Source: Prevotella sp.
Lineage (GTDB): Bacteria; Bacteroidota; Bacteroidia; Bacteroidales; Bacteroidaceae
NCBI GenBank assembly: GCA_017449675.1
Contig: JAFTFG010000006.1
Span: 1 to 64,000 of the forward strand
Length of the DNA stretch: 64,000 nucleotides
Reading direction: 5' to 3'
Shown: one piece after another, positions 1 through 64,000 of the stretch
How the letters are laid out: the number at the start of each line of letters is the position of its first letter
How positions within the stretch are numbered: position 1 is the first letter of the stretch
The notes under the pieces: model-generated
Database searches by the model: none
What the model was told of the DNA's origin: nothing
Seen by the model: the letters and a program-made list of their open reading frames with translations, nothing else
Translations under genes and position numbers: made by a program

Positions 1-2
1 TC

Positions 3-95
3 ATATACGCAAATGAGGTGCTTGCAGAGACCATGCGAGCCGGAAATCACAAAAATTGCGGCATAGAGACAACTGCGAACACAGAACTACTATAA
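3..95 (+). CDS. Possible 3' end of an unidentified gene
   Basis: From the window edge one + frame stays open for 30 codons and stops with TAA. The composition is protein-like, ending in residues TTANTELL. It would converge on the metallopeptidase gene, and the hairpin just after it could serve both strands. The fragment is too short to identify. A competing open frame on the same strand stops at about 66, so this call is weak. Confidence 0.3.
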   Translation: MYANEVLAETMRAGNHKNCGIETTANTELL

Positions 96-100
96 AAAGA

Positions 101-136
101 TAAAAAAAGAGGATGTGCCTATTTTGACACACCCTC
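101..136 (-). terminator. Rho-independent terminator of the metallopeptidase gene
   Basis: Read on the minus strand, GAGGGTGTG pairs with CACATCCTC (one G-T wobble) around a ten-base loop. The stem is followed directly by a run of seven T. It lies 78 bases after the metallopeptidase stop codon. On the + strand the same stem has an A-C mismatch and a poorer T tail, so any action for a convergent gene would be weaker. Confidence 0.75.
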
Positions 137-163
137 ATTCTTTCGTTCATAAGATGCCTTTAG

Positions 164-213
164 TTACTTCAACAGGTCTGCGATGAACTGTTCCAACTGC
201 TCACCACGTAGCC
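164..213 (-). other. Coding-like remnant after the metallopeptidase stop
   Basis: Directly downstream of the metallopeptidase stop, the minus strand has an open frame, shifted by one base, reading RLRGEQLEQFIADLLK and then TAA. It has no start codon of its own. It looks like an amphipathic protein C-terminus. The upstream protein already ends where its family usually ends, so this may be the scar of another gene rather than a true extension. Confidence 0.25.
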
Positions 214-1086
214 TTATAGTTCTGCGTCAGAGCACTGGAAGGTAGTACCTTTCGAGATGTCACCAGTCTCCAGTCCCAACTTAAACCACTTCATACGTTG
301 CTTGCTGGTGCCGTGGTTGAACGACTCCGGAACGGCATAGCCGCGAGCCTTCTTCTGGAGATAGTCATCACCGATGACCTGTGCACACTGGATAGCCTCC
401 TCAATATCGCCATCCTCCAGAGAGCCGAAACGCTTATTGTCATGATGCGCCCAGACACCAGCATAGAAATCAGCCAATAGTTCAAGACGCACACTGAGTT
501 TATTAGCCTCTGTCTCAGAAAGTTGTGACATTTGCTGATGTACCTTCTGTAACGTACCTGTAAGATACTCCACATGGTGGCCCACCTCGTGGGCTATCAC
601 ATAGGCATAGGCAAAATCACCGTCAGCACCCAGTGACTTTTTCATCGTGGTAAAGAACGACAGGTCGATATACAACTTCTGATCACCGGAACAGTAGAAG
701 GGTCCCATAGCAGCGGAGCCCTGTCCGCAAGCGGTCTGTACCCCACCCGTATAAAGCACCATCTTAGGTACCTGATACTGAGCCCCGTTCTGACGAAATA
801 TCTCCGTCCACACATCCTCCGTACCAGCCAGAATCTGAGTAGAGAACTTAGCCAACGCCTGTTCTTCCTCCGTAAACTCACGCTGTCCCTCCGTTGTCTC
901 GGTATTAGCACCCAGACCACCGTTCTGCACTTCCGTCATCACGGCACTCAACGGGTCGCCACCTGTCAACCAAGCCATGAGAGCCACTAAGATAATACCG
1001 CCGATACCCATACCAGCCTTTGCTCCGCCACTCATACCACGGCGGTCTTCCACATTCGAACTTTCGCGTCTTCCGTCTAATCTCAT
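214..1086 (-). CDS. Neutral zinc metallopeptidase, YpfJ/KPN_02809 family
   Basis: A 290-residue membrane-anchored putative zinc peptidase. The short N-terminus is followed by a glycine-rich transmembrane segment at about residues 26-43. The family core follows, with the metal-binding HEVGHH motif (H166, E167, H170). A conserved stretch around C120 and C132 (ACGQGSAAMGPFYC) is typical of this family. Family members are conserved in many bacteria but their substrate is not established. The gene stands alone with its own promoter box and terminator. The family assignment is firm; proteolytic activity is inferred from the motif. Confidence 0.9.
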   Translation of the reverse strand: MRLDGRRESSNVEDRRGMSGGAKAGMGIGGIILVALMAWLTGGDPLSAVMTEVQNGGLGANTETTEGQREFTEEEQALAKFSTQILAGTEDVWTEIFRQNGAQYQVPKMVLYTGGVQTACGQGSAAMGPFYCSGDQKLYIDLSFFTTMKKSLGADGDFAYAYVIAHEVGHHVEYLTGTLQKVHQQMSQLSETEANKLSVRLELLADFYAGVWAHHDNKRFGSLEDGDIEEAIQCAQVIGDDYLQKKARGYAVPESFNHGTSKQRMKWFKLGLETGDISKGTTFQCSDAEL

Positions 1087-1119
1087 AATCTTATTTCGTT
1101 TTTAGTTTTATTCTTTCGC

Positions 1120-1130
1120 TACAAAGGTAA
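1120..1130 (-). promoter_or_regulatory. Bacteroidetes -7 box for the metallopeptidase gene
   Basis: TACCTTTG on the minus strand (1122-1129) matches the Bacteroidetes -7 consensus TAnnTTTG. It sits 36 bases before the ATG. No clean TTTG -33 element is visible at the usual 19-20 base spacing. Confidence 0.5.
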
Positions 1131-1136
1131 ACATTT

Positions 1137-1694
1137 TTATCCGAAAATAACGGAATAAACATAACTTTTTTCAACGTTGACCACCGTCTCTATCTGTTCC
1201 TGTCCCGTCAGAACAGTCTTCAAATTATTGCGGATACCCTCCCCTGAGAGTTTCAGTACCGCTTCTTTCATGGTCCACAGACGAATAAACTCCATGGCAG
1301 GACTGGTCGACTGCGTAATCCTGACAACCTCATCATCATTCATCGTATAATGAACCAGACTCTCCTTAAATTCACGGATACTCTCTACATCAACTCCCAC
1401 CGGGCGGTCACTCACGACACAGACGACGGCCTCACGACAATGACTTAAATTAAAATGTATCTCAGAATGTCCTTTGATAAAGGGCTTACCATACGTTCCA
1501 TATTCAAAGATCGGTTTCTCAGTGATACCATATTCCTTACGAAGCCCCTCGCACAGCAACAGATAAGCGGCAGCACAGGTTTTACGTCCCTGTTCATGCT
1601 TAAACTTCAAGGCTTGTTCCCTTCGCTGATCAGAGAGGAGGGGTAAAGCGGCAGCGAAGTCGAAGCCTGCGATATCGTCATTCAGGTATAACAT
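1137..1694 (-). CDS. 4'-phosphopantetheinyl transferase superfamily protein
   Basis: A 185-residue Sfp/EntD-type enzyme that would move the 4'-phosphopantetheine arm of CoA onto carrier proteins. Visible family motifs in order are FNLSHC (81-86), GVDVE (100-104, Mg2+ ligands) and WTMKEAVLK (140-148). The length is short but typical for compact Bacteroidetes members. Its start overlaps the end of rmuC by 17 bases, so the two are probably cotranscribed and translationally coupled. The target carrier protein (AcpP or another) cannot be told from the sequence. No biosynthetic cluster is adjacent, which favours a housekeeping role. Confidence 0.9.
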   Translation of the reverse strand: MLYLNDDIAGFDFAAALPLLSDQRREQALKFKHEQGRKTCAAAYLLLCEGLRKEYGITEKPIFEYGTYGKPFIKGHSEIHFNLSHCREAVVCVVSDRPVGVDVESIREFKESLVHYTMNDDEVVRITQSTSPAMEFIRLWTMKEAVLKLSGEGIRNNLKTVLTGQEQIETVVNVEKSYVYSVIFG

Positions 1695-3030
1695 CGGTTT
1701 CCAATCCTAAGGGTGTCTGTGACTTCGGAATACGACGGTTAGGATTCTCCTTGGCACCCAGGTCTATCAGTTCACGTCCTTTCTGCACCACACTCTGGCG
1801 TCCCTCGTCAAGTTTATTCTTAGAGAAATCAAAAGCCTTACGGGCCTGTTCCAATTGTTCTCCTACCTTATTATATCGTTGGATAAAATCACCCAAGCGA
1901 TCCAACAGTTGTTCTGCGACCCCAAATACTTTCTCCTGATTCTCCGCCTGTTGGTTCTGCACCCAGGCGATATGAATCATATGAAGGATGCCTAACAGGT
2001 TCTGTTCACCTGTTATAAAGACCTTTCGTTCAAAGGCTTCACGCCATAAGGTAGGATCATTAGCCAATGCCAACTGCAGAGAACTCTCGAAAGGAACGAA
2101 CATAATCACAAAGTCGACGGCTTCACGAGGTGCCTTGATGTATCTGGAATAGTCTTTGCGAGCCAGTTCCGTGACATGCGAACGGATAGACTTGATATGG
2201 TCTTGCAAGGCACGCTCCTTCTCCTCTGGATCCTCAGCATTCACATAACGCTGATAGGCCACCAGCGACACCTTTGAATCGATAACGGCATCCTGTCCCT
2301 GCGGATAGTGTAAGATGACATCAGGCTGCATCTCCTTACCAGTATCATCGTTTTTTAACGGTCTTCCCTGTTCATCCCGCAGGCGGGCCTGCACCTCATA
2401 GTGAATACCTTCTGTCAGTCCCTGCGACGCTAGGAGATCACCCAGGATAATCTCTCCCATGTTACCACTGATCTTATTATCACGGCGTAAGACATTGGTA
2501 AGACTCTCCGCTTTCTCTCCTATCTCACGATTCGACTCCATCATCATACGGAGTTGTTCTTTCAAAGACGCACTCTGTTCTGTATGATCCTTCGTATTCT
2601 CGCTGATAGCCTTGCGCATCTCACTGATGGCCTCTTTCAAAGGTTGGGTAATGGTACCCATATTCTCCTTATTCTCTTCCTTCAGACGCTGGGCTTGTGC
2701 ATCCATCAACTGCTGCGCCATGACTCGCAACTGTTCCTTGGTGGTTTTCAGTTGTTCATCAAACTGTTCACGTGCAGCCTTCAGTTGTTCCGTCGACTGT
2801 TCTCGCTGTGCCCGCAATTGGTCGGCAGCCTGTTCACGCTGACTACGCATCTGCTCGGCAAAGCGCTCCTCGCTCTGTCGCTGTTCCTCCAACCGCTGTT
2901 GCCCCAACAATGTCATCTCCGTCTCCTTCTTGGCAAGTTCCACATGGAGTCTCCCCAATCTGGGATTCAGCAACAAGTAGGTCACTACAGCCCCAACAGC
3001 AACACCTATTATAATATATAATGCTATCAT
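1678..3030 (-). CDS. rmuC: DNA recombination protein RmuC
   Basis: A 450-residue protein. It has an N-terminal transmembrane helix (starting MIALYIII), then a long Gln/Glu-rich coiled coil over roughly 25-150 with repeated REQ-type heptads. The RmuC nuclease-like core follows (GNMGEIILGDLL, DVILHYPQG, AVIDSKVSL). RmuC limits DNA rearrangement at repeats in E. coli; the biochemical activity is less clear. The frame stays open to 3072, but the ATG at 3030 is preferred because it begins the membrane helix. A promoter box lies just upstream; the longer start would place that box inside the gene. Confidence 0.92.
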   Translation of the reverse strand: MIALYIIIGVAVGAVVTYLLLNPRLGRLHVELAKKETEMTLLGQQRLEEQRQSEERFAEQMRSQREQAADQLRAQREQSTEQLKAAREQFDEQLKTTKEQLRVMAQQLMDAQAQRLKEENKENMGTITQPLKEAISEMRKAISENTKDHTEQSASLKEQLRMMMESNREIGEKAESLTNVLRRDNKISGNMGEIILGDLLASQGLTEGIHYEVQARLRDEQGRPLKNDDTGKEMQPDVILHYPQGQDAVIDSKVSLVAYQRYVNAEDPEEKERALQDHIKSIRSHVTELARKDYSRYIKAPREAVDFVIMFVPFESSLQLALANDPTLWREAFERKVFITGEQNLLGILHMIHIAWVQNQQAENQEKVFGVAEQLLDRLGDFIQRYNKVGEQLEQARKAFDFSKNKLDEGRQSVVQKGRELIDLGAKENPNRRIPKSQTPLGLETDVIPE

Positions 3031-3034
3031 CGTT

Positions 3035-3066
3035 TGCAAAGATACTAATAATTCTCCATTTTCAAT
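3035..3066 (-). promoter_or_regulatory. Promoter of the rmuC-phosphopantetheinyl transferase operon
   Basis: TATCTTTG (minus strand, 3037-3044) fits the Bacteroidetes -7 box. ATTG at 3063-3066 lies 18 bases further upstream as a weak -33 element. The box ends only six bases before the rmuC ATG, so the transcript would be almost leaderless. It also falls in a short simple repeat (ATTGAAAATGGAGAATTA) of the kind found in other spacers here. Confidence 0.5.
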
Positions 3067-3068
3067 TC

Positions 3069-4502
3069 TCATTCCTCAATTATTTCCGTCTGCGTCTTTT
3101 GCCAATTAACCAGATAAAGGCACTCCGTAGCACGGGTAAAGGCAGTATAAAGCCAGTGAATATAGTCAGGCGTAAGCATGTCATCCGTCATGTAGCCTTG
3201 GTCGAGATAGACATGTGCCCACTGGCCGCCCTGCGCCTTATGACAGGTAGCGGCATAGGCGAACTTCACCTGCAAGGCATTATAGTACCTGTCCTCCTTG
3301 AGTTTCTTCAGGCGGTCCTGTTTCAAGGGGATATCAGCATAGTCATCCATGACGGCTTGGTAGAGTTGTTCCTGTTGCTCTCGTGTCAGGGAGGGTGCCT
3401 CTGAGGTCAGCGTGTCGAGCAATACCATCGCAGACAACTCATAGTCATTATAGTCGGGGAAAGTCATTGTCACCTCCGCAAAACGGAAACCATATAGTTC
3501 ATGGATATTACGTACCCTGTGCACCACAGCATGGTCGCCATTAGCGATGAATTCAAAAGGCTGTTGGCTATTAGCCATTGGCTGTTGGCTTTTGGCTATC
3601 CAATAGTAGTTGTTCTTCACGATCATGAGTTGGTCGCCTGTGGTCAACTCGTCCTCCCGTCCCAGCACCATATTACGGATTCCCTGGTTATAGATATTTG
3701 CCCGTTTGTTACTTCGGGTGATGACCATCGTATCGTCAAGTCCCACTCTTGAATAACTGCTGGCAAGGGACTCTATCAACTCGTCACCTGGTACCATTCT
3801 TATATCATCGAAACCAGTGAAGCGAATCTGGGGAAGGACGACACCTCCCTCTCTGATTCTCGTCGCATTATACAGGATACCAGACTCCTGACTCTGTCTA
3901 AGTACTTCATAAAGGTCACACTCATGCACATGAAGTCCGTAGCCTCTTAAGACCTCCGACATCAGTGCCGGACTCCATTCCTCGCCGACTGGGGGCAACT
4001 GCGCCTGATCGCCGATAAGCAGCATCCGACAGTTTCGACCGTTATATACAAACTGTATCAGATCGTCGAGTAACTGCCCTTGGGCGAAGGGTGTATCACC
4101 ATAGTTGGTAGCATTGGCTATCATCGAAGCCTCATCTATAATAAACAAGGTGTCCTGTGCCGAGTTGAAGTTTAGGTCGAAAGTACCTTCCAACGATTTC
4201 TGACGATAGATACGGCGGTGGATGGTATAGGCAGGATGCTCCGCATAAAGAGAGAATACCTTGGCGGCACGCCCCGTAGGGGCGAGAAGTACTATTTTCT
4301 GTTTGAGTGACACCAATGCCTTGACGATGGCAGCGGCAAGAGTGGTCTTTCCCGTACCTGCCGATCCTCTCAGCACCATCACTGCATGCTCATGACGGTC
4401 CGTCATAAACAAGGAGAACACGTCGATAGCATGCTCCTGTTCTGGTGTTGGCATATGTACCAATGCCGAGCGAATACGGTATTTTAACTCGTCAATAATC
4501 AT
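3069..4502 (-). CDS. RecD/UvrD-like ATP-dependent DNA helicase
   Basis: A 477-residue superfamily 1 helicase. From the chosen start it has Walker A GSAGTGKTT (46-54), Walker B IIDEAS, and QLPPVGEEWSP (motif III type). The UvrD_C_2 end carries YAATCHKAQGGQW and LYTAFTRATE (motifs V and VI). Homologues in Bacteroidetes are annotated as ATP-dependent RecD-like DNA helicase. The frame is open to 4649, but the ATG at 4502 (MIIDELKYRI) fits the family N-terminus and leaves room for a promoter. The 3' end overlaps the rmuC upstream region by four bases. An unusual in-frame heptapeptide repeat interrupts the core (see the repeat entry). Role: DNA repair or recombination, inferred. Confidence 0.88.
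   Translation of the reverse strand: MIIDELKYRIRSALVHMPTPEQEHAIDVFSLFMTDRHEHAVMVLRGSAGTGKTTLAAAIVKALVSLKQKIVLLAPTGRAAKVFSLYAEHPAYTIHRRIYRQKSLEGTFDLNFNSAQDTLFIIDEASMIANATNYGDTPFAQGQLLDDLIQFVYNGRNCRMLLIGDQAQLPPVGEEWSPALMSEVLRGYGLHVHECDLYEVLRQSQESGILYNATRIREGGVVLPQIRFTGFDDIRMVPGDELIESLASSYSRVGLDDTMVITRSNKRANIYNQGIRNMVLGREDELTTGDQLMIVKNNYYWIAKSQQPMANSQQPFEFIANGDHAVVHRVRNIHELYGFRFAEVTMTFPDYNDYELSAMVLLDTLTSEAPSLTREQQEQLYQAVMDDYADIPLKQDRLKKLKEDRYYNALQVKFAYAATCHKAQGGQWAHVYLDQGYMTDDMLTPDYIHWLYTAFTRATECLYLVNWQKTQTEIIEE
3559..3599 (-). repeat. Two-copy 21-base tandem repeat inside the helicase gene
   Basis: Two 21-base units (each beginning ggctgttggct on the + strand) encode consecutive heptapeptides AKSQQPM and ANSQQPF in the helicase. 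The unit length is a multiple of three, so the frame is kept. The words resemble short simple repeats that sit in intergenic spacers elsewhere in this window. Confidence 0.7.
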
Positions 4503-4510
4503 ATTGGCGA

Positions 4511-4558
4511 CAAAATTACGAAATAATTTGGTTTTCTCTTCACTTATTTGTAATTTTG
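4511..4558. promoter_or_regulatory. Divergent promoters between helicase and DUF3822 operons
   Basis: Two -7 boxes of identical sequence face apart. TAATTTTG on the minus strand (4511-4518) lies 8 bases before the helicase ATG. TAATTTTG on the + strand (4551-4558) lies 8 bases before the 30-residue ORF. The + strand box has TTTG at 4527-4530, 20 bases upstream, giving a good -33 element. Both would make very short leaders. Confidence 0.6.
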
Positions 4559-4566
4559 TCGACGAT

Positions 4567-4659
4567 ATGAAGATTTCCAATCGCATAACCAATGTGATAC
4601 TCGCTATTGTAGCAGGAGTACTTGCCCTGCTCTGCATAGGAAGCATCATCCATCATTAA
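4567..4659 (+). CDS. 30-residue single-span membrane peptide
   Basis: A tiny ORF not covered by usual gene-length cutoffs. It has an ATG, a basic start (MKISNR), a single hydrophobic stretch of about 19 residues (VILAIVAGVLALLCIGSII), then HH and TAA. It begins eight bases after a good -7 box with a matching -33 element, and its stop is 12 bases before the DUF3822 ATG. It would therefore be the first cistron of the DUF3822-rsmD operon. It could instead be an upstream leader that tunes DUF3822 translation. I do not recognise a family. The promoter placement and membrane-like composition are the support. Confidence 0.5.
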   Translation: MKISNRITNVILAIVAGVLALLCIGSIIHH

Positions 4660-4671
4660 TAACTGACAGAA

Positions 4672-5484
4672 ATGCAGGAAAAGTACAATATCACGAATAG
4701 TCAACGACTGATTATCAGAAGCAGTCGCAATCATCTTGCTTTCGCCACGGTGGCCCCGGAAAGAGATAGCGAGATCTATTACGAGCCATATATCTTAGAT
4801 AGCGGCATCTCTATGGCTGCTAATATGCGTGAGGCTTTCCGCACCAGAACAATATTACAAGAGACATATGCTCATGTACTGGTGATGGTAGACACTCCTG
4901 TTCTGATGATCCCCTTGGAGATATTCCATGAGGAAGAAGAACGGACATTGTATCTGCATTCCTTCCATGACTATGAGAAAGACGAGATAGCGCATACCGT
5001 ATTACCAGACTTAAACTGTGTGGCTGTATTTGGCATCAACCGTGATTTCAAGTTGGTGATAGACGACCATTTTGAGCAAGTCACATTCATTGCTGCCATA
5101 GCACCTGTATGGCGATATCTCCATCAACGCAGTTATACGGGTATTCGGGAAAAACTCTATGCTTATTTCCACGAACGCCATATGGAGGTTATCGCATACG
5201 GCCAGAACCATTTCAAGTTCTGCAACACCTTTGACGTTCAGGATCCGCATGACGCTCTATACTATTTGCTATATATCTGGAAACAAATCGGTTTACAGGC
5301 TGAGCGTGACGAAATCCATCTGGTGGGTGACATCCCTGACAGTGACTGGCTCACGGAAGAATTGAAGAAGTATATCAAACGAGTCTATGTCATCAATCCC
5401 TCTGGGGATTTCAACCGTTCTATCGTCACACAGATCGAAGGTATGCCATACGACCTCATGACCCTATTCGTGAAAGGACGATGA
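4672..5484 (+). CDS. DUF3822 family protein
   Basis: A 270-residue protein of the Bacteroidetes family DUF3822, function unknown. No signal peptide or membrane span is visible. The hydrophobic core strands and the C-terminal region (IYVINPSGDFNRS-like) are consistent with an intracellular globular protein. It overlaps rsmD by four bases (ATGA). The DUF3822-rsmD pairing is common in Bacteroidetes, which suggests but does not prove a link to ribosome or RNA metabolism. The start is the ATG 12 bases after the small membrane ORF. Confidence 0.8.
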   Translation: MQEKYNITNSQRLIIRSSRNHLAFATVAPERDSEIYYEPYILDSGISMAANMREAFRTRTILQETYAHVLVMVDTPVLMIPLEIFHEEEERTLYLHSFHDYEKDEIAHTVLPDLNCVAVFGINRDFKLVIDDHFEQVTFIAAIAPVWRYLHQRSYTGIREKLYAYFHERHMEVIAYGQNHFKFCNTFDVQDPHDALYYLLYIWKQIGLQAERDEIHLVGDIPDSDWLTEELKKYIKRVYVINPSGDFNRSIVTQIEGMPYDLMTLFVKGR

Positions 5485-6011
5485 GAATTATTACAGGAAA
5501 ATACAAAGGAAGACATTTTGAGATACCTCGTACCTTCAAGGCACGTCCGACGACAGATTTTGCCAAAGAGAATATCTTCAATGTTCTCAATGGATATATA
5601 GACTTGGAGGATTCAACAGCCCTTGATCTCTTCTCCGGTACAGGAAGTATTACCCTTGAACTCCTGTCACGAGGATGCAGTCAGGTCATCAGTGTGGAAT
5701 TGGACCGTGACCACCACCGTTTTATTCAAGACTGTTTGAAGAAACTCAACACACAGGCATGTATCCCCATCCGTGGTGACGTGTTCCGTTTCCTCAAGTC
5801 ATGCAAGCAGCAATACGACATCGTCTTCGCCGACCCTCCTTATGCCTTAAAGGAACTACCTACCATCCCCGACCTTATCTTCGAGAAAGACCTGTTGAAA
5901 CCCGATGGTATCTTTGTCTTCGAACACGGCAAAGACCATGACTTCTCCCAGCATCCCCATTTCGTGGAGCATCGTTCGTATGGCAGCGTCAATTTCTCAC
6001 TGTTCCGATAG
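5481..6011 (+). CDS. rsmD: 16S rRNA (guanine966-N2)-methyltransferase RsmD
   Basis: A 176-residue SAM-dependent methyltransferase that modifies G966 of 16S rRNA in the small subunit. It shows the RsmD N-terminus (MRIITGKYKGRHFEIP), the RPTTDFAKENIFN segment, SAM-binding motif I (LDLFSGTGSITLELLSRG) and the catalytic DPPY motif (FADPPYAL). The length is usual. Start and stop overlap its neighbour by four bases, indicating translational coupling to DUF3822. Confidence 0.95.
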   Translation: MRIITGKYKGRHFEIPRTFKARPTTDFAKENIFNVLNGYIDLEDSTALDLFSGTGSITLELLSRGCSQVISVELDRDHHRFIQDCLKKLNTQACIPIRGDVFRFLKSCKQQYDIVFADPPYALKELPTIPDLIFEKDLLKPDGIFVFEHGKDHDFSQHPHFVEHRSYGSVNFSLFR

Positions 6012-6015
6012 TCCC

Positions 6016-7437
6016 TCAGAATAGTGGGGAAAGCAGACGAGTAAAACTCTCCCACAACCGTTTGATAAACGTCGGACTGACACGCTTCGGCAGATCAGCA
6101 AGCGGTACTGCATTCTCCTGATCTTTCAGGAAGATGTTCTTCAGACGTAATGCTGTTCCTTCATCGTAGATAAAAGCATTTGCCTCAAAATTATTCTCGA
6201 AGGAGCGGAAGTCGACATTGGTAGAGCCACAGGTGGTCAGTGAGTCATCACATACCATCATCTTGGAATGCAGGAAACCCGTTTGATAGAGATACACTTT
6301 CACACCTGCCTCTGAAGCCTCACGAAGATAAGAGCGGGAGGCCCATTCCACAAAACGAGCATCAGAGCGAAGAGGACAAAGGATACGTACATCGACTCCT
6401 GCCACCGCTGCTGTCTTCAAGGCAAAGAGTACAGGTTCGTTGGGCAGGAAATAAGGTGTCTCGATATAGATATAACGACGTGCTGACAAAATAGCACGGA
6501 CATAGCCCTGCATTATCTCAGGATAGAGATTGGTAGGTGCACTGGTAACCACTTGTACCAAGCAGTTGTTGGCTGTTAGCGACGGAGGATAGTAGACACG
6601 GTCGGTAATCAGAGTGCGGTCCACAAAATACCAGTCGATAAGGAAGGCACGCTGAAGACCATATACCGCACCGCCTGTCATACGCAACATCGTATCCCGC
6701 CATGCCTGATCCTTGGTACCTTTCACATAGCGCAATGCGATATTCACACCTCCAATATATCCTATGATCCCATCTATGACAACCAACTTACGGTGATTGC
6801 GGTAGTTGACCTTACTCGTGAATGACGGGAAACGCACAGGCAGATAGGCAGCCACTTCTATTCCCTCTTCTCGCATCTTCTCGAAGAAGTCATGGTCCAC
6901 CTTCCAACAGCCTACGTCATCGTATATCAAACGAATATGTACCCCTTGATGGGCCTTGTCAATCAAAACATCGGCCACTAGACGACCTAATGCGTCATTC
7001 TCAAAGATATACATATCAATATGGATATGATGCTTCGCCTTTGAGATATCCCTCAACAGTTCAGGGAAGAACGTATAGCCGTCTGTCATGATATCCACCT
7101 GATTATCTTTAAAAGGCAAGGAGAATGACTGGTTGACAAAGAGGTCGACCAGTTGTTTATGACGCTCAGGCACACGCAGGTTCTGCTGTTCTACAAAACT
7201 CAGCATGAAACGCTTCGTCAATTGGTCTACAGACCGTTGGCTCACCAATCGCTCCTTTCGATGATTGACACCGAAAAAGAGATAAAACACCAGTCCTATC
7301 ACAGGCACAAAGATAATCACCAATGCCCACGCCATCGTCTTGGCTGGCTGCCGGTTATCCATCACCACATGTATGACAGCCATAGCAATGACTATCCACA
7401 TGACGGTAACACCTATGATATATAATATTGACTGCAT
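6016..7437 (-). CDS. cls: Cardiolipin synthase
   Basis: A 473-residue phospholipase D superfamily enzyme that joins phosphatidylglycerol units into cardiolipin at the inner membrane. Two N-terminal membrane spans (about 4-24 and 35-55) precede two HKD motifs: HRKLVVID (H215, K217, D222) and HSKMMVCD (H390, K392, D397). The linker region GVNIALRY is typical of Cls. Its ATG follows the dnaG stop with no spacer (TAGATG), so it is read in the dnaG transcript. Confidence 0.95.
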   Translation of the reverse strand: MQSILYIIGVTVMWIVIAMAVIHVVMDNRQPAKTMAWALVIIFVPVIGLVFYLFFGVNHRKERLVSQRSVDQLTKRFMLSFVEQQNLRVPERHKQLVDLFVNQSFSLPFKDNQVDIMTDGYTFFPELLRDISKAKHHIHIDMYIFENDALGRLVADVLIDKAHQGVHIRLIYDDVGCWKVDHDFFEKMREEGIEVAAYLPVRFPSFTSKVNYRNHRKLVVIDGIIGYIGGVNIALRYVKGTKDQAWRDTMLRMTGGAVYGLQRAFLIDWYFVDRTLITDRVYYPPSLTANNCLVQVVTSAPTNLYPEIMQGYVRAILSARRYIYIETPYFLPNEPVLFALKTAAVAGVDVRILCPLRSDARFVEWASRSYLREASEAGVKVYLYQTGFLHSKMMVCDDSLTTCGSTNVDFRSFENNFEANAFIYDEGTALRLKNIFLKDQENAVPLADLPKRVSPTFIKRLWESFTRLLSPLF

Positions 7438-9357
7438 CTATCGTCCTAATTTCAGACTTAACTGCTGATAAATCACATTCAGTCTTTCGAACTCTTCCTT
7501 GAACTCCTGGCTCTTATAAATCTCCGGATTTGTCTTGAGTTCGTTCATGAGTTCCTTCTTCCGCTCATTCACAATGACATAGCGGAAGTCGAGAATCAAA
7601 TGCTCCACTTGCTGGCGGATGCCCTGTTCCGTCTGTTTCATCTCGAAGCCACGTCCCAGTTGGTAGTTATCCACTGCAAGACGAGTGGCGAGTTGGCTCA
7701 CCTCAATATCAGGATGCTGGGTGAAATAGGTCTCTGCCTTGAAACCATCCTCCATAGAATGCTCCACCGCCTCATGCAGGATACGGTTATAGAGGTCGTT
7801 GCTGAAGGAGAGACCGTCGCCACTGAAGTCGAAGTCAATATACTGGGCGACATTCATATTGATAAAACCGCCATCCTCGGTCTCCAGTCCCCTCATAATC
7901 ACCATGTCGCCATGACGGATAATCAGTTGGATGAGCATACGCTCCACCTCTAAGGTCTGCTCTTGAGGAGTATGCAGTCCTATCGGCTCCGGCACCGTCT
8001 TCTGCTCCTGCTGTCGCTCCTCACGCTCTGCCTCCTTACGCTGTTCCTCCTTGTCGCCAGCGATATACTTATTCGTCTGGGAAATCAAGGTCCGCTCGTC
8101 TACCTCCAATCGGCGGGAACAGTCGGAGATATAGGCTGAGCGCACGATCGAATCAGGTATCACACTCACAGAGCGTACGATGCTGTTTATCGCCTCGGCT
8201 CGTTTGATAGGGTCTTTCACCCCTTTCAACAACAGGTCGGTCTTAAACTGGATGAAGTCGGTCTGGTGGTCCTCGATATATTGTCGGAACTCTGTTGCTG
8301 TATGCTTGCGGGAGAAAGAGTCGGGGTCATCACCGTCAGGCAACAGCAGCACCTTCACGTTCATTCCCTCTTGCAGCAGCATGTCAGTACCTCGCATGGC
8401 GGCATGGATACCAGCCTCATCGCCATCGTAGAGCAATACGATATTCTGAGTAAAACGGCGCAGCAGACGGATCTGGTAGACAGAGAGTGCCGTACCTGAG
8501 TTTGCCACCACGTTCTCCAGTCCACACTGATGCATCGCTATCACATCGGTATAGCCCTCCACCATATAGACACAGTCCTCTTTGACAATGGCTTTCTTTG
8601 CCTGGAAGATACCATATAACTCTCGTTCCTTATGATAAATCTCTGAGTCGGGTGAGTTGACGTATTTCTGCTGCACGCCCTTTGTGGCGGCATCGAGTTT
8701 TCTGCCACCAAAGGCGACCACCTTACCACTGACATTCAACCAAGGGAAGATGGCACGACCCGCAAAACGGTCGTAGATGCCACGCTCGTTCTCTATACAT
8801 AATCCGGTCTTGACGAGGAACTCATCCTTGTAGCCCTTACGATGCGCCTCATTCACTAAAGCGTCACGCTTGGTGAGGGCGAAGCCCAACTGAAACTTCT
8901 TGATGATATCGTCACGGATTCCACGACTGCGGAAATACTGTTTACCAATAGCCTGTCCGTCGACATCCTGATTCAGGATCTCATGAAAATACTGACATGC
9001 CCACTCATTGACGATAAACATTGACTCTCGGTCACTCTGCTCTTTCTTCTCCTCGTCAGAGAGTTCACGCTCCTCAATCTCGATGTTGTATTTCTTCGCC
9101 AACCAGCGCAGGGCCTCCGGATAGGTGATCTGCTCGTGCTTCATCAGGAAATTGACAGCATTGCCTCCCTCACCGCAGGCAAAGCAATGGCATATCTGCT
9201 TAGAGGGTGACACCATGAACGACGGGGTCTTGTCATCATGGAAAGGACACAAGCCCTTATAGTTCACCCCCGCCTTACGGAGATTAACGAACTCGCCCAC
9301 CACATCCACGATGTTGACGGCATCCATGATCTTATCAATCGTCGCCCTGTCAATCAT
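7438..9357 (-). CDS. dnaG: DNA primase DnaG
   Basis: A 639-residue replicative primase that makes RNA primers at the fork. The N-terminal CHC2 zinc finger has C37, H40, C58 and C61. The TOPRIM core follows (VEGYTDVIAMHQ with the acidic Glu, then LYDGDEAG). The C-terminal helicase-interaction region is Gln/Glu-rich and divergent. The frame is open to 9468, but the ATG at 9357 (MIDRATIDKI) matches the family start. A TATCTTTG promoter box (9363-9370) ends six bases before it. Confidence 0.95.
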   Translation of the reverse strand: MIDRATIDKIMDAVNIVDVVGEFVNLRKAGVNYKGLCPFHDDKTPSFMVSPSKQICHCFACGEGGNAVNFLMKHEQITYPEALRWLAKKYNIEIEERELSDEEKKEQSDRESMFIVNEWACQYFHEILNQDVDGQAIGKQYFRSRGIRDDIIKKFQLGFALTKRDALVNEAHRKGYKDEFLVKTGLCIENERGIYDRFAGRAIFPWLNVSGKVVAFGGRKLDAATKGVQQKYVNSPDSEIYHKERELYGIFQAKKAIVKEDCVYMVEGYTDVIAMHQCGLENVVANSGTALSVYQIRLLRRFTQNIVLLYDGDEAGIHAAMRGTDMLLQEGMNVKVLLLPDGDDPDSFSRKHTATEFRQYIEDHQTDFIQFKTDLLLKGVKDPIKRAEAINSIVRSVSVIPDSIVRSAYISDCSRRLEVDERTLISQTNKYIAGDKEEQRKEAEREERQQEQKTVPEPIGLHTPQEQTLEVERMLIQLIIRHGDMVIMRGLETEDGGFINMNVAQYIDFDFSGDGLSFSNDLYNRILHEAVEHSMEDGFKAETYFTQHPDIEVSQLATRLAVDNYQLGRGFEMKQTEQGIRQQVEHLILDFRYVIVNERKKELMNELKTNPEIYKSQEFKEEFERLNVIYQQLSLKLGR

Positions 9358-9401
9358 GACTGCAAAGATACACAAAATATCTGAATCCTCTATAATCTGA
9401 T

Positions 9402-9470
9402 TGCACAAAATATTCAATTTGTGCACATCTAGACTGTTTTTGTGCATTTTATTTTGCCGTGTGCGCAAAA
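9402..9470. promoter_or_regulatory. Cluster of TTTGTGCA half-sites before etfB
   Basis: A perfect inverted repeat TGCACAAA (9402-9409) / TTTGTGCA (9418-9425) with an 8-base spacer. It is followed by a third TTTGTGCA (9439-9446) and the related GTGCGCAAAA (9461-9470), which overlaps the etf core promoter. The layout between divergent dnaG and etfB resembles binding sites for a dimeric regulator. The regulator is unknown. Confidence 0.45.
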
Positions 9471-9483
9471 AACAGTACCTTTG
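9453..9483 (+). promoter_or_regulatory. Promoter of the etfBA-acd operon
   Basis: TTTG (9453-9456), 19 bases, then TACCTTTG (9476-9483): an exact match to the Bacteroidetes promoter layout. Transcription would begin inside the hairpin that follows, giving a leader of roughly 120 bases before etfB. Confidence 0.8.
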
Positions 9484-9509
9484 CAGTGCTTTTTTGAAAA
9501 AAGCACTGC
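9483..9509. repeat. 13-bp perfect inverted repeat at the etf transcript 5' end
   Basis: GCAGTGCTTTTTT and its exact complement AAAAAAGCACTGC are separated by a single G. The structure begins at the last base of the -7 box, so the mRNA would start with or within a stable hairpin. The rest of the leader (9510-9610) is a GC-rich run with words such as GCATTCGGCTTGCACT, which looks like a dispersed intergenic element. No riboswitch was recognised. Confidence 0.75.
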
Positions 9510-9610
9510 GAAGACAGGCTTCGCCTCAGCAAAGAGCACGCTCTCTGCATTCGGCTTGCACTGTCATTGCACCCGATTTTGAAATTTCAATATTATACAT
9601 TATTAATAAT

Positions 9611-10483
9611 ATGGCTTTAAAGATTGTTGTGCTGGCGAAGCAAGTGCCAGACACCCGTAATGTGGGTAAGGATGCCATGACAGCCGAAGGCACCGTCAAC
9701 CGTGCTGCCCTACCCGCTATCTTCAATCCAGAAGATTTGAACGCCTTGGAGCAGGCTCTTCGTCTGAAAGAGCAGAACCCAGGCTCTACAGTAGGAATCC
9801 TCACGATGGGTCCTCCACGTGCAGGTGAGATTATCCGTCAGGGACTTTATCGTGGTGCCGATACGGGTTGGTTGCTGACCGACCGCCTGTTTGCTGGTGC
9901 CGATACCCTCGCTACCTCGTATGCCCTTGCCACCGCTATCAAGAAGATCGGTGACGTGGACATCGTCATTGGTGGTCGTCAGGCTATCGATGGTGATACC
10001 GCTCAGGTAGGTCCTCAGGTTGCCCAGAAACTGGGTCTCAACCAGGTGACTTACGCAGAGGAGGTAATCAGTGTGAAGGATGGCAAGGCTACCATCAAGC
10101 GTGTGATTGACGGTGGTGTGGAGACCGTAGAGGCTCCCCTGCCTGTTGTCATCACCGTTAATGGAAGTGCTGCTCCCTGTCGTCCCCAGAACGCCAAGTT
10201 GGTAATGAAGTACAAGCGTGCCACCTGCCCGATGGAAAGACCTGCCGAAGGCACGTCTTACGACGGCCTGTACGACGAGCGTCCTTACCTGACGTTGAAC
10301 CAGTGGAGCGTTGCCGATGTCGACGGTGATGCCAACCAGTGCGGTCTCGCAGGCTCTCCCACGAAGGTAAAGGCAGTGAAGAACATCGTGTTCCAGGCTA
10401 AGGAGTCGAAAACTTTGACGGCTTCTGATGCTGATGTCGAGGGAATGATCAAAGAATTGTTGGAAGAGAAAATCATTGGTTAA
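9611..10483 (+). CDS. etfB: Electron transfer flavoprotein subunit beta
   Basis: A 290-residue ETF beta/FixA-type subunit. With EtfA it would accept electrons from the acyl-CoA dehydrogenase encoded two genes downstream. The N-terminus MALKIVVLAKQVPDT and the segment GGRQAIDGDTAQVGPQVAQ are the family signature. The open frame extends upstream to 9401, but the ATG at 9611 gives the family start; the extension would cross the promoter and hairpin. EtfA follows after three bases. Confidence 0.93.
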   Translation: MALKIVVLAKQVPDTRNVGKDAMTAEGTVNRAALPAIFNPEDLNALEQALRLKEQNPGSTVGILTMGPPRAGEIIRQGLYRGADTGWLLTDRLFAGADTLATSYALATAIKKIGDVDIVIGGRQAIDGDTAQVGPQVAQKLGLNQVTYAEEVISVKDGKATIKRVIDGGVETVEAPLPVVITVNGSAAPCRPQNAKLVMKYKRATCPMERPAEGTSYDGLYDERPYLTLNQWSVADVDGDANQCGLAGSPTKVKAVKNIVFQAKESKTLTASDADVEGMIKELLEEKIIG

Positions 10484-10486
10484 GAT

Positions 10487-11512
10487 ATGGCTAATAATGT
10501 ATTTGTTTATGTTGAGATAGAAGGTACACAGGTACAGGAAGTATCTCAGGAGTTGCTGACCAAGGGTCGCAAACTCGCCAATGAACTGAAAGTGGAACTC
10601 CATGCTGTTGTTGCTGGTACTGGCATCAAGGGCAAGGTGGAGGATCAGATTCTGCCTTATGGTGTCGACAAACTGTTTGTCTTCGACGGTGAGGGACTGT
10701 TCCCCTACACCTCGGCTCCCCACACGGACATCCTCGTCAACCTCTTCAAGGAGGAGCAGCCACAGATCTGTCTGATGGGTGCTACCGTGATCGGTCGTGA
10801 CCTCGGTCCCCGTGTCAGTTCTTCATTGACCAGCGGTTTGACTGCCGACTGCACGGAGTTGGAGATTGGCTCTTACGAGGACAAGAAGAATAATAAGGTA
10901 TATGAGAACCTGCTCTACCAGATTCGTCCTGCCTTCGGTGGTAACATCGTGGCAACGATCGTGAACCCCGACCACCGTCCACAGATGGCTACTGTTCGTA
11001 GTGGTGTGATGCAGAAAGCCATTTATGACGGCAAGGCTAAGAACGAGGTGGTTTATCCTGAGGTATCGAAGTATGTCTCTCCCGAGGCATTCGTCGTGAA
11101 AGTCCTCGACCACCACGTGGAGGCTGCCAAGCACAACCTGAAGGGTGCGCCCATCGTGGTTGCTGGTGGTTACGGTGTAGGCTCTAAGGAAGGCTTCGAC
11201 CAGTTGTTCCAACTCGCCAAGGTATTACATGGTGAGGTGGGTGGTAGCCGTGCCGCTGTGGATGCAGGTTGGATTGACCACGACCGCCAGATTGGTCAGA
11301 CGGGTGTCACCGTTCATCCGAAGGTGTATATTGCCTGCGGTATCTCTGGACAGATTCAGCACATCGCTGGTATGCAGGACTCTGGTATCATCATCAGTGT
11401 CAACTCTGACCCCGATGCTCCTATCAACCGCATCGCCGACTACGTGATCGTCGGTACCGTGGAGGAAGTCGTTCCCAAACTCATTAAGTACTATAAGCAA
11501 AATTCGAAATAA
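10487..11512 (+). CDS. etfA: Electron transfer flavoprotein subunit alpha
   Basis: A 341-residue FAD-binding ETF alpha subunit. The C-terminal FAD domain is clear: GGYGVGSKEGF, GSRAAVDAGW, GQTGVTVHPKVYIACGISG, then SVNSDPDAPIN. It is a cytoplasmic partner of EtfB, located between etfB and the acyl-CoA dehydrogenase with spacers of three and two bases, so all three should be made together. In anaerobes such ETFs may take part in electron bifurcation; whether this one does cannot be read from sequence alone. Confidence 0.95.
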   Translation: MANNVFVYVEIEGTQVQEVSQELLTKGRKLANELKVELHAVVAGTGIKGKVEDQILPYGVDKLFVFDGEGLFPYTSAPHTDILVNLFKEEQPQICLMGATVIGRDLGPRVSSSLTSGLTADCTELEIGSYEDKKNNKVYENLLYQIRPAFGGNIVATIVNPDHRPQMATVRSGVMQKAIYDGKAKNEVVYPEVSKYVSPEAFVVKVLDHHVEAAKHNLKGAPIVVAGGYGVGSKEGFDQLFQLAKVLHGEVGGSRAAVDAGWIDHDRQIGQTGVTVHPKVYIACGISGQIQHIAGMQDSGIIISVNSDPDAPINRIADYVIVGTVEEVVPKLIKYYKQNSK

Positions 11513-11514
11513 TT

Positions 11515-13242
11515 ATGGCAAACTATTATAGTGATCATCCTGAGATCGGGTTCTACTTGAACCATCCCCTGATGGCTCGTATCGTCGAGTTGAAAGAAAA
11601 GGGTTTCGCTGATGCGAAAGAATATGACTATGCTCCCGTTGACCTGGGCGATGCCATCGAGAACTACAAGCAGATTCTCGACATCACAGGCGACGTTGCC
11701 GCTAATATCATCGAGCCGAATGCTGAGGACGTAGACCTCGAGGGTCCACACTTGGAGAACGGCCGTATGATCTATGCTAGCAAGACCTACGAGAACCTTG
11801 ATGCCACCCGCAAGGCTGGTCTCTGGGGTGTCTCCATGCCCCGTCGTTACGGCGGTCTGAACCTGCCCAACACCGTATTCTCCATGCTGAGTGAGATGAT
11901 CTCGGCTGCAGATGCTGGTTTCCAGAACATCTGGTCGTTGCAGTCGTGTATCGACACGCTCTATGAGTTCGGTAGCGAGGAGCAGCGTCAGAAATACATC
12001 CCTCGTGTCTGCGCTGGTGAGGGTATGAGTATGGACCTCACGGAGCCTGATGCAGGTTCTGACTTGCAGCGTGTGATGCTGAAGGCTACCTTCGACGAGA
12101 AGGAGAACTGCTGGCGTCTGAACGGTGTGAAGCGTTTCATCACTAACGGTGACTCTGACATCCACCTTGTACTGGCTCGCTCTGAGGAGGGCACCAAGGA
12201 CGGACGTGGTCTGTCGATGTTCATCTACGACAAGCGTCAGGGGGGCGTTGATGTTCGTCACATCGAGCATAAACTGGGTATCCACGGCTCACCTACCTGT
12301 GAGTTGACTTACAAGAACGCCAAGGCAGAACTCTGCGGAAGCACTCGTCTGGGTCTGATCAAGTACGTGATGGCACTGATGAACGGTGCCCGTCTGGGTA
12401 TCGCCGCACAGAGTGTCGGTGTGGAGCAGGAGGCTTACAACGAGGGACTTGCCTACGCCAAGGAGCGTCAGCAGTTTGGTGAGAAGATCATCAACTTCCC
12501 CGCTGTCTATGACATGCTCTCTCGTATGAAGGCTAAACTCGACGCAGGTCGCAGCCTGCTCTACGAGACAGCCGCCTATGTGGATGTCTATAAGTGTTTG
12601 GAGGATATCGAGCGTGACCGTAAGTTGGAGCCCGAGGAGAAGCAGGAGTTGAAGAAGTACCAGCGTCTTGCCGATGCCTTCACCCCACTTGCTAAGGGTA
12701 TGAACTCAGAGTACGCCAACCAGAACGCCTACGATGCCATCTCTATCCACGGTGGCTCAGGCTTCATCATGGAGTACAAGAGCCAGCGTCTGTTCCGTGA
12801 TGCCCGTATCTTCTCTATCTACGAGGGTACCACCCAGTTGCAGGTTGTCGCTGCCATCCGCTACATCTCTAACGGCACGATGCTGCAGAACATCAAGGAC
12901 ATGATTGCCGCTCTGCCAGAGAATGCCGACGCAGCCCTGAAGGCTCGTGTGGAGAAGTTGCTCCCCATCTACGAGGACGCACTGAACTACGCCAAGGAAC
13001 TGGACAACCAGGATGCCTTCGACTTCCTCGCCCGTCGTCTCTACGACATGACCGCAGAGTTGGTGATGAGCCTGCTCATCATCCGTGATGCCGCCAAGGC
13101 TCCTGAACTCTTCGCCAAATCGGCTCAGGTCTATGTCCGCATGACTGAGGAGGATGTCTATGGCAAGTCCGCCTACATCAAGAACTTCAAGGTTGAGGAC
13201 TTAGCCAACTTCAAGGCTGCGGAGCCTGAGACAGAGGCTTAA
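11515..13242 (+). CDS. Acyl-CoA dehydrogenase with C-terminal extension
   Basis: A 575-residue FAD-dependent acyl-CoA dehydrogenase, longer than the usual 380 or so. The core shows MDLTEPDAGSDLQ, the flavin-contact region RFITNGDSDIH, and the segment YAKERQQFGEKI. IHGGSGFIMEY and RDARIFSIYEGT then follow. The catalytic Glu is expected near the last motif. The extra C-terminal about 130 residues match the helical domain seen in long bacterial members of this family. The last gene of the etf operon, followed by a terminator. Substrate chain length is not evident. Confidence 0.93.
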   Translation: MANYYSDHPEIGFYLNHPLMARIVELKEKGFADAKEYDYAPVDLGDAIENYKQILDITGDVAANIIEPNAEDVDLEGPHLENGRMIYASKTYENLDATRKAGLWGVSMPRRYGGLNLPNTVFSMLSEMISAADAGFQNIWSLQSCIDTLYEFGSEEQRQKYIPRVCAGEGMSMDLTEPDAGSDLQRVMLKATFDEKENCWRLNGVKRFITNGDSDIHLVLARSEEGTKDGRGLSMFIYDKRQGGVDVRHIEHKLGIHGSPTCELTYKNAKAELCGSTRLGLIKYVMALMNGARLGIAAQSVGVEQEAYNEGLAYAKERQQFGEKIINFPAVYDMLSRMKAKLDAGRSLLYETAAYVDVYKCLEDIERDRKLEPEEKQELKKYQRLADAFTPLAKGMNSEYANQNAYDAISIHGGSGFIMEYKSQRLFRDARIFSIYEGTTQLQVVAAIRYISNGTMLQNIKDMIAALPENADAALKARVEKLLPIYEDALNYAKELDNQDAFDFLARRLYDMTAELVMSLLIIRDAAKAPELFAKSAQVYVRMTEEDVYGKSAYIKNFKVEDLANFKAAEPETEA

Positions 13243-13262
13243 TACAAACGAACTCAATAAAA

Positions 13263-13300
13263 AAGGGGACCCAAGCATTTCGCTTAGGTCTCCTTTGTTT
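13263..13300 (+). terminator. Terminator of the etfBA-acd operon
   Basis: GGGGACCCAAGC pairs with GCTTAGGTCTCC (one wobble, one mismatch) around ATTTC, followed by TTTGTTT. It lies 22 bases after the acyl-CoA dehydrogenase stop and also marks the border to the AT-rich patch. Confidence 0.75.
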
Positions 13301-13363
13301 GATACCTATTTTTACATCGTTTTGCTATCACTCAAAGAGGAAAAGATTATCTGATGATACATT

Positions 13364-13648
13364 CTAATCTTCATCAAATAGTAACTCCAAACTATCTTGA
13401 CCATTAAGGAGTTGTAAGAGTTCCATGTCTATAAGACTTAAATGGATATTAGTATTGTATAGTTTTTGTTTATCAAGTGCAGAAAGTGTTTTGTATACTT
13501 CTAAAGCAGAATTGATATTGTGGTGGGCCTTCATTAATTGACCCATAAATATCTTAGAATGATTTGACTGTTTCATTTTTTCTCGCGAAAATAGATAAAT
13601 GGAACGATAAAAATAATTTTCTTTGCTTTTTTTATTCTTTTCGCGCAT
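13364..13648 (-). CDS. Hypothetical 94-residue protein
   Basis: A small basic-to-acidic protein: the N-terminal third is rich in Lys/Arg/Ser, the middle is predicted helical (NINSALEVYKTLSALDKQKL), and the end is acidic (ELLFDED). No family was recognised. It is divergent from the HNH gene in the same AT-rich patch. The start is uncertain: ATG at 13648, or the in-frame ATG 24 codons in (MKQSNHSK). It could be an accessory or antitoxin-like partner of the HNH protein, but nothing in the sequence proves this. Confidence 0.4.
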   Translation of the reverse strand: MREKNKKSKENYFYRSIYLFSREKMKQSNHSKIFMGQLMKAHHNINSALEVYKTLSALDKQKLYNTNIHLSLIDMELLQLLNGQDSLELLFDED

Positions 13649-13703
13649 TCTTTAATGGATTGTATTTGAATTCTTGTAGATTTTCATTATATTTGTAAGC
13701 AAA

Positions 13704-14438
13704 ATGACATTTACTATGCAATTTGATGACTTTATTTCTGATTTTTATCATTATATGATTAGTGAAGGTAACTTGACTCCTAAAACCAGTCATGATTATA
13801 TTTCACGCTTGAAGTTCTTGACAAATGATTATGATATCAATGAAAATTTAACTAAAGAGATAATAAGGGAGATTTTAAACTCTGAGGAGACATTAAGAAA
13901 AACCCGTTCTGTATATGTATCCCGCAAAGCAATCAGCGATTTCAGTGCAGGCTTAAATAAATTTTTAGCATTTATCAAATCTGATTATCACAAAAGAATT
14001 GAAGATAGTATTATTAAAGAGATAACTCAAATTGAAAATTCCAACTCATTAAAAGATACAGAAAAGAAAGCAATTGTCCTTTCAAGAATAGGACAAGGAT
14101 ATTTCCGCAAAGAGTTAATTAATTATTGGGGATGTTGTTCTGTATCCAGTTTCCCTTCTACATGGATGCTAGTAGCATCTCATATAAAGCCATGGCGTAA
14201 TTCTAATAATGAAGAAAGACTGGATGTATATAATGGTTTACTACTGTTACCAAATTTAGACAAACTTTTCGACAAAGGATATATGTCTTTTGATGCTAGT
14301 GGTCATGTTATTTATTCAAAACTCCTTAGTAAGGAGGATAAGAGAATTCTGCATTTACCAGACGATTTGAAATTAAGAACAATAAGCCCTAATCATCTTC
14401 CATATTTAAAATACCATAATGACTATTGCTTGTTATAA
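13704..14438 (+). CDS. HNH endonuclease with SAM-like N-terminal domain
   Basis: A 244-residue protein. Residues about 5-95 resemble the SAM-like core-binding domain of tyrosine recombinases (ISEGNLTPKTSHDYISRLKFL). No recombinase catalytic domain follows. The C-terminal half is HNH_2-type: GQGYFRKELINYWGCCSV, then ASHIKPWRNSNNEERLDVYNGLLLLPNLDKLFDKGYMSF, with the H of ASHIKPW and the following Asn/His positions of the HNH fold. Similar C-terminal domains occur in restriction or defence nucleases. The gene is much richer in A and T than its neighbours, suggesting acquisition. A TATATTTG box ends 13 bases before the ATG. Function is inferred. Confidence 0.75.
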   Translation: MTFTMQFDDFISDFYHYMISEGNLTPKTSHDYISRLKFLTNDYDINENLTKEIIREILNSEETLRKTRSVYVSRKAISDFSAGLNKFLAFIKSDYHKRIEDSIIKEITQIENSNSLKDTEKKAIVLSRIGQGYFRKELINYWGCCSVSSFPSTWMLVASHIKPWRNSNNEERLDVYNGLLLLPNLDKLFDKGYMSFDASGHVIYSKLLSKEDKRILHLPDDLKLRTISPNHLPYLKYHNDYCLL

Positions 14439-14469
14439 ATGAGATTTTTCCACCAATATTTTTTACCCT

Positions 14470-14540
14470 CTGCAACATCTGCCATTCTGCAACACTATTT
14501 GATAATCAGGCGGTTACGTGTTGCAGATGTGTTGCAGATG
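14470..14540. repeat. Inverted/direct repeat TCTGCAACAC / GTGTTGCAGA
   Basis: TCTGCAACAC (14486-14495) is the exact complement of GTGTTGCAGA, which occurs twice in tandem 11 bases apart (14518-14527 and 14529-14538). A related CTGCAACATCTG lies just before (14470). The structure sits 32 bases after the HNH gene stop. It has no T tail, so it is not a simple terminator. It may be a recombination or attachment scar. Confidence 0.6.
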
Positions 14541-14730
14541 AGTAAGATAGGGGCATAAATGAGGTCGAAAGGGCTTAAAAAACGGATAAAAAACGATGAA
14601 AACGAGTAAAAAATAGTGCTTTCGTCGTCAGACTCTGATTTATGCCGTGATGACTCCAGATATCGGAATGAATCGTGCTGGGTATAGGTAAGTTTGAAAG
14701 GAATGGCACTTTAAGGTAGTTACCAGATAC

Positions 14731-14805
14731 TGGAACAAAGTGTTCCCCCGTATGGAACAACTTGTTCCCCCGTACGGACTAAAATGTTCCCCCGTGGGGA
14801 ACAAC
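14731..14805. repeat. About 22-base tandem repeat GTTCCCCCGTA-GGAACAA
   Basis: Three and a half imperfect units of roughly 22 bases. Each has GGAACAA (or GGACTAA) followed by four or so variable bases and TTCCCCCGT. Within each unit GGAACA and TGTTCC form an inverted repeat. The rest of the 450-base spacer 14439-14887 shows no convincing gene. Confidence 0.7.
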
Positions 14806-14887
14806 CCGGAAGATGGCACCTGCGGGCTGAGGAGGCGGCACTTCTCCCCTCGTAGGCTTAGAACGATTGATGGCTGACCATTCATTG

Positions 14888-15241
14888 TCAGAACGCATCC
14901 TCGATATGATCAATCTCTGGTTCTGTGCCTGGTGTACCGATGACGCAGACGATATCAAAACGGATGTCGTGGTTGATACGACGGTATTTCACATAATGAT
15001 TCGCAGCCTGTTGTAGGTTGCGAATCTTTTGGTAGCCTACGGCTTCGACTGGGTCGGTAAACAGACGGTTGCTACGGGTCTTCACCTCAACAAAGACCAC
15101 CGTGTCACCATCAAGGGCGATGATGTCCAAGTCACGGTGACCGCTCTTCCAGTCACGCTCTATGATCTGGTAGCCCTTACGCTGCAGATAGTCCGCAGCG
15201 ATATCCTCACCCCATCTGCCGATGTCGTTATGCTCCGCCAT
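14888..15241 (-). CDS. yraN: YraN family endonuclease-like protein (UPF0102)
   Basis: A 117-residue UPF0102 protein with a restriction-endonuclease-like fold. Conserved elements are GRWGEDIAADYLQRKGY, the acidic DLDIIALDGDTVVFVEVKTR (D-x-n-E-x-K nuclease pattern) and the Arg/Lys end. The length is usual. Family members are predicted Holliday-junction-resolvase-related nucleases; the cellular role is not settled. It lies 56 bases after purN on the same strand, with a simple AT repeat between. Confidence 0.92.
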   Translation of the reverse strand: MAEHNDIGRWGEDIAADYLQRKGYQIIERDWKSGHRDLDIIALDGDTVVFVEVKTRSNRLFTDPVEAVGYQKIRNLQQAANHYVKYRRINHDIRFDIVCVIGTPGTEPEIDHIEDAF

Positions 15242-15250
15242 GAGACACTA

Positions 15251-15289
15251 AAGATTAAACGTTAAACATTAAATATTAAACGTTAAATA
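15251..15289. repeat. Simple repeat of ATTAAACGTTAAA words
   Basis: The word ATTAAACGTTAAA occurs twice, with a related ATTAAA stretch between, filling most of the purN-yraN spacer. It resembles other short word repeats in spacers of this window (19235-19260, 58302-58325). Confidence 0.6.
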
Positions 15290-15297
15290 CGCTAGGT

Positions 15298-15879
15298 TCA
15301 GAAAAACGTTTCATCCAGTACCTGTTCTACGACCTTCGGGAAATACGTCATCTCCAACTGATGCTCTTTCTCGGCGATGTCGTCGGCGGTATCCTCAGGG
15401 GAGAGGGCAACCTTATACTGGGCGATGATCTCACCAGAGTCACAGACGGGAGTCACCCAGTGGACAGTCATACCTGTCTCTATCTCACCAGCCTCCTTCA
15501 CTGCCTCATGGACATGGTGTCCCCACATACCCTTACCACCATACTTCGGCAACAGTGCCGGATGGATATTGATGATACGACGGGGGAAGGCGTCGATGAG
15601 GAAGTTAGGAACGAGGGGCAGGAAGCCAGCCAGCACGATAAACCGGATGTCATACTGGCGGAGCAACGGCAACATCACAGCCTCATCATTCAACTGAGGC
15701 TTTGGAGTCACTGCCGTAGGCACTCCCAACCGCTCCGCACGAGTAAGGGCAAAGGCATCGGGCTTGTTGCTGACAACCAACGCACAACGGTATCGCTCCG
15801 AGGTGGCAAAATACTTAATCAAGTTCTCACAGTTCGTGCCGCTTCCCGACACAAAGATAGCAATATTAATCTTCTCCAT
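15298..15879 (-). CDS. purN: Phosphoribosylglycinamide formyltransferase
   Basis: A 193-residue PurN that transfers a formyl group from 10-formyl-THF to GAR in de novo purine synthesis. Visible features are NIAIFVSGSGTNCENLI at the N-terminus, GFLPLVPNFLIDAFPRRIIN and NIHPALLPKYGGKGMWG (with the catalytic Asn and His). A later GEIETGMTVHWVTPVCDSG carries the catalytic Asp region. Its start overlaps the mutY end by 14 bases. Confidence 0.95.
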   Translation of the reverse strand: MEKINIAIFVSGSGTNCENLIKYFATSERYRCALVVSNKPDAFALTRAERLGVPTAVTPKPQLNDEAVMLPLLRQYDIRFIVLAGFLPLVPNFLIDAFPRRIINIHPALLPKYGGKGMWGHHVHEAVKEAGEIETGMTVHWVTPVCDSGEIIAQYKVALSPEDTADDIAEKEHQLEMTYFPKVVEQVLDETFF

Positions 15880-16861
15880 ATAATCTGTCTAGTTCTTTTA
15901 GTAGTATTTCTATCAACCGAGGCACCCCATAGTTGTCGATATCGCCTTCCGGTATCCATTGATAGTCGGCTGGCAACAAAGGCTTCTCTTGGGGTTCCCA
16001 CAACCAGAAGTCAGCATAGATGATGCGATGTGTCAGTACATGCTTGACATGCTGTCGCAGCAAGATGGCATCAGCAGGAGGCATGTCTGTCAGCCACGGC
16101 TCATACAATCCCTGCCAGATATCCCCTGCGGGACGACGATGGATGGCGGTCTGCCCCTGATACCTTATATATACATAGGTAAGGTGCCGCTCTTTGATTT
16201 TCAACGTCTTCTGCTTGACAGGCAATTCCTCCACCCTGCCCTCTCGAAAAGCAACACAGGTCTCCTGTAATGGACAGGATGGGCAGGATGGGCTTGTTGG
16301 GCAGCACTGGATGGCACCAAAGTCCATCATCGCCTGGTTGAAGGCAGAGGCTTTCCTCTCTGGCAACAGACTCTGTGCCAATGCCGTGAACTCTTTCTTA
16401 CCCTCAGTGGTATTGATGGGTGTGGTGATACCATAATGACGCGCCAGTACCCGATAGACATTGCCGTCGACCACTGCGGCGGGGAGGTCGAAGGCGATAG
16501 AGCCGATGGCGGCAGCCGTATAGTCGCCCACCCCTTTCAGGCTCCTGATACCCTCCAGCGTCTGTGGGAATCCTCCCATCGCCACGATCTGCTTGGCGGC
16601 ATGATGCAGGTTACGGGCACGACTGTAGTAGCCCAGTCCCTGCCATTCACGCAAGACCTCATCCTCTGAGGCGGCGGCAAGGTCCTCCACCGTATGCCAC
16701 CGCTCCATGAAACGCTCCCAGTAAGGACGTCCCTGCTCAATGCGTGTCTGTTGCAGGATGATTTCCGACAACCAGATGGCATAGGGGTCACGTGTCTCAC
16801 GCCATGGCAGCGCACGACCGTTCTCCTCAAACCATTGCAATATCGTGGTGGCAAAACTCAT
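15866..16861 (-). CDS. mutY: A/G-specific adenine glycosylase MutY
   Basis: A 331-residue base-excision repair enzyme that removes adenine mispaired with 8-oxoguanine. It shows QQTRIEQGRPYWERF and the helix-hairpin-helix LKGVGDYTAAAI. The catalytic Asp lies in AAVVDGNVYRVLAR, and a [4Fe-4S] cysteine cluster follows (CCPTSPSCPSCPLQETC). A NUDIX-like C-terminal domain recognises 8-oxoG. The length is typical. It is tightly coupled to purN downstream. Confidence 0.95.
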   Translation of the reverse strand: MSFATTILQWFEENGRALPWRETRDPYAIWLSEIILQQTRIEQGRPYWERFMERWHTVEDLAAASEDEVLREWQGLGYYSRARNLHHAAKQIVAMGGFPQTLEGIRSLKGVGDYTAAAIGSIAFDLPAAVVDGNVYRVLARHYGITTPINTTEGKKEFTALAQSLLPERKASAFNQAMMDFGAIQCCPTSPSCPSCPLQETCVAFREGRVEELPVKQKTLKIKERHLTYVYIRYQGQTAIHRRPAGDIWQGLYEPWLTDMPPADAILLRQHVKHVLTHRIIYADFWLWEPQEKPLLPADYQWIPEGDIDNYGVPRLIEILLKELDRLYGED

Positions 16862-16878
16862 TTTCTATTCTGCAGTTA

Positions 16879-17988
16879 TTACTGCTCTGGGAACTGCTGA
16901 TAGATACGGAGTCCGAAAACAGGTGCCTCCGCATAGGCATGCTCCATAATCTCTGAGATGGCATGCTCATAGGGGATGGCAGCCTGTTCCTTCAACCAGA
17001 AGACAAACTCCACAGGAAGACCTGTGGGGGTGGCATCGAGTTGATGGACGAGGATAGGCTTATCGGCTAACACCTTCCCATGTTGCCCCAACCACTGCTC
17101 CATGTGCTCACGATAACGTGTCAAGTTGGGAACACCCTCCTCATCAATCGCCAGTGAGCGGAAGTCGATGATTACTTTCCTGATTGCCCTGCGTCCCGCA
17201 TTCTCAGCCATTCCTTTCCAGTTCTGGAACGAGCCGTCGACCAAGGTCTGAGGGGTGACGGTAATGATGGTATTATCAAAGTTCCGCACCTTGACAGTAG
17301 TTAGTGTGATTTCCTCCACCATGCCATCAGCACCAGCAGAGGGTACTGTAATGCGATCGCCTACTCGTACCATATCATTAGAGGTGAGGCGGATACCAGC
17401 CACCAGTCCTTTGATAGTATCCTGAAAGGCAAGCATGAGGATGGCAGAGGCAGCACCCAATCCCGCAAGCAATGTAGAAGGGTCTTTATTGACGATAATG
17501 GCAATCACGATAATGGTTGCCACGAAATACATGATGATTTTCAACACACCACAAAGTGTGTAGAGATACTGTTGTTTTGCTGTACGCCGCTTCCCGTCAA
17601 GGAGTTTCAGCGAGTCAATCATCACAAGGGCGGTACGTACACTCATGACGGTGATATAGATTGCTGTCAGACGTGCCAGTACCTCATGGGCAGTAGGATA
17701 CTCGAAGAACACGGAGGGTAGTACCAGCCATACGACGATGGCAGGTACGATCTGGCATGCTGAGCGCAGCACCTTGTCGTTGAAGACGACATCATCCCAT
17801 TTTGCCGCCGTCTTACGTGTCAACTTATTGACCCATGGGATCAGCAACTTAAACAGCCATCCTACAAACCACGCCAACAGAATGGTGATCATCACCAATA
17901 CGACATGGCGCACGATAGGGATATAGTCCACTCCCAGTCCCATCGTCGCGAGCAACTGCTCAACATATATCTTGATCGTATTCATCAT
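16879..17988 (-). CDS. Mechanosensitive ion channel, MscS family
   Basis: A protein of about 369 residues with four to five membrane spans in the first half. The MscS pore/beta domain follows (ILMLAFQDTIKGLVAGIRL, then VRVGDRITVPSAGADGMVEEITLTTVKVRNFDNT). It should act as an osmotic safety valve or a small-conductance YbdG-like channel in the inner membrane. The ATG at 17988 directly follows the dacB stop; an upstream in-frame ATG at 18009 would overlap dacB by 20 bases. The two genes are probably cotranscribed. Confidence 0.9.
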   Translation of the reverse strand: MMNTIKIYVEQLLATMGLGVDYIPIVRHVVLVMITILLAWFVGWLFKLLIPWVNKLTRKTAAKWDDVVFNDKVLRSACQIVPAIVVWLVLPSVFFEYPTAHEVLARLTAIYITVMSVRTALVMIDSLKLLDGKRRTAKQQYLYTLCGVLKIIMYFVATIIVIAIIVNKDPSTLLAGLGAASAILMLAFQDTIKGLVAGIRLTSNDMVRVGDRITVPSAGADGMVEEITLTTVKVRNFDNTIITVTPQTLVDGSFQNWKGMAENAGRRAIRKVIIDFRSLAIDEEGVPNLTRYREHMEQWLGQHGKVLADKPILVHQLDATPTGLPVEFVFWLKEQAAIPYEHAISEIMEHAYAEAPVFGLRIYQQFPEQ

Positions 17989-17989
17989 C

Positions 17990-19204
17990 TTATGGAGCAC
18001 ATAGCGCATTACATACCTTATTCTGGAAATTGCGTCCAGGGTCAGACTTCATAATGCCTTGGTTAATTATCGAGAAACATAGTTGATGGCCGTTTGCCGA
18101 CATGCAATAGCCGGCAAGAGCCGATACACCCGTCACCGTACCTGTCTTCGCCTTCACATTCTCCTCGGCAAAGGTTCCCTTCATACGGGTCTTCAATGTT
18201 CCGTCACGTCCTGCGATGGGCAGTGAGGGCAACAGGTGGTTGTAGATATTGGTGTTGCGATAGGCATAGCGCAACAGGCGCATCTCCAGTTCCGGGGTAA
18301 CATAATTATACAGGGAGAGACCGCTGCCGTCAGCGATACGGTAGGGATTCTTCCCATTACCCACCTTCTGAATCAGTTGTTTGATGACATTGGCGGCATC
18401 CTTCGCCTTGGCGGGACGACGACCGCTCATGGCACCAAGTTGGTAGAACATCGCCTCGGCATAGAAGTTATCACTAACCTTCATCATGCGTTGCAGTATC
18501 TGGTCCATGGTATGGTAACGACTGCACAGGATCGTGGCATCGCTGGGTACAGTCCCTTCTGAGAGGCGGATATCCAAGAACACGCCCTTCTCCCGCAAGG
18601 CTGCGGCAAAACGCTCCAAGAAGTCAATATCACGCCCTATCGAGAGGGGTGACAACTTGGGGTTGTCATCATCCCAACACCAACCCTCGCCCAACAGATC
18701 AGCATCCTTCATCGAACGGTCAGCGACCATTCGCCCTCGGATGGTATCTACTCCCATCCGCAGGATACTCTCCACAAAGCCATTCAGGTCATCTTTACTA
18801 AAAGCAGGGTCGAAGCCTCCCACACAATACAGGTCACCCCGCAATGTACTGTCGCAGACCTCTCCTGTGTAATAGAGTTGGGTACGAAACTGATGCCCAC
18901 TGCCCAGACGGTCAAGAGCCGTGATGGCAGTGACGAGTTTCATCGTAGAGGCAGGGCGCATCGCCTGTCGCTCGTTCACCTTATATAATATGGAGTCCGC
19001 TGTCAGGTCATAAACCACCATGCCTACAATAGAGGTCTCCAATAACTTATCCTGCATCAGGGAGTCAAGCCGATACTGCACATTCTGCGGCCAAGGCAAG
19101 GCGACTTCCAAAGTGTCAGCACACAAGGTATCTGGTTCTTCCGTCTGCGCCATGACACCTATGGAAGCAAGCATTAATAGAAGTAAAATTCTAAGTCTAA
19201 TCAT
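17990..19204 (-). CDS. dacB: D-alanyl-D-alanine carboxypeptidase/endopeptidase, PBP4 (S13)
   Basis: A 404-residue periplasmic S13 peptidase acting on peptidoglycan peptides. The N-terminal signal peptide ends near SIGVMAQ. Active-site motifs are in order: STMK (Ser and Lys of SxxK), SDN within KVSDNFYAEAM, and KTGT. The length is slightly shorter than E. coli PBP4, as in Bacteroidetes. A TATCTTTG promoter box (19215-19222) lies 10 bases before the ATG. Confidence 0.93.
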   Translation of the reverse strand: MIRLRILLLLMLASIGVMAQTEEPDTLCADTLEVALPWPQNVQYRLDSLMQDKLLETSIVGMVVYDLTADSILYKVNERQAMRPASTMKLVTAITALDRLGSGHQFRTQLYYTGEVCDSTLRGDLYCVGGFDPAFSKDDLNGFVESILRMGVDTIRGRMVADRSMKDADLLGEGWCWDDDNPKLSPLSIGRDIDFLERFAAALREKGVFLDIRLSEGTVPSDATILCSRYHTMDQILQRMMKVSDNFYAEAMFYQLGAMSGRRPAKAKDAANVIKQLIQKVGNGKNPYRIADGSGLSLYNYVTPELEMRLLRYAYRNTNIYNHLLPSLPIAGRDGTLKTRMKGTFAEENVKAKTGTVTGVSALAGYCMSANGHQLCFSIINQGIMKSDPGRNFQNKVCNALCAP

Positions 19205-19214
19205 AATTTACGTG

Positions 19215-19274
19215 CAAAGATAGCAAAAAGTTTAGAGTTCATAGTTCATAGTTCATAATTATTTTGTATTTTTG
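19215..19274. promoter_or_regulatory. Divergent promoters of dacB and nadB with a GTTCATA repeat
   Basis: TATCTTTG on the minus strand (19215-19222) serves dacB; TATTTTTG on the + strand (19267-19274) serves nadB, 20 bases before its ATG. Between them the word GTTCATA repeats three times (about 19237-19257), a simple repeat of the type seen in other spacers here. No good -33 elements are visible. Confidence 0.55.
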
Positions 19275-19294
19275 CATCATAATTTACTACTACT

Positions 19295-20884
19295 ATGGTT
19301 TACAAATACGATTTCTTGATTATCGGTGCCGGTGTGGCAGGTATGAGTTACGCCTTGAAAGTGGCACGTGCCAACAAGGGTAAGGTGTGTATGATCTGCA
19401 AGACATCACTCGATGAGGCGAATACCTCATTCGCCCAAGGAGGTGTCGCTTCCGTCACGAATATGAAGGTGGACACTTTCGACAAACATATCGCTGACAC
19501 CATTATCGCCGGTGACTATATCAACGACCGCAAGGCAGTGGAGCAGGTGGTACGTAATGCACCCGAGCAGATTGAGGAACTCGTCAAATGGGGGGTGAAC
19601 TTCGATAAGAACGAGGAAGGCAACTTTGACCTGCATCGTGAGGGCGGTCACTCTGAGTTCCGCATCCTGCACCATGCCGATGACACAGGTGCCGAGATAC
19701 AGCGTGGACTGATGGAGGCTGTTCGCAACAACCCCAATATCGATGTCAAGGAGAACCATTTCGCCGTGGAGATCATCACCCAGCACCACTTGGGTGTTCG
19801 TGTCACCCGTCGCTCCCCACATATCCAGTGTTATGGAGCCTATGTGCTGAACCCCCAGAAACCTAAGGTAGACACCTATCTTGCCAAAGTCACCGTGATG
19901 TGTACGGGTGGCTGCGGTGCCGTCTATCTCACCACGTCAAATCCTGTCATCGCCACTGGTGACGGTATCGCTATGGTCTATCGTGCGAAGGGTACGGTAG
20001 CGGATATGGAGTTCGTACAGTTCCACCCCACCGTCCTGCATAACCCCAACGAGACGCATCCTGCCTATCTCATTACAGAGGCGATGCGTGGCTATGGCGG
20101 TATCCTGAAACTGCCCAATGGCGAGACCTTCATGGAGAAATACGACGAGCGCCTGTCGTTGGCTCCTCGTGACATCGTGGCTCGTGCTATCGATAAGGAG
20201 ATGAAGATTCATGGTCTCGACCATGTATGTCTCGACGTGACACACAAGCCTGCCGAGGAGACACGTCATCATTTCCCCAATATCTACCAGAAATGTCTGT
20301 CGATGGGTATTGACATCACCACCGACTATATCCCTGTCCGTCCTGCTGCCCATTATATGTGTGGGGGTATCAAGGTCGACCTCAACGGACAGTCGAGCAT
20401 CGAACGGCTCTATGCCCTTGGCGAGTGCTCCTGCACAGGTCTGCATGGTGGCAACCGCCTTGCCTCCAACTCGCTCATCGAGGCTGTAGTCTATGCCGAT
20501 GCCGCCGCCAAGCACTCGTTGCAGCATATCGACGAGTATGACTATAACCTGGAGGTGCCCGAATGGAATGACGAGGGTACGATGACCAACGAGGAGAAGG
20601 TGCTGATTACCCAGAGTGTCAAGGAGGTGGCTCAGATTATGTCCAACTATGTGGGCATCGTCCGCAGTGACCTGCGTCTGCATCGTGCCTGGGACCGTCT
20701 CGACATGCTCTATGAGGAGACGGAGCGTCTCTTCAAGCGTGTGAAGGCTAGTCGTGACATCTGCGAACTCCGTAACATGATCAACGTCGGCTACCTCATC
20801 ACCCGTTGGGCATTGGAGCGCAAGGAGTGCCGTGGTCTCCACTTCACCACCGACTATCCCCTCCATGCCTACGATAAGAAGTAA
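19295..20884 (+). CDS. nadB: L-aspartate oxidase
   Basis: A 529-residue flavoprotein of the first step of de novo NAD synthesis, oxidising aspartate to iminoaspartate. FAD-binding GAGVAGMSYAL at the N-terminus, SFAQGGVASV, the HREGGHSEFRILHH substrate region, GYGGILKLPNGETFMEKYDERLSLAPRD and YMCGGIKVDLNGQSSI are family hallmarks. nadA and nadC are not in the window. Three small toxin-antitoxin-like genes begin 17 bases after its stop without a visible promoter of their own. Confidence 0.95.
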   Translation: MVYKYDFLIIGAGVAGMSYALKVARANKGKVCMICKTSLDEANTSFAQGGVASVTNMKVDTFDKHIADTIIAGDYINDRKAVEQVVRNAPEQIEELVKWGVNFDKNEEGNFDLHREGGHSEFRILHHADDTGAEIQRGLMEAVRNNPNIDVKENHFAVEIITQHHLGVRVTRRSPHIQCYGAYVLNPQKPKVDTYLAKVTVMCTGGCGAVYLTTSNPVIATGDGIAMVYRAKGTVADMEFVQFHPTVLHNPNETHPAYLITEAMRGYGGILKLPNGETFMEKYDERLSLAPRDIVARAIDKEMKIHGLDHVCLDVTHKPAEETRHHFPNIYQKCLSMGIDITTDYIPVRPAAHYMCGGIKVDLNGQSSIERLYALGECSCTGLHGGNRLASNSLIEAVVYADAAAKHSLQHIDEYDYNLEVPEWNDEGTMTNEEKVLITQSVKEVAQIMSNYVGIVRSDLRLHRAWDRLDMLYEETERLFKRVKASRDICELRNMINVGYLITRWALERKECRGLHFTTDYPLHAYDKK

Positions 20885-20901
20885 AAATCCTTTCGAAGAA
20901 A

Positions 20902-21126
20902 TTGGATAAGAAGACACAAGATATTGCCTATTTCGTATCCTTCTGCATTGAGCAGTACAAGAATGCGAAGCATCTGACAGGAGCAGAAGCCATGCACCAG
21001 TTAGACAGATATGGTGTGCTTGACTATCTAAGTAAACATTATGAGATCTTACATACCCAGAACTATCAATGGATCTTGGAGGATATAGATGAGTTTATTA
21101 GATTAAGAAAGGAGGAACAAACATGA
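20902..21126 (+). CDS. DUF3791 domain protein, putative antitoxin-like component
   Basis: A 74-residue helical protein matching DUF3791 by pattern (IAYFVSFCIEQYKNAKHLTGAEAMHQLDRYGVLDYL). It begins with TTG at 20902; no ATG is present before residue 31. The stop overlaps the ATG of the DUF3990 gene by four bases. DUF3791 genes commonly sit beside DUF3990 genes, which is why an antitoxin-like or accessory role is suggested. That role is inferred. It would be transcribed from the nadB promoter. Confidence 0.75.
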   Translation: MDKKTQDIAYFVSFCIEQYKNAKHLTGAEAMHQLDRYGVLDYLSKHYEILHTQNYQWILEDIDEFIRLRKEEQT

Positions 21127-21608
21127 AACTATATCATGGCAGTCTTGAAAAGATTGATAAGCCGGAGATAAGGGTTCCAAATAGAACACTTGACTATGGA
21201 CATGGATTCTACACTACCACATCCTATCAACAAGCCGAGAACTGGGTACGTCGTAAAATGAAAGAACATTCAGCCAGTAATGGGTTTGTCAATGTATTTG
21301 AATTTGATAAAGAAGTATTGAATACTTTGAACAGTCTCATTTTCAATGCACCAACTGAGGAATGGCTTGATTTCGTTATGCAGAACCGTACGCAAAAAGA
21401 CTTTGTCCACAATTATGACATCGTTTTTGGTCCTGTGGCTAATGATAGGGTATATGCAGCCTTTGCCCTATTTGAAGGAGGACTGCTAAACAAGCAGAAC
21501 CTTATTGCAGAGTTAAGAACCTATAAACTCGTTGACCAATATCTGTTTCATACAGAGGAGGCTTTGCGAACCCTGTCATTTATTGAAGCAAAGGAGGTTA
21601 CAAAATGA
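21123..21608 (+). CDS. DUF3990 protein, ADP-ribosyltransferase-like putative toxin
   Basis: A 161-residue DUF3990 protein. The N-terminus KLYHGSLEKI and the segment GHGFYTTTSYQQAENWV (26-42) match the NAD-binding strand patterns of ADP-ribosyltransferase folds. In those folds H and Y/S positions contact NAD. Further on is IVFGPVANDRVYAAFALFEGG, conserved in the family. It overlaps the genes on both sides by four bases (ATGA), so all three are translationally coupled. Target and activity are unknown. The module follows nadB. Confidence 0.78.
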   Translation: MKLYHGSLEKIDKPEIRVPNRTLDYGHGFYTTTSYQQAENWVRRKMKEHSASNGFVNVFEFDKEVLNTLNSLIFNAPTEEWLDFVMQNRTQKDFVHNYDIVFGPVANDRVYAAFALFEGGLLNKQNLIAELRTYKLVDQYLFHTEEALRTLSFIEAKEVTK

Positions 21609-21829
21609 GTCTAGACATTAATCAAAGCAATCTATATCTGCTCCTTCCCTCTAAAGTCGCATGGCTCACTGACATGCTAACAGAAGATAAAAGCATCAGT
21701 ATAGTTGATGCCCTGAAAGAGATTTATTCGTCAGAGACGTATCAGCAATTGGAAGATGAAGACTCCAAAACATGGCACCTTGGTCCTGTGGCTCTTTACC
21801 AGATGTTAAGTAACTCTGAAACATTTTGA
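21605..21829 (+). CDS. Small third protein of the DUF3791/DUF3990 module
   Basis: A 74-residue acidic helical protein (LPSKVAWLTDMLTEDKS, VDALKEIYSSETYQQLEDE). No family name is certain. Its length and helix layout resemble the DUF3791 protein upstream, so it may be a diverged copy acting as a second antitoxin-like partner. It starts within the stop codon of the DUF3990 gene. No terminator is visible right after it. Confidence 0.7.
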   Translation: MSLDINQSNLYLLLPSKVAWLTDMLTEDKSISIVDALKEIYSSETYQQLEDEDSKTWHLGPVALYQMLSNSETF

Positions 21830-22030
21830 CAAAAGGGCTCTGAGGTTTCGCGCGAAAACCATCAAGGTCTGATCGGGTCTCAAATACGCAAATCTCAGAA
21901 GGTTATCGTAATTCATTGATAATGAATATGTTTTGCGTTTTAACGGCTTTTTGAACCCCAAAAAAGCCCCTAAAAGGGTGCAAAATAGCAGCCAACTCGC
22001 GATTTTTTGCAGTCTTCTGACGGAAGAAGA
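21830..22030. other. Intergenic stretch after the DUF3990 module
   Basis: No gene was recognised. TTTCGCGCGAAA (21846-21857) is a perfect 12-base palindrome 16 bases after the stop, possibly an operator or part of a repeat. Overlapping open frames on both strands here have no family features and span a palindromic element, so they are not called. Confidence 0.5.
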
Positions 22031-22079
22031 TAGGCTCTTCGTGACCAGGAGGTGCCTCCTCACGACCGTGAAGAGCCTA
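22031..22079. repeat. Palindromic repeat element, copy A
   Basis: TAGGCTCTTC and GAAGAGCCTA form the outer stem, with AGGAGG/CCTCCT as an inner stem. On the minus strand it contains GCACCTCCTGGTCACGAAG (22037-22055). This matches 18 of 19 bases of copy B at 49820-49838. Both lie in intergenic regions. It looks like a dispersed REP-type element. Confidence 0.75.
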
Positions 22080-22224
22080 CTATCGTCCCTCGAAGGTACG
22101 TCCTTCCCCATTTATAGCCCCAAAATACCCCGTTTTTTGCCTCCTCAAATTCTAGAAGCACTAAAAATCCATACACGTTTTTTGATAAGTTTTCTTGACA
22201 CTGAAAAAATATATTGGTTTTTAT

Positions 22225-22335
22225 TTTGTAATACCACCGCTTTTGACTATCTTTGCTTAAGCGAAGATAAGATGCATCTCGGCATAAAAAATAATTGAAA
22301 TTATTTTGTTCTGCACTCGATTTTCATTATCTTTG
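22225..22335 (+). promoter_or_regulatory. Two tandem promoters 80 bases apart before lplA-gcv
   Basis: TTTG 22225 and TATCTTTG 22248-22255 form one unit; TTTG 22305 and TATCTTTG 22328-22335 form the second. Both have exactly 19 bases between elements. The first -7 box is one arm of a 22-base near-perfect palindrome (22248-22269, core GCTTAAGC). Transcripts from the second start about 30 bases before lplA. Confidence 0.75.
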
Positions 22336-22369
22336 CAGAAAATATACAGAACCTAAAACAGAATAATCT

Positions 22370-23341
22370 ATGCTATACATCGCACTGCCTGATCATAAGG
22401 TAAGACGACTCTCGTTCTACTTGGCGATGGAAGAATACGTGGCAAAGCACGTAGAGGCTGACGACTGCTTCTTTATGTGGCAGGTGGAGCCCAGCGTCAT
22501 CTTCGGACGCAACCAACTGATAGAGAATGAAGTCAACCTTGACTTCTGCAGGAAACACCATATCCAAACCTACCGACGGAAGAGCGGAGGCGGGTGTGTG
22601 TATGCCGATATGAATAATGTGATGTTCTCCTATATCACCGCAGAGGAGCAAGTGGGATTCACCTTCAACCGCTACATCAACATGGTCGTGCTGATGCTCC
22701 AGCGACTGGGTGTCGATGCCTCGCCCTCAGGACGCAACGACGTGATGATCGGTAACAAAAAGGTGTCCGGCAATGCCTTCTACAAGATTCCGGGGCATAG
22801 CATCGTACACGGCACCATGCTCTACGATACCGACCTGTTGAACATGGCAGGAGCCATCACCCCACCTGACTCGAAACTGATCTCGAAGGGTATCAAGAGC
22901 ATCCACCAACGGGTGGACTTTCTCAAGAACTACCTGACAATCAGTCTTCCTGAGTTCAAGGACTTCGTACACCAACAACTCTGCGACGAGGACTTCACGC
23001 TCAGCGAGAAGGATATCAAGCAGATTGAGGAGATAGAACAGGAGTATCTCTCGGATGAGTTCATCTACGGCAAGAACCCCCACTACACCCTCGTCAAAAA
23101 ACGCCGTATCGAGGGAGTGGGTGACTTCGAGGCTCGTATTGAACTGAAGAACAATATCATCAAGAAAGTGAACCTGATGGGTGATTACTTCCTGATCGGC
23201 GACCTCGACCAAGGACTGCTCAACAAGTTGAAGGATGTGCCTCTGGATGCTGGTGCCCTCAACCGCATCCTGCCTGACCGTATCGACGACATCATCATGA
23301 ACCTGATGAAAACCGACTTCGTCGACCTCCTCACCACCTAA
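22370..23341 (+). CDS. lplA: Lipoate--protein ligase
   Basis: A 323-residue LplA-type ligase that activates free lipoate with ATP and attaches it to lipoyl-domain lysines. Typical motifs are EEYVAKHVEADDCFFMWQ, VIFGRNQLIENEVNL, RRKSGGGCVYADMNN (the RRxSGGG motif) and NDVMIGNKKVSGNA. It heads the glycine-cleavage operon and so should lipoylate GcvH. A lipoate synthase (lipA/lipB) is not in the window. Confidence 0.93.
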   Translation: MLYIALPDHKVRRLSFYLAMEEYVAKHVEADDCFFMWQVEPSVIFGRNQLIENEVNLDFCRKHHIQTYRRKSGGGCVYADMNNVMFSYITAEEQVGFTFNRYINMVVLMLQRLGVDASPSGRNDVMIGNKKVSGNAFYKIPGHSIVHGTMLYDTDLLNMAGAITPPDSKLISKGIKSIHQRVDFLKNYLTISLPEFKDFVHQQLCDEDFTLSEKDIKQIEEIEQEYLSDEFIYGKNPHYTLVKKRRIEGVGDFEARIELKNNIIKKVNLMGDYFLIGDLDQGLLNKLKDVPLDAGALNRILPDRIDDIIMNLMKTDFVDLLTT

Positions 23342-23373
23342 CAAACCTACAAAACCTAACAAACCCTATTTAT

Positions 23374-24450
23374 ATGGAAAACAAAAAGACCTGTCTTTAT
23401 GACAAGCACGTCGCCCTAGGGGCACTCATCTCTCCCTTCGGCGGCTTCGACATGCCTATCCAATACACGAATATCGTAGATGAGCACCAGGCTGTACGCC
23501 AGCACTGTGGTGTCTTCGATGTCAGTCACATGGGGGAGGTCCTCGTCACTGGCAACGATGCGGAGCGTTATGTCAACCATATCTTCACCAATGATGTCAG
23601 GGGCATTCCCGCAGGCAAGATTCTCTATGGTATGATGTGCTATGAGGATGGCGGTGTGGTCGACGACCTATTAGTATATAAGGTTACTGACGACCGTTTC
23701 TTCCTCGTCATCAACGCCTCGAACATCGACAAGGACTGGGAGTGGATACAGCAACAGGCGAAGAACTTCGATATCACCTTGGAACATCAGAGCGACCTCT
23801 ATGGCGAACTTGCCATACAGGGTCCTAAGGCTGAGCAGGTGATGGAGCAGACACTGGGCATTCCCTGCCAGGAACTTGCCTTCTATACTTTTAAGTGCAT
23901 CGATGACATCATCGTGTCGAGAACGGGCTATACAGGAGAGGACGGTTTCGAGATCTATGCCAAGCCCGCACAAATCAACACCTATTGGGACCGACTCATC
24001 GCCGCTGGTGTCAAGCCCTGTGGACTGGGGTGCCGTGACACCCTGCGCTTCGAGGTGGGACTGCCTCTCTATGGTGACGAACTCTCCGCCGACATCACCC
24101 CGATCATGGCAGGCTTAGGTATCTTCGTCAAACTCGACAAGGAGGAGTTCATCGGCAAGGAGGCACTCGCCCGACAGAAAGCAGAGGGTGCCCCCAAGAA
24201 ACTCGTGGGCATCGAACTGCACGACAAGGCGATTCCCCGTCATGGCTATGCCGTGCTGAAAGACGGACAGCAGATCGGTGAGGTGACCACAGGCTATCAC
24301 ACCATCTCCACCGACAAGAGCGTCTGCATGGCACTCGTCGACAGTTCCTATGCCGCCTTGGGTACAGAGGTGGAGATCCAAATCCGTAAGAAGACATTCC
24401 CTGGCACCGTATGTAAGAAGCGTTTCTACGACAAACACTACAAGAAATAA
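23374..24450 (+). CDS. gcvT: Glycine cleavage system aminomethyltransferase (T protein)
   Basis: A 358-residue T protein that releases ammonia from the aminomethyl group carried by GcvH and forms 5,10-methylene-THF. It shows FDVSHMGEVLVTG, GGVVDDLLVYK, SRTGYTGEDGFEIY and CGLGCRDTLRFEVGLPLYGDEL, all characteristic. It follows lplA after 32 bases and precedes gcvH after 42 bases. The length is normal. Confidence 0.95.
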   Translation: MENKKTCLYDKHVALGALISPFGGFDMPIQYTNIVDEHQAVRQHCGVFDVSHMGEVLVTGNDAERYVNHIFTNDVRGIPAGKILYGMMCYEDGGVVDDLLVYKVTDDRFFLVINASNIDKDWEWIQQQAKNFDITLEHQSDLYGELAIQGPKAEQVMEQTLGIPCQELAFYTFKCIDDIIVSRTGYTGEDGFEIYAKPAQINTYWDRLIAAGVKPCGLGCRDTLRFEVGLPLYGDELSADITPIMAGLGIFVKLDKEEFIGKEALARQKAEGAPKKLVGIELHDKAIPRHGYAVLKDGQQIGEVTTGYHTISTDKSVCMALVDSSYAALGTEVEIQIRKKTFPGTVCKKRFYDKHYKK

Positions 24451-24492
24451 ACCTATCAAACCCTATTAATAACCCTAAAAACCATTCATATT

Positions 24493-24873
24493 ATGGCAAA
24501 AGTAATTGAAGGACTCTATTACAGCGAGTCACACGAATACGTAAGAGTAGAAGGCGACTTTGGTTTCATCGGCATCACCGACTACGCCCAGAATGCCTTA
24601 GGTAATGTTGTTTACGTAGACATCCCTGAGGTGGACGACGAGGTAATGGCAGGTGAGGAGTTCGGTGCCGTGGAGAGTGTCAAGGCAGCAAGCGACCTGA
24701 TCTCTCCTGTCAGCGGTACTGTCGTGGAGGTCAACGAGGCATTGGACGACCAGCCCGAACTCGTCAACCAGGATGCCTTCGCCAACTGGATCATCAAAGT
24801 GGAGATGAGCGACAAGGCGGAACTCGACAACCTGATGGATGCCAAGGCTTACGCCGCTTTCTGTGAGAAATAA
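24493..24873 (+). CDS. gcvH: Glycine cleavage system H protein
   Basis: A 126-residue lipoyl-carrier protein. The lipoylated lysine is the K in GAVESVKAASDL. The N-terminus (YYSESHEYV) and GFIGITDYAQNALG match the family. It shuttles the aminomethyl group among GcvP, GcvT and Lpd. LplA encoded at the head of the operon is the obvious lipoylating enzyme. Confidence 0.96.
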   Translation: MAKVIEGLYYSESHEYVRVEGDFGFIGITDYAQNALGNVVYVDIPEVDDEVMAGEEFGAVESVKAASDLISPVSGTVVEVNEALDDQPELVNQDAFANWIIKVEMSDKAELDNLMDAKAYAAFCEK

Positions 24874-24879
24874 TTTCTT

Positions 24880-24911
24880 TCGATATCTCGATATATCGGG
24901 ATATCGAGATA
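24880..24911. repeat. TATCTCGATAT / ATATCGAGATA inverted repeat, gcvH-gcvPA spacer
   Basis: An 11-base perfect inverted repeat with a short loop in the 59-base spacer. There is no T tail. It may stabilise the upstream mRNA end or lower readthrough between gcvH and gcvPA. Confidence 0.6.
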
Positions 24912-24932
24912 ACCACATAACGATATTGCGAC

Positions 24933-26264
24933 ATGTTTAAATATTTCCCGCATACAGAAAAGGACTTACAGGCGATGATGGAGAAAGTCGGGATCACGAG
25001 TCTCGACGACCTCTATGCCGAAGTGCCTGAAGACATCCGTTTTCGTGGTGACTACCAGTTGCCCGAGCAGATGAGTGAGGTGGAGGTGCGCCAGTTGTTC
25101 GACAAACTCGGTAAGCAGAATGAAGAACTGACGTGCTTTGGAGGTGCTGGTGTCTACGACCACTATACCCCTGCCGCCATTCCCGCACTGCTCAGCCGTT
25201 CGGAGTTCCTAACCTCCTACACCCCCTATCAGGCAGAGATCTCACAGGGTACGCTCCACTATATCTTCGAATACCAGTCGATGATGGCGGAACTGACAGG
25301 CATGGATATCTCCAATGCCTCGATGTACGATGGAGCCACAGCAGCCGCCGAGGCTGTGATGATGGCTGTTGCCGCTGGTAAGAAGCAAAACACAGTACTC
25401 ATCAGTGAGACCATTGACCCAAAGGTGTTGAAGGTGATAGAGACCTATGCCCACTTCCATGGTATCAAGATAGAGATGATTCAGCAGAAGGACGGTGTCA
25501 CCAACCTACCCCACCTACTATCCCTATTATCCCTACACCAAGGGAATGTTGCCGGCGTGTTGGTACAACAACCCAATTACTACGGCATCATTGAGGACTA
25601 TAGCGGCTATGCCGATGCCATCCATGAGCAGAAGGGACTCTTCATCATGAGCAGTATTGCCGCCGACCTCGCCGTGCTGAGGACCCCAGGCGAATGGGGT
25701 GCCGACATCGCGGTTGGTGACGGACAGTCTTTGGGTATCCCGATGCAGTTCGGGGGGCCGTATGTAGGTTATATGTGCTGTATGGAGAAACTCATCCGCA
25801 AAATGCCGGGACGTATCGTTGGCATGACACAGGACAACCGAGGGCAACGTGCCTTTGTATTGACCCTACAGGCTCGTGAGCAGCATATCCGTCGTCAGAA
25901 GGCGACCTCGAATATCTGCTCGAACCAGAGTCTGATGGCGCTCTGGGTGACCGTCTATCTATCACTAATGGGTAAGGAGGGACTGCGTGAGGCCGCACAG
26001 TTGTCGTATGCCGGAGCCCATTATCTCTGTGAGAAACTGTTAGCGACGGAAGCATTCACACTTGTCTACGACCGTCCCTTCTTCAACGAGTTCGTGGTGC
26101 GCTATAAGAACGAAAGCGAGACCGTTGACGAATTAATAGAAAGGATGACGGAGCAAGGCTATTTCGCTGGTGTGAAGATTGCCGACGACCAGTTGATGAT
26201 TGCCGTCACTGAGAAGAGAAGCAAAGAGGAAATTGACAACTTCATCAAAGAATTAAGACCATGA
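24933..26264 (+). CDS. gcvPA: Glycine dehydrogenase (decarboxylating) subunit 1
   Basis: A 443-residue N-terminal half of a split P protein. It shows RGDYQLPEQMSEVEV, CFGGAGVYDHYTPAAIPALL, SRSEFLTSYTPYQAE and SQGTLHYIFEYQSMMAELTGMD, the usual PA signatures. With GcvPB it decarboxylates glycine. The stop overlaps gcvPB's ATG by four bases. Many Bacteroidetes have a single fused GcvP, so the split form is notable. Confidence 0.95.
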   Translation: MFKYFPHTEKDLQAMMEKVGITSLDDLYAEVPEDIRFRGDYQLPEQMSEVEVRQLFDKLGKQNEELTCFGGAGVYDHYTPAAIPALLSRSEFLTSYTPYQAEISQGTLHYIFEYQSMMAELTGMDISNASMYDGATAAAEAVMMAVAAGKKQNTVLISETIDPKVLKVIETYAHFHGIKIEMIQQKDGVTNLPHLLSLLSLHQGNVAGVLVQQPNYYGIIEDYSGYADAIHEQKGLFIMSSIAADLAVLRTPGEWGADIAVGDGQSLGIPMQFGGPYVGYMCCMEKLIRKMPGRIVGMTQDNRGQRAFVLTLQAREQHIRRQKATSNICSNQSLMALWVTVYLSLMGKEGLREAAQLSYAGAHYLCEKLLATEAFTLVYDRPFFNEFVVRYKNESETVDELIERMTEQGYFAGVKIADDQLMIAVTEKRSKEEIDNFIKELRP

Positions 26265-27673
26265 ATAATCGATTATACGGAAACTTGATCTTCGAACTAT
26301 CGGAAACTGGACGCAAGGGGTACTCCTTGCCTAAGAACCGTTTCGGTGACTATGAGATACCTGCTGATATACAACGTAAGGAGGCAGCCCAATTACCAGC
26401 ATGCGACGAGATGACGGTAGTGCGCCACTATACTAATCTGTCGGCGAATAACTTCGGAGTAGACAATGGTTTCTATCCGTTAGGCTCCTGCACGATGAAG
26501 TATAACCCAAAGATCAACGAGGAGATAGCGGCACTCCCTCCGTTTGCCAATCTGCATCCCTTACAGCCCCAAGAGACGACAAAGGGCGCACAGGCGGTAT
26601 GTACCTTATTAAAAAAGGCACTCTGTGAACTGACGGGGCTTGCTGACTTCACCCTCAAGCCCTTTGCCGGGGCTCATGGTGAACTGACGGGGCTCATGGT
26701 CATTCGTGGTTACCACGAGAGCCGTGGCGACAGCAAGCGCACCAAGGTCATAGTCCCTGACTCCGCCCATGGCACCAATCCTGCCTCAGCAGCAGTATGC
26801 GGACTGGATATCCTGGAGGTGAAGTCGACAGCGGAGGGGCTAGTCGACTTAGTAGACCTAGAACGCCTAGTATCCCTAGAGAGCGAAAATATCGCCGCTA
26901 TGATGATGACCAACCCCAACACCCTGGGACTCTTTGAGCGGGACATCCCCAAGATAGCCAAACTCATCCATGACTGCGGCGGACTGATGTACTACGATGG
27001 TGCCAACCTCAACCCGATGCTGGGAGCCTGTCGCCCTGGCGACATGGGCTTTGACGTGATGCACATCAACCTGCATAAGACGTTCTCCACTCCTCATGGT
27101 GGTGGTGGTCCCGGCAGTGGTCCTGTCGGTGTCCGCAAAGGACTGGAGCCTTTCCTGCCCTATGTCAGTCCATATACCGGAGGTAACTTCGCTGTCGTGA
27201 TGCGTGCCTATTCCTATATCCTAACATTAGGTAGGGAGAATATCAAACAGGTGGGACCGCTCGCCACGCTGAATGCCAACTATATCAAGGAGTGTCTGAA
27301 GGATGTCTATGAACTCCCTATTGACGGACTCTGCAAGCATGAGTTTGTGTTCGACGGACTGAAAGACAAGTCGACGGGTGTCACCACCATGGATGTGGCG
27401 AAACGCCTGTTGGACTATGGCTATCACGCACCCACCATCTACTTCCCCCTGCTCTTCCATGAGAGTCTTATGATTGAGCCGACAGAGAACGAGTCGAAAG
27501 ACACGATTGACGGTTTTATCGCCGTGATGCGAAAGATTGCGAAAGAGGCGAAGACGGATCCGGAACTGGTGAAGAGCGCCCCCCATCACACACCCATCGG
27601 ACGGGTGGATGATGTGCTTGCCGCAAAACATCCGATTGTGACTTATAAGCAAATGATCAATGACAACAACTGA
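26261..27673 (+). CDS. gcvPB: Glycine dehydrogenase (decarboxylating) subunit 2
   Basis: A 470-residue PLP-bearing half. The PLP lysine lies in HINLHKTFSTPHGGGGPGSG. Other family marks are FYPLGSCTMKYNPK, GAHGELTGLMVIRGYH and PDSAHGTNPASA. It overlaps gcvPA by four bases and lpd by 14 bases, so three genes are translationally linked. The length is normal for PB. Confidence 0.96.
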   Translation: MNNRLYGNLIFELSETGRKGYSLPKNRFGDYEIPADIQRKEAAQLPACDEMTVVRHYTNLSANNFGVDNGFYPLGSCTMKYNPKINEEIAALPPFANLHPLQPQETTKGAQAVCTLLKKALCELTGLADFTLKPFAGAHGELTGLMVIRGYHESRGDSKRTKVIVPDSAHGTNPASAAVCGLDILEVKSTAEGLVDLVDLERLVSLESENIAAMMMTNPNTLGLFERDIPKIAKLIHDCGGLMYYDGANLNPMLGACRPGDMGFDVMHINLHKTFSTPHGGGGPGSGPVGVRKGLEPFLPYVSPYTGGNFAVVMRAYSYILTLGRENIKQVGPLATLNANYIKECLKDVYELPIDGLCKHEFVFDGLKDKSTGVTTMDVAKRLLDYGYHAPTIYFPLLFHESLMIEPTENESKDTIDGFIAVMRKIAKEAKTDPELVKSAPHHTPIGRVDDVLAAKHPIVTYKQMINDNN

Positions 27674-28904
27674 CCTTATCATCATCGGCGCGGGACCTGG
27701 TGGTTACCGCGCCGCTGAATATGCGGCGAAGAACGGACTACAAGTCGTCATCGTCGAACAGGACGAGGTAGGAGGAACCTGTCTGAACAGGGGCTGTATC
27801 CCTACCAAGACATATGTCCATGCCGCCACCTTCCAAGAGGCTTTCGAGCGACAACAGCAGGTAGTAGCGCAACTGCGCAGTGGTGTGGAGCAGATTCTCA
27901 GTGCCCCAGGTATCACCCTCGTCCGTGGCACTGCCGCCTTCATCGATGCCCATACCGTCCGTGTATGCAGCGACCAAGTCGCTGCACAGGAGTACACTGC
28001 CCCCCATGTCATCATCGCCACAGGAAGCAGTGCGAAACTGTTGCCGATAGAAGGGATTGACGAACCTCGTGTGATGACCTCTACAGAACTCCTCCAACTG
28101 TCTGTCCTGCCGCAGCGTCTCTGTATCATCGGCGCAGGTGTCATCGGCATGGAGTTCGCCAGTGTCTTCAACCGTTTCGGTTCTGAGGTGACGGTCATTG
28201 AGTATCTCAAGGAATGCTTACCTATGCTTGACAATGACATTGCCAAGCGGTTGCGCAAGTATCTCGAGAAACGGGGCATCAAGTTCCAGATGAAGACTGC
28301 CGTACAGTCGCTGAAGGATATTGACGCTGATGCTATCCTGATGGCAACAGGTCGCAAACCGAATGTCAGTGAGAACTTCCAAAAGGCTGGCTTTGAGTAT
28401 GACGAGCGTAAAGGCATTACCGTTGACAACAACTTCGAGACGACAGTCAAGGGCATCTACGCCATTGGCGACGTGAATGGCAGACAGATGCTTGCCCATG
28501 CCGCAGAGATGCAGGCGATACGTGCCGTCAACCATATCATGGGGAAGACGGACGGTATCCGTTTCGACATCATGCCTGCCGCCATCTTCACGGAGCCGGA
28601 GGCTGCGTGTGTGGGACCCTCAGAGGACCAGTTGAAAGAACAGGGTATCGAGTATGTCTGTAAGAAGGCTTTCTGGCGTGCCAACGGAAAAGCCCTCGCC
28701 ATGAATGAGAGCGAGGGCCTGTTGAAACTATTCTCTGACCAACAAGGACATATCATCGGCTGTCATGCCTATGGTGCCCATGCCGCCGATATCATTCAGG
28801 AAGTCAGTGTACTGATGTGCCGCGACACCACTGTCAGCCAGTTGCATGACATGGTACATATCCACCCGACGCTGGGTGAGATCCTGCTGTCTGCTACCGA
28901 CTAA
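27660..28904 (+). CDS. lpd: Dihydrolipoyl dehydrogenase (L protein)
   Basis: A 414-residue flavoprotein that reoxidises the dihydrolipoyl arm of GcvH with NAD+. FAD motif GAGPGGYRAAEYAA, redox cysteines GGTCLNRGCIPTK, NAD motif GAGVIGMEFASVFNRFGSEVT and the C-terminal HIHPTLGE catalytic His-Glu pair are present. It is shorter than the usual 460-475, mainly by compact linkers; no catalytic element is missing. It is last in the operon, and its 3' end overlaps the convergent GH28 gene by four bases. Confidence 0.93.
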   Translation: MTTTDLIIIGAGPGGYRAAEYAAKNGLQVVIVEQDEVGGTCLNRGCIPTKTYVHAATFQEAFERQQQVVAQLRSGVEQILSAPGITLVRGTAAFIDAHTVRVCSDQVAAQEYTAPHVIIATGSSAKLLPIEGIDEPRVMTSTELLQLSVLPQRLCIIGAGVIGMEFASVFNRFGSEVTVIEYLKECLPMLDNDIAKRLRKYLEKRGIKFQMKTAVQSLKDIDADAILMATGRKPNVSENFQKAGFEYDERKGITVDNNFETTVKGIYAIGDVNGRQMLAHAAEMQAIRAVNHIMGKTDGIRFDIMPAAIFTEPEAACVGPSEDQLKEQGIEYVCKKAFWRANGKALAMNESEGLLKLFSDQQGHIIGCHAYGAHAADIIQEVSVLMCRDTTVSQLHDMVHIHPTLGEILLSATD

Positions 28905-30337
28905 TCAGTTTTTTCCTTTTCATTCTTCAACAGTTTGACATTCGACAGTCTCAGTTTGGCAGTCGACTCGTCAATCTGCTGGGGAGTCTTATCATATAAG
29001 ATCGTACAGTCGCTGATATCAATATCGTGAACACAATCGAGTCCGAGGATGCCTGCGGCTTTGATACCCGTTCTGGTTCCACGACACACGACATTGGAGA
29101 TATGGATATCCTGGAAGTTAGGAGCCCATCGCTTCTGTTCCTCCGTAAAGGTCGGTATGGCTTTGTCATCAGCACCTGCAGGACGATCGACATAGTCACA
29201 CTGGAAGACGATAGCCTCATCCTTGATATCCGCCATCACGACATCAGAGATATACAACTGCTCCGTCTTACCACCACGCCCGATACCACTCTTGAAACGC
29301 AAGCCCGTATCCGTACCACTGAAACGACAGTTACGTACTACGATACGACGCATACCTGCCGCCGTCTCACTACCCAGTACGAAAGCGCCATGGGCATGGT
29401 ATACCGTATTGTCCTGAATCAGGATATCCTCACAGCCACTGATGGAATTAGCCCTAGGCTTACCACTCTTCATACAGAGCCCGTCATCTCCAGCATCCAC
29501 TGTCGCATTGACGATCAGTCCGACATTCACATCACTGAAATCGATAGCGTCACCATTCTGCGCATTCCAAGGACAACGCACCGTGATGCCATCTACTATC
29601 ACATTCTTACAATAACAGGGATGCACATGGAACTTAGGAGCATTCTGGAAAGTCACACCCTCGAAGAGCACATTCTCACAATCCGTAAAACGTACCAAGT
29701 CATTACGCATCTTCTCCTGCTTCTCCGGAGTATCCTTGATATCTGGGTAACCCGACTTCAACTCCCAAGGATACCACAACGTACCATTTTGACGCTCTAC
29801 GCCTCCCATGCTCTTGAAGAGGTTCCATTCCACATCACTCACCTTACCGCGCTTGACAGGACGCCATTGAGCACCGTTACCGTCGATGATACCACTGCCA
29901 GTAATGGCGATATTCTTCCGCTTAGAAGCCTTGATACAGGGTTCCACCCTACTCGACTTCCCCTCTTTGTCCACATACAACGACTTATCGGGGGAGAAAT
30001 AGATAATAGCATTCTTGTCGAGATACAGTTCGATATTGTCTTTAAGGACAATAGGACCAGTGAGCCACACCCCTGCGGGAACAGTCAGTCGACCGCCCCC
30101 CTGCTTGGAGAGCATACTGATACCCTTGCGGAAAGCCTCCGTGTTGAGTGTCACACCATCACCCACACCTCCCACGGCATTAATACTCAGCCCACGGTTG
30201 GGAATCACGGGACGACTCACCTGAGTCATCTCCACTGGCAGGTTCTGATAATACTTCGAATAGTCTTGCGCCTCCATGGAGACGGGCAGCAACAGGCATG
30301 CTGCAATCACGTTCAGTAGTTTGCTCATAGTAATCAT
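28901..30337 (-). CDS. Secreted glycoside hydrolase family 28 (polygalacturonase-like)
   Basis: A 478-residue secreted enzyme with a signal peptide ending near SMEAQ. The right-handed beta-helix motifs of GH28 are present in modified form: NGDAIDFSD, GDDGLCMKSG, HGAFVLGSE and LRFKSG, which stand for NTDG, DD, GHG and RIK. The expected substrate is pectin or another uronate polymer. No SusC/D genes or other PUL genes are adjacent, so it is an orphan. The start may be the ATG at 30328 instead. Fur follows upstream after three bases. Confidence 0.9.
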   Translation of the reverse strand: MITMSKLLNVIAACLLLPVSMEAQDYSKYYQNLPVEMTQVSRPVIPNRGLSINAVGGVGDGVTLNTEAFRKGISMLSKQGGGRLTVPAGVWLTGPIVLKDNIELYLDKNAIIYFSPDKSLYVDKEGKSSRVEPCIKASKRKNIAITGSGIIDGNGAQWRPVKRGKVSDVEWNLFKSMGGVERQNGTLWYPWELKSGYPDIKDTPEKQEKMRNDLVRFTDCENVLFEGVTFQNAPKFHVHPCYCKNVIVDGITVRCPWNAQNGDAIDFSDVNVGLIVNATVDAGDDGLCMKSGKPRANSISGCEDILIQDNTVYHAHGAFVLGSETAAGMRRIVVRNCRFSGTDTGLRFKSGIGRGGKTEQLYISDVVMADIKDEAIVFQCDYVDRPAGADDKAIPTFTEEQKRWAPNFQDIHISNVVCRGTRTGIKAAGILGLDCVHDIDISDCTILYDKTPQQIDESTAKLRLSNVKLLKNEKEKTD

Positions 30338-30340
30338 TGT

Positions 30341-30769
30341 TTAGGTAATTTTCTTCGCACAGTCAGCACAGATACCCTTCACCACATACTCAGTCTCCTC
30401 AGGAATAAAACCTTGGGGCAACGGTACAGAGGGTATGCGTACATGGGGCAGACAATAAGTACGATGACAATGTCCACAGGTCAGATGCACATGCCCCTCG
30501 CAATGGCGAGTGTCATCCAGATGACAGACACAGTATTTCTGGGACCCCGTCCCGTCATCGATATGATGCAACAGATGCGCATCTGTCAATAAAGTAAGGA
30601 TACGGAACAGGGTCGAGCGGTCGACAGTAGGCAGACTGTCCTCCAGGTCTCCCAAACTGAAAGCATCACTGAAGTGATGCCGTATCTTGCGCCATACCAT
30701 CAGCCGCACCGCCGTCACACGGATGCCTGCATTATCGAGCACTTGCTCATCAGAAATATCCAGATGCAT
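30341..30769 (-). CDS. Fur family transcriptional regulator
   Basis: A 142-residue metal-responsive repressor. The N-terminal winged helix (RVTAVRLMVWRKI, STLFRILTLLTDAHLLHHI) is followed by a metal/dimerisation domain with His-rich HCEGHVHLTCGHCHRTYC and a C-terminal CADC zinc pair. The frame is open to 30820, but the ATG at 30769 fits the family and lies after its promoter box. It could be Fur, Zur or PerR; the metal cannot be told from the sequence. It is cotranscribed with the GH28 gene. Confidence 0.88.
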   Translation of the reverse strand: MHLDISDEQVLDNAGIRVTAVRLMVWRKIRHHFSDAFSLGDLEDSLPTVDRSTLFRILTLLTDAHLLHHIDDGTGSQKYCVCHLDDTRHCEGHVHLTCGHCHRTYCLPHVRIPSVPLPQGFIPEETEYVVKGICADCAKKIT

Positions 30770-30789
30770 GTCTTCGTCTAATTTGACCA

Positions 30790-30857
30790 CAAAGGTAGTA
30801 TAATCCAAACAAAAATGCAAATTTATTTGCTTTTTTGCTCACTTAATCGTACCTTTG
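30790..30857. promoter_or_regulatory. Back-to-back promoters of fur and glyS
   Basis: Minus strand: TTTG (30818-30821), 20 bases, TACCTTTG (30790-30797) for the Fur gene. Plus strand: TTTG (30826-30829), 20 bases, TACCTTTG (30850-30857) for glyS. The -33 elements are only four bases apart, so the two could interfere. Fur autoregulation here would also touch glyS. Confidence 0.7.
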
Positions 30858-30886
30858 CACCCATAATTTCGAAATTAGAGAGTTTT

Positions 30887-32428
30887 ATGGCACAAGAAGA
30901 TGTATTTAAGAAAATTGTGAGCCACTGTAAGGAATACGGCTTTGTATTCCCCTCCAGTGACATCTACGATGGATTAGGAGCCGTTTATGACTATGGCCAA
31001 AACGGTGTGGAGTTAAAAAATAATATCAAGGAATACTGGTGGAAGTCGATGGTACTGCTGCATGAGAACATCGTGGGTATCGACAGCGCTATCTTCATGC
31101 ACCCTACCATATGGAAAGCCTCTGGACACGTGGATGCTTTCAATGATCCCCTCATTGATAATCGTGATTCCAAGAAACGCTATCGTGCCGATGTGCTCAT
31201 CGAGGACCAGATAGCCAAATATGACGAGAAGATTCAGAAAGAGGTAGAGAAGGCCCGTAAGCGTTTTGGTGACTCTTTCGACGAGGCCAAGTACCTGGAG
31301 ACCAGTGAGCGTGTGAAGGAGGCCAAGGAGAAGCGTGATGCCCTCCATGCCCGTTATGCCGCTGCCATGCAGGGACCCGATCTGGACGAGTTGAAGCAGA
31401 TCATCCTCGACGAGGAGATCGTTTGTCCTATTAGTGGTACCCGTAACTGGACTGATGTGCGTCAGTTTAATCTGATGTTCTCTACAGAGATGGGAGCCAG
31501 TGCTGATGCCTCCATGAAGATATACCTGCGTCCTGAAACCGCTCAGGGTATCTTTGTCAACTACCTGAACGTACAGAAAACCGGTCGTATGAAGATTCCT
31601 TTCGGTATCGCCCAGATCGGTAAGGCCTTCCGTAACGAAATCGTGGCCCGTCAGTTCATCTTCCGTATGCGTGAGTTCGAGCAGATGGAGATGCAGTTCT
31701 TCGTTGCACCAGGCACAGAACTGGAGTGGTTCCCCAAGTGGAAAGAGACGCGTATGGCCTGGCACCAGGCACTGGGCTTTGGTGCTGAAAACTACCGTTT
31801 CCACGACCATGACAAACTCGCTCACTATGCGAATGCCGCTACGGATATCGAGTTCAAAATGCCATTCGGTTTCAAGGAGGTGGAGGGTATCCACTCTCGT
31901 ACCAACTTCGACCTCTCGCAGCATGAGAAATTCTCTGGCAAGAGTATTAAATACTTCGATCCACAGACCAATGAGAGTTATACGCCGTTTGTCATTGAGA
32001 CCTCAATTGGTGTCGACCGTATGTTCCTTTCTATCATGTGCCACTCCTACTGTGAGGAGAAACTGGAGAATGGTGAGACACGTGTAGTATTGAAGTTGCC
32101 CGCAGCCCTGGCTCCTGTGAAACTGGCCGTCATGCCGCTAGTCAAGAAAGACGGACTGCCCGAGAAGGCTCGTGAGATTATCAACAACCTGAAGTTCCAC
32201 TTCAACTGCCAGTATGACGAGAAAGACTCTATCGGTAAGCGCTATCGTCGTCAGGATGCTATCGGTACACCCTACTGCGTCACTGTTGACCACGACTCCC
32301 TAAACGACGGTAAGGTGACCCTCCGGTTCCGTGACACGATGGAACAAGAGCGTGTCAACATCTCCGACCTCGCCGCTATTATCGAGGATAAGGTTAGTAT
32401 CTCCAGTCTGCTTAAGAAACTACAATAA
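30887..32428 (+). CDS. glyS: Glycyl-tRNA synthetase (alpha2, class II)
   Basis: A 513-residue dimeric GlyRS (single-chain type). Class II motif 2 (FRNEIVARQFIFRMREFEQMEMQFF) and motif 3 (PFVIETSIGVDRMF), plus RPETAQGIFVNY, are clear. The frame is open to 30815, but the ATG at 30887 (MAQEDVFKKIV) is preferred because the promoter lies within the extension. The FKBP gene begins within its stop codon. Confidence 0.96.
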   Translation: MAQEDVFKKIVSHCKEYGFVFPSSDIYDGLGAVYDYGQNGVELKNNIKEYWWKSMVLLHENIVGIDSAIFMHPTIWKASGHVDAFNDPLIDNRDSKKRYRADVLIEDQIAKYDEKIQKEVEKARKRFGDSFDEAKYLETSERVKEAKEKRDALHARYAAAMQGPDLDELKQIILDEEIVCPISGTRNWTDVRQFNLMFSTEMGASADASMKIYLRPETAQGIFVNYLNVQKTGRMKIPFGIAQIGKAFRNEIVARQFIFRMREFEQMEMQFFVAPGTELEWFPKWKETRMAWHQALGFGAENYRFHDHDKLAHYANAATDIEFKMPFGFKEVEGIHSRTNFDLSQHEKFSGKSIKYFDPQTNESYTPFVIETSIGVDRMFLSIMCHSYCEEKLENGETRVVLKLPAALAPVKLAVMPLVKKDGLPEKAREIINNLKFHFNCQYDEKDSIGKRYRRQDAIGTPYCVTVDHDSLNDGKVTLRFRDTMEQERVNISDLAAIIEDKVSISSLLKKLQ

Positions 32429-33015
32429 TGAAGATCAAGTTTTTCCTACTTGCAGGACTTTCCGCCCTTCTCCTCACCGCATGCAGTGAGGAGTCGGATA
32501 CGGTGGAGGAATATGCTGACTGGCAGAACAAGAACGAGCAATACTTCGAGTCGGCCTATCAGTTACATGCCTATGACCTTGCCTTGATGAAGTATTCACT
32601 GAGCGATGCGTCGACCGCCGAGCATACGGACTATATTCTGGTAAACGTTATCCACGAGGGAGACTATGACGCAAAGACTCCTTACCTCACCGATACCGTA
32701 CAGGTGCATTATGTCGGACATCTGATTCCTTCTGCTACCTATACGACAGGCTATCAGTTTGATGCCAGTTATCAGGAACCTTTCGACTACGATACGGCAC
32801 GTCCTACGAAACTTGCAGTCAATGGTCTTATCCCCGGTTTCACCACTGCCCTGTTGAAGATGCATCGCGGTGACCACTGGATGATAACCATCCCCTATCA
32901 ACTGGGCTATGGCACCTCCACATCGTCAAGCGGTGCGGTACCTGCCTATAGCACACTGCTCTTTGAGATACGTCTGGAAGACTTCTGGAGCAAGAAGCAA
33001 GGGGACCGCGAGTAA
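32428..33015 (+). CDS. FKBP-type peptidyl-prolyl isomerase lipoprotein
   Basis: A 195-residue lipoprotein with a lipobox (LLTACSEE; Cys at about 19). The C-terminal FKBP domain carries VQVHYVGHLI, GLIPGFTTALLKMHRGDHW and YQLGYGT. It should assist folding at the cell envelope. Its ATG shares a base with the glyS stop. The gene arrangement glyS-FKBP is common in Bacteroidales. Confidence 0.9.
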   Translation: MKIKFFLLAGLSALLLTACSEESDTVEEYADWQNKNEQYFESAYQLHAYDLALMKYSLSDASTAEHTDYILVNVIHEGDYDAKTPYLTDTVQVHYVGHLIPSATYTTGYQFDASYQEPFDYDTARPTKLAVNGLIPGFTTALLKMHRGDHWMITIPYQLGYGTSTSSSGAVPAYSTLLFEIRLEDFWSKKQGDRE

Positions 33016-33055
33016 GTGATGATGACAATCCCTCATAAGCAGAAAACTTACGACA

Positions 33056-33889
33056 ATGAAGTACGCTGACTATATCAAGCAGATAGAGATAGACTCGCTG
33101 TGGGGAGGGAGGAAACACATCGTATGGGACCTCGACCCCAAGGTAAATGTATTGAGCGGCATTAACGGTGTGGGTAAGTCGACCATCCTGAATAAGGTGG
33201 TGAGGAGTATCAACAGCAATGGCGATATCCAGAACCACCTGCTCAAAGGTGTGCATATCACCACCGAGCCTGCCGATGCCACCCATGTGCGTTTCGACAT
33301 CATCCGCTCACTGGACAGTAATATCTCCCAGACCCTAACGGAGGGAGAGGGCGTGATGCGTGAGACCCTGTCGGCCTTGGCTGGTATGGGAGGCGGTTCA
33401 CTGCTTGATCTGCAACTGTATAACCTGCAACGAAAATACCTCGACTATCAGGTGAATATCGGCAACCGCATCATCGCCGAGTTGCAACAAGGTCATGCGG
33501 ATGCCGCCCAGCATCTGTCGGAACCCAAGAAGCGTTTCCAGGATATCGTCGACGAGTTGTTTGAGGAGACCGGTAAGAAGATCGTACGTACAGAGAATGA
33601 GATCCGTTTCTCCCAAATCGGTGAGACCCTCCTACCCTATAAACTCTCCAGTGGAGAGAAGCAGATGCTGGCCATCTTGCTCACCGTACTGGTGGAGGAC
33701 CAACAGCCCTGCGTACTCCTGATGGACGAGCCGGAGGTATCGCTGCATATTGAATGGCAGAAACGACTGATAGAACTGATCCTCGAACTCAACCCCAACG
33801 TACAGATCATCCTGACCACCCACTCTCCCGCTGTGATTATGAGCGGTTGGATGGACAAGGTGACAGAGGTGAGTGATATAACAATATAG
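33056..33889 (+). CDS. Compact AAA/ABC-type ATPase paired with a DUF4435 protein
   Basis: A 277-residue ATPase. Walker A GINGVGKS (35-42), signature LSSGEKQ (197-203), Walker B VLLMDEPE (220-227) and H-loop His256 (TTHSP) are all intact. This is the OLD/AAA_15-like pattern. The insert between Walker A and the signature is short and partly coiled. The DUF4435 gene follows after 34 bases. The pair resembles AriA-AriB of the PARIS anti-phage system, but this ATPase is much shorter than typical AriA, so the role is inferred only. Confidence 0.85.
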   Translation: MKYADYIKQIEIDSLWGGRKHIVWDLDPKVNVLSGINGVGKSTILNKVVRSINSNGDIQNHLLKGVHITTEPADATHVRFDIIRSLDSNISQTLTEGEGVMRETLSALAGMGGGSLLDLQLYNLQRKYLDYQVNIGNRIIAELQQGHADAAQHLSEPKKRFQDIVDELFEETGKKIVRTENEIRFSQIGETLLPYKLSSGEKQMLAILLTVLVEDQQPCVLLMDEPEVSLHIEWQKRLIELILELNPNVQIILTTHSPAVIMSGWMDKVTEVSDITI

Positions 33890-33923
33890 GGCTGATACTA
33901 TAGAACTATAGATAGAACAGGTC

Positions 33924-34940
33924 ATGAATCGCCTGAAGGATAATCTCAACAGCCGCTACTTCGAGGCTGCCAATCAGATGACATCTAAGAAGGCTAAACG
34001 GCGCATCGTAGCCTATGTGGAGAGTTACGATGACATCTACTTTTGGCGTACGGTCTTGAGTCGTTTTGAGGACGACAAGCGTTTCTTCGAGGTGATGCTG
34101 CCTTCCCATCAGAAACTAGAACGGGGTAAGAAGTCTGTGCTCATGAACTTCATCGAAGACAAGGTGGGTGAGGATATGATTGCCTGTGTGGATGCCGACT
34201 ACGACTATCTGATGCAGGGAGCCACCCCCCAGTCGAAGAAGGTGGTGGAGAGTCCTTATGTATTTCACACCTACGCCTATGCCATTGAGAACTTGCAGTG
34301 CTATGCCCCCTCCCTGCATGATGTCTGTGTTGCTGTGACACTGAATGACCATCGCATCTTTGACTTCAACGACTATATCACCCAATACAGTGAGGCCATC
34401 TTCCCTCTGTTTGTCTGGTCAGTATGGGCCTATCGCACAGGTAATCACAATAAGTTCTCTTTGTCGGATATGGCAAGGGTGATAGATCCGGGAGGGTTCA
34501 ATGTCTTTGACCCACAGCCGTCTATCAACCACCTCCGCCAGAAGGTCAACCGTAAGGTGAGACAGTTGCAGACGGAGTTTCCTGATAATAAGGAGCCGTA
34601 TCTGAAAGTCAAGGAGGAAGTTAAGATACTGGGTGTCACCCCACAGACCACCTACCTCTACATCCAGGGGCATTCCCTGTTTGACAATGTTATCGTACCT
34701 ATCATGAATAAGGTATGCAACCGTTTGCGGATGGAACGACAGGACGAGATAACCCGTACGGCACGCCACCATACACAGCGGAGAAACGAAATGTCCTGCT
34801 ACGAACACTCGCTACAGGACATCCGTCAGATGCTCAAAAAGAGCAATGGCTATATGCAGTCTCTTCCTTTCCAGCGGGTACAGGAAGATATTGACCGTTA
34901 TCTGAATCCAGAATCACAGAGCACTCACGACAACACGTAA
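33924..34940 (+). CDS. DUF4435 protein with TOPRIM-like nuclease motifs
   Basis: A 338-residue DUF4435 protein. E33 in VESYDDIYFW and D90-x-D92 in CVDADYD match the acidic residues of TOPRIM/OLD nucleases. The conserved TYAYAIENLQCY follows. A C-terminal Arg/Gln-rich helical tail (ITRTARHHTQRRNEM) is unexplained. In PARIS, AriB is a DUF4435 effector released by an ATPase. Whether this pair is a defence system or a conserved housekeeping pair is not settled. The 3' end overlaps manA by 16 bases on the opposite strand. Confidence 0.85.
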   Translation: MNRLKDNLNSRYFEAANQMTSKKAKRRIVAYVESYDDIYFWRTVLSRFEDDKRFFEVMLPSHQKLERGKKSVLMNFIEDKVGEDMIACVDADYDYLMQGATPQSKKVVESPYVFHTYAYAIENLQCYAPSLHDVCVAVTLNDHRIFDFNDYITQYSEAIFPLFVWSVWAYRTGNHNKFSLSDMARVIDPGGFNVFDPQPSINHLRQKVNRKVRQLQTEFPDNKEPYLKVKEEVKILGVTPQTTYLYIQGHSLFDNVIVPIMNKVCNRLRMERQDEITRTARHHTQRRNEMSCYEHSLQDIRQMLKKSNGYMQSLPFQRVQEDIDRYLNPESQSTHDNT

Positions 34941-35881
34941 GTCTCCAAGAACTTCATCGTTCCCTCCGTGCGTACCTCTTTAATAGTAGCAGGCAAGAGA
35001 AGGGTCTCACCCGCACGGAAGTCTACCGTCTCCCCGTCAATAGTCAAAGAGCCCTCCCCTTTCAGTCCGATCAATATCACAAACGAGTCGAGTTCCGAAT
35101 AATCGATATCCATCGGCTCCGTCAGGTCATAGACGGCCGTATTGAAATAAGGGCACTCCACCAATAACTGACTCTCGTTCTGCTTGGGCAGGTAAGACGT
35201 GCGATAGTCGTCCAGAACAGTATAGTTGATACTCTCAGAAGCCTCCTGCGTATGCAACTGGCGGTAGTTACCATCCTTATCCTTACGTTTGAAATCATAG
35301 ATACGATACGTCACATCACTGGTCTGTTGGATCTCTGCCAGAAAACAGCCTGCGCCAATGGCATGGATACGTCCTGCGGGGATGAAGAAGCAGTCACCCT
35401 CTTTCACAGTATACTGAGCCAGAGCGTCACAAATCGTATCATCAGCCACCATCTGCTTATACTGCTCGGGAGTGATTTGCATCTTCAGTCCATTATACAG
35501 TTTAGCATCAGAAGCACTATCCATCACGAACCACATCTCCGTCTTACCACGTGACTTGCCCTGACGGTGCGCAATCTCATCCGTAGGGTGTACCTGTATA
35601 CTCAGGTCCTGTCGTGCGTCGATGAATTTGATGAGCAAGGGAAACTCCTCACCAAAACGTTTGTAGTTAGCCTCCCCCACCAGACGACCTTTCAGGTCAC
35701 GTACCAGTTGATTAAGGCTACGCCCGTCGCCTACGGCAATGGTCTCATTATCCTTGACACCGGATATTTCCCAACTCTCTCCCACATTCTCCATCCGGGC
35801 ATCCAGTTGTTTGAAGGGGATAATCTTATCGCCTCCCCATAGCGTTTGTTTCAACAGCGGTTCAAATTTGAAGTAGTTCAT
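34925..35881 (-). CDS. manA: Mannose-6-phosphate isomerase, class I
   Basis: A 318-residue zinc-dependent isomerase linking fructose-6-P and mannose-6-P, leading to GDP-mannose and GDP-fucose. The zinc ligands lie in IQVHPTDEIAH and the EMWFV region, and CFFIPAGRIHAIG is the family signature. The length is normal for the Bacteroidetes type. It is convergent with the DUF4435 gene. trkH begins 13 bases beyond its start on the same strand. Confidence 0.94.
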   Translation of the reverse strand: MNYFKFEPLLKQTLWGGDKIIPFKQLDARMENVGESWEISGVKDNETIAVGDGRSLNQLVRDLKGRLVGEANYKRFGEEFPLLIKFIDARQDLSIQVHPTDEIAHRQGKSRGKTEMWFVMDSASDAKLYNGLKMQITPEQYKQMVADDTICDALAQYTVKEGDCFFIPAGRIHAIGAGCFLAEIQQTSDVTYRIYDFKRKDKDGNYRQLHTQEASESINYTVLDDYRTSYLPKQNESQLLVECPYFNTAVYDLTEPMDIDYSELDSFVILIGLKGEGSLTIDGETVDFRAGETLLLPATIKEVRTEGTMKFLETYVLS

Positions 35882-35894
35882 ATCTCATGATTTT

Positions 35895-37355
35895 TTAATT
35901 GTCTTTCCAGAATCCCCTTGTAAACAAGACCAGCACACTCATAATCTCCAGACGACCTACCAGCATCAAGAAGGAGCACGTCCACTTAATCAGGTCAGGC
36001 AACTGACTCCATGACATCTCTGGCCCTATCTGGGTACCCAGTGTCGGTCCCACATTACTGATACAACTCAAAGCGATCGTAATGGCATTGGTATTGTCGA
36101 TGCCCGCCACAATCATAATGGTGGCGGAGAGTAGTACCATGAGTGTAAATATGGCAAAGAAAGCCAACAGGGAGTTCAGTTTCTGCTGGGGTACTGGTTG
36201 CCCGTTGATTTTCACGGGGAGCACCGCATTGGGATGCAACAACTTATGGAACTCATTACGCAGCACCTTCATCACCATCACCCCACGGATACACTTAAAG
36301 CCACCTGTGGTAGATCCTGAACATGCTCCCAGGAACATCAGGAAGCCTAGGATGACCCAAGTGATATGCGGCCATAATGCCGCATCATCATTGAAAAGTC
36401 CTGTTGTCGTGATAAAAGACACGACTTGGAACAGGGCCGAGCGGAAGGCCCGCTCCAGTCCATAGCCGTTATGTGACATCAACAGATACATGATCCATAT
36501 CGTGGATACCACAACGACGAAGATATACAGTTTGAATTCCGAACTCTTGAAAAGGTTGCCAACCTTAAAGCGGAACAAAGCCAGATAGAGCATCGTAAAG
36601 TTGATACCTGCCAGGAACTGGAATAAGATGGCGACATACTCAATGGTAGGAGAATGGAAGAATTCCGCCGAGTCGTTATGCGGTGCAAAACCACCCGTTG
36701 CCGTTGTCGTCATAGCATAGTTGATACTGTCGAAGACATTCATGCCGGCCACATAGAAAGAGATGACACAGCCAACGGTCAAAGCCGAATACACCGACCA
36801 TATCCACTTCGCTGTGGTAGACAGACGGGGATGCATCTTCGAACGGATAGGCCCCGTAGCCTCGGCAGCAAAGACCTTCACACTGCCACTGCCTACCATA
36901 GACGGGAGGATGGCGATAGTGAAGAAGACGATTCCCAAGGCTCCTATCCACTGCGTCTGTGTACGCCAGAACAGGATGGCATGCGGCATCCACTCCACAT
37001 CATCGATAACCGTGGCTCCCGTTGTGGTAAAGCCGGACATTGTCTCAAAGAAAGCATCCGTGATACTGTTGATATATCCTCCGATAAGGAAAGGCATCAT
37101 ACCGAAAAGACTGAAGATCGTCCATGTCAAGGTCACCAACAGATAGGCATCACGGCGACTCAGGTTATTCGTGGCATTCCGTCCCATGAATTTCAAGACA
37201 AAGCCGCAACTGAAGGTAAGGATGGTAGACAACAGAAAAGCCATCATGTCGTCCTCCATATAGTAAAAGGAGATTCCCGTACAACAGGTAAGCAATGTTC
37301 CCAATAACAGGAGCAGCGAACCAATGATCTTATATATCAGTGGGAAGTTTACCAT
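35895..37355 (-). CDS. trkH: Trk potassium uptake channel subunit
   Basis: A 486-residue inner-membrane channel with about ten spans. Pore loops with the selectivity-filter glycines are visible as SGFTTTGATVIDD, TTTATGGFAPHN, TTTGLFNDD and SNVGPTLGTQ. It works with TrkA, encoded just upstream with a seven-base overlap, to import K+. It is transcribed after dxs and trkA. Confidence 0.95.
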   Translation of the reverse strand: MVNFPLIYKIIGSLLLLLGTLLTCCTGISFYYMEDDMMAFLLSTILTFSCGFVLKFMGRNATNNLSRRDAYLLVTLTWTIFSLFGMMPFLIGGYINSITDAFFETMSGFTTTGATVIDDVEWMPHAILFWRTQTQWIGALGIVFFTIAILPSMVGSGSVKVFAAEATGPIRSKMHPRLSTTAKWIWSVYSALTVGCVISFYVAGMNVFDSINYAMTTTATGGFAPHNDSAEFFHSPTIEYVAILFQFLAGINFTMLYLALFRFKVGNLFKSSEFKLYIFVVVVSTIWIMYLLMSHNGYGLERAFRSALFQVVSFITTTGLFNDDAALWPHITWVILGFLMFLGACSGSTTGGFKCIRGVMVMKVLRNEFHKLLHPNAVLPVKINGQPVPQQKLNSLLAFFAIFTLMVLLSATIMIVAGIDNTNAITIALSCISNVGPTLGTQIGPEMSWSQLPDLIKWTCSFLMLVGRLEIMSVLVLFTRGFWKDN

Positions 37356-38707
37356 AAGGTGCCAGACTTGAAATACTTCTCTACCTTCTTCAGGTTCTGC
37401 TCATGACAGAAGACCATCACAGAGTCACCTGCCATAATCTGCGTATTACCATTGACCAGAATACCCTCGTCATGACGCACCAGTCCACCAATAGTCACAC
37501 CAAAAGGCAGGCCCAGGTCCTTCACGGGTTTCTTCGTCACCTTGGAGCCCTCTGCCGCCACAAATTCCGCAACATCAGAGTCCACCATCATCAGCGAGCG
37601 TACATTGCTCACATCAGCATCCAGCATCATCTGGTAGATATGACTGGCTGCCACTGTCTTCTTATTGATGATCGTACCGATATCCAGACTCTCTGCCATC
37701 TCCACATAGTCCAGGTTCTCGACCATAGCCACCGTCTTACGTACACCCAGTCGCTTGGCCGTCAGACAAGCCAGAATATTCGTCTCAGCATTCCCCGTCA
37801 AAGCGACAAAAGCCTGGGTATTCTCTATATTCTCTTCCTGGAGCAGACCCAAGTCACGGGCATCGCCATGAATAATCATCGTATCCGTATCACTGAGCAG
37901 TTCATTCAACTGTTCACAGCGCCGCTCACTCTTCTCGATGATTTTCAGGTTCATATAGTCAGGAAGAGTCAGTCCCACACGGACAGCCGTCTTGCCACCA
38001 CCCATGATAATGACGTTCTTGACATCCGCATAATGTTCCTTTCCTGATATTTTCCGGATATAAGGGATATACTCACTCGTCGTCATGAAATAGGCAAGGT
38101 CATTGACGCACAACTGATCATTACCACTGGGTATCAATGTTTCTCCTCCCCGTTTGATGGCAACAATATGGTAGGGATCATCAGGTCCGCAGAGGTCTTT
38201 CAAGGGCTGATTCAGTATCTCACAGGTCTCCCGCAACTTAATACCCAGCATCACCAAGGCACCATCATGCACGTCCCAGCGTTGTCTGACCCATGACATC
38301 TTCAAACCGTTTGTAATATCAATAGCCGCCAACACCTCCGGGTAGATCAGAGAGTTGACACCGATCTCCTCGAAGAAAGGTTTCAGGTGAGGGGTCAGAT
38401 ATTCATAGTTATCAATGCGTGCCACCGTTTTCTTGGCTCCTAACGCATGAGCGATACTACAAGCATTCATATTCTTACTCTCGTCAGGAGTCACCCCCAC
38501 AAAGAGATCGGCAGATTCCGTACCGGCGTCTTTCAAGGTTCTGATACTCGTCGGAGAACCTTGTATCGTCATGATATCATAACGACTGTCGAGACCTGCC
38601 AGTCGGGAAGCATCGGGATCTATCAAGACACAGTCCTGATGATCGCGAGAAAGGAGTTTCGACAGGTGAGTTCCTACGGCACCTGCACCGGCAATCACTA
38701 TCTTCAT
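37349..38707 (-). CDS. trkA: Trk potassium transporter gating subunit
   Basis: A 452-residue cytoplasmic regulator made of two RCK units, each a TrkA_N plus TrkA_C. The first Rossmann motif is [15 protein letters not shown]; the second is [16 protein letters not shown]. It binds NAD(H)/ATP and gates TrkH. It overlaps trkH by seven bases and dxs by four. Confidence 0.95.
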
Positions 38708-40566
38708 GAGACAATCGCTTTTCTAATACTTTCCGCATCCAGTCCTACGATATGCTGGAGTTCGTCCACCGTACCATGTTCCACAAACCGGTCGTCAGGC
38801 ATTCCTAGGCGGGTGATACGAGGAGCATAGCCATGATCATTCATCCATTCCAGGACAGCAGAACCCAGCCCGCCATTCTTAACACCATTCTCCACAGTGA
38901 TGATATGCTTGAATTTCTTGGCGACCTCTTCGAGGATATCCTCATCGATTGGTTTTAGGAACCGCATGTCATAATGGGCTGCGGTAGTCCCCTCAATGGC
39001 TTTGGTTACATTGTTACCTATCGGACCGATTGATAAGACAGCGACACCCTCTCCGTCACGCATCTTCCTACCAGTTCCCACCTTGATTTCCTCGAATGGA
39101 CAGCGCCAGTCCACCAATACCCCGCCACCTCGCGGATAACGGATTACAAAAGGTCCTTTATCAGGCAGTTGAGCAGTATACATCAGACGACGCAACTCAT
39201 GCTCATCCATCGGCGAGGCAATCGTCAAATGAGGAACGGGGCGTAGTGCCACCATATCAAAAGCACCATGATGAGTAGGTCCGTCCTCTCCCACAATACC
39301 GGCACGGTCGAAACAGAATACCACATGCAGGTTCAATAGAGCGACATCATGGATGATATTGTCAAAGGCACGTTGGGAGAATGCACTATAGATATTACAG
39401 AATGGTATCAGTCCATCTTTCGCCATACCTCCAGAGAATGTAACGGCATGTCCCTCGGCAATACCCACGTCAAAGGTACGCTCAGGCATCTCCTTCATCA
39501 TGATATTCATCGAGCAACCAGACGGCATGGCCGGTGTCACACCCACAATCTTGGGATTCTGTTGGGCCAGTTCCAAGAGTGTATGCCCAAAGACATCCTG
39601 ATATTTCTGTGGTTTATTAGGATCCTTGTCAACCAGTCGTTCACCGGTCTCAGGATCAAACTTACCCGGAGCATGCCAAGTGGTCACATCCTTCTCTGCC
39701 GGTGCGTAGCCATGTCCCTTCTTGGTATGGAGATGCAACAACTTAGGACCTTTCATATCCTTGATTTGGTTGAGAATTCGTACCAGTTCCTTGATGTCAT
39801 GTCCGTCAAAAGGACCAAAGTAGCGGATATCCATCCCGTCAAAGATATTCTGTTGATGAGCAATGGCGCTCTTAATGGCATTCGACAGACGCTGTATACC
39901 TTTTTTCCGGTCATCATTCATCAACCCCTTGCTGTGCAGCCACTGTGTCGTCTTGAACTTGATGGCATTGTACGTCTTGTTCGTGTTCAGTCCCAACAGG
40001 TATTGCTTCATACCCCCTACCGAACGGTCTATCGACATGTTATTGTCGTTAAGTACGATCAGCATGTCATTAGGAGACGATGACACATTATTCAGACCTT
40101 CAAAGGCCAGTCCACCACTAAGTGCGCCATCACCGATGACAGCAACGATACGACGTTCCTGATTACCTGTCTTCTTGGCGGCTACTGCCATTCCCAATGC
40201 CGCAGAGATAGAGTTGCTGGCATGTCCGCAGGCAAACGTATCATAGTCACTCTCATAAGGAGAGGGAAACGGTCGGATACCACCCAGTTTACGGTTGGTA
40301 CAGAACTGTTCCCTACGTCCTGTCAGTATCTTATGACCATAAGCCTGATGACCCACATCCCATACGATACGGTCTTCCGGCGTATCATAGACATAATGCA
40401 GGGCAACAGTCAGTTCCACAACACCAAGACTGGATGCCAGATGTCCTGGATTGACGGACAGTTCCTTCACGATATCCTCGCGAAGTTCTTGGCAAAGTTC
40501 AGGAAGTTGGTCGACAGACAACTTACGTAAGTCGTCGGGATATTTGATGTGATTGAGTAATTCCAC
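38704..40566 (-). CDS. dxs: 1-deoxy-D-xylulose-5-phosphate synthase
   Basis: A 620-residue thiamine-diphosphate enzyme, the first step of the MEP isoprenoid pathway. It shows [20 protein letters not shown], the ThDP motif [18 protein letters not shown], and the transketolase-type [18 protein letters not shown]. The start is GTG (40566), since no ATG fits before the conserved N-terminus. The promoter lies 23 bases upstream. It leads the dxs-trkA-trkH run. Confidence 0.95.
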
Positions 40567-40588
40567 CTTATTATTGTCAATTTGGGTA

Positions 40589-40619
40589 CAAAGTTAATAA
40601 TAAGTGGGTAAAGAACAAA
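40589..40619 (-). promoter_or_regulatory. Promoter of dxs-trkA-trkH
   Basis: TTTG (minus strand, 40616-40619), 19 bases, TAACTTTG (40589-40596). The spacing is exact. It lies between sprA's stop and dxs, and no clear terminator for sprA is seen in the 70-base gap. Confidence 0.8.
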
Positions 40620-40636
40620 GAAAAAAACATGAATTT

Positions 40637-43600
40637 TTATCGAGTCAGACTGAATTTCAGTGACAAGCCGAAGTCATGGGTGGTTGTAGGATAACTGCTG
40701 GATGACAACAACGGGGTATTTGTCTGTCTGTCGTAATAAGCGCTGAGAGTCAACAGTCTCGACAGGGTATAGTCGGCCATAAAGGATATCTTCAAGGCGG
40801 TATTGCCACTGCTGGCAGCACTGGTCTGTGTGGCTATATCGCGGGTGATGGCAGCCTGATTGCGCAACGAGAAGTCAAGGCGCAAGTTCAGGTCATGATT
40901 CACGCCCGTCTTAGGAGCCGTATTGGTAGAAGTCTTTCCTTTGTTGTCATCCGCATTCTTCTTGTTCTTACTACTACGCTGTGCTTTCTTGACCTTACGG
41001 TTGCCATTACTGCCGAAGAGGTTGAAGTCACTGATCTTATACGACAGTCCTACCACCCAGTCGTTCGAACGACTCTCATTGATCTGAACACTGGTCATCG
41101 AGAGGTTCAGTACACGTGTCGTACGATACTCTACCTTGGCCGTAAGATTATTATGGAACGTCACATCGATACCCAGCAAGGGAGAGAACGACTCATTCAG
41201 ACTTACCGTAGGTACATTATAGCCCAACAAGGAGGTATTACCTAGATTGGTGGAGTAACTGCCTACAGCATAGATACTCTTATACGAATGATTGAGGGTA
41301 ACACTCTTGAACACATCACGGAACCAAGGAAGTTTCGAAAGTCCCGTATAACGGATCGTCCAGTTGGGCAATAACTTCGTCAGGGCAGGGAAGAAACTCA
41401 GTCCGCCACCACTACTGGTATAGGCCGACAGGAAGGCAGGTATCATCACACTGGCACTATAGGGATCCACCGTTGTCCCATAGGTTGCCTCTGCCTGTTG
41501 TTGGAAAGCCGTCAACAGACTGCAGAACCTGTCGAAAGAGGCCGAACGGAAACCGTTGTTAGCATCCCCGATACTCTCCAAGGATGATTTCAGCGAGATC
41601 GTGGTCATCGTAAAGGTACCGCTCTGGGTGGTAGGCATCCCCTCATACATATACTGGATAGAACGTGCCTTCGTCTCCGTACGACTGGCATTCAGGTCTA
41701 TTTTCAGATCACGGACTGGTTCCAACGTTGCTCTGATCTGGAGATCGTTCGTCATATTCGTCGTGGCAGGTGTCGCCACACTTTCGTTCTCCAACAGCCA
41801 TCCGTTGTCATGGGCTTTCTGTAGATAACTGTCGTCTGTCAGACCAAAGGCGAAGCCCAGACCAGGTGCCATCACACTACCCGTTCGTTGTCCGAAAGCA
41901 TCTCCGATATTCGGAAGGAATCCAGGAATAGACATCGCATACTGATTACGGTAAGACACGCCGATAGAACGTACCATCATCAGCAGACGGGCTGCCGACT
42001 GAGCGGGCTTATACCACCATTGTTTCTCTGAGGGAGGCTTGGGGGCTATACTCAACATCAACTGGATGGTGTCACGGTTGTTGATGCGGATACGATTGTC
42101 ATCCAGCACCTTGTATTTCAAGGAGTATTTCTTACCGTCTTTCGTACGGGCCGTCACACTGAGTTTCTTCGACTTCTTCCCATGATTGACGATAATCGAT
42201 GAGTCGGCCAACAGGGTCACCTCCTTCTGCCAGGCATTCTGGTTCTTAGGCAGGATCTTTGACTCCTTCTGGTCCTGTTTACTATCCTTGCCATTCTTAG
42301 TCAACTTACTGTTCTTCGAATTCTTGTTATTCTTGGTCGACTTGGTGGTACTGGCTGCTTTACGGAACCGCTCGTTGGTCTTTTTGAGGAAAGGTATGTG
42401 GTTATAGAGCGTCTCCATATTGAAATTACCATTGATATTCAACTGTCTGTTATTGGCAATGGTATTACCCAAGGTCGTTCCATTCTCCAGATCAGTACCA
42501 CGTATCCAGTTATACGTCGCATTATATGTCGCTTCACTGGTCACCCAGTCGAAAATAGGAATCTTGTTCAGCGGCAACTGGAGGGAGGCCGTAAACGACT
42601 GTTGGTAGTCCAACGGTGTTCCGAAATGGCGGATACTATACCATACCGAGTCTTTCCATGCCTCATAACGGTCCGGATACAAGTCTTTGTTGATAGGCCG
42701 CTCATCATATGGTTCCTCGATCTCCGCATGGGTAGCCGACTGAAAGTTCAAGTGAAGGTTCTTGGTGAGGTCCCAACGGATAGAAAACTCACGATTCCAC
42801 AAGAACTGAGAACTGAAGGTAACAGGTAATTTCTCACCTCCCAGATCCTCCATGTCACGCTCCTGTAACTCATAATAACTCCTCATCATCTCCGTGTTGA
42901 AGGTAATATTCTGTGGCAACCAGTTAAGACCAAACTGTTTGGGATATTGTGCCCACTTCGACTTACTCTTCATCTTCTTGAAAGGTTCCCATGACTTATA
43001 CACCGGACTGTAGTTATAATTCAGGGAGCCACGCCACTGGTCCTCCTTCTCATAGACCGTCGTCTCACCACTGGTATGACGGTGAGAATGGCTGTATGAG
43101 AACGAGAAGTTTGCAGGGTCGTAAGGCATCGGATGCCTTTTGGTCTTAATACCGACTCGTACATTCGACAAGGAGAAATTAGTACTGGTAGTCTTAGTAA
43201 CCACGATACTCTCAATAGAGTCACGCTCGTGTTTGTCCAAGGCACCATCCAGTGCGTCATCAAGTTCCATATCCGTATCCAACGGATTATACTTCGGTCG
43301 TTTCTCTTCTTTAGTCACCGAGTAGTAAAGGGGTGCACTCACCTTCGCTTTGTCCGGGAAGAACTTACCCAGTTCCACATTGGCCGTGATGGAATACGTC
43401 TTATAGTCATCGGTAGACCGTTGCAGGACACCCTCTTCCAATCCCCCAAAACCGGCAGTCATCACCTTACCAGTCATATTAAACGTTCCCACGTCAGACA
43501 GTTGAACATTCAAAGCACCGCTGGCAGCCCATCCGCCCTTACTACTGAAATCCATCAGGCGCAACTCGTTGACCCATACCTCACCGGATTTCGTTCCACT

Positions 43601-46600
43601 GGAGATATTACGGACACCTATCATCATCGTCTTGACCTCTCCCAACGAGGGATTACCCATAATACTGACGGTATTATCAGGATGGGCTGGATCCGATATG
43701 GAATACAACTGGTTGAAGGAAGCACCACCAACAGCCCGCGACTTATTACGCTCTTTCTTCACTGAGGTGAACAGTGAGAGGTCCATATCGAGCATGTTAT
43801 CCTCCGGCCATACTGCCCGGCAGTCTTCTACATTGTATTTATTATAGTCATTACGATCCGGGGTCAGCGATAGCGGTATCTCGTATTCGTAATAGTTGTT
43901 CTTGTAGTCATTACCCAGACGGATAAACACAGCCAGGTCTCCATTCCTGAGATCAGCATCACCAATCAGATGATTCGCATGAGTGAACATCTGTAGGTGT
44001 TTATAGCGGCGCAGGTCCAAATGGGTGTTCTTATAGACAGCCTTCGACTCACCAGGTGACAGTGTACGGACCACCATATCCATCGACTGCTCGTTCTCCT
44101 CCACCAGTTGTGGCTGTGAGGGGTCTGTAGCCCTACTGATGCCTGGTGGCAACACATAGTTGACCGGTTGCTTGTCATTATTCTCCTCGATATTCACCGC
44201 ACTCACCTCCAGTGTTCCGCTTTCTGCTCCATTGGATAACTGCTGCTGATAGACACGCCACTCCCCACGAACCAGATCGAGCGATCCGAAACGTAACACG
44301 ATAGGACGCTTGAATTGCGTGAGGAACATACGCATGAAACGGATACTGGTGAAGTCATTAATATTTCCCACCCGATCGTCATACTGGTCGACAGGGATAC
44401 GGAACTGATACCATTTCACTGTCTCACGATTACCGTTTCTCAAAGCCACACTCGCTTCACGGATGTCTGTGATATGGTTATAACCCAATTGCATATCCTC
44501 CGGACGGATGCTAATCCTATACTGATAGTAGCGCTCATACTCATTCAACGTATAGTCTTGGTTGATATCCTCCACATCCGGGAACGTTTTGTAACTGGTA
44601 TCAAAACCCTCCGTCTGCTGGTCGCTATCAGGAGAGTTACCCTGTGGCATATTGATACGTTTATAACGGTCGAGAATAGAGGCTTTCCGTTCATCCAGGT
44701 CTGAGCCACGGAAATAGTGGTAGTTATCATTGGCCGGGTCTGCATTCCATGCTGCCCGCACACTATCATTCACCACCACATTATTCAGGAAGTTAGCATA
44801 AGCCGGTTGTGCCCGCTCCTCCTCATCATTCAGTCCGTTTAAGCCCACATCCTGTTTGGCACGTGCCCCCGAAGAGGTGGCAAAGGCATAAGTCTGGGTC
44901 GGTTGGATAGGCACCTTACCCCACGCTGTTCTGGAGAAGGAACCGGTACCGTCGACAGGCATACCGCTCTCGTAGAATTTCTTACCATCGCGCAAGATAT
45001 CCTCACTGACCTCACCAAGGTCTATATAAAGGTCTCCACCATATTCCGAGGCATTTCCCTGTTGCGAGGTATAGATGAAGGGATCCAGCAACCAGAACTC
45101 GATATACTCCACGTTCGCTGTCTCGAAATCGTTGGTATCCAGTTTACGCATCATACCACCCCACCGCTGTTGCGGATTATTCAGCAGACCGTTGATATCC
45201 ACGTCTGTCGTGAGGTTATAAGCACCACGCTCCTGAGGATAATACGAAAGGTTCAGGATAGGGAGGGTCGCCGTTGCACCGCTATATGTACTCTGTTGAC
45301 GGTTAGGATATAATTCACTGACATAGACCGCTCTCACATAGTGATTCGACAACTGCTCCAGATCACTCTTGATATGACTAGGTGTCAGGGAGGAAGAACG
45401 ATAGGTAAAGAGTGGGTCGATATTATACCAGGACAACAGAGCACGGTTGAAACCGCTCGTCACGGAGTCTTTGTCATTATACTCCGGGAACATATTGGGC
45501 ATACTGGGCACACTTGACATCACCCAGGACTTCGGTTCACTGACATCTATTGCATTCTTCGCATTCTCAAAATCATCTATGTAGGAGGCATTATCCTGTG
45601 TACCACCAGCCTGACCCGCTATCAACTGGGCGAACTCTCCCGTAAAGGTTATCTGGGAGGGTTGTGTACAATGCAAGAACGGTAATTTGTTGAGCATATT
45701 GGTGAGCCACTGGCTCTCATGTTTCCAGTTGATATTCACACCCCACAGGGTATTACGCAGTGGCTCTGCCCCCATCGTCACCTTCGAGGTCAGTGTCTGT
45801 TCCGAGAGATGCTGTATCGTACCTCCTATTTGCAGGTCTTTGGAGAAGTCATACTCCCAGTTCAGTCCTAACATCGTCTTTCGCTGCATACCATAGTCGG
45901 TATTACTCTCCAACGACACACTCACATTCGTTCCTGCATCGATGATACTCTGATTCAGGATCGTCACCTCACCGGCCGAATAGTCAACACTATAGTCAGC
46001 ACCTTCTGTGAGGATGACTCCACCAGCCGTGACAACCACCGATCCCTGTGGTACGTTATAGGCACCCAGTGAGATGACATTTGCCGATGTTCCCTTAAAC
46101 TGTCCCACCAACAGATATTTGTTTTTATCCGTCATCTGTCGGGCGGCCGTACGGGTCGTGTCATATAGTTCTTCGAAAGCATATCTGTCGACCTTATCCG
46201 CTGCCACGTGATTATTCTCCAAGAACTTACGAAGGGTCTTACCAAAAGGTTCCACTGTGGGGAAGAATACACGGCCTTCACTGACGGTATAGCCCTGTAC
46301 ATAATCGAAATAGCCGTTGGAATGAGCCTTGTTGTTATTATCCAGACGGTCACACCCCAATCCACGCAACAAGGTGATATCCTTCACCTCAGGAATATAG
46401 GTCAGGTACACACCAGCAGTATCACTCTGAAACTTGATATCGAGACGGAACTTGGTCTTCTCTACATTAGAGGCGAGATAATAGACGTTCTTCATCATCA
46501 ACGGCCAGTTTTTCTGCTGGGGGTTGTTGCTGGTATTCTTCAGCGACTTGACGAAAAGGGCCTCACTGACATTCGTACGGTCACTGGCAAACTCACCCAC

Positions 46601-48055
46601 CTGGTAGGTCTGACCACCATAGGTAAACTCATAGGCTACCGCCAGGACCTGATCGGTCTGCAAACTCGTCTTAAGGGAGATATATCCCAGATGTTGGTTG
46701 ACAGTATACTCCGAACTATTCAGCAGACGGGCAGAGGAGAGTTTCTCATAGTCCACACTACCCGCAAAATCATTGATATTATCAAGGACCGTAGTGGTCT
46801 GGTCTATCAGACGGGCATCCGCATAGGCGGTCACCATCTGATTATACTCGTCATTGGCCTGATTGCCTGGCACCACAGAGGGACCGCTTCCTGTTCCCCA
46901 CCGAGAGGAAGTACTCTCGCCCAAGTCTGTGAATGCCACTATATTGCGGGTATTAGCCGTCGTTCCAGTTTTATTGGTAACCCAAACCTCCACGCGAGTA
47001 ATCTGTATTCCCGTCATGAGGTTGGGTAACTTCTGCATGGCATCATCATAATGCTCTCTGAAATACTTAGCGAGAAAGAAGTGGCGGTTCTCCTCATAGT
47101 CGGCTACATTCAACTCAAAGGGAGTGAGTTGCACGCCACCATTGGAAGAGACATTAGTCGTCGTGGATTTCTTCTGGGAGAAGACCGTCTGCAGTTTCAG
47201 TTTACCAAACTGCATATCCGTACGGACACCAAACAGACTGGAGGCACCTTTTACCAGTGAGTTATTAGTGGGGAAGGTCACATTACCCGCCTCTATCAGT
47301 TTGATGATCTCATCCTCCTTACCTTCATAACGCAGTTTGATATTCTTGGTATCGAAATCGAAGGTCGCATCCGTGTTGTAGTTGAGGTTCATATTCACCT
47401 TATCGCCCACCTTACCCGTCACATTCAGATTGATCTTCTCATCAAAGTCAATAGCCTTGGTCTTCCTATTACGCTCTGGTAATGACGGGTTATCAATACT
47501 CCTGAAGTTAGCACCCAGTTTCAACTCGGCCGTACCTTGTGTCTTGATACGCACACCACCAGGTCCGAAGATTTTCTCCGCAGGACCCAAGTCAAAGTGC
47601 ATGTCCGCAAAATCGAACTTATCCTTACCCTTGGCAGCGAAATTAGCAGCATTCTTCTGACGGAAGAACTGACGGAGTTCTCGTTGACGGCTCCACTCCT
47701 GGTATTCCTCTGGTGTCATCAAGATGGGCGCATTCAGATAAGAACTGCCGATTTTGGAACCAATCAGGTAGACACCCGTAGAGTCGTCATACTCCGCCTG
47801 TTGCTTGATATTCTCAGGCATCCGAAGGTCGACGACACTACTGTCGAGATCGCTAACCAGTATCGGGGTGGTTCTCTTGATTTTCCAACGGGGATGAAGC
47901 AGCGAGTCCGGGATATCCTCGTCCTCCACCAATACGGGTTGCTCCTTAGGCGCAGTTTCCTTTTTCTGTTTCTGCGTCTTATCATCTTGAGGAGACATCG
48001 CAAAAGTACCGATGCTCAACAAGAATGCGGCAATATAGGCAACCCGTTTGCTCAA
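40637..48055 (-). CDS. sprA: Cell surface protein SprA, type IX secretion translocon
   Basis: A 2472-residue giant outer-membrane barrel that forms the T9SS channel; it carries cargo proteins to the cell surface. N-terminal signal sequence (AYIAAFLLSIGTFA), beta-rich repeats, and a C-terminal strand pattern DFGLSLKFSL typical of outer-membrane barrels. The start is TTG (48055), in the same frame as ruvA just after its TAG, since no ATG occurs before residue 20. A Lys/Asn/Ser-rich low-complexity block (around 42246-42360) is unusual. Position after ruvA is conserved in Bacteroidetes. Other T9SS genes are not in the window. Confidence 0.93.
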   Translation of the reverse strand: MSKRVAYIAAFLLSIGTFAMSPQDDKTQKQKKETAPKEQPVLVEDEDIPDSLLHPRWKIKRTTPILVSDLDSSVVDLRMPENIKQQAEYDDSTGVYLIGSKIGSSYLNAPILMTPEEYQEWSRQRELRQFFRQKNAANFAAKGKDKFDFADMHFDLGPAEKIFGPGGVRIKTQGTAELKLGANFRSIDNPSLPERNRKTKAIDFDEKINLNVTGKVGDKVNMNLNYNTDATFDFDTKNIKLRYEGKEDEIIKLIEAGNVTFPTNNSLVKGASSLFGVRTDMQFGKLKLQTVFSQKKSTTTNVSSNGGVQLTPFELNVADYEENRHFFLAKYFREHYDDAMQKLPNLMTGIQITRVEVWVTNKTGTTANTRNIVAFTDLGESTSSRWGTGSGPSVVPGNQANDEYNQMVTAYADARLIDQTTTVLDNINDFAGSVDYEKLSSARLLNSSEYTVNQHLGYISLKTSLQTDQVLAVAYEFTYGGQTYQVGEFASDRTNVSEALFVKSLKNTSNNPQQKNWPLMMKNVYYLASNVEKTKFRLDIKFQSDTAGVYLTYIPEVKDITLLRGLGCDRLDNNNKAHSNGYFDYVQGYTVSEGRVFFPTVEPFGKTLRKFLENNHVAADKVDRYAFEELYDTTRTAARQMTDKNKYLLVGQFKGTSANVISLGAYNVPQGSVVVTAGGVILTEGADYSVDYSAGEVTILNQSIIDAGTNVSVSLESNTDYGMQRKTMLGLNWEYDFSKDLQIGGTIQHLSEQTLTSKVTMGAEPLRNTLWGVNINWKHESQWLTNMLNKLPFLHCTQPSQITFTGEFAQLIAGQAGGTQDNASYIDDFENAKNAIDVSEPKSWVMSSVPSMPNMFPEYNDKDSVTSGFNRALLSWYNIDPLFTYRSSSLTPSHIKSDLEQLSNHYVRAVYVSELYPNRQQSTYSGATATLPILNLSYYPQERGAYNLTTDVDINGLLNNPQQRWGGMMRKLDTNDFETANVEYIEFWLLDPFIYTSQQGNASEYGGDLYIDLGEVSEDILRDGKKFYESGMPVDGTGSFSRTAWGKVPIQPTQTYAFATSSGARAKQDVGLNGLNDEEERAQPAYANFLNNVVVNDSVRAAWNADPANDNYHYFRGSDLDERKASILDRYKRINMPQGNSPDSDQQTEGFDTSYKTFPDVEDINQDYTLNEYERYYQYRISIRPEDMQLGYNHITDIREASVALRNGNRETVKWYQFRIPVDQYDDRVGNINDFTSIRFMRMFLTQFKRPIVLRFGSLDLVRGEWRVYQQQLSNGAESGTLEVSAVNIEENNDKQPVNYVLPPGISRATDPSQPQLVEENEQSMDMVVRTLSPGESKAVYKNTHLDLRRYKHLQMFTHANHLIGDADLRNGDLAVFIRLGNDYKNNYYEYEIPLSLTPDRNDYNKYNVEDCRAVWPEDNMLDMDLSLFTSVKKERNKSRAVGGASFNQLYSISDPAHPDNTVSIMGNPSLGEVKTMMIGVRNISSGTKSGEVWVNELRLMDFSSKGGWAASGALNVQLSDVGTFNMTGKVMTAGFGGLEEGVLQRSTDDYKTYSITANVELGKFFPDKAKVSAPLYYSVTKEEKRPKYNPLDTDMELDDALDGALDKHERDSIESIVVTKTTSTNFSLSNVRVGIKTKRHPMPYDPANFSFSYSHSHRHTSGETTVYEKEDQWRGSLNYNYSPVYKSWEPFKKMKSKSKWAQYPKQFGLNWLPQNITFNTEMMRSYYELQERDMEDLGGEKLPVTFSSQFLWNREFSIRWDLTKNLHLNFQSATHAEIEEPYDERPINKDLYPDRYEAWKDSVWYSIRHFGTPLDYQQSFTASLQLPLNKIPIFDWVTSEATYNATYNWIRGTDLENGTTLGNTIANNRQLNINGNFNMETLYNHIPFLKKTNERFRKAASTTKSTKNNKNSKNSKLTKNGKDSKQDQKESKILPKNQNAWQKEVTLLADSSIIVNHGKKSKKLSVTARTKDGKKYSLKYKVLDDNRIRINNRDTIQLMLSIAPKPPSEKQWWYKPAQSAARLLMMVRSIGVSYRNQYAMSIPGFLPNIGDAFGQRTGSVMAPGLGFAFGLTDDSYLQKAHDNGWLLENESVATPATTNMTNDLQIRATLEPVRDLKIDLNASRTETKARSIQYMYEGMPTTQSGTFTMTTISLKSSLESIGDANNGFRSASFDRFCSLLTAFQQQAEATYGTTVDPYSASVMIPAFLSAYTSSGGGLSFFPALTKLLPNWTIRYTGLSKLPWFRDVFKSVTLNHSYKSIYAVGSYSTNLGNTSLLGYNVPTVSLNESFSPLLGIDVTFHNNLTAKVEYRTTRVLNLSMTSVQINESRSNDWVVGLSYKISDFNLFGSNGNRKVKKAQRSSKNKKNADDNKGKTSTNTAPKTGVNHDLNLRLDFSLRNQAAITRDIATQTSAASSGNTALKISFMADYTLSRLLTLSAYYDRQTNTPLLSSSSYPTTTHDFGLSLKFSLTR

Positions 48056-48058
48056 GCC

Positions 48059-48661
48059 CTATTTAATCTGTTTGAGAGCGAGTTTCACCACCTGCTCCAC
48101 CGGAGCATCCGGATGTTCCTGGAGGATGGCCACCACCACCTTCTGAGTGGGAGCCGGAGAGAAGCCCAGCATCGTGAGTGCGGAGACAGCCTCATCCTTA
48201 ACAGCATTATTAACAGGAGCCGCCATCGTACCACCGGCCGGTATCTCATCCGTGATACCCAGTGCGACGATCTTGTCCCGTAAGTCAACGATGATGCGCT
48301 GGGCTGTCATCTTACCAATACCTTTGATACCTTTGACCACCCGCTCGTTCCCTGTCGAGATGGCGGCACAGAGTTCCTGTACGCTCATCGACGAGAGCAT
48401 CATCCGGGCTGTATTAGGTCCTACACCACTGACAGAGATCAGCAGTTCAAACATCTCACGCTCCTTCTTGTTTACAAAACCGTAAAGCACATAGGCATCC
48501 TCACGGATCGACTCATACACATAGAGTTTTACCTCTTTCTTGCCCTGAATGGCACTGTAGGTATTCAATGAGATATTCAATCCATATCCCAAGCCAGCGA
48601 CTTCAACGGTTGCCAAAGCGGGGGTCAGTTCTGTCAACTCCCCCTTCACATATTCAATCAT
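48059..48661 (-). CDS. ruvA: Holliday junction DNA helicase subunit RuvA
   Basis: A 200-residue subunit that binds Holliday junctions and loads RuvB. The OB-fold N-terminus ([12 protein letters not shown]), HhH motifs ([19 protein letters not shown] and [20 protein letters not shown]) and the C-terminal domain III are all present. Its stop is followed after three bases by the sprA TTG in the same frame. No clear promoter box was found upstream, though a palindrome TGTATTAATACA (48672-48683) lies 11 bases before the ATG. Confidence 0.95.
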
Positions 48662-48808
48662 ACGTACGTTGTGTATTAATACAATCTAATAAACGCAAGG
48701 AATCAATGTTTTATTGTATGAGGCCCCAAAATAGAGCCCTTCGGTAGCAAAAGGTTACATTTTTAGAAAAAATTATTGCTTTTCGTAATGTATTTCACAT
48801 AAAAAGTG

Positions 48809-48816
48809 TAATTTTG
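48809..48816 (+). promoter_or_regulatory. -7 box for ddh
   Basis: TAATTTTG (48809-48816), 79 bases before the ATG. The -33 region reads TTTTCG, a partial match. A second box-like word TACCTTTA lies at 48829. The leader has a repeat-rich stretch (GTACGCTTTGCTTGCAAAG). Confidence 0.5.
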
Positions 48817-48895
48817 CAACCGGAATCGTACCTTTAGTACGCTTTGCTTGCAAAGAATTAGACACAAAGACAACTAAATTAAAAGAAGTAAGAAC

Positions 48896-49795
48896 ATGAA
48901 GAAGATTCGAGCCGCCGTCGTAGGATACGGCAATATCGGCAAGTTTACCATTGAGGCCTTAGAGGCTTCTGCCGATTTCGAGATTGCTGGCGTAGTACGT
49001 AGAAACGGGGCTGCCGACAAGCCCGCTGAGTTGGCTCCCTATGAGGTTGTGAAGGATATCAAGGAACTGAAGGATGTAGATGTGGCTATCCTTGCCACCC
49101 CTACCCGTTCCTGTGAGGAATATGCCAAACAGATCCTACCGCTGGGTATCAATACAGTAGACTCTTTCGACATCCACACCAATATCCGTGGCTACCGGGA
49201 GCGTCTGATGGAACTGAACAAGCAAACCAATACCGTCAGTATCATTGCTGCGGGATGGGATCCCGGCTCAGACTCTATCGTACGTACCTTGATGCAGAGT
49301 TTGGCCCCCAAAGGACTGAGTTATACCAATTTCGGACCCGGTATGTCTATGGGACACTCTGTCTGTGTCCGTTCCAAAGCCGGTGTGAAGAATGCCTTGT
49401 CAATGACTATTCCTTTGGGCGAGGGTATCCATCGCCGCATGGTATATGTCGAACTGGAAGATGGATATACCTTGGAGCAAGTCACCAAAGACATCAAGGC
49501 CGATCCTTATTTCGCCAACGACGAGACCCATGTTTTCGCAGTAGAGTCTGTTGATGCCGTCAAAGATATGGGACATGGTGTCAACTTGGTCCGCAAGGGT
49601 GTCAGCGGAAAGACCCAGAACCAACGTCTGGAGTTCAACATGAGCATCAACAACCCTGCCCTCACGGCTCAGGTACTGGTCAATGTCGCCCGTGCCTCTA
49701 TGCGTCAGCAGCCCGGTTGCTATACGATGATTGAGATTCCCGTCATCGATATGTTACCCGGAGAACGTGCCGACCTCATCGAACATCTGGTATAG
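48896..49795 (+). CDS. ddh: meso-diaminopimelate dehydrogenase
   Basis: A 299-residue NADPH-dependent enzyme that makes meso-DAP in one step from tetrahydrodipicolinate, supplying lysine and peptidoglycan. Rossmann motif VVGYGNIGKFTIEAL, then WDPGSDSIVRTL, GPGMSMGHSVC and LEFNMSINNPALTAQVLV identify the family. The neighbouring MurF-Alr uses its product in cell-wall synthesis. Confidence 0.95.
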   Translation: MKKIRAAVVGYGNIGKFTIEALEASADFEIAGVVRRNGAADKPAELAPYEVVKDIKELKDVDVAILATPTRSCEEYAKQILPLGINTVDSFDIHTNIRGYRERLMELNKQTNTVSIIAAGWDPGSDSIVRTLMQSLAPKGLSYTNFGPGMSMGHSVCVRSKAGVKNALSMTIPLGEGIHRRMVYVELEDGYTLEQVTKDIKADPYFANDETHVFAVESVDAVKDMGHGVNLVRKGVSGKTQNQRLEFNMSINNPALTAQVLVNVARASMRQQPGCYTMIEIPVIDMLPGERADLIEHLV

Positions 49796-49819
49796 TCCTG
49801 CTTTTCATCATACAAAAGT

Positions 49820-49864
49820 GCACCTCCTTGTCACGAAGGTATGGCCTTCGTCGCAAGGAGGTGC
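49820..49864. repeat. Palindromic repeat element, copy B
   Basis: Outer arms GCACCTCCTTG (49820-49830) and CAAGGAGGTGC (49854-49864) are perfect; inner arms ACGAAGG / CCTTCGT (49833-49839 and 49845-49851) extend the stem. The left part matches copy A at 22037-22055 (minus strand) in 18 of 19 bases. It lies between the convergent ends of ddh and murF-alr, so it could also act as a bidirectional end hairpin, but there is no T tail. Confidence 0.8.
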
Positions 49865-49897
49865 TGCCTTCGAAGGGAGGATGTCGGGGTGTGTTAC

Positions 49898-52375
49898 TTA
49901 ATCCTGGTAATACACTTTCTTCACACGGTTACTGACACTCGTCAATACCTCGTAGGGGATGGTATTGAGAACATCGGAGAGAACAGTGACGGGCAGGTGT
50001 TCACCAAATACCTCTACCATATCCCCCTCATGGCAATCGATATCCGTCACGTCGATCATCGCCACATCCATACAGATATTCCCCACATACGGTGCTTTCT
50101 GACCATTGACCAGACAATAGCAGGCACCCCGTCCCAGATGACGGTTCAAACCATCGGCATAACCAATCGGTATGGCCGCAATCACACTATCACGTTTCAG
50201 TATACCCTTACGGCTATAGCCCACGGTCTCCTCCTTGGGAACATGGCGCAGTTGCAGGATAGTCGTCTTCAACGTACTGACAGTATGTAAGATACGGTTA
50301 TCACGAGGATCCACGCCATAAAGTCCCAGACCTAAGCGACACATATCCATCTGTCGTTCCGGGAAATGCTCAATAGCCGCTGAGTTATCCATATGGCGAA
50401 GAATCTTATGCGAGAAGGCCGCTTGTAGTTTCTGGCTACCCTCGTCGAACTTACGGAACTGCTCCGCTGAGAAATGGTCGAAATCATCACTGTCAGAGCC
50501 CACAAAATGCGAGAAGACAGAACGAGGGATGATGGCATGCTGCCGTTTCAAACGAGCAATCACCTCATCGATATCCTTCTCAGGATCAAAGCCCAGTCGA
50601 TGCATACCCGTATCCAGTTTGATATGCACAGGCCATCCTGTGATACCCTCCTTCTCTGCCGCATGAATCAGTGCATCCATCAGACGGAAGGAGTAGACCT
50701 CCGGTTCCAGGTCATAGTCGAACATCGTCTTGAAAGCAGTCATCTCCGGATTCATAATCATGATATTCTGGGTGATACCGTTACGACGGAGCGTCACTCC
50801 CTCGTCGGCCACAGCCACAGCGAGATAGTCGACCCGATGGTCCTGTAGTGTCTTGGCCACCTCGACAGCCCCTGCGCCATAGGCATCAGCCTTCACCATA
50901 CACACCAGTTTCGTCTCCGGCTTCAGGAATGAACGATAGTAGTTCAGATTATCCACCACCGCATTCAGGTTGACCTCCAGAATCGTCTCATGCACCTTCT
51001 GCTCCAACAACTCGGTAAGATGGTCGAAGCCAAAGATGCGAGCCCCCTTTAAAAGAATCACCTCATCATGCAGGCTACGAAACAGGTCACTCTCTACAAA
51101 CTGCTCCACGCCGGGGTAGAACGCCTTGTCGGCAATAGCGATCACCTCTGCATGGCGCTGGATGGACGTGCCGATACCTATCAGGCGGGCGATACCCCGT
51201 TTCACACACAGGTCACTCACCTCCTTATAGAGTGCATTCTTCTCCATACCCGTCTGTTGAATATCACTTAGTATCAGTGTACGACGACGACCCTTATGGT
51301 CAGGGCGACGGTTCATGAAATCCAGGGCAATATCCAACGAGTTGATATCCGAATTATACGAGTCGTTAATGAGGGTACAGCCATGCTGCCCCTCCTTTAC
51401 CTCCAGGCGCATGGCCACCGGCTCCAACTGACTCATCCGAACATCCAGGTCAGCAGGGGTGACACCCAGATAGAGAGCCACTGCCGCACAAGCAAAGGAG
51501 CACGCTATAGAGGCCTCATCGATGAAAGGGAGATGATATTCGCCACGTATCCCTTGATAGGTATAGGATATCCTTGAGGTACTATTGTCACTATCAACCC
51601 TACTGATAAACAGCGGGGCCGACTGGTTGTCACGGCTCCACCCGATTTTCTCACCTTTATATCCTGAGCGACGGATACAACGGCTGATCACATCGTCATC
51701 ACTGTCATAGGCCACCACCTTCGCCCCATGGAAGAGCAACATTTTCTCCATGCATTTCTCCTCCATCGAACGGAAATTCTTCTGATGCGCCGCACCCAAA
51801 GAAGTGAGCACACCGATAGTCGGTTGGATGATATCATGCAATGACTGCATCTCATCCGGTTGACTGATACCCGCCTCGAATAAGGCCACCTCCGTCTGTT
51901 CATTCAACAGCCATACAGACAACGGCACACCGATCTGTGAGTTATAACTGCGAGGAGAACGTGTCACTGTCATCTGAGGCTCCAGAATCTGGTAGAGCCA
52001 CTCCTTCACCATCGTCTTACCGTTAGAACCAGTAATACCTACCACTGGAATGTCAAACTCATCACGATGGCGCTCTGCCAATCGCTGTAGTGCCGACAGC
52101 GTAGAAGGCACCACGAGGAAGTTAGCATCGGTATATTGACCATTGTCCATGGACCATTGATGATTCTCCACCACGAAGTTCCTCACCCCACGGCGATAAA
52201 GGTCATCAATATACTTGTGCCCGTCATTACGCTGTGAATGCAAGGCAAAAAACAACGTCTCCTCAGGAAAACAAAGTGAACGACTGTCTGTCAACAGCCA
52301 TCCTATCTTCGCATCAGCATGTCCGATGCGGCGTGCTCCAATGAGCGTGGTGATTTTCTCTATGGTGTAAATCAT
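49898..52375 (-). CDS. murF: Bifunctional MurF / alanine racemase
   Basis: An 825-residue fusion, usual in Bacteroidetes. The N-terminal half is MurF (ATP-binding GITGSNGKTMVKEW, then LINDSYNSDINSLDIAL), adding D-Ala-D-Ala to UDP-MurNAc-tripeptide. The C-terminal half is a PLP alanine racemase (VCMVKADAYGAGAVEVAK with the PLP lysine; catalytic Tyr in TVGYSRKGIL; NICMDVAMIDVT). One protein thus supplies D-Ala and uses D-Ala-D-Ala. Overlaps the GSCFA gene by four bases. Confidence 0.95.
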   Translation of the reverse strand: MIYTIEKITTLIGARRIGHADAKIGWLLTDSRSLCFPEETLFFALHSQRNDGHKYIDDLYRRGVRNFVVENHQWSMDNGQYTDANFLVVPSTLSALQRLAERHRDEFDIPVVGITGSNGKTMVKEWLYQILEPQMTVTRSPRSYNSQIGVPLSVWLLNEQTEVALFEAGISQPDEMQSLHDIIQPTIGVLTSLGAAHQKNFRSMEEKCMEKMLLFHGAKVVAYDSDDDVISRCIRRSGYKGEKIGWSRDNQSAPLFISRVDSDNSTSRISYTYQGIRGEYHLPFIDEASIACSFACAAVALYLGVTPADLDVRMSQLEPVAMRLEVKEGQHGCTLINDSYNSDINSLDIALDFMNRRPDHKGRRRTLILSDIQQTGMEKNALYKEVSDLCVKRGIARLIGIGTSIQRHAEVIAIADKAFYPGVEQFVESDLFRSLHDEVILLKGARIFGFDHLTELLEQKVHETILEVNLNAVVDNLNYYRSFLKPETKLVCMVKADAYGAGAVEVAKTLQDHRVDYLAVAVADEGVTLRRNGITQNIMIMNPEMTAFKTMFDYDLEPEVYSFRLMDALIHAAEKEGITGWPVHIKLDTGMHRLGFDPEKDIDEVIARLKRQHAIIPRSVFSHFVGSDSDDFDHFSAEQFRKFDEGSQKLQAAFSHKILRHMDNSAAIEHFPERQMDMCRLGLGLYGVDPRDNRILHTVSTLKTTILQLRHVPKEETVGYSRKGILKRDSVIAAIPIGYADGLNRHLGRGACYCLVNGQKAPYVGNICMDVAMIDVTDIDCHEGDMVEVFGEHLPVTVLSDVLNTIPYEVLTSVSNRVKKVYYQD
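52132..52160 (-). repeat. In-frame CAATGGTC direct repeat in murF
   Basis: On the minus strand CAATGGTC occurs twice with a 14-base period (CAATGGTCCATGGA then CAATGGTCAATATA), encoding the segment HQWSMDNGQYT in the MurF part. The wording resembles spacer-type simple repeats rather than coding sequence. Confidence 0.6.
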
Positions 52376-53172
52376 AAGTCAAAGGTTGGATATTTCTTTT
52401 TTAACTCGTTTATTTTATTCATGGTCTTATCCATAAAATCCTTGTAATCTTCCGAATAAGGATGGAACGGACGGTGGTCGAGTGCCTGACGGATAGGATG
52501 CCATTCTGTCAGAAACTGATGGGTAGCCTTACTGAAATATGTCTCTAACAGCCGTTCCCAGATATAGTCAACCGTCTGTTCCGAGGGATGAAGCATATCA
52601 GCGGCATAGAAACGATAGTCGCGCAACTCATCATTCACAATCTCATAGGCAGGAAAATAAAAGAGGTCTGAGAACTGAGGCAGGAGTTGGGCGATGGCTA
52701 TAAGTAAAGTGGCTTTCGACAATTGACTGCCGTGATAGCCATATTTCCGATAACGGATAGGACTGACGGTCAGAACCACCTTCACTTCAGGGTTACCCTC
52801 CCTCAGGAGTTCGACGGTCTGACGCAGATAATCTACACACTCCCCGACAGTCAGTTCCTCCTCCTGAAAGAGATGCGATGGTCTCTTCTCACAGTTATCC
52901 ACTATCTCCCCTGTTTCTCTCAGTCGGTAGACATGATTAGTGCCCAGTGTGAGGAATACCACCCGAGGCACCACCTCGACCCGTTGAATGGTATGCAGGA
53001 TAGAGGCTGGGTTATACATCACCCCGAAGGGGTTGACAACAGCCTTGAACTTCTCTTCCTTGAAGCGATGCCCGATACGATCTGCAAAACAGGATCCTAC
53101 CAGCAGGACAGACTCCAAAGGTTCTATTTGGAAAGTCGGTTTTTCTATGTCTACTATCGTTCTAAACTCCAT
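52372..53172 (-). CDS. GSCFA domain protein
   Basis: A 266-residue GSCFA-family protein; the family's name motif (LLVGSCFADRIGHRF) is present. Other conserved segments are NPFGVMYNPASIL, TLGTNHVYR and PIRYRKYGYHGSQLSKATLL. It probably has an SGNH-hydrolase/acyltransferase-like fold, function unknown. The ATG at 53172 is preferred; a GTG one codon earlier is possible. It is in the fkp-GSCFA-murF run. Confidence 0.9.
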   Translation of the reverse strand: MEFRTIVDIEKPTFQIEPLESVLLVGSCFADRIGHRFKEEKFKAVVNPFGVMYNPASILHTIQRVEVVPRVVFLTLGTNHVYRLRETGEIVDNCEKRPSHLFQEEELTVGECVDYLRQTVELLREGNPEVKVVLTVSPIRYRKYGYHGSQLSKATLLIAIAQLLPQFSDLFYFPAYEIVNDELRDYRFYAADMLHPSEQTVDYIWERLLETYFSKATHQFLTEWHPIRQALDHRPFHPYSEDYKDFMDKTMNKINELKKKYPTFDL

Positions 53173-53207
53173 CACATCATCCTTCTTACGTCATACATCT
53201 GATCTCA

Positions 53208-55754
53208 TTAACTCCTACTGATCTGCAGGCCTTTCTTACTCAGTGTCATATCCACGAAACGAGCATTCGGGTTCTGCTCACTCTGTTGGATAATCTGTTT
53301 GATACGTGCTGCCGCCTCTGGGTCTTTGGCCACCATATACAGATAGCCGCCGCCGCCCGCACCAGGTAATTTATAACCCAGACACAAATCATCTATCAAG
53401 TCGGTGATCCGACGCACTGCCTCCGGATTAGTACCGCTATCGATAAGTTGGTTCTGCTGCCATGTCTTACGGATTAGTCGGCCCATCTCCGTGAAGTCAT
53501 TCCGCTGGATGGCCTCATAGAGGTCCAGCGAATGCGCCTTCATGGCCCGCAGCATCAACAGTTGGTCATACTGGTTGAGGAACATACGGCGTACTATCTC
53601 CGCCAGAATCTTCTTTGCTGTTCGTGTCACGCCTGTATAATACAACAGGTGACATGACTGATACTCCGGTTGTGTAAAGAGATCATCAGGCAACCAGCGT
53701 ACCACAGGATTCTGTTCGAAGCCACGGGTTGTCTCTAATAGTTTCACACCGCCCAGTACACCTCCAAACTGATCCTGCCAGCCACCACCTGTTGTCAGCA
53801 ACTGTTCCAGTACCAAAGTACGACGTCCTATCTCATTCTTATCCCAGGCCAGAGAACAGAAATCACTGACAGCCCCCAATACCGTAGCCGCCAAAATACT
53901 ACTCGTACCCAGTCCACTACCTGCAGGAATAGCCGACAACAACGTCAACTCGATACCACAGCCAAAGGTCTCCAACTGAGCCGTCAGCGACGGATAGGTT
54001 TCCGCAGAAAAGGCAGGAAGAAAACCAGCCAGTGCCAGGGCAGCCTTCGGAATACTGAACGGTGAGCCTACATGCATGAAGTCACTCAGTTGCTCATAGG
54101 TCTCCACCCGTTCCGAAGCCCCCAGATCGATACTACGTAATACGATATGATAGTCCTTACTGGGTTTCACATATACCTGTAAAGGCGGTTGTCCATTCAG
54201 TTCGATGGCGATATTCACCACACTGCCACCCTCCATCAGACAGTAGGGCGGTGTGTCCGTCCATCCGCCAGCAAGATCGATACGTACAGGAGAGCGTCCC
54301 CATACGATCTGATCCTGATAGACCGACATACGGGGTGTCTGTTTCTGTGCCAGTACCTCCTCCGTCAGTCCGTTGCGTAACAGGGAGAAGGCATGATCAT
54401 GATCGTTACGGAACATCGCATCATGAATGCGTGTCATCAACGGGGCATCCTCTGGAAGGGCAGGCGGCAGGTCCACCTTCATCTCTCTGAACTCACGGGC
54501 GGCATCATCTAAGTCAAGTTGGTAGAACACACTATGCTGCCAGTTACGACTCATCATGCTCCAGTTCGCCTTACGGAAAGTTTTCCGCTGAGCGAACAAC
54601 CTACGCAGGTTGACGCGCTCCGCCACCTCATTACTGTTCACTGCCTCATCGATATGATAACGGCGTATCTCATAATCTGTCTCCCCTACCGGTACGACAT
54701 CAATACACTCACCCGGCTCCAGCCGCATCTCCCAGTCGTTCTCAGGAACACCCGTCACCACATTGTCACAGGTCAGTTGCCAACGAGGACCGATATAACT
54801 GTTCTCTATCCATATATTGCTATTGTCTGGTAGGAACTGATAGCGAGTGATCGCATTCTGCGTAAAGATCGAAGGATGCGGTTTACGGTCATGATGCATA
54901 ATCTCCCGCTGGTCGTTGACGATATTTTGGATGGCCAGTGTCGAGGAGATCATCTCCCGTGACGTACCGAAATGGTAGAACTCACCACCAGGTAACGGGA
55001 CGACAGCCACACTCAACTCACGCAGTTCCGGGTCGTCGATAGTCGGATGCGTACCCAACGTACAGCCGAACTCACTATACAGGTCGTATTCCTTCAGTTG
55101 CCCCTGATCGTCATGACTCCGCTTCATCAATAGTTGAACGGCACGATCACTTAACAGCCATATACCGATATCCGTGAGATAGAAATGATCTTTCAGCAGT
55201 TCCGAGAGACGTTCCATACTTGGTTTCTGGAGCATCATCTTCAGAGTATTCGGTGTACGACGGTCGCTCACGAATACCCCGTGATCTTTGGCGATGGAGG
55301 CATCGAGCCATAATCCGTAACATACCACATCCGCATCAGGAACAGAACCGATACGCTCTGCGGCACGGATATACACATCCCCGCTGACAATCATGGTACG
55401 CAACCGTTGGGGAGCCGCCTCCATCATCCGTTCATACAACGGCAGTTGTAGGTCCAACAAGGTTTGGGAGAGACGCTGTCCCCGTTCCCATCGGAACACA
55501 GGGATGGGTGCCAGTATCTTACCGCTGACAGCATAGGAAGGCAGTCTACGGCTCTGTCCTCCGGCATGCAGGATGATACTACGTTCATTACCTAACCAAT
55601 CGGCAGCCTGCTGCAGGAGCCAGGTGGTCCCCCCGCCTGAGCCCAATCGGTGGCCCACAGGGTCACACGTACAGAAAAACTCCTCTTTACTCAGTCCTGT
55701 GATGTCATGAAAGCAATCCACCAAGTTAGGTGGCACGGATAACAGTTTCTTCAT
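53208..55754 (-). CDS. fkp: Bifunctional fucokinase / GDP-fucose pyrophosphorylase
   Basis: An 848-residue two-domain enzyme converting L-fucose to GDP-fucose by salvage, for capsule and O-glycans. N-terminal pyrophosphorylase: LHAGGQSRRLPSYAVSGK. C-terminal GHMP kinase: VRIDLAGGWTDTPPYC, PAGSGLGTSSILAA and LPGAGGGGYLYMVAK. Shorter than Bacteroides fragilis Fkp (about 950) but all key motifs are present. The ATG at 55754 is preferred; the frame is open to 55850 but would overlap the upstream gene. Confidence 0.93.
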   Translation of the reverse strand: MKKLLSVPPNLVDCFHDITGLSKEEFFCTCDPVGHRLGSGGGTTWLLQQAADWLGNERSIILHAGGQSRRLPSYAVSGKILAPIPVFRWERGQRLSQTLLDLQLPLYERMMEAAPQRLRTMIVSGDVYIRAAERIGSVPDADVVCYGLWLDASIAKDHGVFVSDRRTPNTLKMMLQKPSMERLSELLKDHFYLTDIGIWLLSDRAVQLLMKRSHDDQGQLKEYDLYSEFGCTLGTHPTIDDPELRELSVAVVPLPGGEFYHFGTSREMISSTLAIQNIVNDQREIMHHDRKPHPSIFTQNAITRYQFLPDNSNIWIENSYIGPRWQLTCDNVVTGVPENDWEMRLEPGECIDVVPVGETDYEIRRYHIDEAVNSNEVAERVNLRRLFAQRKTFRKANWSMMSRNWQHSVFYQLDLDDAAREFREMKVDLPPALPEDAPLMTRIHDAMFRNDHDHAFSLLRNGLTEEVLAQKQTPRMSVYQDQIVWGRSPVRIDLAGGWTDTPPYCLMEGGSVVNIAIELNGQPPLQVYVKPSKDYHIVLRSIDLGASERVETYEQLSDFMHVGSPFSIPKAALALAGFLPAFSAETYPSLTAQLETFGCGIELTLLSAIPAGSGLGTSSILAATVLGAVSDFCSLAWDKNEIGRRTLVLEQLLTTGGGWQDQFGGVLGGVKLLETTRGFEQNPVVRWLPDDLFTQPEYQSCHLLYYTGVTRTAKKILAEIVRRMFLNQYDQLLMLRAMKAHSLDLYEAIQRNDFTEMGRLIRKTWQQNQLIDSGTNPEAVRRITDLIDDLCLGYKLPGAGGGGYLYMVAKDPEAAARIKQIIQQSEQNPNARFVDMTLSKKGLQISRS

Positions 55755-55773
55755 AGTACTTCGGGTTGTGTCC

Positions 55774-58272
55774 TTATATCTTTCTATGGGTTCGGTAAGC
55801 CTGTACCGCCAAAACGATGAGCAGGAGCAAAAGGAATGCCAAGGCCACATAAGCGATGGTCTCTGTGGTAGTGATACTCTTCGGGAAGAAACTCAGCACG
55901 ATCTCATGCTTGCCTGGCTTGACCTGCAAGGCACGTAACACATAGTCGACGCGCCCGAGTTCTTGTTCCTGACCATCTACCGTGGCCGTCCATCCGGGAT
56001 AGTATATCTCAGAGAAAACGATGATTCCTCCCTTGCCAGACTCCACCTCATAGGTCAGTTGGTTGGGATCATAACTCTTGATACGTACCACACTCAGCGT
56101 ATCCTGGGCGATGCTCTCACCCAGTTGTCCCTTGAACTTGACATCAGCCACCGCCTCATGGCGCAGATTGATGCTGGCAATCATATCCAGTTCCTGATTG
56201 GCATTCTCCACATAACTGATCTTATCGACCAGCCAAGCATTACCATAGGTATACGGATTCTCCACAGGAACGGTTTGTCCACCCTGCAAGGGCAGGATGA
56301 AATATTTCGTATTCAGCATATTCAGGACAGGGCATACGGAGTCACCCTTCACCTGAGTCATATCCCCCTGAGCCTCTGCAATAGCACTATATACTTGATT
56401 CATCTCCTTCGAGATATACGCATCTATCAGTTCCTGATAACGACGCAACTTAGCGGCATGATAACCTCCGATGCTCTTCACATAAAAACTTGTCTCGTTC
56501 TCGTTGAACGTGTTAGTAGCCAAGTTCAGCACCCGATAATCGAGAGACTTATCCTGTAGGATATGATCAATGGCTGTCGACTTCTGAACGGGTTCCTCAC
56601 GAACAGTCTTCGACACGAACATCTCGTCGTTGAGGTAACGCTTGTTGACCTGCCACATATCAAAAAGACAAAGCACCGTGAGAAGTCCCACAAGCCATTC
56701 CGTACGAAGTTTCTTGTATTTGTAGAGTAACAAACAGGCCGTTCCGATGACGATGATCCAGAACGAACGCCAACAGTCGGCCGTGAATACAGCCACACGC
56801 ATCTCCGTCAGGTTCTGTACCAACGGAGCCAACTGTTCCGCAGGTATCTGTCTCATGGCCTGCATCTCACTGACACTGATATAATCGGGGAAGAACACCT
56901 TAGGCATCAGGGCAAAGAGCAGGGCCAGTCCGCCCGTCAGTCCGAAGGCTATCCACACATATTTCATCTTCTTCGTCAACAACTCCGGATCATCAATGAT
57001 TTTCTTCAGGGCCAGCATCGCCAACAAGGGAATAGTAAACTCAGCGATGACGAGGATGGAAGCCACCGTACGGAACTTCGCATACATCGGGATATAGTCG
57101 AGGAAGAAATCAGTAAACGGCATGAAGTTACGTCCCCATGACAGGAGAATCGAGAGGATTGTCACTGCCAGCAGGGCCCATTTCAGGGGACCCTTCACGA
57201 TAAACAGTCCCAGGACGAAAAGCATCAGGACAAAAGCACCCACATACACAGGACCTGCCGTCATCGGCTGGTTACCCCAATACTGTCCCAACTGCTCATA
57301 AATACCCAGATAGTCATTATCGGCATGTGCCATCGCTGTCTTGTTGAGAACCATCGGCACTGAGGCTCCACCCTTAGTATTCGGTACCAGTAATGTCCAG
57401 GTCTCGTCTATACCATAACTCCATTGCGTGATATAGTCACGGTCCAGTCCACTGGAAGTCTGGTTAGCGGCATTTTCCTTCACCAGTTCACTCTTACCAC
57501 GCATCGACTCCTTGCCATACTCCCAAGTATGGTAGAGGTTTGACATATTGATACAGATACCGATGGCCGCACCGGCAATACAGACACCCGTCGCCTTCAG
57601 CAGATGCTGCCAAGCCTTCTGACGGGCACCTTCGATGATAAAGGCGATGACCATTGCCAGGATGACAAACAGGTAGTAATAGGTCATCTGAACATGGTTG
57701 GCAAGGACCTCCAAGGCACAGAACAACGCTGTTACTATCAAGCCCCATGCATACTTACCCCGATAGGCCAGTACCACACCCGCTATCATCGGGGGCAGGT
57801 AGGCCAAGGCAATTACCTTCCAGATATGTCCTGCAGCGATAATTATAAAGAAGTAACTGCTGAAGGCCCATACCACTGCACCCAACGTGGCGAGATACCA
57901 ACGGAAATCGAAGGCACGCAACAAGATATAGAAGCCCAACAGGTAGGCAAAGACATACCATACGTTCTCAGGTAGCCACAGATGGTATACCTTCTCCACC
58001 TTCGCCAACGTGTCGGTACTCTTATACGACGGGGCTGTCTGATAGGTAGGCATACCGCCGAACACAGCATTGGTCCAACGGGTACGTTCTCCTGTCCGCT
58101 GATAATATTCTGATGCCTCCTGTCCTGCCCCCCTACCGGCGGAAGAATCATGACGATAGAGGATACGTCCCTCTATGTCGGCAGGGAAGAAATAGGCGAA
58201 TGATATCACGGCAAATAATACGACCACCAGGATATCCGGCAGACATTGTTTCAGACTTTTCATGTTCATCAT
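55774..58272 (-). CDS. YfhO family multi-pass membrane protein
   Basis: An 832-residue protein with about 12 membrane spans and a large periplasmic C-terminal beta domain (VIVFSEIYYPGWTATVDG-like end), a layout typical of YfhO/GT-C-like proteins. Family members are linked to glycosylation of cell-wall polymers in Firmicutes; the role in Bacteroidetes is not established. The start may be the ATG at 58263 or 58269. The fkp gene follows after 19 bases. Confidence 0.85.
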   Translation of the reverse strand: MMNMKSLKQCLPDILVVVLFAVISFAYFFPADIEGRILYRHDSSAGRGAGQEASEYYQRTGERTRWTNAVFGGMPTYQTAPSYKSTDTLAKVEKVYHLWLPENVWYVFAYLLGFYILLRAFDFRWYLATLGAVVWAFSSYFFIIIAAGHIWKVIALAYLPPMIAGVVLAYRGKYAWGLIVTALFCALEVLANHVQMTYYYLFVILAMVIAFIIEGARQKAWQHLLKATGVCIAGAAIGICINMSNLYHTWEYGKESMRGKSELVKENAANQTSSGLDRDYITQWSYGIDETWTLLVPNTKGGASVPMVLNKTAMAHADNDYLGIYEQLGQYWGNQPMTAGPVYVGAFVLMLFVLGLFIVKGPLKWALLAVTILSILLSWGRNFMPFTDFFLDYIPMYAKFRTVASILVIAEFTIPLLAMLALKKIIDDPELLTKKMKYVWIAFGLTGGLALLFALMPKVFFPDYISVSEMQAMRQIPAEQLAPLVQNLTEMRVAVFTADCWRSFWIIVIGTACLLLYKYKKLRTEWLVGLLTVLCLFDMWQVNKRYLNDEMFVSKTVREEPVQKSTAIDHILQDKSLDYRVLNLATNTFNENETSFYVKSIGGYHAAKLRRYQELIDAYISKEMNQVYSAIAEAQGDMTQVKGDSVCPVLNMLNTKYFILPLQGGQTVPVENPYTYGNAWLVDKISYVENANQELDMIASINLRHEAVADVKFKGQLGESIAQDTLSVVRIKSYDPNQLTYEVESGKGGIIVFSEIYYPGWTATVDGQEQELGRVDYVLRALQVKPGKHEIVLSFFPKSITTTETIAYVALAFLLLLLIVLAVQAYRTHRKI

Positions 58273-58333
58273 ATTTAATTTCTGACTGCAAAGATAGTAA
58301 ATAATTCCTAATTCCTAATTCCTAATTTCTTTG

Positions 58334-58341
58334 TAACTTTG
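58334..58341 (+). promoter_or_regulatory. -7 box for mtn
   Basis: TAACTTTG (58334-58341), 21 bases before the ATG. It directly follows a simple tandem repeat of CCTAATT words (58302-58325). Confidence 0.55.
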
Positions 58342-58362
58342 CCGCCAAAATCGTTCAAGAAC

Positions 58363-59019
58363 ATGAAAATAGGAATCATTGTAGCAATGGACAAAGAGTT
58401 GAGACAGTTACAACAACTCTTCAATGATGGTAGTGTACGCGTAGAGAAATGCGGTATTGGAAAAGTAAATGCAGCCCTGGGTGCCCAGCGCATGATCAAC
58501 GAGTTCCATCCTGATGTCATCATCTCAAGCGGATGCGCAGGAGGTAATGGGGACGACATCAACGTACAGGATGTCGTGGTGAGTACGGAACTGACCTACC
58601 ATGATGTCTATTGCGGTGCAGCCATCGACAACACGACACAGTACGGACAAGTACAGGGACTGCCCGCCCACTACCAAGCCGATCCTCTTCTGTTGCAGAA
58701 GGCTCTGCAGTTAAGCATGAGGAATACAGAATTATGTATCCATGCCGGTCTCATCGTGACTGGTGACTGGTTTGTCGATTCCAAGGAGAAGATGCGCAGC
58801 ATCATCAACCTCTTCCCTGATGCCAAGGCTGTCGATATGGAGTCATGCGCCATTGCCCAGACCTGCTTTATCAATAAGGTTCCGTTTATCTCCTTCCGTG
58901 TCATCAGTGACATTCCCCTTCGTGACACCAATGCCTCACAGTATCATAACTTCTGGGACACGGTGGCAGAGCACTCTTTCCAAGTGACCAAGCATTTCGT
59001 GGATTCATTATCTGATTAA
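58363..59019 (+). CDS. mtn: 5'-methylthioadenosine/S-adenosylhomocysteine nucleosidase
   Basis: A 218-residue nucleosidase (Pfs/MTAN) that removes adenine from MTA and SAH. The start MKIGIIVAMDKELRQL contains the catalytic Glu region; ISSGCAGG and VDMESCAIAQTC (with Glu) are signatures, ending with RVISDIPLRD and the catalytic Asp. The frame is open to 58339, but the ATG at 58363 is preferred by family start and promoter. A small gene follows after 19 bases. Confidence 0.93.
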   Translation: MKIGIIVAMDKELRQLQQLFNDGSVRVEKCGIGKVNAALGAQRMINEFHPDVIISSGCAGGNGDDINVQDVVVSTELTYHDVYCGAAIDNTTQYGQVQGLPAHYQADPLLLQKALQLSMRNTELCIHAGLIVTGDWFVDSKEKMRSIINLFPDAKAVDMESCAIAQTCFINKVPFISFRVISDIPLRDTNASQYHNFWDTVAEHSFQVTKHFVDSLSD

Positions 59020-59038
59020 CCATAAAAAAGAAAGAAAT

Positions 59039-59608
59039 ATGAAGAAATTTTTGATAGGTGCCATTGCACTGATTGCCATCATCGCCATGGTCAAGACCAT
59101 TCCCGACAAGAAGGCTCATAAGAAAGCGATGATGGAGGCTGTCAAGGCCTATGTGGATGAAGAGGCCAGCCAACGCGGACTGGGTGATAATGTATTGACG
59201 GATCTGGGAAAGGGTATCGTCAATAAAACCATAGAGGTTGCCCTGAACTCCAAACTGGAGGTGGACAACTACCTGCTGTTCAACACCACCCATGTGGAAC
59301 TGGAGGATGAGACTAAGACACTGTCCTTGGGTATCTTAGGACATGTATTCACCTTCGATAAGGAGATGTTACGTGATGCCTTGGAGGCCTCAGCCAAGGA
59401 GAAGGCTGATGCAAAGAGTGAACGCAAGGCAGCCAAGGAGGCTGCCAAGGAAGCCCGTAAACTGGAGAAACAACTCAAGAAGGAGCAGAAGAAACGGGAG
59501 AAGGAAGCCCGTAAAGAACAAAAGCGCCGTGAAAAGGAGGCTCGTAAACTGGAGAAGCAACGCCAGAAAGAAGCCAAACGGGTGGCAAAAGAGAAAGGAC
59601 AGGAATAG
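59039..59608 (+). CDS. Membrane-anchored protein with charged coiled-coil tail
   Basis: A 189-residue protein with an N-terminal hydrophobic anchor (about 4-18). The middle domain has strands (YLLFNTTHVELED, LGILGHVFTFDK). From about 120 it is a long Lys/Glu/Arg coil with repeats of EARKLEKQ and KREKEARKEQ. No family is certain. Tail repeats suggest recent tandem growth. It may be cotranscribed with mtn. Function unknown. Confidence 0.65.
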   Translation: MKKFLIGAIALIAIIAMVKTIPDKKAHKKAMMEAVKAYVDEEASQRGLGDNVLTDLGKGIVNKTIEVALNSKLEVDNYLLFNTTHVELEDETKTLSLGILGHVFTFDKEMLRDALEASAKEKADAKSERKAAKEAAKEARKLEKQLKKEQKKREKEARKEQKRREKEARKLEKQRQKEAKRVAKEKGQE

Positions 59609-59627
59609 ATCTCGCAAGAATTAAGAT

Positions 59628-60002
59628 TTATCCATACGGATGCATTTCCACATCGTAGATATCATCCGCCAGTTTCGGCACTTTCTTCATCAGTACCTCC
59701 AACAACTCCTCTCCCCGAAGACGTGCCAGGATATCCTGTGTGGAACCGAATCCCACCGCACTCTCTGCCCCATAGGGATTGGGGTGATTGACAACTGCCA
59801 AATCCAGGAAACGCTCATCCTCACAACCTTTCGATGAAACATTCGACACCTTCAAAATCACATGCGACACCCCCATCTTCATCTCAGTGACATCCTCCCG
59901 TTCATACACGACAGGGAAAGCCCCCTTCTCTGGCACCTTCTCTTCCACTTGCTTAAGCAGACCACTGATCATTTTCTTCAATAATGCTTCCAGATTATTC
60001 AT
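59628..60002 (-). CDS. Hypothetical 124-residue protein
   Basis: A small soluble protein with an N-terminal helix (LEALLKKMISGLLKQVEE), a beta-rich centre, a conserved-looking AVVNHPNPYGAES, and a helical end. No family was recognised. A near-perfect Shine-Dalgarno (AAGGAGG) lies just before the ATG, unusual for this phylum, and TACTTTTG (60025-60032) is its promoter box. It converges with the charged-coil gene. Confidence 0.7.
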   Translation of the reverse strand: MNNLEALLKKMISGLLKQVEEKVPEKGAFPVVYEREDVTEMKMGVSHVILKVSNVSSKGCEDERFLDLAVVNHPNPYGAESAVGFGSTQDILARLRGEELLEVLMKKVPKLADDIYDVEMHPYG

Positions 60003-60079
60003 AACTACCTCCTTGTTTAATTTGCAAAAGTACTAAATTTTTCTTTAATCACATAATCACAATAAAATCATCTGTCTCC

Positions 60080-60184
60080 TCAATCAATCTGTGTAATCCC
60101 CAGACTATTCACATTGATCTTCCCACTTTGTGCATGGCAAACCCCTGTGAGTAAAGCCATGACCATCATCATTACCGTTTTCAT
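60080..60184 (-). CDS. Small secreted peptide, 34 residues
   Basis: An ATG 17 bases after the stop of the Sel1 gene opens MKTVMMMVMALLTGVCHAQ followed by SGKINVNSLGITQID and TGA. The first part is a convincing signal peptide with cleavage near HAQ. It could be a tiny secreted peptide or the 5' stub of a larger lost gene. No CXXX repeat is present in it. Confidence 0.45.
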   Translation of the reverse strand: MKTVMMMVMALLTGVCHAQSGKINVNSLGITQID

Positions 60185-60201
60185 AACGCTTTACCCTTGT
60201 A

Positions 60202-61092
60202 CTATTTTACCGCTACTGTATCTATCTCCAAATAATCCGAATCAACCTTCACAGAGTCAGGAATATATTCATCTGGATCATTTACATAACCACTTAATAT
60301 CTGTAATCGCCTCATTTCCATAGAATCTATTTGAATCCCATTACGATCATAATAGTTGATGAGCCAACGTGCTGGACGTTTCCCTAAGCAACCCCGCCTA
60401 TCTGCTTTCAGATAATACTTCTCAGCAAGGGGTTCATCTATCATGTCAATACCTTCGTACCCAGAATACATATCAGCAAGCAACCTATTTGCCATTGGTA
60501 TCCGCTCCGACAAGGCACTAAGTTTTGCTAACACTCCACTTCTGCCATTCTGTTTGCCAAGGGAGGACACGGCACAAAGCACTAACTCTCCCAACGAACT
60601 CCCTTTTTCCGCACCAATTTCTATCGCTTTCCTACCTTCAAGAGTATCGCCACGCTGGATCTGCACAACACCTTTTAAAACATACCCGTTTTCAGACCCT
60701 TGGGAAATCAATGCGTCAGCAATACTATCTGCGCTCGAAAAATGACGGGTTCCAAGTCTATCAAATGAATCATAGATCAACTTCATACGATCCATCTGCG
60801 GCAATGCCTTCATAAAGGACAGACTTCCATGTTTCTCCCCATATTGCTCAGCCATCATCAACATCGTGACAGAATTCATAAAATCTGGCTTCACCCCTAC
60901 CCCATCATGGTACATCTTCGCTAATTTGAGGCACGCTTTCCCATCTCCCCATCGAGCCTGCTCCAAGAGGGAAACAAACTGATCATTCACTACGGTCTCA
61001 CTTTTCTGAACATCAGGGATACCTTCACACAACTCCTGTTCTGCACAACTTGCCAGAAAGAAGACAACTAAAGTATAAAATAAGTTATTCAT
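60202..61092 (-). CDS. Sel1/TPR-like repeat lipoprotein
   Basis: A 296-residue lipoprotein with lipobox FLASCAEQ. The rest is built of short helical repeats (ACLKLAKMYHDGVGV, ANRLLADMYSGYEGI, and others) of Sel1 type, likely a periplasmic protein-interaction scaffold. The ATG at 61092 is preferred over a GTG at 61101. It follows tatC after about 140 bases on the same strand, so its link to the peptide system is possible but not proven. Confidence 0.75.
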   Translation of the reverse strand: MNNLFYTLVVFFLASCAEQELCEGIPDVQKSETVVNDQFVSLLEQARWGDGKACLKLAKMYHDGVGVKPDFMNSVTMLMMAEQYGEKHGSLSFMKALPQMDRMKLIYDSFDRLGTRHFSSADSIADALISQGSENGYVLKGVVQIQRGDTLEGRKAIEIGAEKGSSLGELVLCAVSSLGKQNGRSGVLAKLSALSERIPMANRLLADMYSGYEGIDMIDEPLAEKYYLKADRRGCLGKRPARWLINYYDRNGIQIDSMEMRRLQILSGYVNDPDEYIPDSVKVDSDYLEIDTVAVK

Positions 61093-61232
61093 ACTCTTCA
61101 CCTTTAAGTTCTAAATTAAATTATATACATTTTGTTTGCATCACAATACTATATTATATATACAAACTCAATATTTAGAATAGCACCTAACAATCTATAT
61201 ATTTATTAATAGCCATCTTCTGAATATCAAAT

Positions 61233-62096
61233 TTAATGTTCGATCCATCTAACAACACCAATACTTACCTCATAAAGCAAATACAATGGAATTGTAACTA
61301 ATATCAACGTCATCAAGTCTGGTGGAGTAATAATTGCGGCTACAAGCATAATGGCAACAAGTGAATGTTTGCGATAATCAGCAAGCTGATTAGAAGTAAT
61401 AAAGCCCATTTTACCAAGAAAGAATGCAATTACAGGAAGTTGGAAAACTAATCCCATGACCAATGTCAGCGACACGAATGTAGAAACATACGAATCAAGC
61501 GTAATGTTGCTTACCACCTTCGCTGATACGCTATAAGTTCCGAGGAAACGAAAGGAGATAGGGAACAGCACGAAATAAGACATTAGTACACCAAGCAAGA
61601 ACAGAACATAGATAATGCCAGCCACCTGTACCGAATACTTCCGCTCATTCTCATAGAGGGCGGGCGAAATAAAATGGAATAGTTCATATAATATATAAGG
61701 TGAAGCCCCTAGCAGTCCCAGATAGACCGCTGTAGTGATGTGAGTCATAAACTGACTCGACAAGTCGGTTGCAATCAGATTCACATGATACTCTTCAAAG
61801 TGGAAGTCAATGCCTACCGCTTGCATTACTGTTTCCAGCCACCGATACGTGCAAAAGTCCCATTCACTCGGAGCCATAAGAATACTCCAAGTGAAGTCTT
61901 TAAAGCAGAACACGGCAACCGCAATGAGCCCTGCTACGCCGAGAATGCGAAACAACATCTGGCGGAACACCTCAAGGTGTCCGCCAAATGTCAGCAGATT
62001 GCCGTCTTCCTCAGCTATTTCATTTTGAAGTTGCGGCTGTTGTTTCTGTATCGTTTCTTTCTGCTTCTGGTTCTGCTCTGGTTCTGCCTTCTGCAT
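61233..62096 (-). CDS. tatC: Twin-arginine translocase subunit TatC
   Basis: A 287-residue TatC with six membrane spans. Landmarks are [13 protein letters not shown] (TatC N-motif), the [10 protein letters not shown] segment and the late [32 protein letters not shown]. The first ATG in frame is at 62096, which already overlaps tatA by 77 bases; a TTG at 62135 is also open. The added N-terminal tail is Gln/Lys/Glu-rich and atypical. It exports folded proteins together with TatA. Confidence 0.93.
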
Positions 62097-62286
62097 CTTT
62101 TTCTTCTTCGCCTTCTTCTTCAATATCTTCTTCAAGTGGTTCTTTCATACCTTTCTTGAAGCTTTGTACGCCCTGCCCTAAACCTTTCATCATTTCGGGT
62201 AATTTCTTCCCTCCAAATAAAAGTAAAGCAATTCCACCGATTAGCAAAAGTTCGGTGGTTCCAATGAATAACAATTGAGTAGCCAT
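62020..62286 (-). CDS. tatA: Twin-arginine translocase subunit TatA/E
   Basis: An 88-residue TatA: one membrane span ([22 protein letters not shown], with the conserved FG-KKLPE hinge), an amphipathic helix, then an acidic low-complexity tail. It starts 4 bases after the stop of the 92-residue gene, and its acidic tail is encoded by the same DNA as the tatC N-terminus in another frame. Confidence 0.93.
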
Positions 62287-62290
62287 AATC

Positions 62291-62569
62291 CTATTCTGAA
62301 ACTAAAAATATTTCTTTCGAATCAAAGTTTATCTCCCAGTGACCACCGACAGAAGATTCCCACTGGTATTTTTCTGCCATTTTATCCCACCAATCTTGGA
62401 ATTTTGTACTTGTTTCGCCTAAATCTTTTACTAACTTTTCATACAGTTCTGCATTGTCTGTAGAGAGTATCTTTGCAAGTTCATTTAACCCGTTGCGACG
62501 TTCGAAGAGCGTCTGAATCTCATTACGTTCTTCAGGAGTCACATGTCCTACAAGTTTCTTTGTTGCCAT
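62291..62569 (-). CDS. Probable CXXX repeat peptide modification system protein
   Basis: A 92-residue soluble protein without signal or membrane span. The pattern [40 protein letters not shown] and a GGHWEINFD end is the one I recall for the NCBI family named 'CXXX repeat peptide modification system protein'. That family co-occurs with radical-SAM-type maturases. No cysteine is present, so it is not the peptide itself. It is tightly linked to tatA (4-base gap). Identification is from memory. Confidence 0.6.
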
Positions 62570-62694
62570 TATTTCCTGTATTCTGTATAGTTTAATAATA
62601 TTCCATTTGCATGTCGTTCTACTCTTACCGTATTGGTATCAGAACTTATAAGCACTACGACCGTATTCATCCAATTAAAAAACACGCCACCCAT
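62569..62694 (-). CDS. Possible 41-residue ORF before the modification gene
   Basis: ATG at 62694, with GGGAG nearby, opens MGGVFFNWMNTVVVLISSD and ends at TAA that overlaps the next ATG (TAATG). One hydrophobic stretch is present. The frame continues up to a TTG at 62778 without better support. It could be a small membrane peptide or only a coupled leader. No cysteine repeats. Confidence 0.3.
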   Translation of the reverse strand: MGGVFFNWMNTVVVLISSDTNTVRVERHANGILLNYTEYRK

Positions 62695-62854
62695 TATTAA
62701 CTCCCATATAATTAAATTGCCGATTAATTGGACATAGAGGCATAACTTAGCCTGCGAGGGTATTTGATGCTGAACCAAACAAATTTACGGTTGTTCGTCC
62801 ATAAAAAGTCCATCCAAAATGCTATAGTTACTGCTAATCCCATATCATTTAAAT

Positions 62855-62970
62855 TCATTTTGTTTCCTTGGGCATCATAACACGCATAGAATAATTGTAC
62901 ACCTCTACATCCTGTGCATGTGTAGAAAGGAAAACTACTAACAAAAAAGCAATTACGGTATTTTTTTCAT
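62855..62970 (-). pseudogene. Frameshifted small secreted peptide gene
   Basis: ATG at 62970 is followed by seven A and then a stop (MKKIP). With one more A in the run, the frame reads MKKNTVIAFLLVVFLSTHAQ, a clear signal peptide, then DVEVYNYSMRVMMPKETK and TGA. The gene lies 11 bases after the maturase stop. It is either a broken gene or one decoded or switched through the A run. Confidence 0.5.
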
Positions 62971-62981
62971 GATTACACTTC

Positions 62982-63908
62982 TTACCATTCTTTTCTTACG
63001 TCAAACGGATCCAAATAGTCTATTTCAGGAATATTCATTTCTTGCAAGAATTGACCTTCTTCCCTAATAGATGCCAATAGTCTTCGAGCTGCATTGCGCT
63101 CAGTATGCGCAACAATGCATTGTTCGTGACTTGGGGTATTTACTTCTAAAGTGGTCTTGCGATTAAGCCAGATACATCGGCGGCAATGATAGGAGTCGCA
63201 GTGCCGACAAAGTGGAGCATGATCTAATCTCAATAGTTGTTGATTTTTGATGTTCAATCCACTTGCAAGGTCACCAACACTATCCGCTGGATTACTATAA
63301 TAGAAGGCCTGACACAGATAGAATTTTCCATTAGGAGCAATAGTGATGTTTTCTACTCCAGCATTACAATGGTTGGGTGCATCAATCATCATGCGGTCTG
63401 TTAACATGTTGAACTGCGGAGTACGCCCTTTCAAGTATTCTTCTTTAACAACAACAGCCAATTTGTCAAGCAACACATTGTATTGTTCCAAACAACCGTC
63501 AGTCATTGTTTCCAAATCTGTAATAACGACATTAAGGCGCTGAACAACTCTCAATAGATCTGAAATCAACCCAAAGCTTTCAAATAATTGACTCTTTGTG
63601 ACCCGAAGAATCATCACGTCTTGCGGCATGCCCCCCTTTTTAATATCTTCAATAACGTACACGTCTGCTTCGCCACATCCAATAGGTTTGATGTCATGGT
63701 GGTCAATGCTGTCGATTACGTCGATATATTCTTGCGGCAACTCGTAATCAGGATAAACAAACTGTATCATCAAATTCTCCTTCATGGCATAGAAGATACC
63801 AGCCTTCAGGTCATCTATGTTGATTAAACGACGCTCGTTGTAGGGGTTGTCGCAATGACAGTAGTTTACAGAAGTGTCATCCAATAATATTATCAAATAT
63901 TGCATCAT
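62982..63908 (-). CDS. Probable CXXX repeat peptide maturase (SPASM-type)
   Basis: A 308-residue protein. The N-terminus YLIILLDDTSVNYCHCDNP and AMKENLMIQFVYPDYELPQEY match the family I recall as 'CXXX repeat peptide maturase'. The radical-SAM CxxxCxxC motif is absent; only C17 and C19 are near it. The C-terminus is SPASM/twitch-like: C181, C199, then C234, C237, C242, C245 and C264. It would hold auxiliary Fe-S clusters. The start is ATG at 63908 or 63905, three bases after the stop of the upstream gene, so they are one operon. Confidence 0.62.
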   Translation of the reverse strand: MMQYLIILLDDTSVNYCHCDNPYNERRLINIDDLKAGIFYAMKENLMIQFVYPDYELPQEYIDVIDSIDHHDIKPIGCGEADVYVIEDIKKGGMPQDVMILRVTKSQLFESFGLISDLLRVVQRLNVVITDLETMTDGCLEQYNVLLDKLAVVVKEEYLKGRTPQFNMLTDRMMIDAPNHCNAGVENITIAPNGKFYLCQAFYYSNPADSVGDLASGLNIKNQQLLRLDHAPLCRHCDSYHCRRCIWLNRKTTLEVNTPSHEQCIVAHTERNAARRLLASIREEGQFLQEMNIPEIDYLDPFDVRKEW

Positions 63909-63911
63909 AAT

Positions 63912-64000
63912 TTAGCAGTTTATAGGGTTAGACTTTGGCCTATTGGCCTCAAACTCTTCTCGAATTCCTTTTAATTCTAATTTGCGATAGAGCTTATTCC
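63912..64000 (-). CDS. 3' end of the upstream gene, possibly the radical SAM maturase
   Basis: The minus-strand frame from the window edge encodes 28 residues ending EANRPKSNPINC and TAA. It lies three bases before the maturase start. Basic-acidic composition (YRKLELKGIREEFEA) is protein-like. It may be the end of the canonical radical SAM enzyme of the system or of the precursor; the fragment is too short to identify. Confidence 0.45.
   Translation of the reverse strand, partial: NKLYRKLELKGIREEFEANRPKSNPINC

What the first reader, a model, noticed from the sequence alone, without database searches (positions are those of the whole stretch)
60080..64000. Candidate RiPP maturation locus coupled to Tat export
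On the minus strand from the window edge lie an unidentified gene end, a SPASM-type maturase, a disrupted secreted peptide gene, the 92-residue CXXX-type modification protein, tatA, tatC, a Sel1 lipoprotein and a tiny secreted peptide. Seen: overlaps and 3-4 base gaps tie maturase to its upstream gene, and the 92-residue protein to tatA and tatC. Known (from memory): NCBI groups such maturase and small proteins with CXXX-repeat peptides. Inferred: the modified product, or an Fe-S-loaded enzyme of the system, may leave the cell folded through Tat. I know of no description of the Tat link.
Basis: partly seen in the sequence, partly recalled or inferred. Interest (0 to 1): 0.85.

Follow-up and report, generated by a model that had tools for sequence, protein, structure and literature searches.

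The report
Radical-SAM peptide exported by Tat
These genes look like a self-contained kit that chemically modifies a cysteine-rich peptide inside a gut bacterium and then ships it out, probably already folded, through its own copy of the Tat export machine, an unusual route for this class of natural product.

Summary
The window edge cuts a minus-strand operon. The missing precursor lies 2.3-2.6 kb past the edge: a 101-aa CXXX-repeat peptide with a Tat-type leader (SRREFFK, hydrophobic stretch, AxA). Two TIGR04115 radical SAM genes follow, then TIGR04119, TIGR04116, tatA and tatC. Across 102 distinct related loci, 153 of 159 CXXX-rich sense ORFs carry RRxF[FLIVM], against 51 of 5983 control ORFs; tatA and tatC both follow in 67 of 82 loci with enough sequence. 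In 5 of 35 genomes the locus TatC is the only one found. In three genomes of a distant genus the leader lacks RR and an ABC exporter stands where tatAC would be. Best reading: a RiPP modified in the cytoplasm, whose leader doubles as a Tat signal, exported by its own TatAC. The Sel1-like lipoprotein, the 34-aa ORF and the broken small gene do not belong. Modification, export and function are not shown. Found beside it: a covarying leader RNA without an Rfam match, in 222 of 301 family genomes.

The parts
63912..64000 (-). C-terminal end of radical SAM/SPASM maturase 2 (TIGR04115); the gene runs on to contig position 65135. Beyond the window on the same contig (coordinates continue those of the window, all minus strand): radical SAM maturase 1, TIGR04115, 65128-66243; precursor, 101 aa, 66302-66607; structured leader RNA 66627-66949 (model core 66681-66779)
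   Evidence: 611 bits (maturase 2) and 420.5 bits (maturase 1), cut-off 350; precursor; RNA
62982..63908 (-). TIGR04119 'CXXX repeat peptide maturase': SPASM-type partner protein without the radical SAM CxxxCxxC core
   Evidence: 230.5 bits, cut-off 150; alignment A1; profile comparison
62570..62981 (-). remnant of a small gene, broken in all frames; not part of the conserved system
   Evidence: three-frame reading; pieces searched apart, no match in 117 loci
62291..62569 (-). TIGR04116, 92-aa CXXX modification-system protein
   Evidence: 99.9 bits, cut-off 50; present in 80 of 82 loci with enough sequence
62020..62286 (-). tatA of the locus-specific Tat translocase
   Evidence: TIGR01411 60.2 bits, cut-off 53.9
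61233..62096 (-). tatC of the locus-specific translocase (start at the ATG inside the listed TTG frame is inferred; overlaps tatA)
   Evidence: tree

Best explanation
The locus makes a RiPP. Two radical SAM/SPASM enzymes (TIGR04115), helped by TIGR04119 (a SPASM-type partner without a radical SAM core) and the small protein TIGR04116, modify the Cys residues of a Cys-x-x-x array in the cytoplasm, most likely by installing thioether cross-links (inferred). The precursor's leader is a Tat-type signal peptide (SRR[ED]FFK, hydrophobic stretch, then an AxA or a lipobox). The cross-linked, compact product is exported by the TatA-TatC pair encoded at the end of the same operon, and signal peptidase I or II removes or lipidates the leader outside (inferred). 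The same leader probably also recruits the maturases: an LP motif in it is kept even in a genus whose leaders lack the twin arginines (inferred). Shown here: gene families, leader motif, conserved linkage, a TatC lineage distinct from the other TatC of the same genomes, and an exporter swap. Inferred: chemistry, export, processing. Biological function is unknown.
For: Precursor with Tat motif next to TIGR04115 genes. 153 of 159 CXXX-rich sense ORFs, chosen by Cys spacing alone, have RRxF[FLIVM]; controls 51 of 5983. Residues around RR in 152 distinct precursors: S 81% before it, then E 60%/D 18%, F 100%, F 99%, K 89%. tatA and tatC both follow in 67 of 82 loci. All 35 genomes over the TIGR04119 cut-off have a TatC, while 64 of the 266 others have none; 23 of 35 have two or more against 14 of 266. 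In 5 of 35 the locus TatC is the only one found, and in 4 of those 5 TIGR01409 finds no Tat signal at E<=0.1, against 1 of the 30 others. 37 of 45 locus TatCs form one clade (support 99), and one clade of all 45 is not rejected (p-AU 0.503). Exporter swap: in three genomes of one distant genus the leaders lack RR and an ABC exporter follows TIGR04119 directly. 12 of 13 loci with neither tatA nor tatC still have an RR-leader precursor; the six of those 13 that lie in genomes I could search have a TatC elsewhere. Nearest solved relative of the radical SAM proteins is 5wgg, E 7.8e-38, which I recall as CteB, a thioether-forming SCIFF maturase.
Against: The curated Tat-signal model TIGR01409 matches 0 of 39 precursors at E<=0.1. 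The window's precursor scores below the TIGR04117 cut-off (44.3 against 50). 15 of 82 loci were counted without tatC (in one, L062, it lies just past my 6.5-kb limit; another, L155, has tatA only), so tatAC is not obligatory. One CXXX ORF (L160) has no RR leader that I could find. In the free TatC tree 8 of 45 locus TatCs group with nine other TatCs (support 94). The distance matrix of the radical SAM protein barely tracks that of the locus TatC (r 0.12, p 0.08), although TIGR04119 and TIGR04116 do (r 0.51 and 0.53, p 0.0005; 68 loci). The association tests are not corrected for kinship. The own genome is 54% complete. No structure could be predicted.
Confidence: 0.8

Rival explanations
1. The CXXX protein is mainly a metal- or Fe-S-loaded protein, like the Tat-exported copper-storage protein Csp1 (recalled), and is exported by Tat because it carries metal; the radical SAM enzymes do something other than cross-linking.
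For: Cys-Cys spacing of 4 in 84% of steps, up to 49 Cys per protein; 47 of 152 leaders end in a lipobox-like site by my own crude rule, which fits a surface-held protein.
Against: Radical SAM/SPASM maturases are tied to the precursor, and the core is Gly/Ser/Thr rich (x2 is G in 39%, x3 is S/T/G in 73%), which does not favour long helices such as those of Csp1 (recalled).
Confidence: 0.12
2. The leader acts as a Sec signal or plain RiPP leader and the tatAC genes are neighbours for another reason.
For: TIGR01409 does not match the 39 precursors scanned; 15 of 82 loci counted without tatC.
Against: Near-invariant RRxFFK in 152 distinct precursors, linkage in 67 of 82 loci, RR missing together with a change to an ABC exporter, and more second tatC copies.
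Confidence: 0.06
3. The operon's Tat pair exports one of the enzymes (for example the Fe-S protein TIGR04119), as in the first reader's second option.
For: Tat generally carries cofactor proteins (established knowledge).
Against: Of the 51 motif-bearing control ORFs in 102 loci, 46 had no assigned family, 3 were precursor-like and 2 TatC; none was a radical SAM, TIGR04119 or TIGR04116 ORF.
Confidence: 0.02

Closest known systems
NCBIfam CXXX-repeat radical SAM peptide system (TIGR04115, TIGR04116, TIGR04117, TIGR04119)
   Same: All four kinds of gene in one operon; TIGR04115, 04116 and 04119 over cut-off
   Different: Only the family names could be read here; searches for the accessions and for 'CXXX repeat peptide' found no paper in the library. 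Whether NCBI's own notes mention Tat is unknown to me. New here: the leader is a Tat-type signal, and tatAC is part of the cassette
SCIFF/ranthipeptide maturases (CteB, PapB)
   Same: Nearest solved relative 5wgg (CteB by recall); NF047865 PapB, TIGR03974 and TIGR04068 are among the next best NCBIfam matches
   Different: Scores far below their cut-offs (PapB 202.3 and 203.5 of 340; TIGR03974 134 and 119.3 of 425); precursors are long Cys-x-x-x arrays; exporter appears to be Tat
Client-dedicated minimal Tat, e.g. Bacillus subtilis TatAd-TatCd with PhoD (recalled)
   Same: A TatA-TatC pair encoded beside its presumed client
   Different: Client is a radical-SAM-modified repeat peptide; here the pair travels with the maturation genes
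RiPP systems with ABC exporters (recalled)
   Same: Cytoplasmic modification, then export with leader removal; the genus g86 CXXX loci have an ABC exporter gene
   Different: Tat plus signal peptidase would take over both export and leader removal
Csp1 copper-storage proteins (recalled)
   Same: Tat-exported, Cys-rich
   Different: No radical SAM partners; helical bundle against a Gly/Ser/Thr-rich repeat

Membership tests
CXXX-repeat radical SAM system (NCBIfam) | radical SAM maturase TIGR04115 over cut-off | tested here: met
   420.5 and 611 bits, cut-off 350
CXXX-repeat radical SAM system (NCBIfam) | TIGR04119 and TIGR04116 over cut-off | tested here: met
   230.5 (150) and 99.9 (50)
CXXX-repeat radical SAM system (NCBIfam) | adjacent CXXX-repeat target over the TIGR04117 cut-off | tested here: inconclusive
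   44.3 bits, cut-off 50, E 1.4e-11; repeats present (7 C...C); TIGR04117 hits 39 of 39 precursors scanned at E<=0.1, cut-off not checked for each
Tat substrate | twin-arginine motif in an N-terminal signal peptide | tested here: met
Tat substrate | match to TIGR01409 (TAT_signal_seq) | tested here: not met
   0 of 39 precursors at E<=0.1; so I claim a Tat-type leader, not membership of that model
Tat substrate | export depends on TatC | not testable with these tools
   needs a mutant
Tat translocase (TatA-TatC) | TatA and TatC over cut-off | tested here: met
   60.2 (53.9) and 157.6 (132.7); TatB model TIGR01410 only 30.2 of 56.5 for the TatA protein
Ranthipeptide / SCIFF system | PapB (NF047865) or SCIFF maturase (TIGR03974) over cut-off | tested here: not met
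   202.3 and 203.5 of 340; 134 and 119.3 of 425
Ranthipeptide / SCIFF system | non-alpha thioether bonds | not testable with these tools
   needs mass spectrometry
Any Rfam family (leader RNA) | match to a covariance model | tested here: not met
   at gathering: 0 matches in seven loci, 126,006 bases; at E<=10: 0 matches in the 401 bases around the window operon's element

The most novel reading that the evidence does not exclude
A class of RiPPs whose leader peptide is a Tat signal peptide. The maturases read its LP segment and the Tat receptor reads its RRxFFK segment, so that only the cross-linked, compact product is let through, with TIGR04116 as the checkpoint between modification and export. 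Because Tat is patchy in this bacterial family (64 of 301 genomes without a TatC match), the cassette carries its own translocase. Where the leader lacks RR, in one distant genus, an ABC exporter takes over.
Probability: 0.5. Interest if true: 0.85.

Novelty: new variant of a known kind. Interest (0 to 1): 0.76.

Why it matters
RiPP exporters described so far are, to my knowledge, mostly ABC transporters with a leader peptidase. A RiPP whose leader is a Tat signal would join two fields: post-translational peptide chemistry and folded-protein export with its quality control. It gives a testable reason for many of the second tatC copies in these Bacteroidales (23 of 35 genomes with the system have two or more) and predicts Tat-dependent secretion or surface display of heavily modified Cys-repeat peptides. 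The exporter swap is a natural control. Genomes whose only TatC found is the locus copy may hold a Tat system with very few clients, useful for work on Tat proofreading.

Tried and rejected
Rejected as parts: the Sel1-like lipoprotein (60202-61101), the 34-aa ORF (60080-60184) and the broken small gene (62570-62981): no match in 117 loci by tblastn at E<=1e-3.

TatC co-inheritance by distance matrices: TIGR04119 and TIGR04116 track the locus TatC, the radical SAM protein does not; a first run with untrimmed starts was repeated with trimmed ones.

Rfam on seven loci and on the leader RNA: no match. PDB sequence search for TIGR04116: best E 0.29. The leader RNA turned out not to be specific to this system: 222 of 301 genomes. 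One of its measures is weak: 15 pairs with a change on both sides against 12.7 in shuffles, reached by 51 of 500.

Papers: ten searches. Five returned nothing. Three listings were capped: 30 of 1,036, 25 of 74, 12 of 19. No title or abstract start that I saw describes Tat export of a radical SAM RiPP. I saw only listings, plus passages of one paper, PMC8326336, which has no occurrence of 'twin-arginine' or 'Tat' in its main text. The radical SAM/TIGRFAMs survey of Haft and Basu 2011 was not read.
Full report
What is there. The window is the left 64 kb of a 348,795-base contig, and the finding is cut by its edge. Read on the minus strand from beyond the edge, the operon is: a structured leader RNA; a 101-aa precursor (contig 66302-66607); two TIGR04115 radical SAM genes (65128-66243 and 63912-65135, overlapping by 8 nt); TIGR04119 (62982-63908); a remnant of a broken small gene; TIGR04116 (62291-62569); tatA (62020-62286); tatC (from about 62096 to 61233). 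The precursor's leader reads ...LQSRREFFKRAAKSALPMIGAIALASSPAVLQA, followed by Cys repeats such as GCNGSCSGLCSGC. That is a Tat consensus motif (recalled), a hydrophobic stretch and an AxA-like site.

Is it more than chance? TIGR04119 is over cut-off in 35 of 301 sampled genomes of the same family (38 loci). I fetched all 38 neighbourhoods and added the 80 best of 327 relatives from named genomes; removing 16 duplicates leaves 102 distinct loci. The order precursor(s), TIGR04115, TIGR04119, TIGR04116, tatA, tatC recurs. The 20 loci with less sequence were left out of that count. The 80 named loci are the ones most similar to the window's protein, so the sample leans to close relatives; by title they are Bacteroidales or Bacteroidetes, except one labelled Clostridia (L127).

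The leader test. To avoid finding Tat leaders because I searched with one, I took every sense ORF with at least four C...C steps and 5% Cys: 159, in 97 of the 102 loci, of which 153 have RRxF[FLIVM]. Of the six others, two have RRELF or RRQLF, one is cut by a contig end, one looks like a C-terminal piece, one has an RR leader in another frame just upstream, and one (L160) has no leader that I could find. Among 5983 other ORFs of 60 aa or more, on both strands, 51 have the motif. The 152 distinct RR precursors show S 81%, RR, E 60% or D 18%, F 100%, F 99%, K 89% around the motif, L 87% and P 94% at offsets 12 and 13, 47 lipobox-like and 98 AxA-like ends (7 neither), and Cys-Cys spacing of four in 84% of steps. 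The lipobox and AxA rules are crude ones of my own. The curated Tat model TIGR01409 matches none of 39 precursors scanned, so I claim a Tat-type leader, not membership of that model.

The Tat genes belong to the system. Genomes over the TIGR04119 cut-off have two or more TatC matches in 23 of 35 cases against 14 of 266 (Fisher p 2e-16), and 0 of 35 lack TatC against 64 of 266 (p 2e-4); the per-genome counts were read by hand and tested, with no correction for kinship. In a tree of 45 locus TatCs (the first 45 of 75 long enough) and 41 others, 37 locus copies form one clade (support 99); the other 8, on a long branch, group with nine other TatCs (support 94); one clade of all 45 is not rejected (p-AU 0.503). 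In 20 genomes with both copies, mean identity is 68% among locus copies and 44% between the two copies of a genome. The window genome's other tatC sits beside a polyferredoxin and an aldo/keto reductase ORF with its own RR leader. In 40 fetched neighbourhoods of other TatCs, none holds a maturase, TIGR04116 or precursor. In five genomes (G085, G099, G125, G240, G247) the locus TatC is the only one found; four of them show no TIGR01409 match at E<=0.1, against one of the other 30 (p 5e-4). These five are 87-97% complete, so a missed second copy is possible.

The exporter swap. Outside the family I found seven further genomes over the TIGR04119 cut-off: five of 394 and two more in a sample of 245. 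Four (genera g99 and g223) have an RR leader, with no tatAC beside it as far as the sequence reaches (L199 is only 3.2 kb); the two g99 genomes were searched and have one TatC elsewhere; the two g223 genomes were not searched. The other three are of genus g86, and are the only ones over cut-off among 86 genomes of its family. They have a related leader (KTLPG[LF][AG]F) without RR, no TIGR04116 or tatAC in the fetched stretch, and an ABC transporter (PF00664 and PF00005) starting within 33 nt of the end of TIGR04119. Each of the three has a TatC elsewhere, so Tat was available but apparently not used. That the LP segment is shared with leaders that lack RR suggests that it serves the maturases (inference).

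How it most likely works. Shown: the families, the motif, the linkage, the swap. TIGR04119 aligns with the C-terminal, SPASM-bearing part of the TIGR04115 profile (hhalign probability 82, E 1.1e-5) and lacks the CxxxCxxC core, so it is best seen as a non-catalytic or electron-transfer partner (inference). TIGR04116 has no solved relative by sequence and sits between modification and export; a role as recognition element or Tat checkpoint is a guess. Chemistry is inferred from the nearest solved relative, 5wgg (E 7.8e-38), which I recall as CteB. Export by Tat, which carries folded proteins (established knowledge), would suit a cross-linked peptide. The patchiness of TatC in the family would explain why the cassette carries its own. 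The system is patchy too: of 22 sampled genomes of the own genus only the window genome and G291 are over the TIGR04119 cut-off. G291's contig has the same length, and its TIGR04119 protein the same compared stretch, as those of Xylanibacter rarus 109.

Novelty. NCBI has named the families, so the system as such is not new. No listing that I saw in ten searches joins it to Tat (three of the listings were capped). I rate it a new variant of a known kind.

The leader RNA. A conserved element of about 320 nt lies in 65 of 102 distinct loci (64 of the 93 with at least 600 nt upstream of the first precursor), in 43 of them within 150 nt upstream of a precursor start (median 21 nt); in 21 more it is 0.5-3.9 kb upstream, and in one no precursor follows on the same strand. 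Its core has a terminator-like closing helix with a U-run, a second helix and a pseudoknot. On 53 sequences 94.4% of cells pair, against 40-48% when slid, with 138 double-change cells against 51.7 shuffled (none of 500 as high), though the number of pairs with a double change is not remarkable (15 against 12.7, 51 of 500). The structure was drawn from this same alignment. Twenty copies from other genes, found with the model but not used to build it, give 99.6% against 29-51% when slid, and 5 double-change pairs against 1.4. The 3' strand of the closing helix can instead pair with a segment just before the start codon: mean longest helix 6.75 nt, against a swapped mean of 5.62 and at most 6.16 in 300 swaps; a neighbouring control region gives 4.34 against 4.07. 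It has no Rfam match where searched and occurs in 222 of 301 family genomes, up to 13 copies each (E<=0.01). In 20 copies read that are not before CXXX genes, the next ORF looks secreted or lipoprotein-like in 15 by eye and starts 59-88 nt after the core in 13. It is thus a general leader RNA of this family that presumably also controls this operon.

Noticed in passing
contig C17 66627-66949 (-), just right of the window (L003:7628-7950); model core 66681-66779: Conserved, covarying leader RNA with a pseudoknot and a terminator-like helix, without an Rfam 15 match where searched, in 222 of 301 family genomes with up to 13 copies; in 13 of 20 non-CXXX copies read, the next ORF starts 59-88 nt after the core. 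Candidate new regulatory RNA class.
   Followed up: partly
L194, L197, L198: CXXX systems of another Bacteroidota lineage with RR-less leaders and an ABC exporter in place of tatAC.
   Followed up: yes
L003, L041, L061: Loci with two tandem TIGR04115 genes; all three have 0.4-0.6 kb of extra sequence between TIGR04119 and TIGR04116.
   Followed up: no
L045:6087-7313, L060:5261-6511: CXXX precursors with a globular insert between two Cys-repeat blocks; one of the 39 precursors scanned matches the FISUMP domain, so the modified repeats may decorate larger exported proteins.
   Followed up: partly
L036:4853-8726 (contig C25): The genome's other tatAC lies with a polyferredoxin and an RR-leader aldo/keto reductase ORF with a lipobox-like site, a second tatAC-plus-client cluster.
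   Followed up: partly
L003:8725-10667: DUF6078 and VapE-like genes upstream of the operon on the other strand, possibly remains of an integrated element.
   Followed up: no
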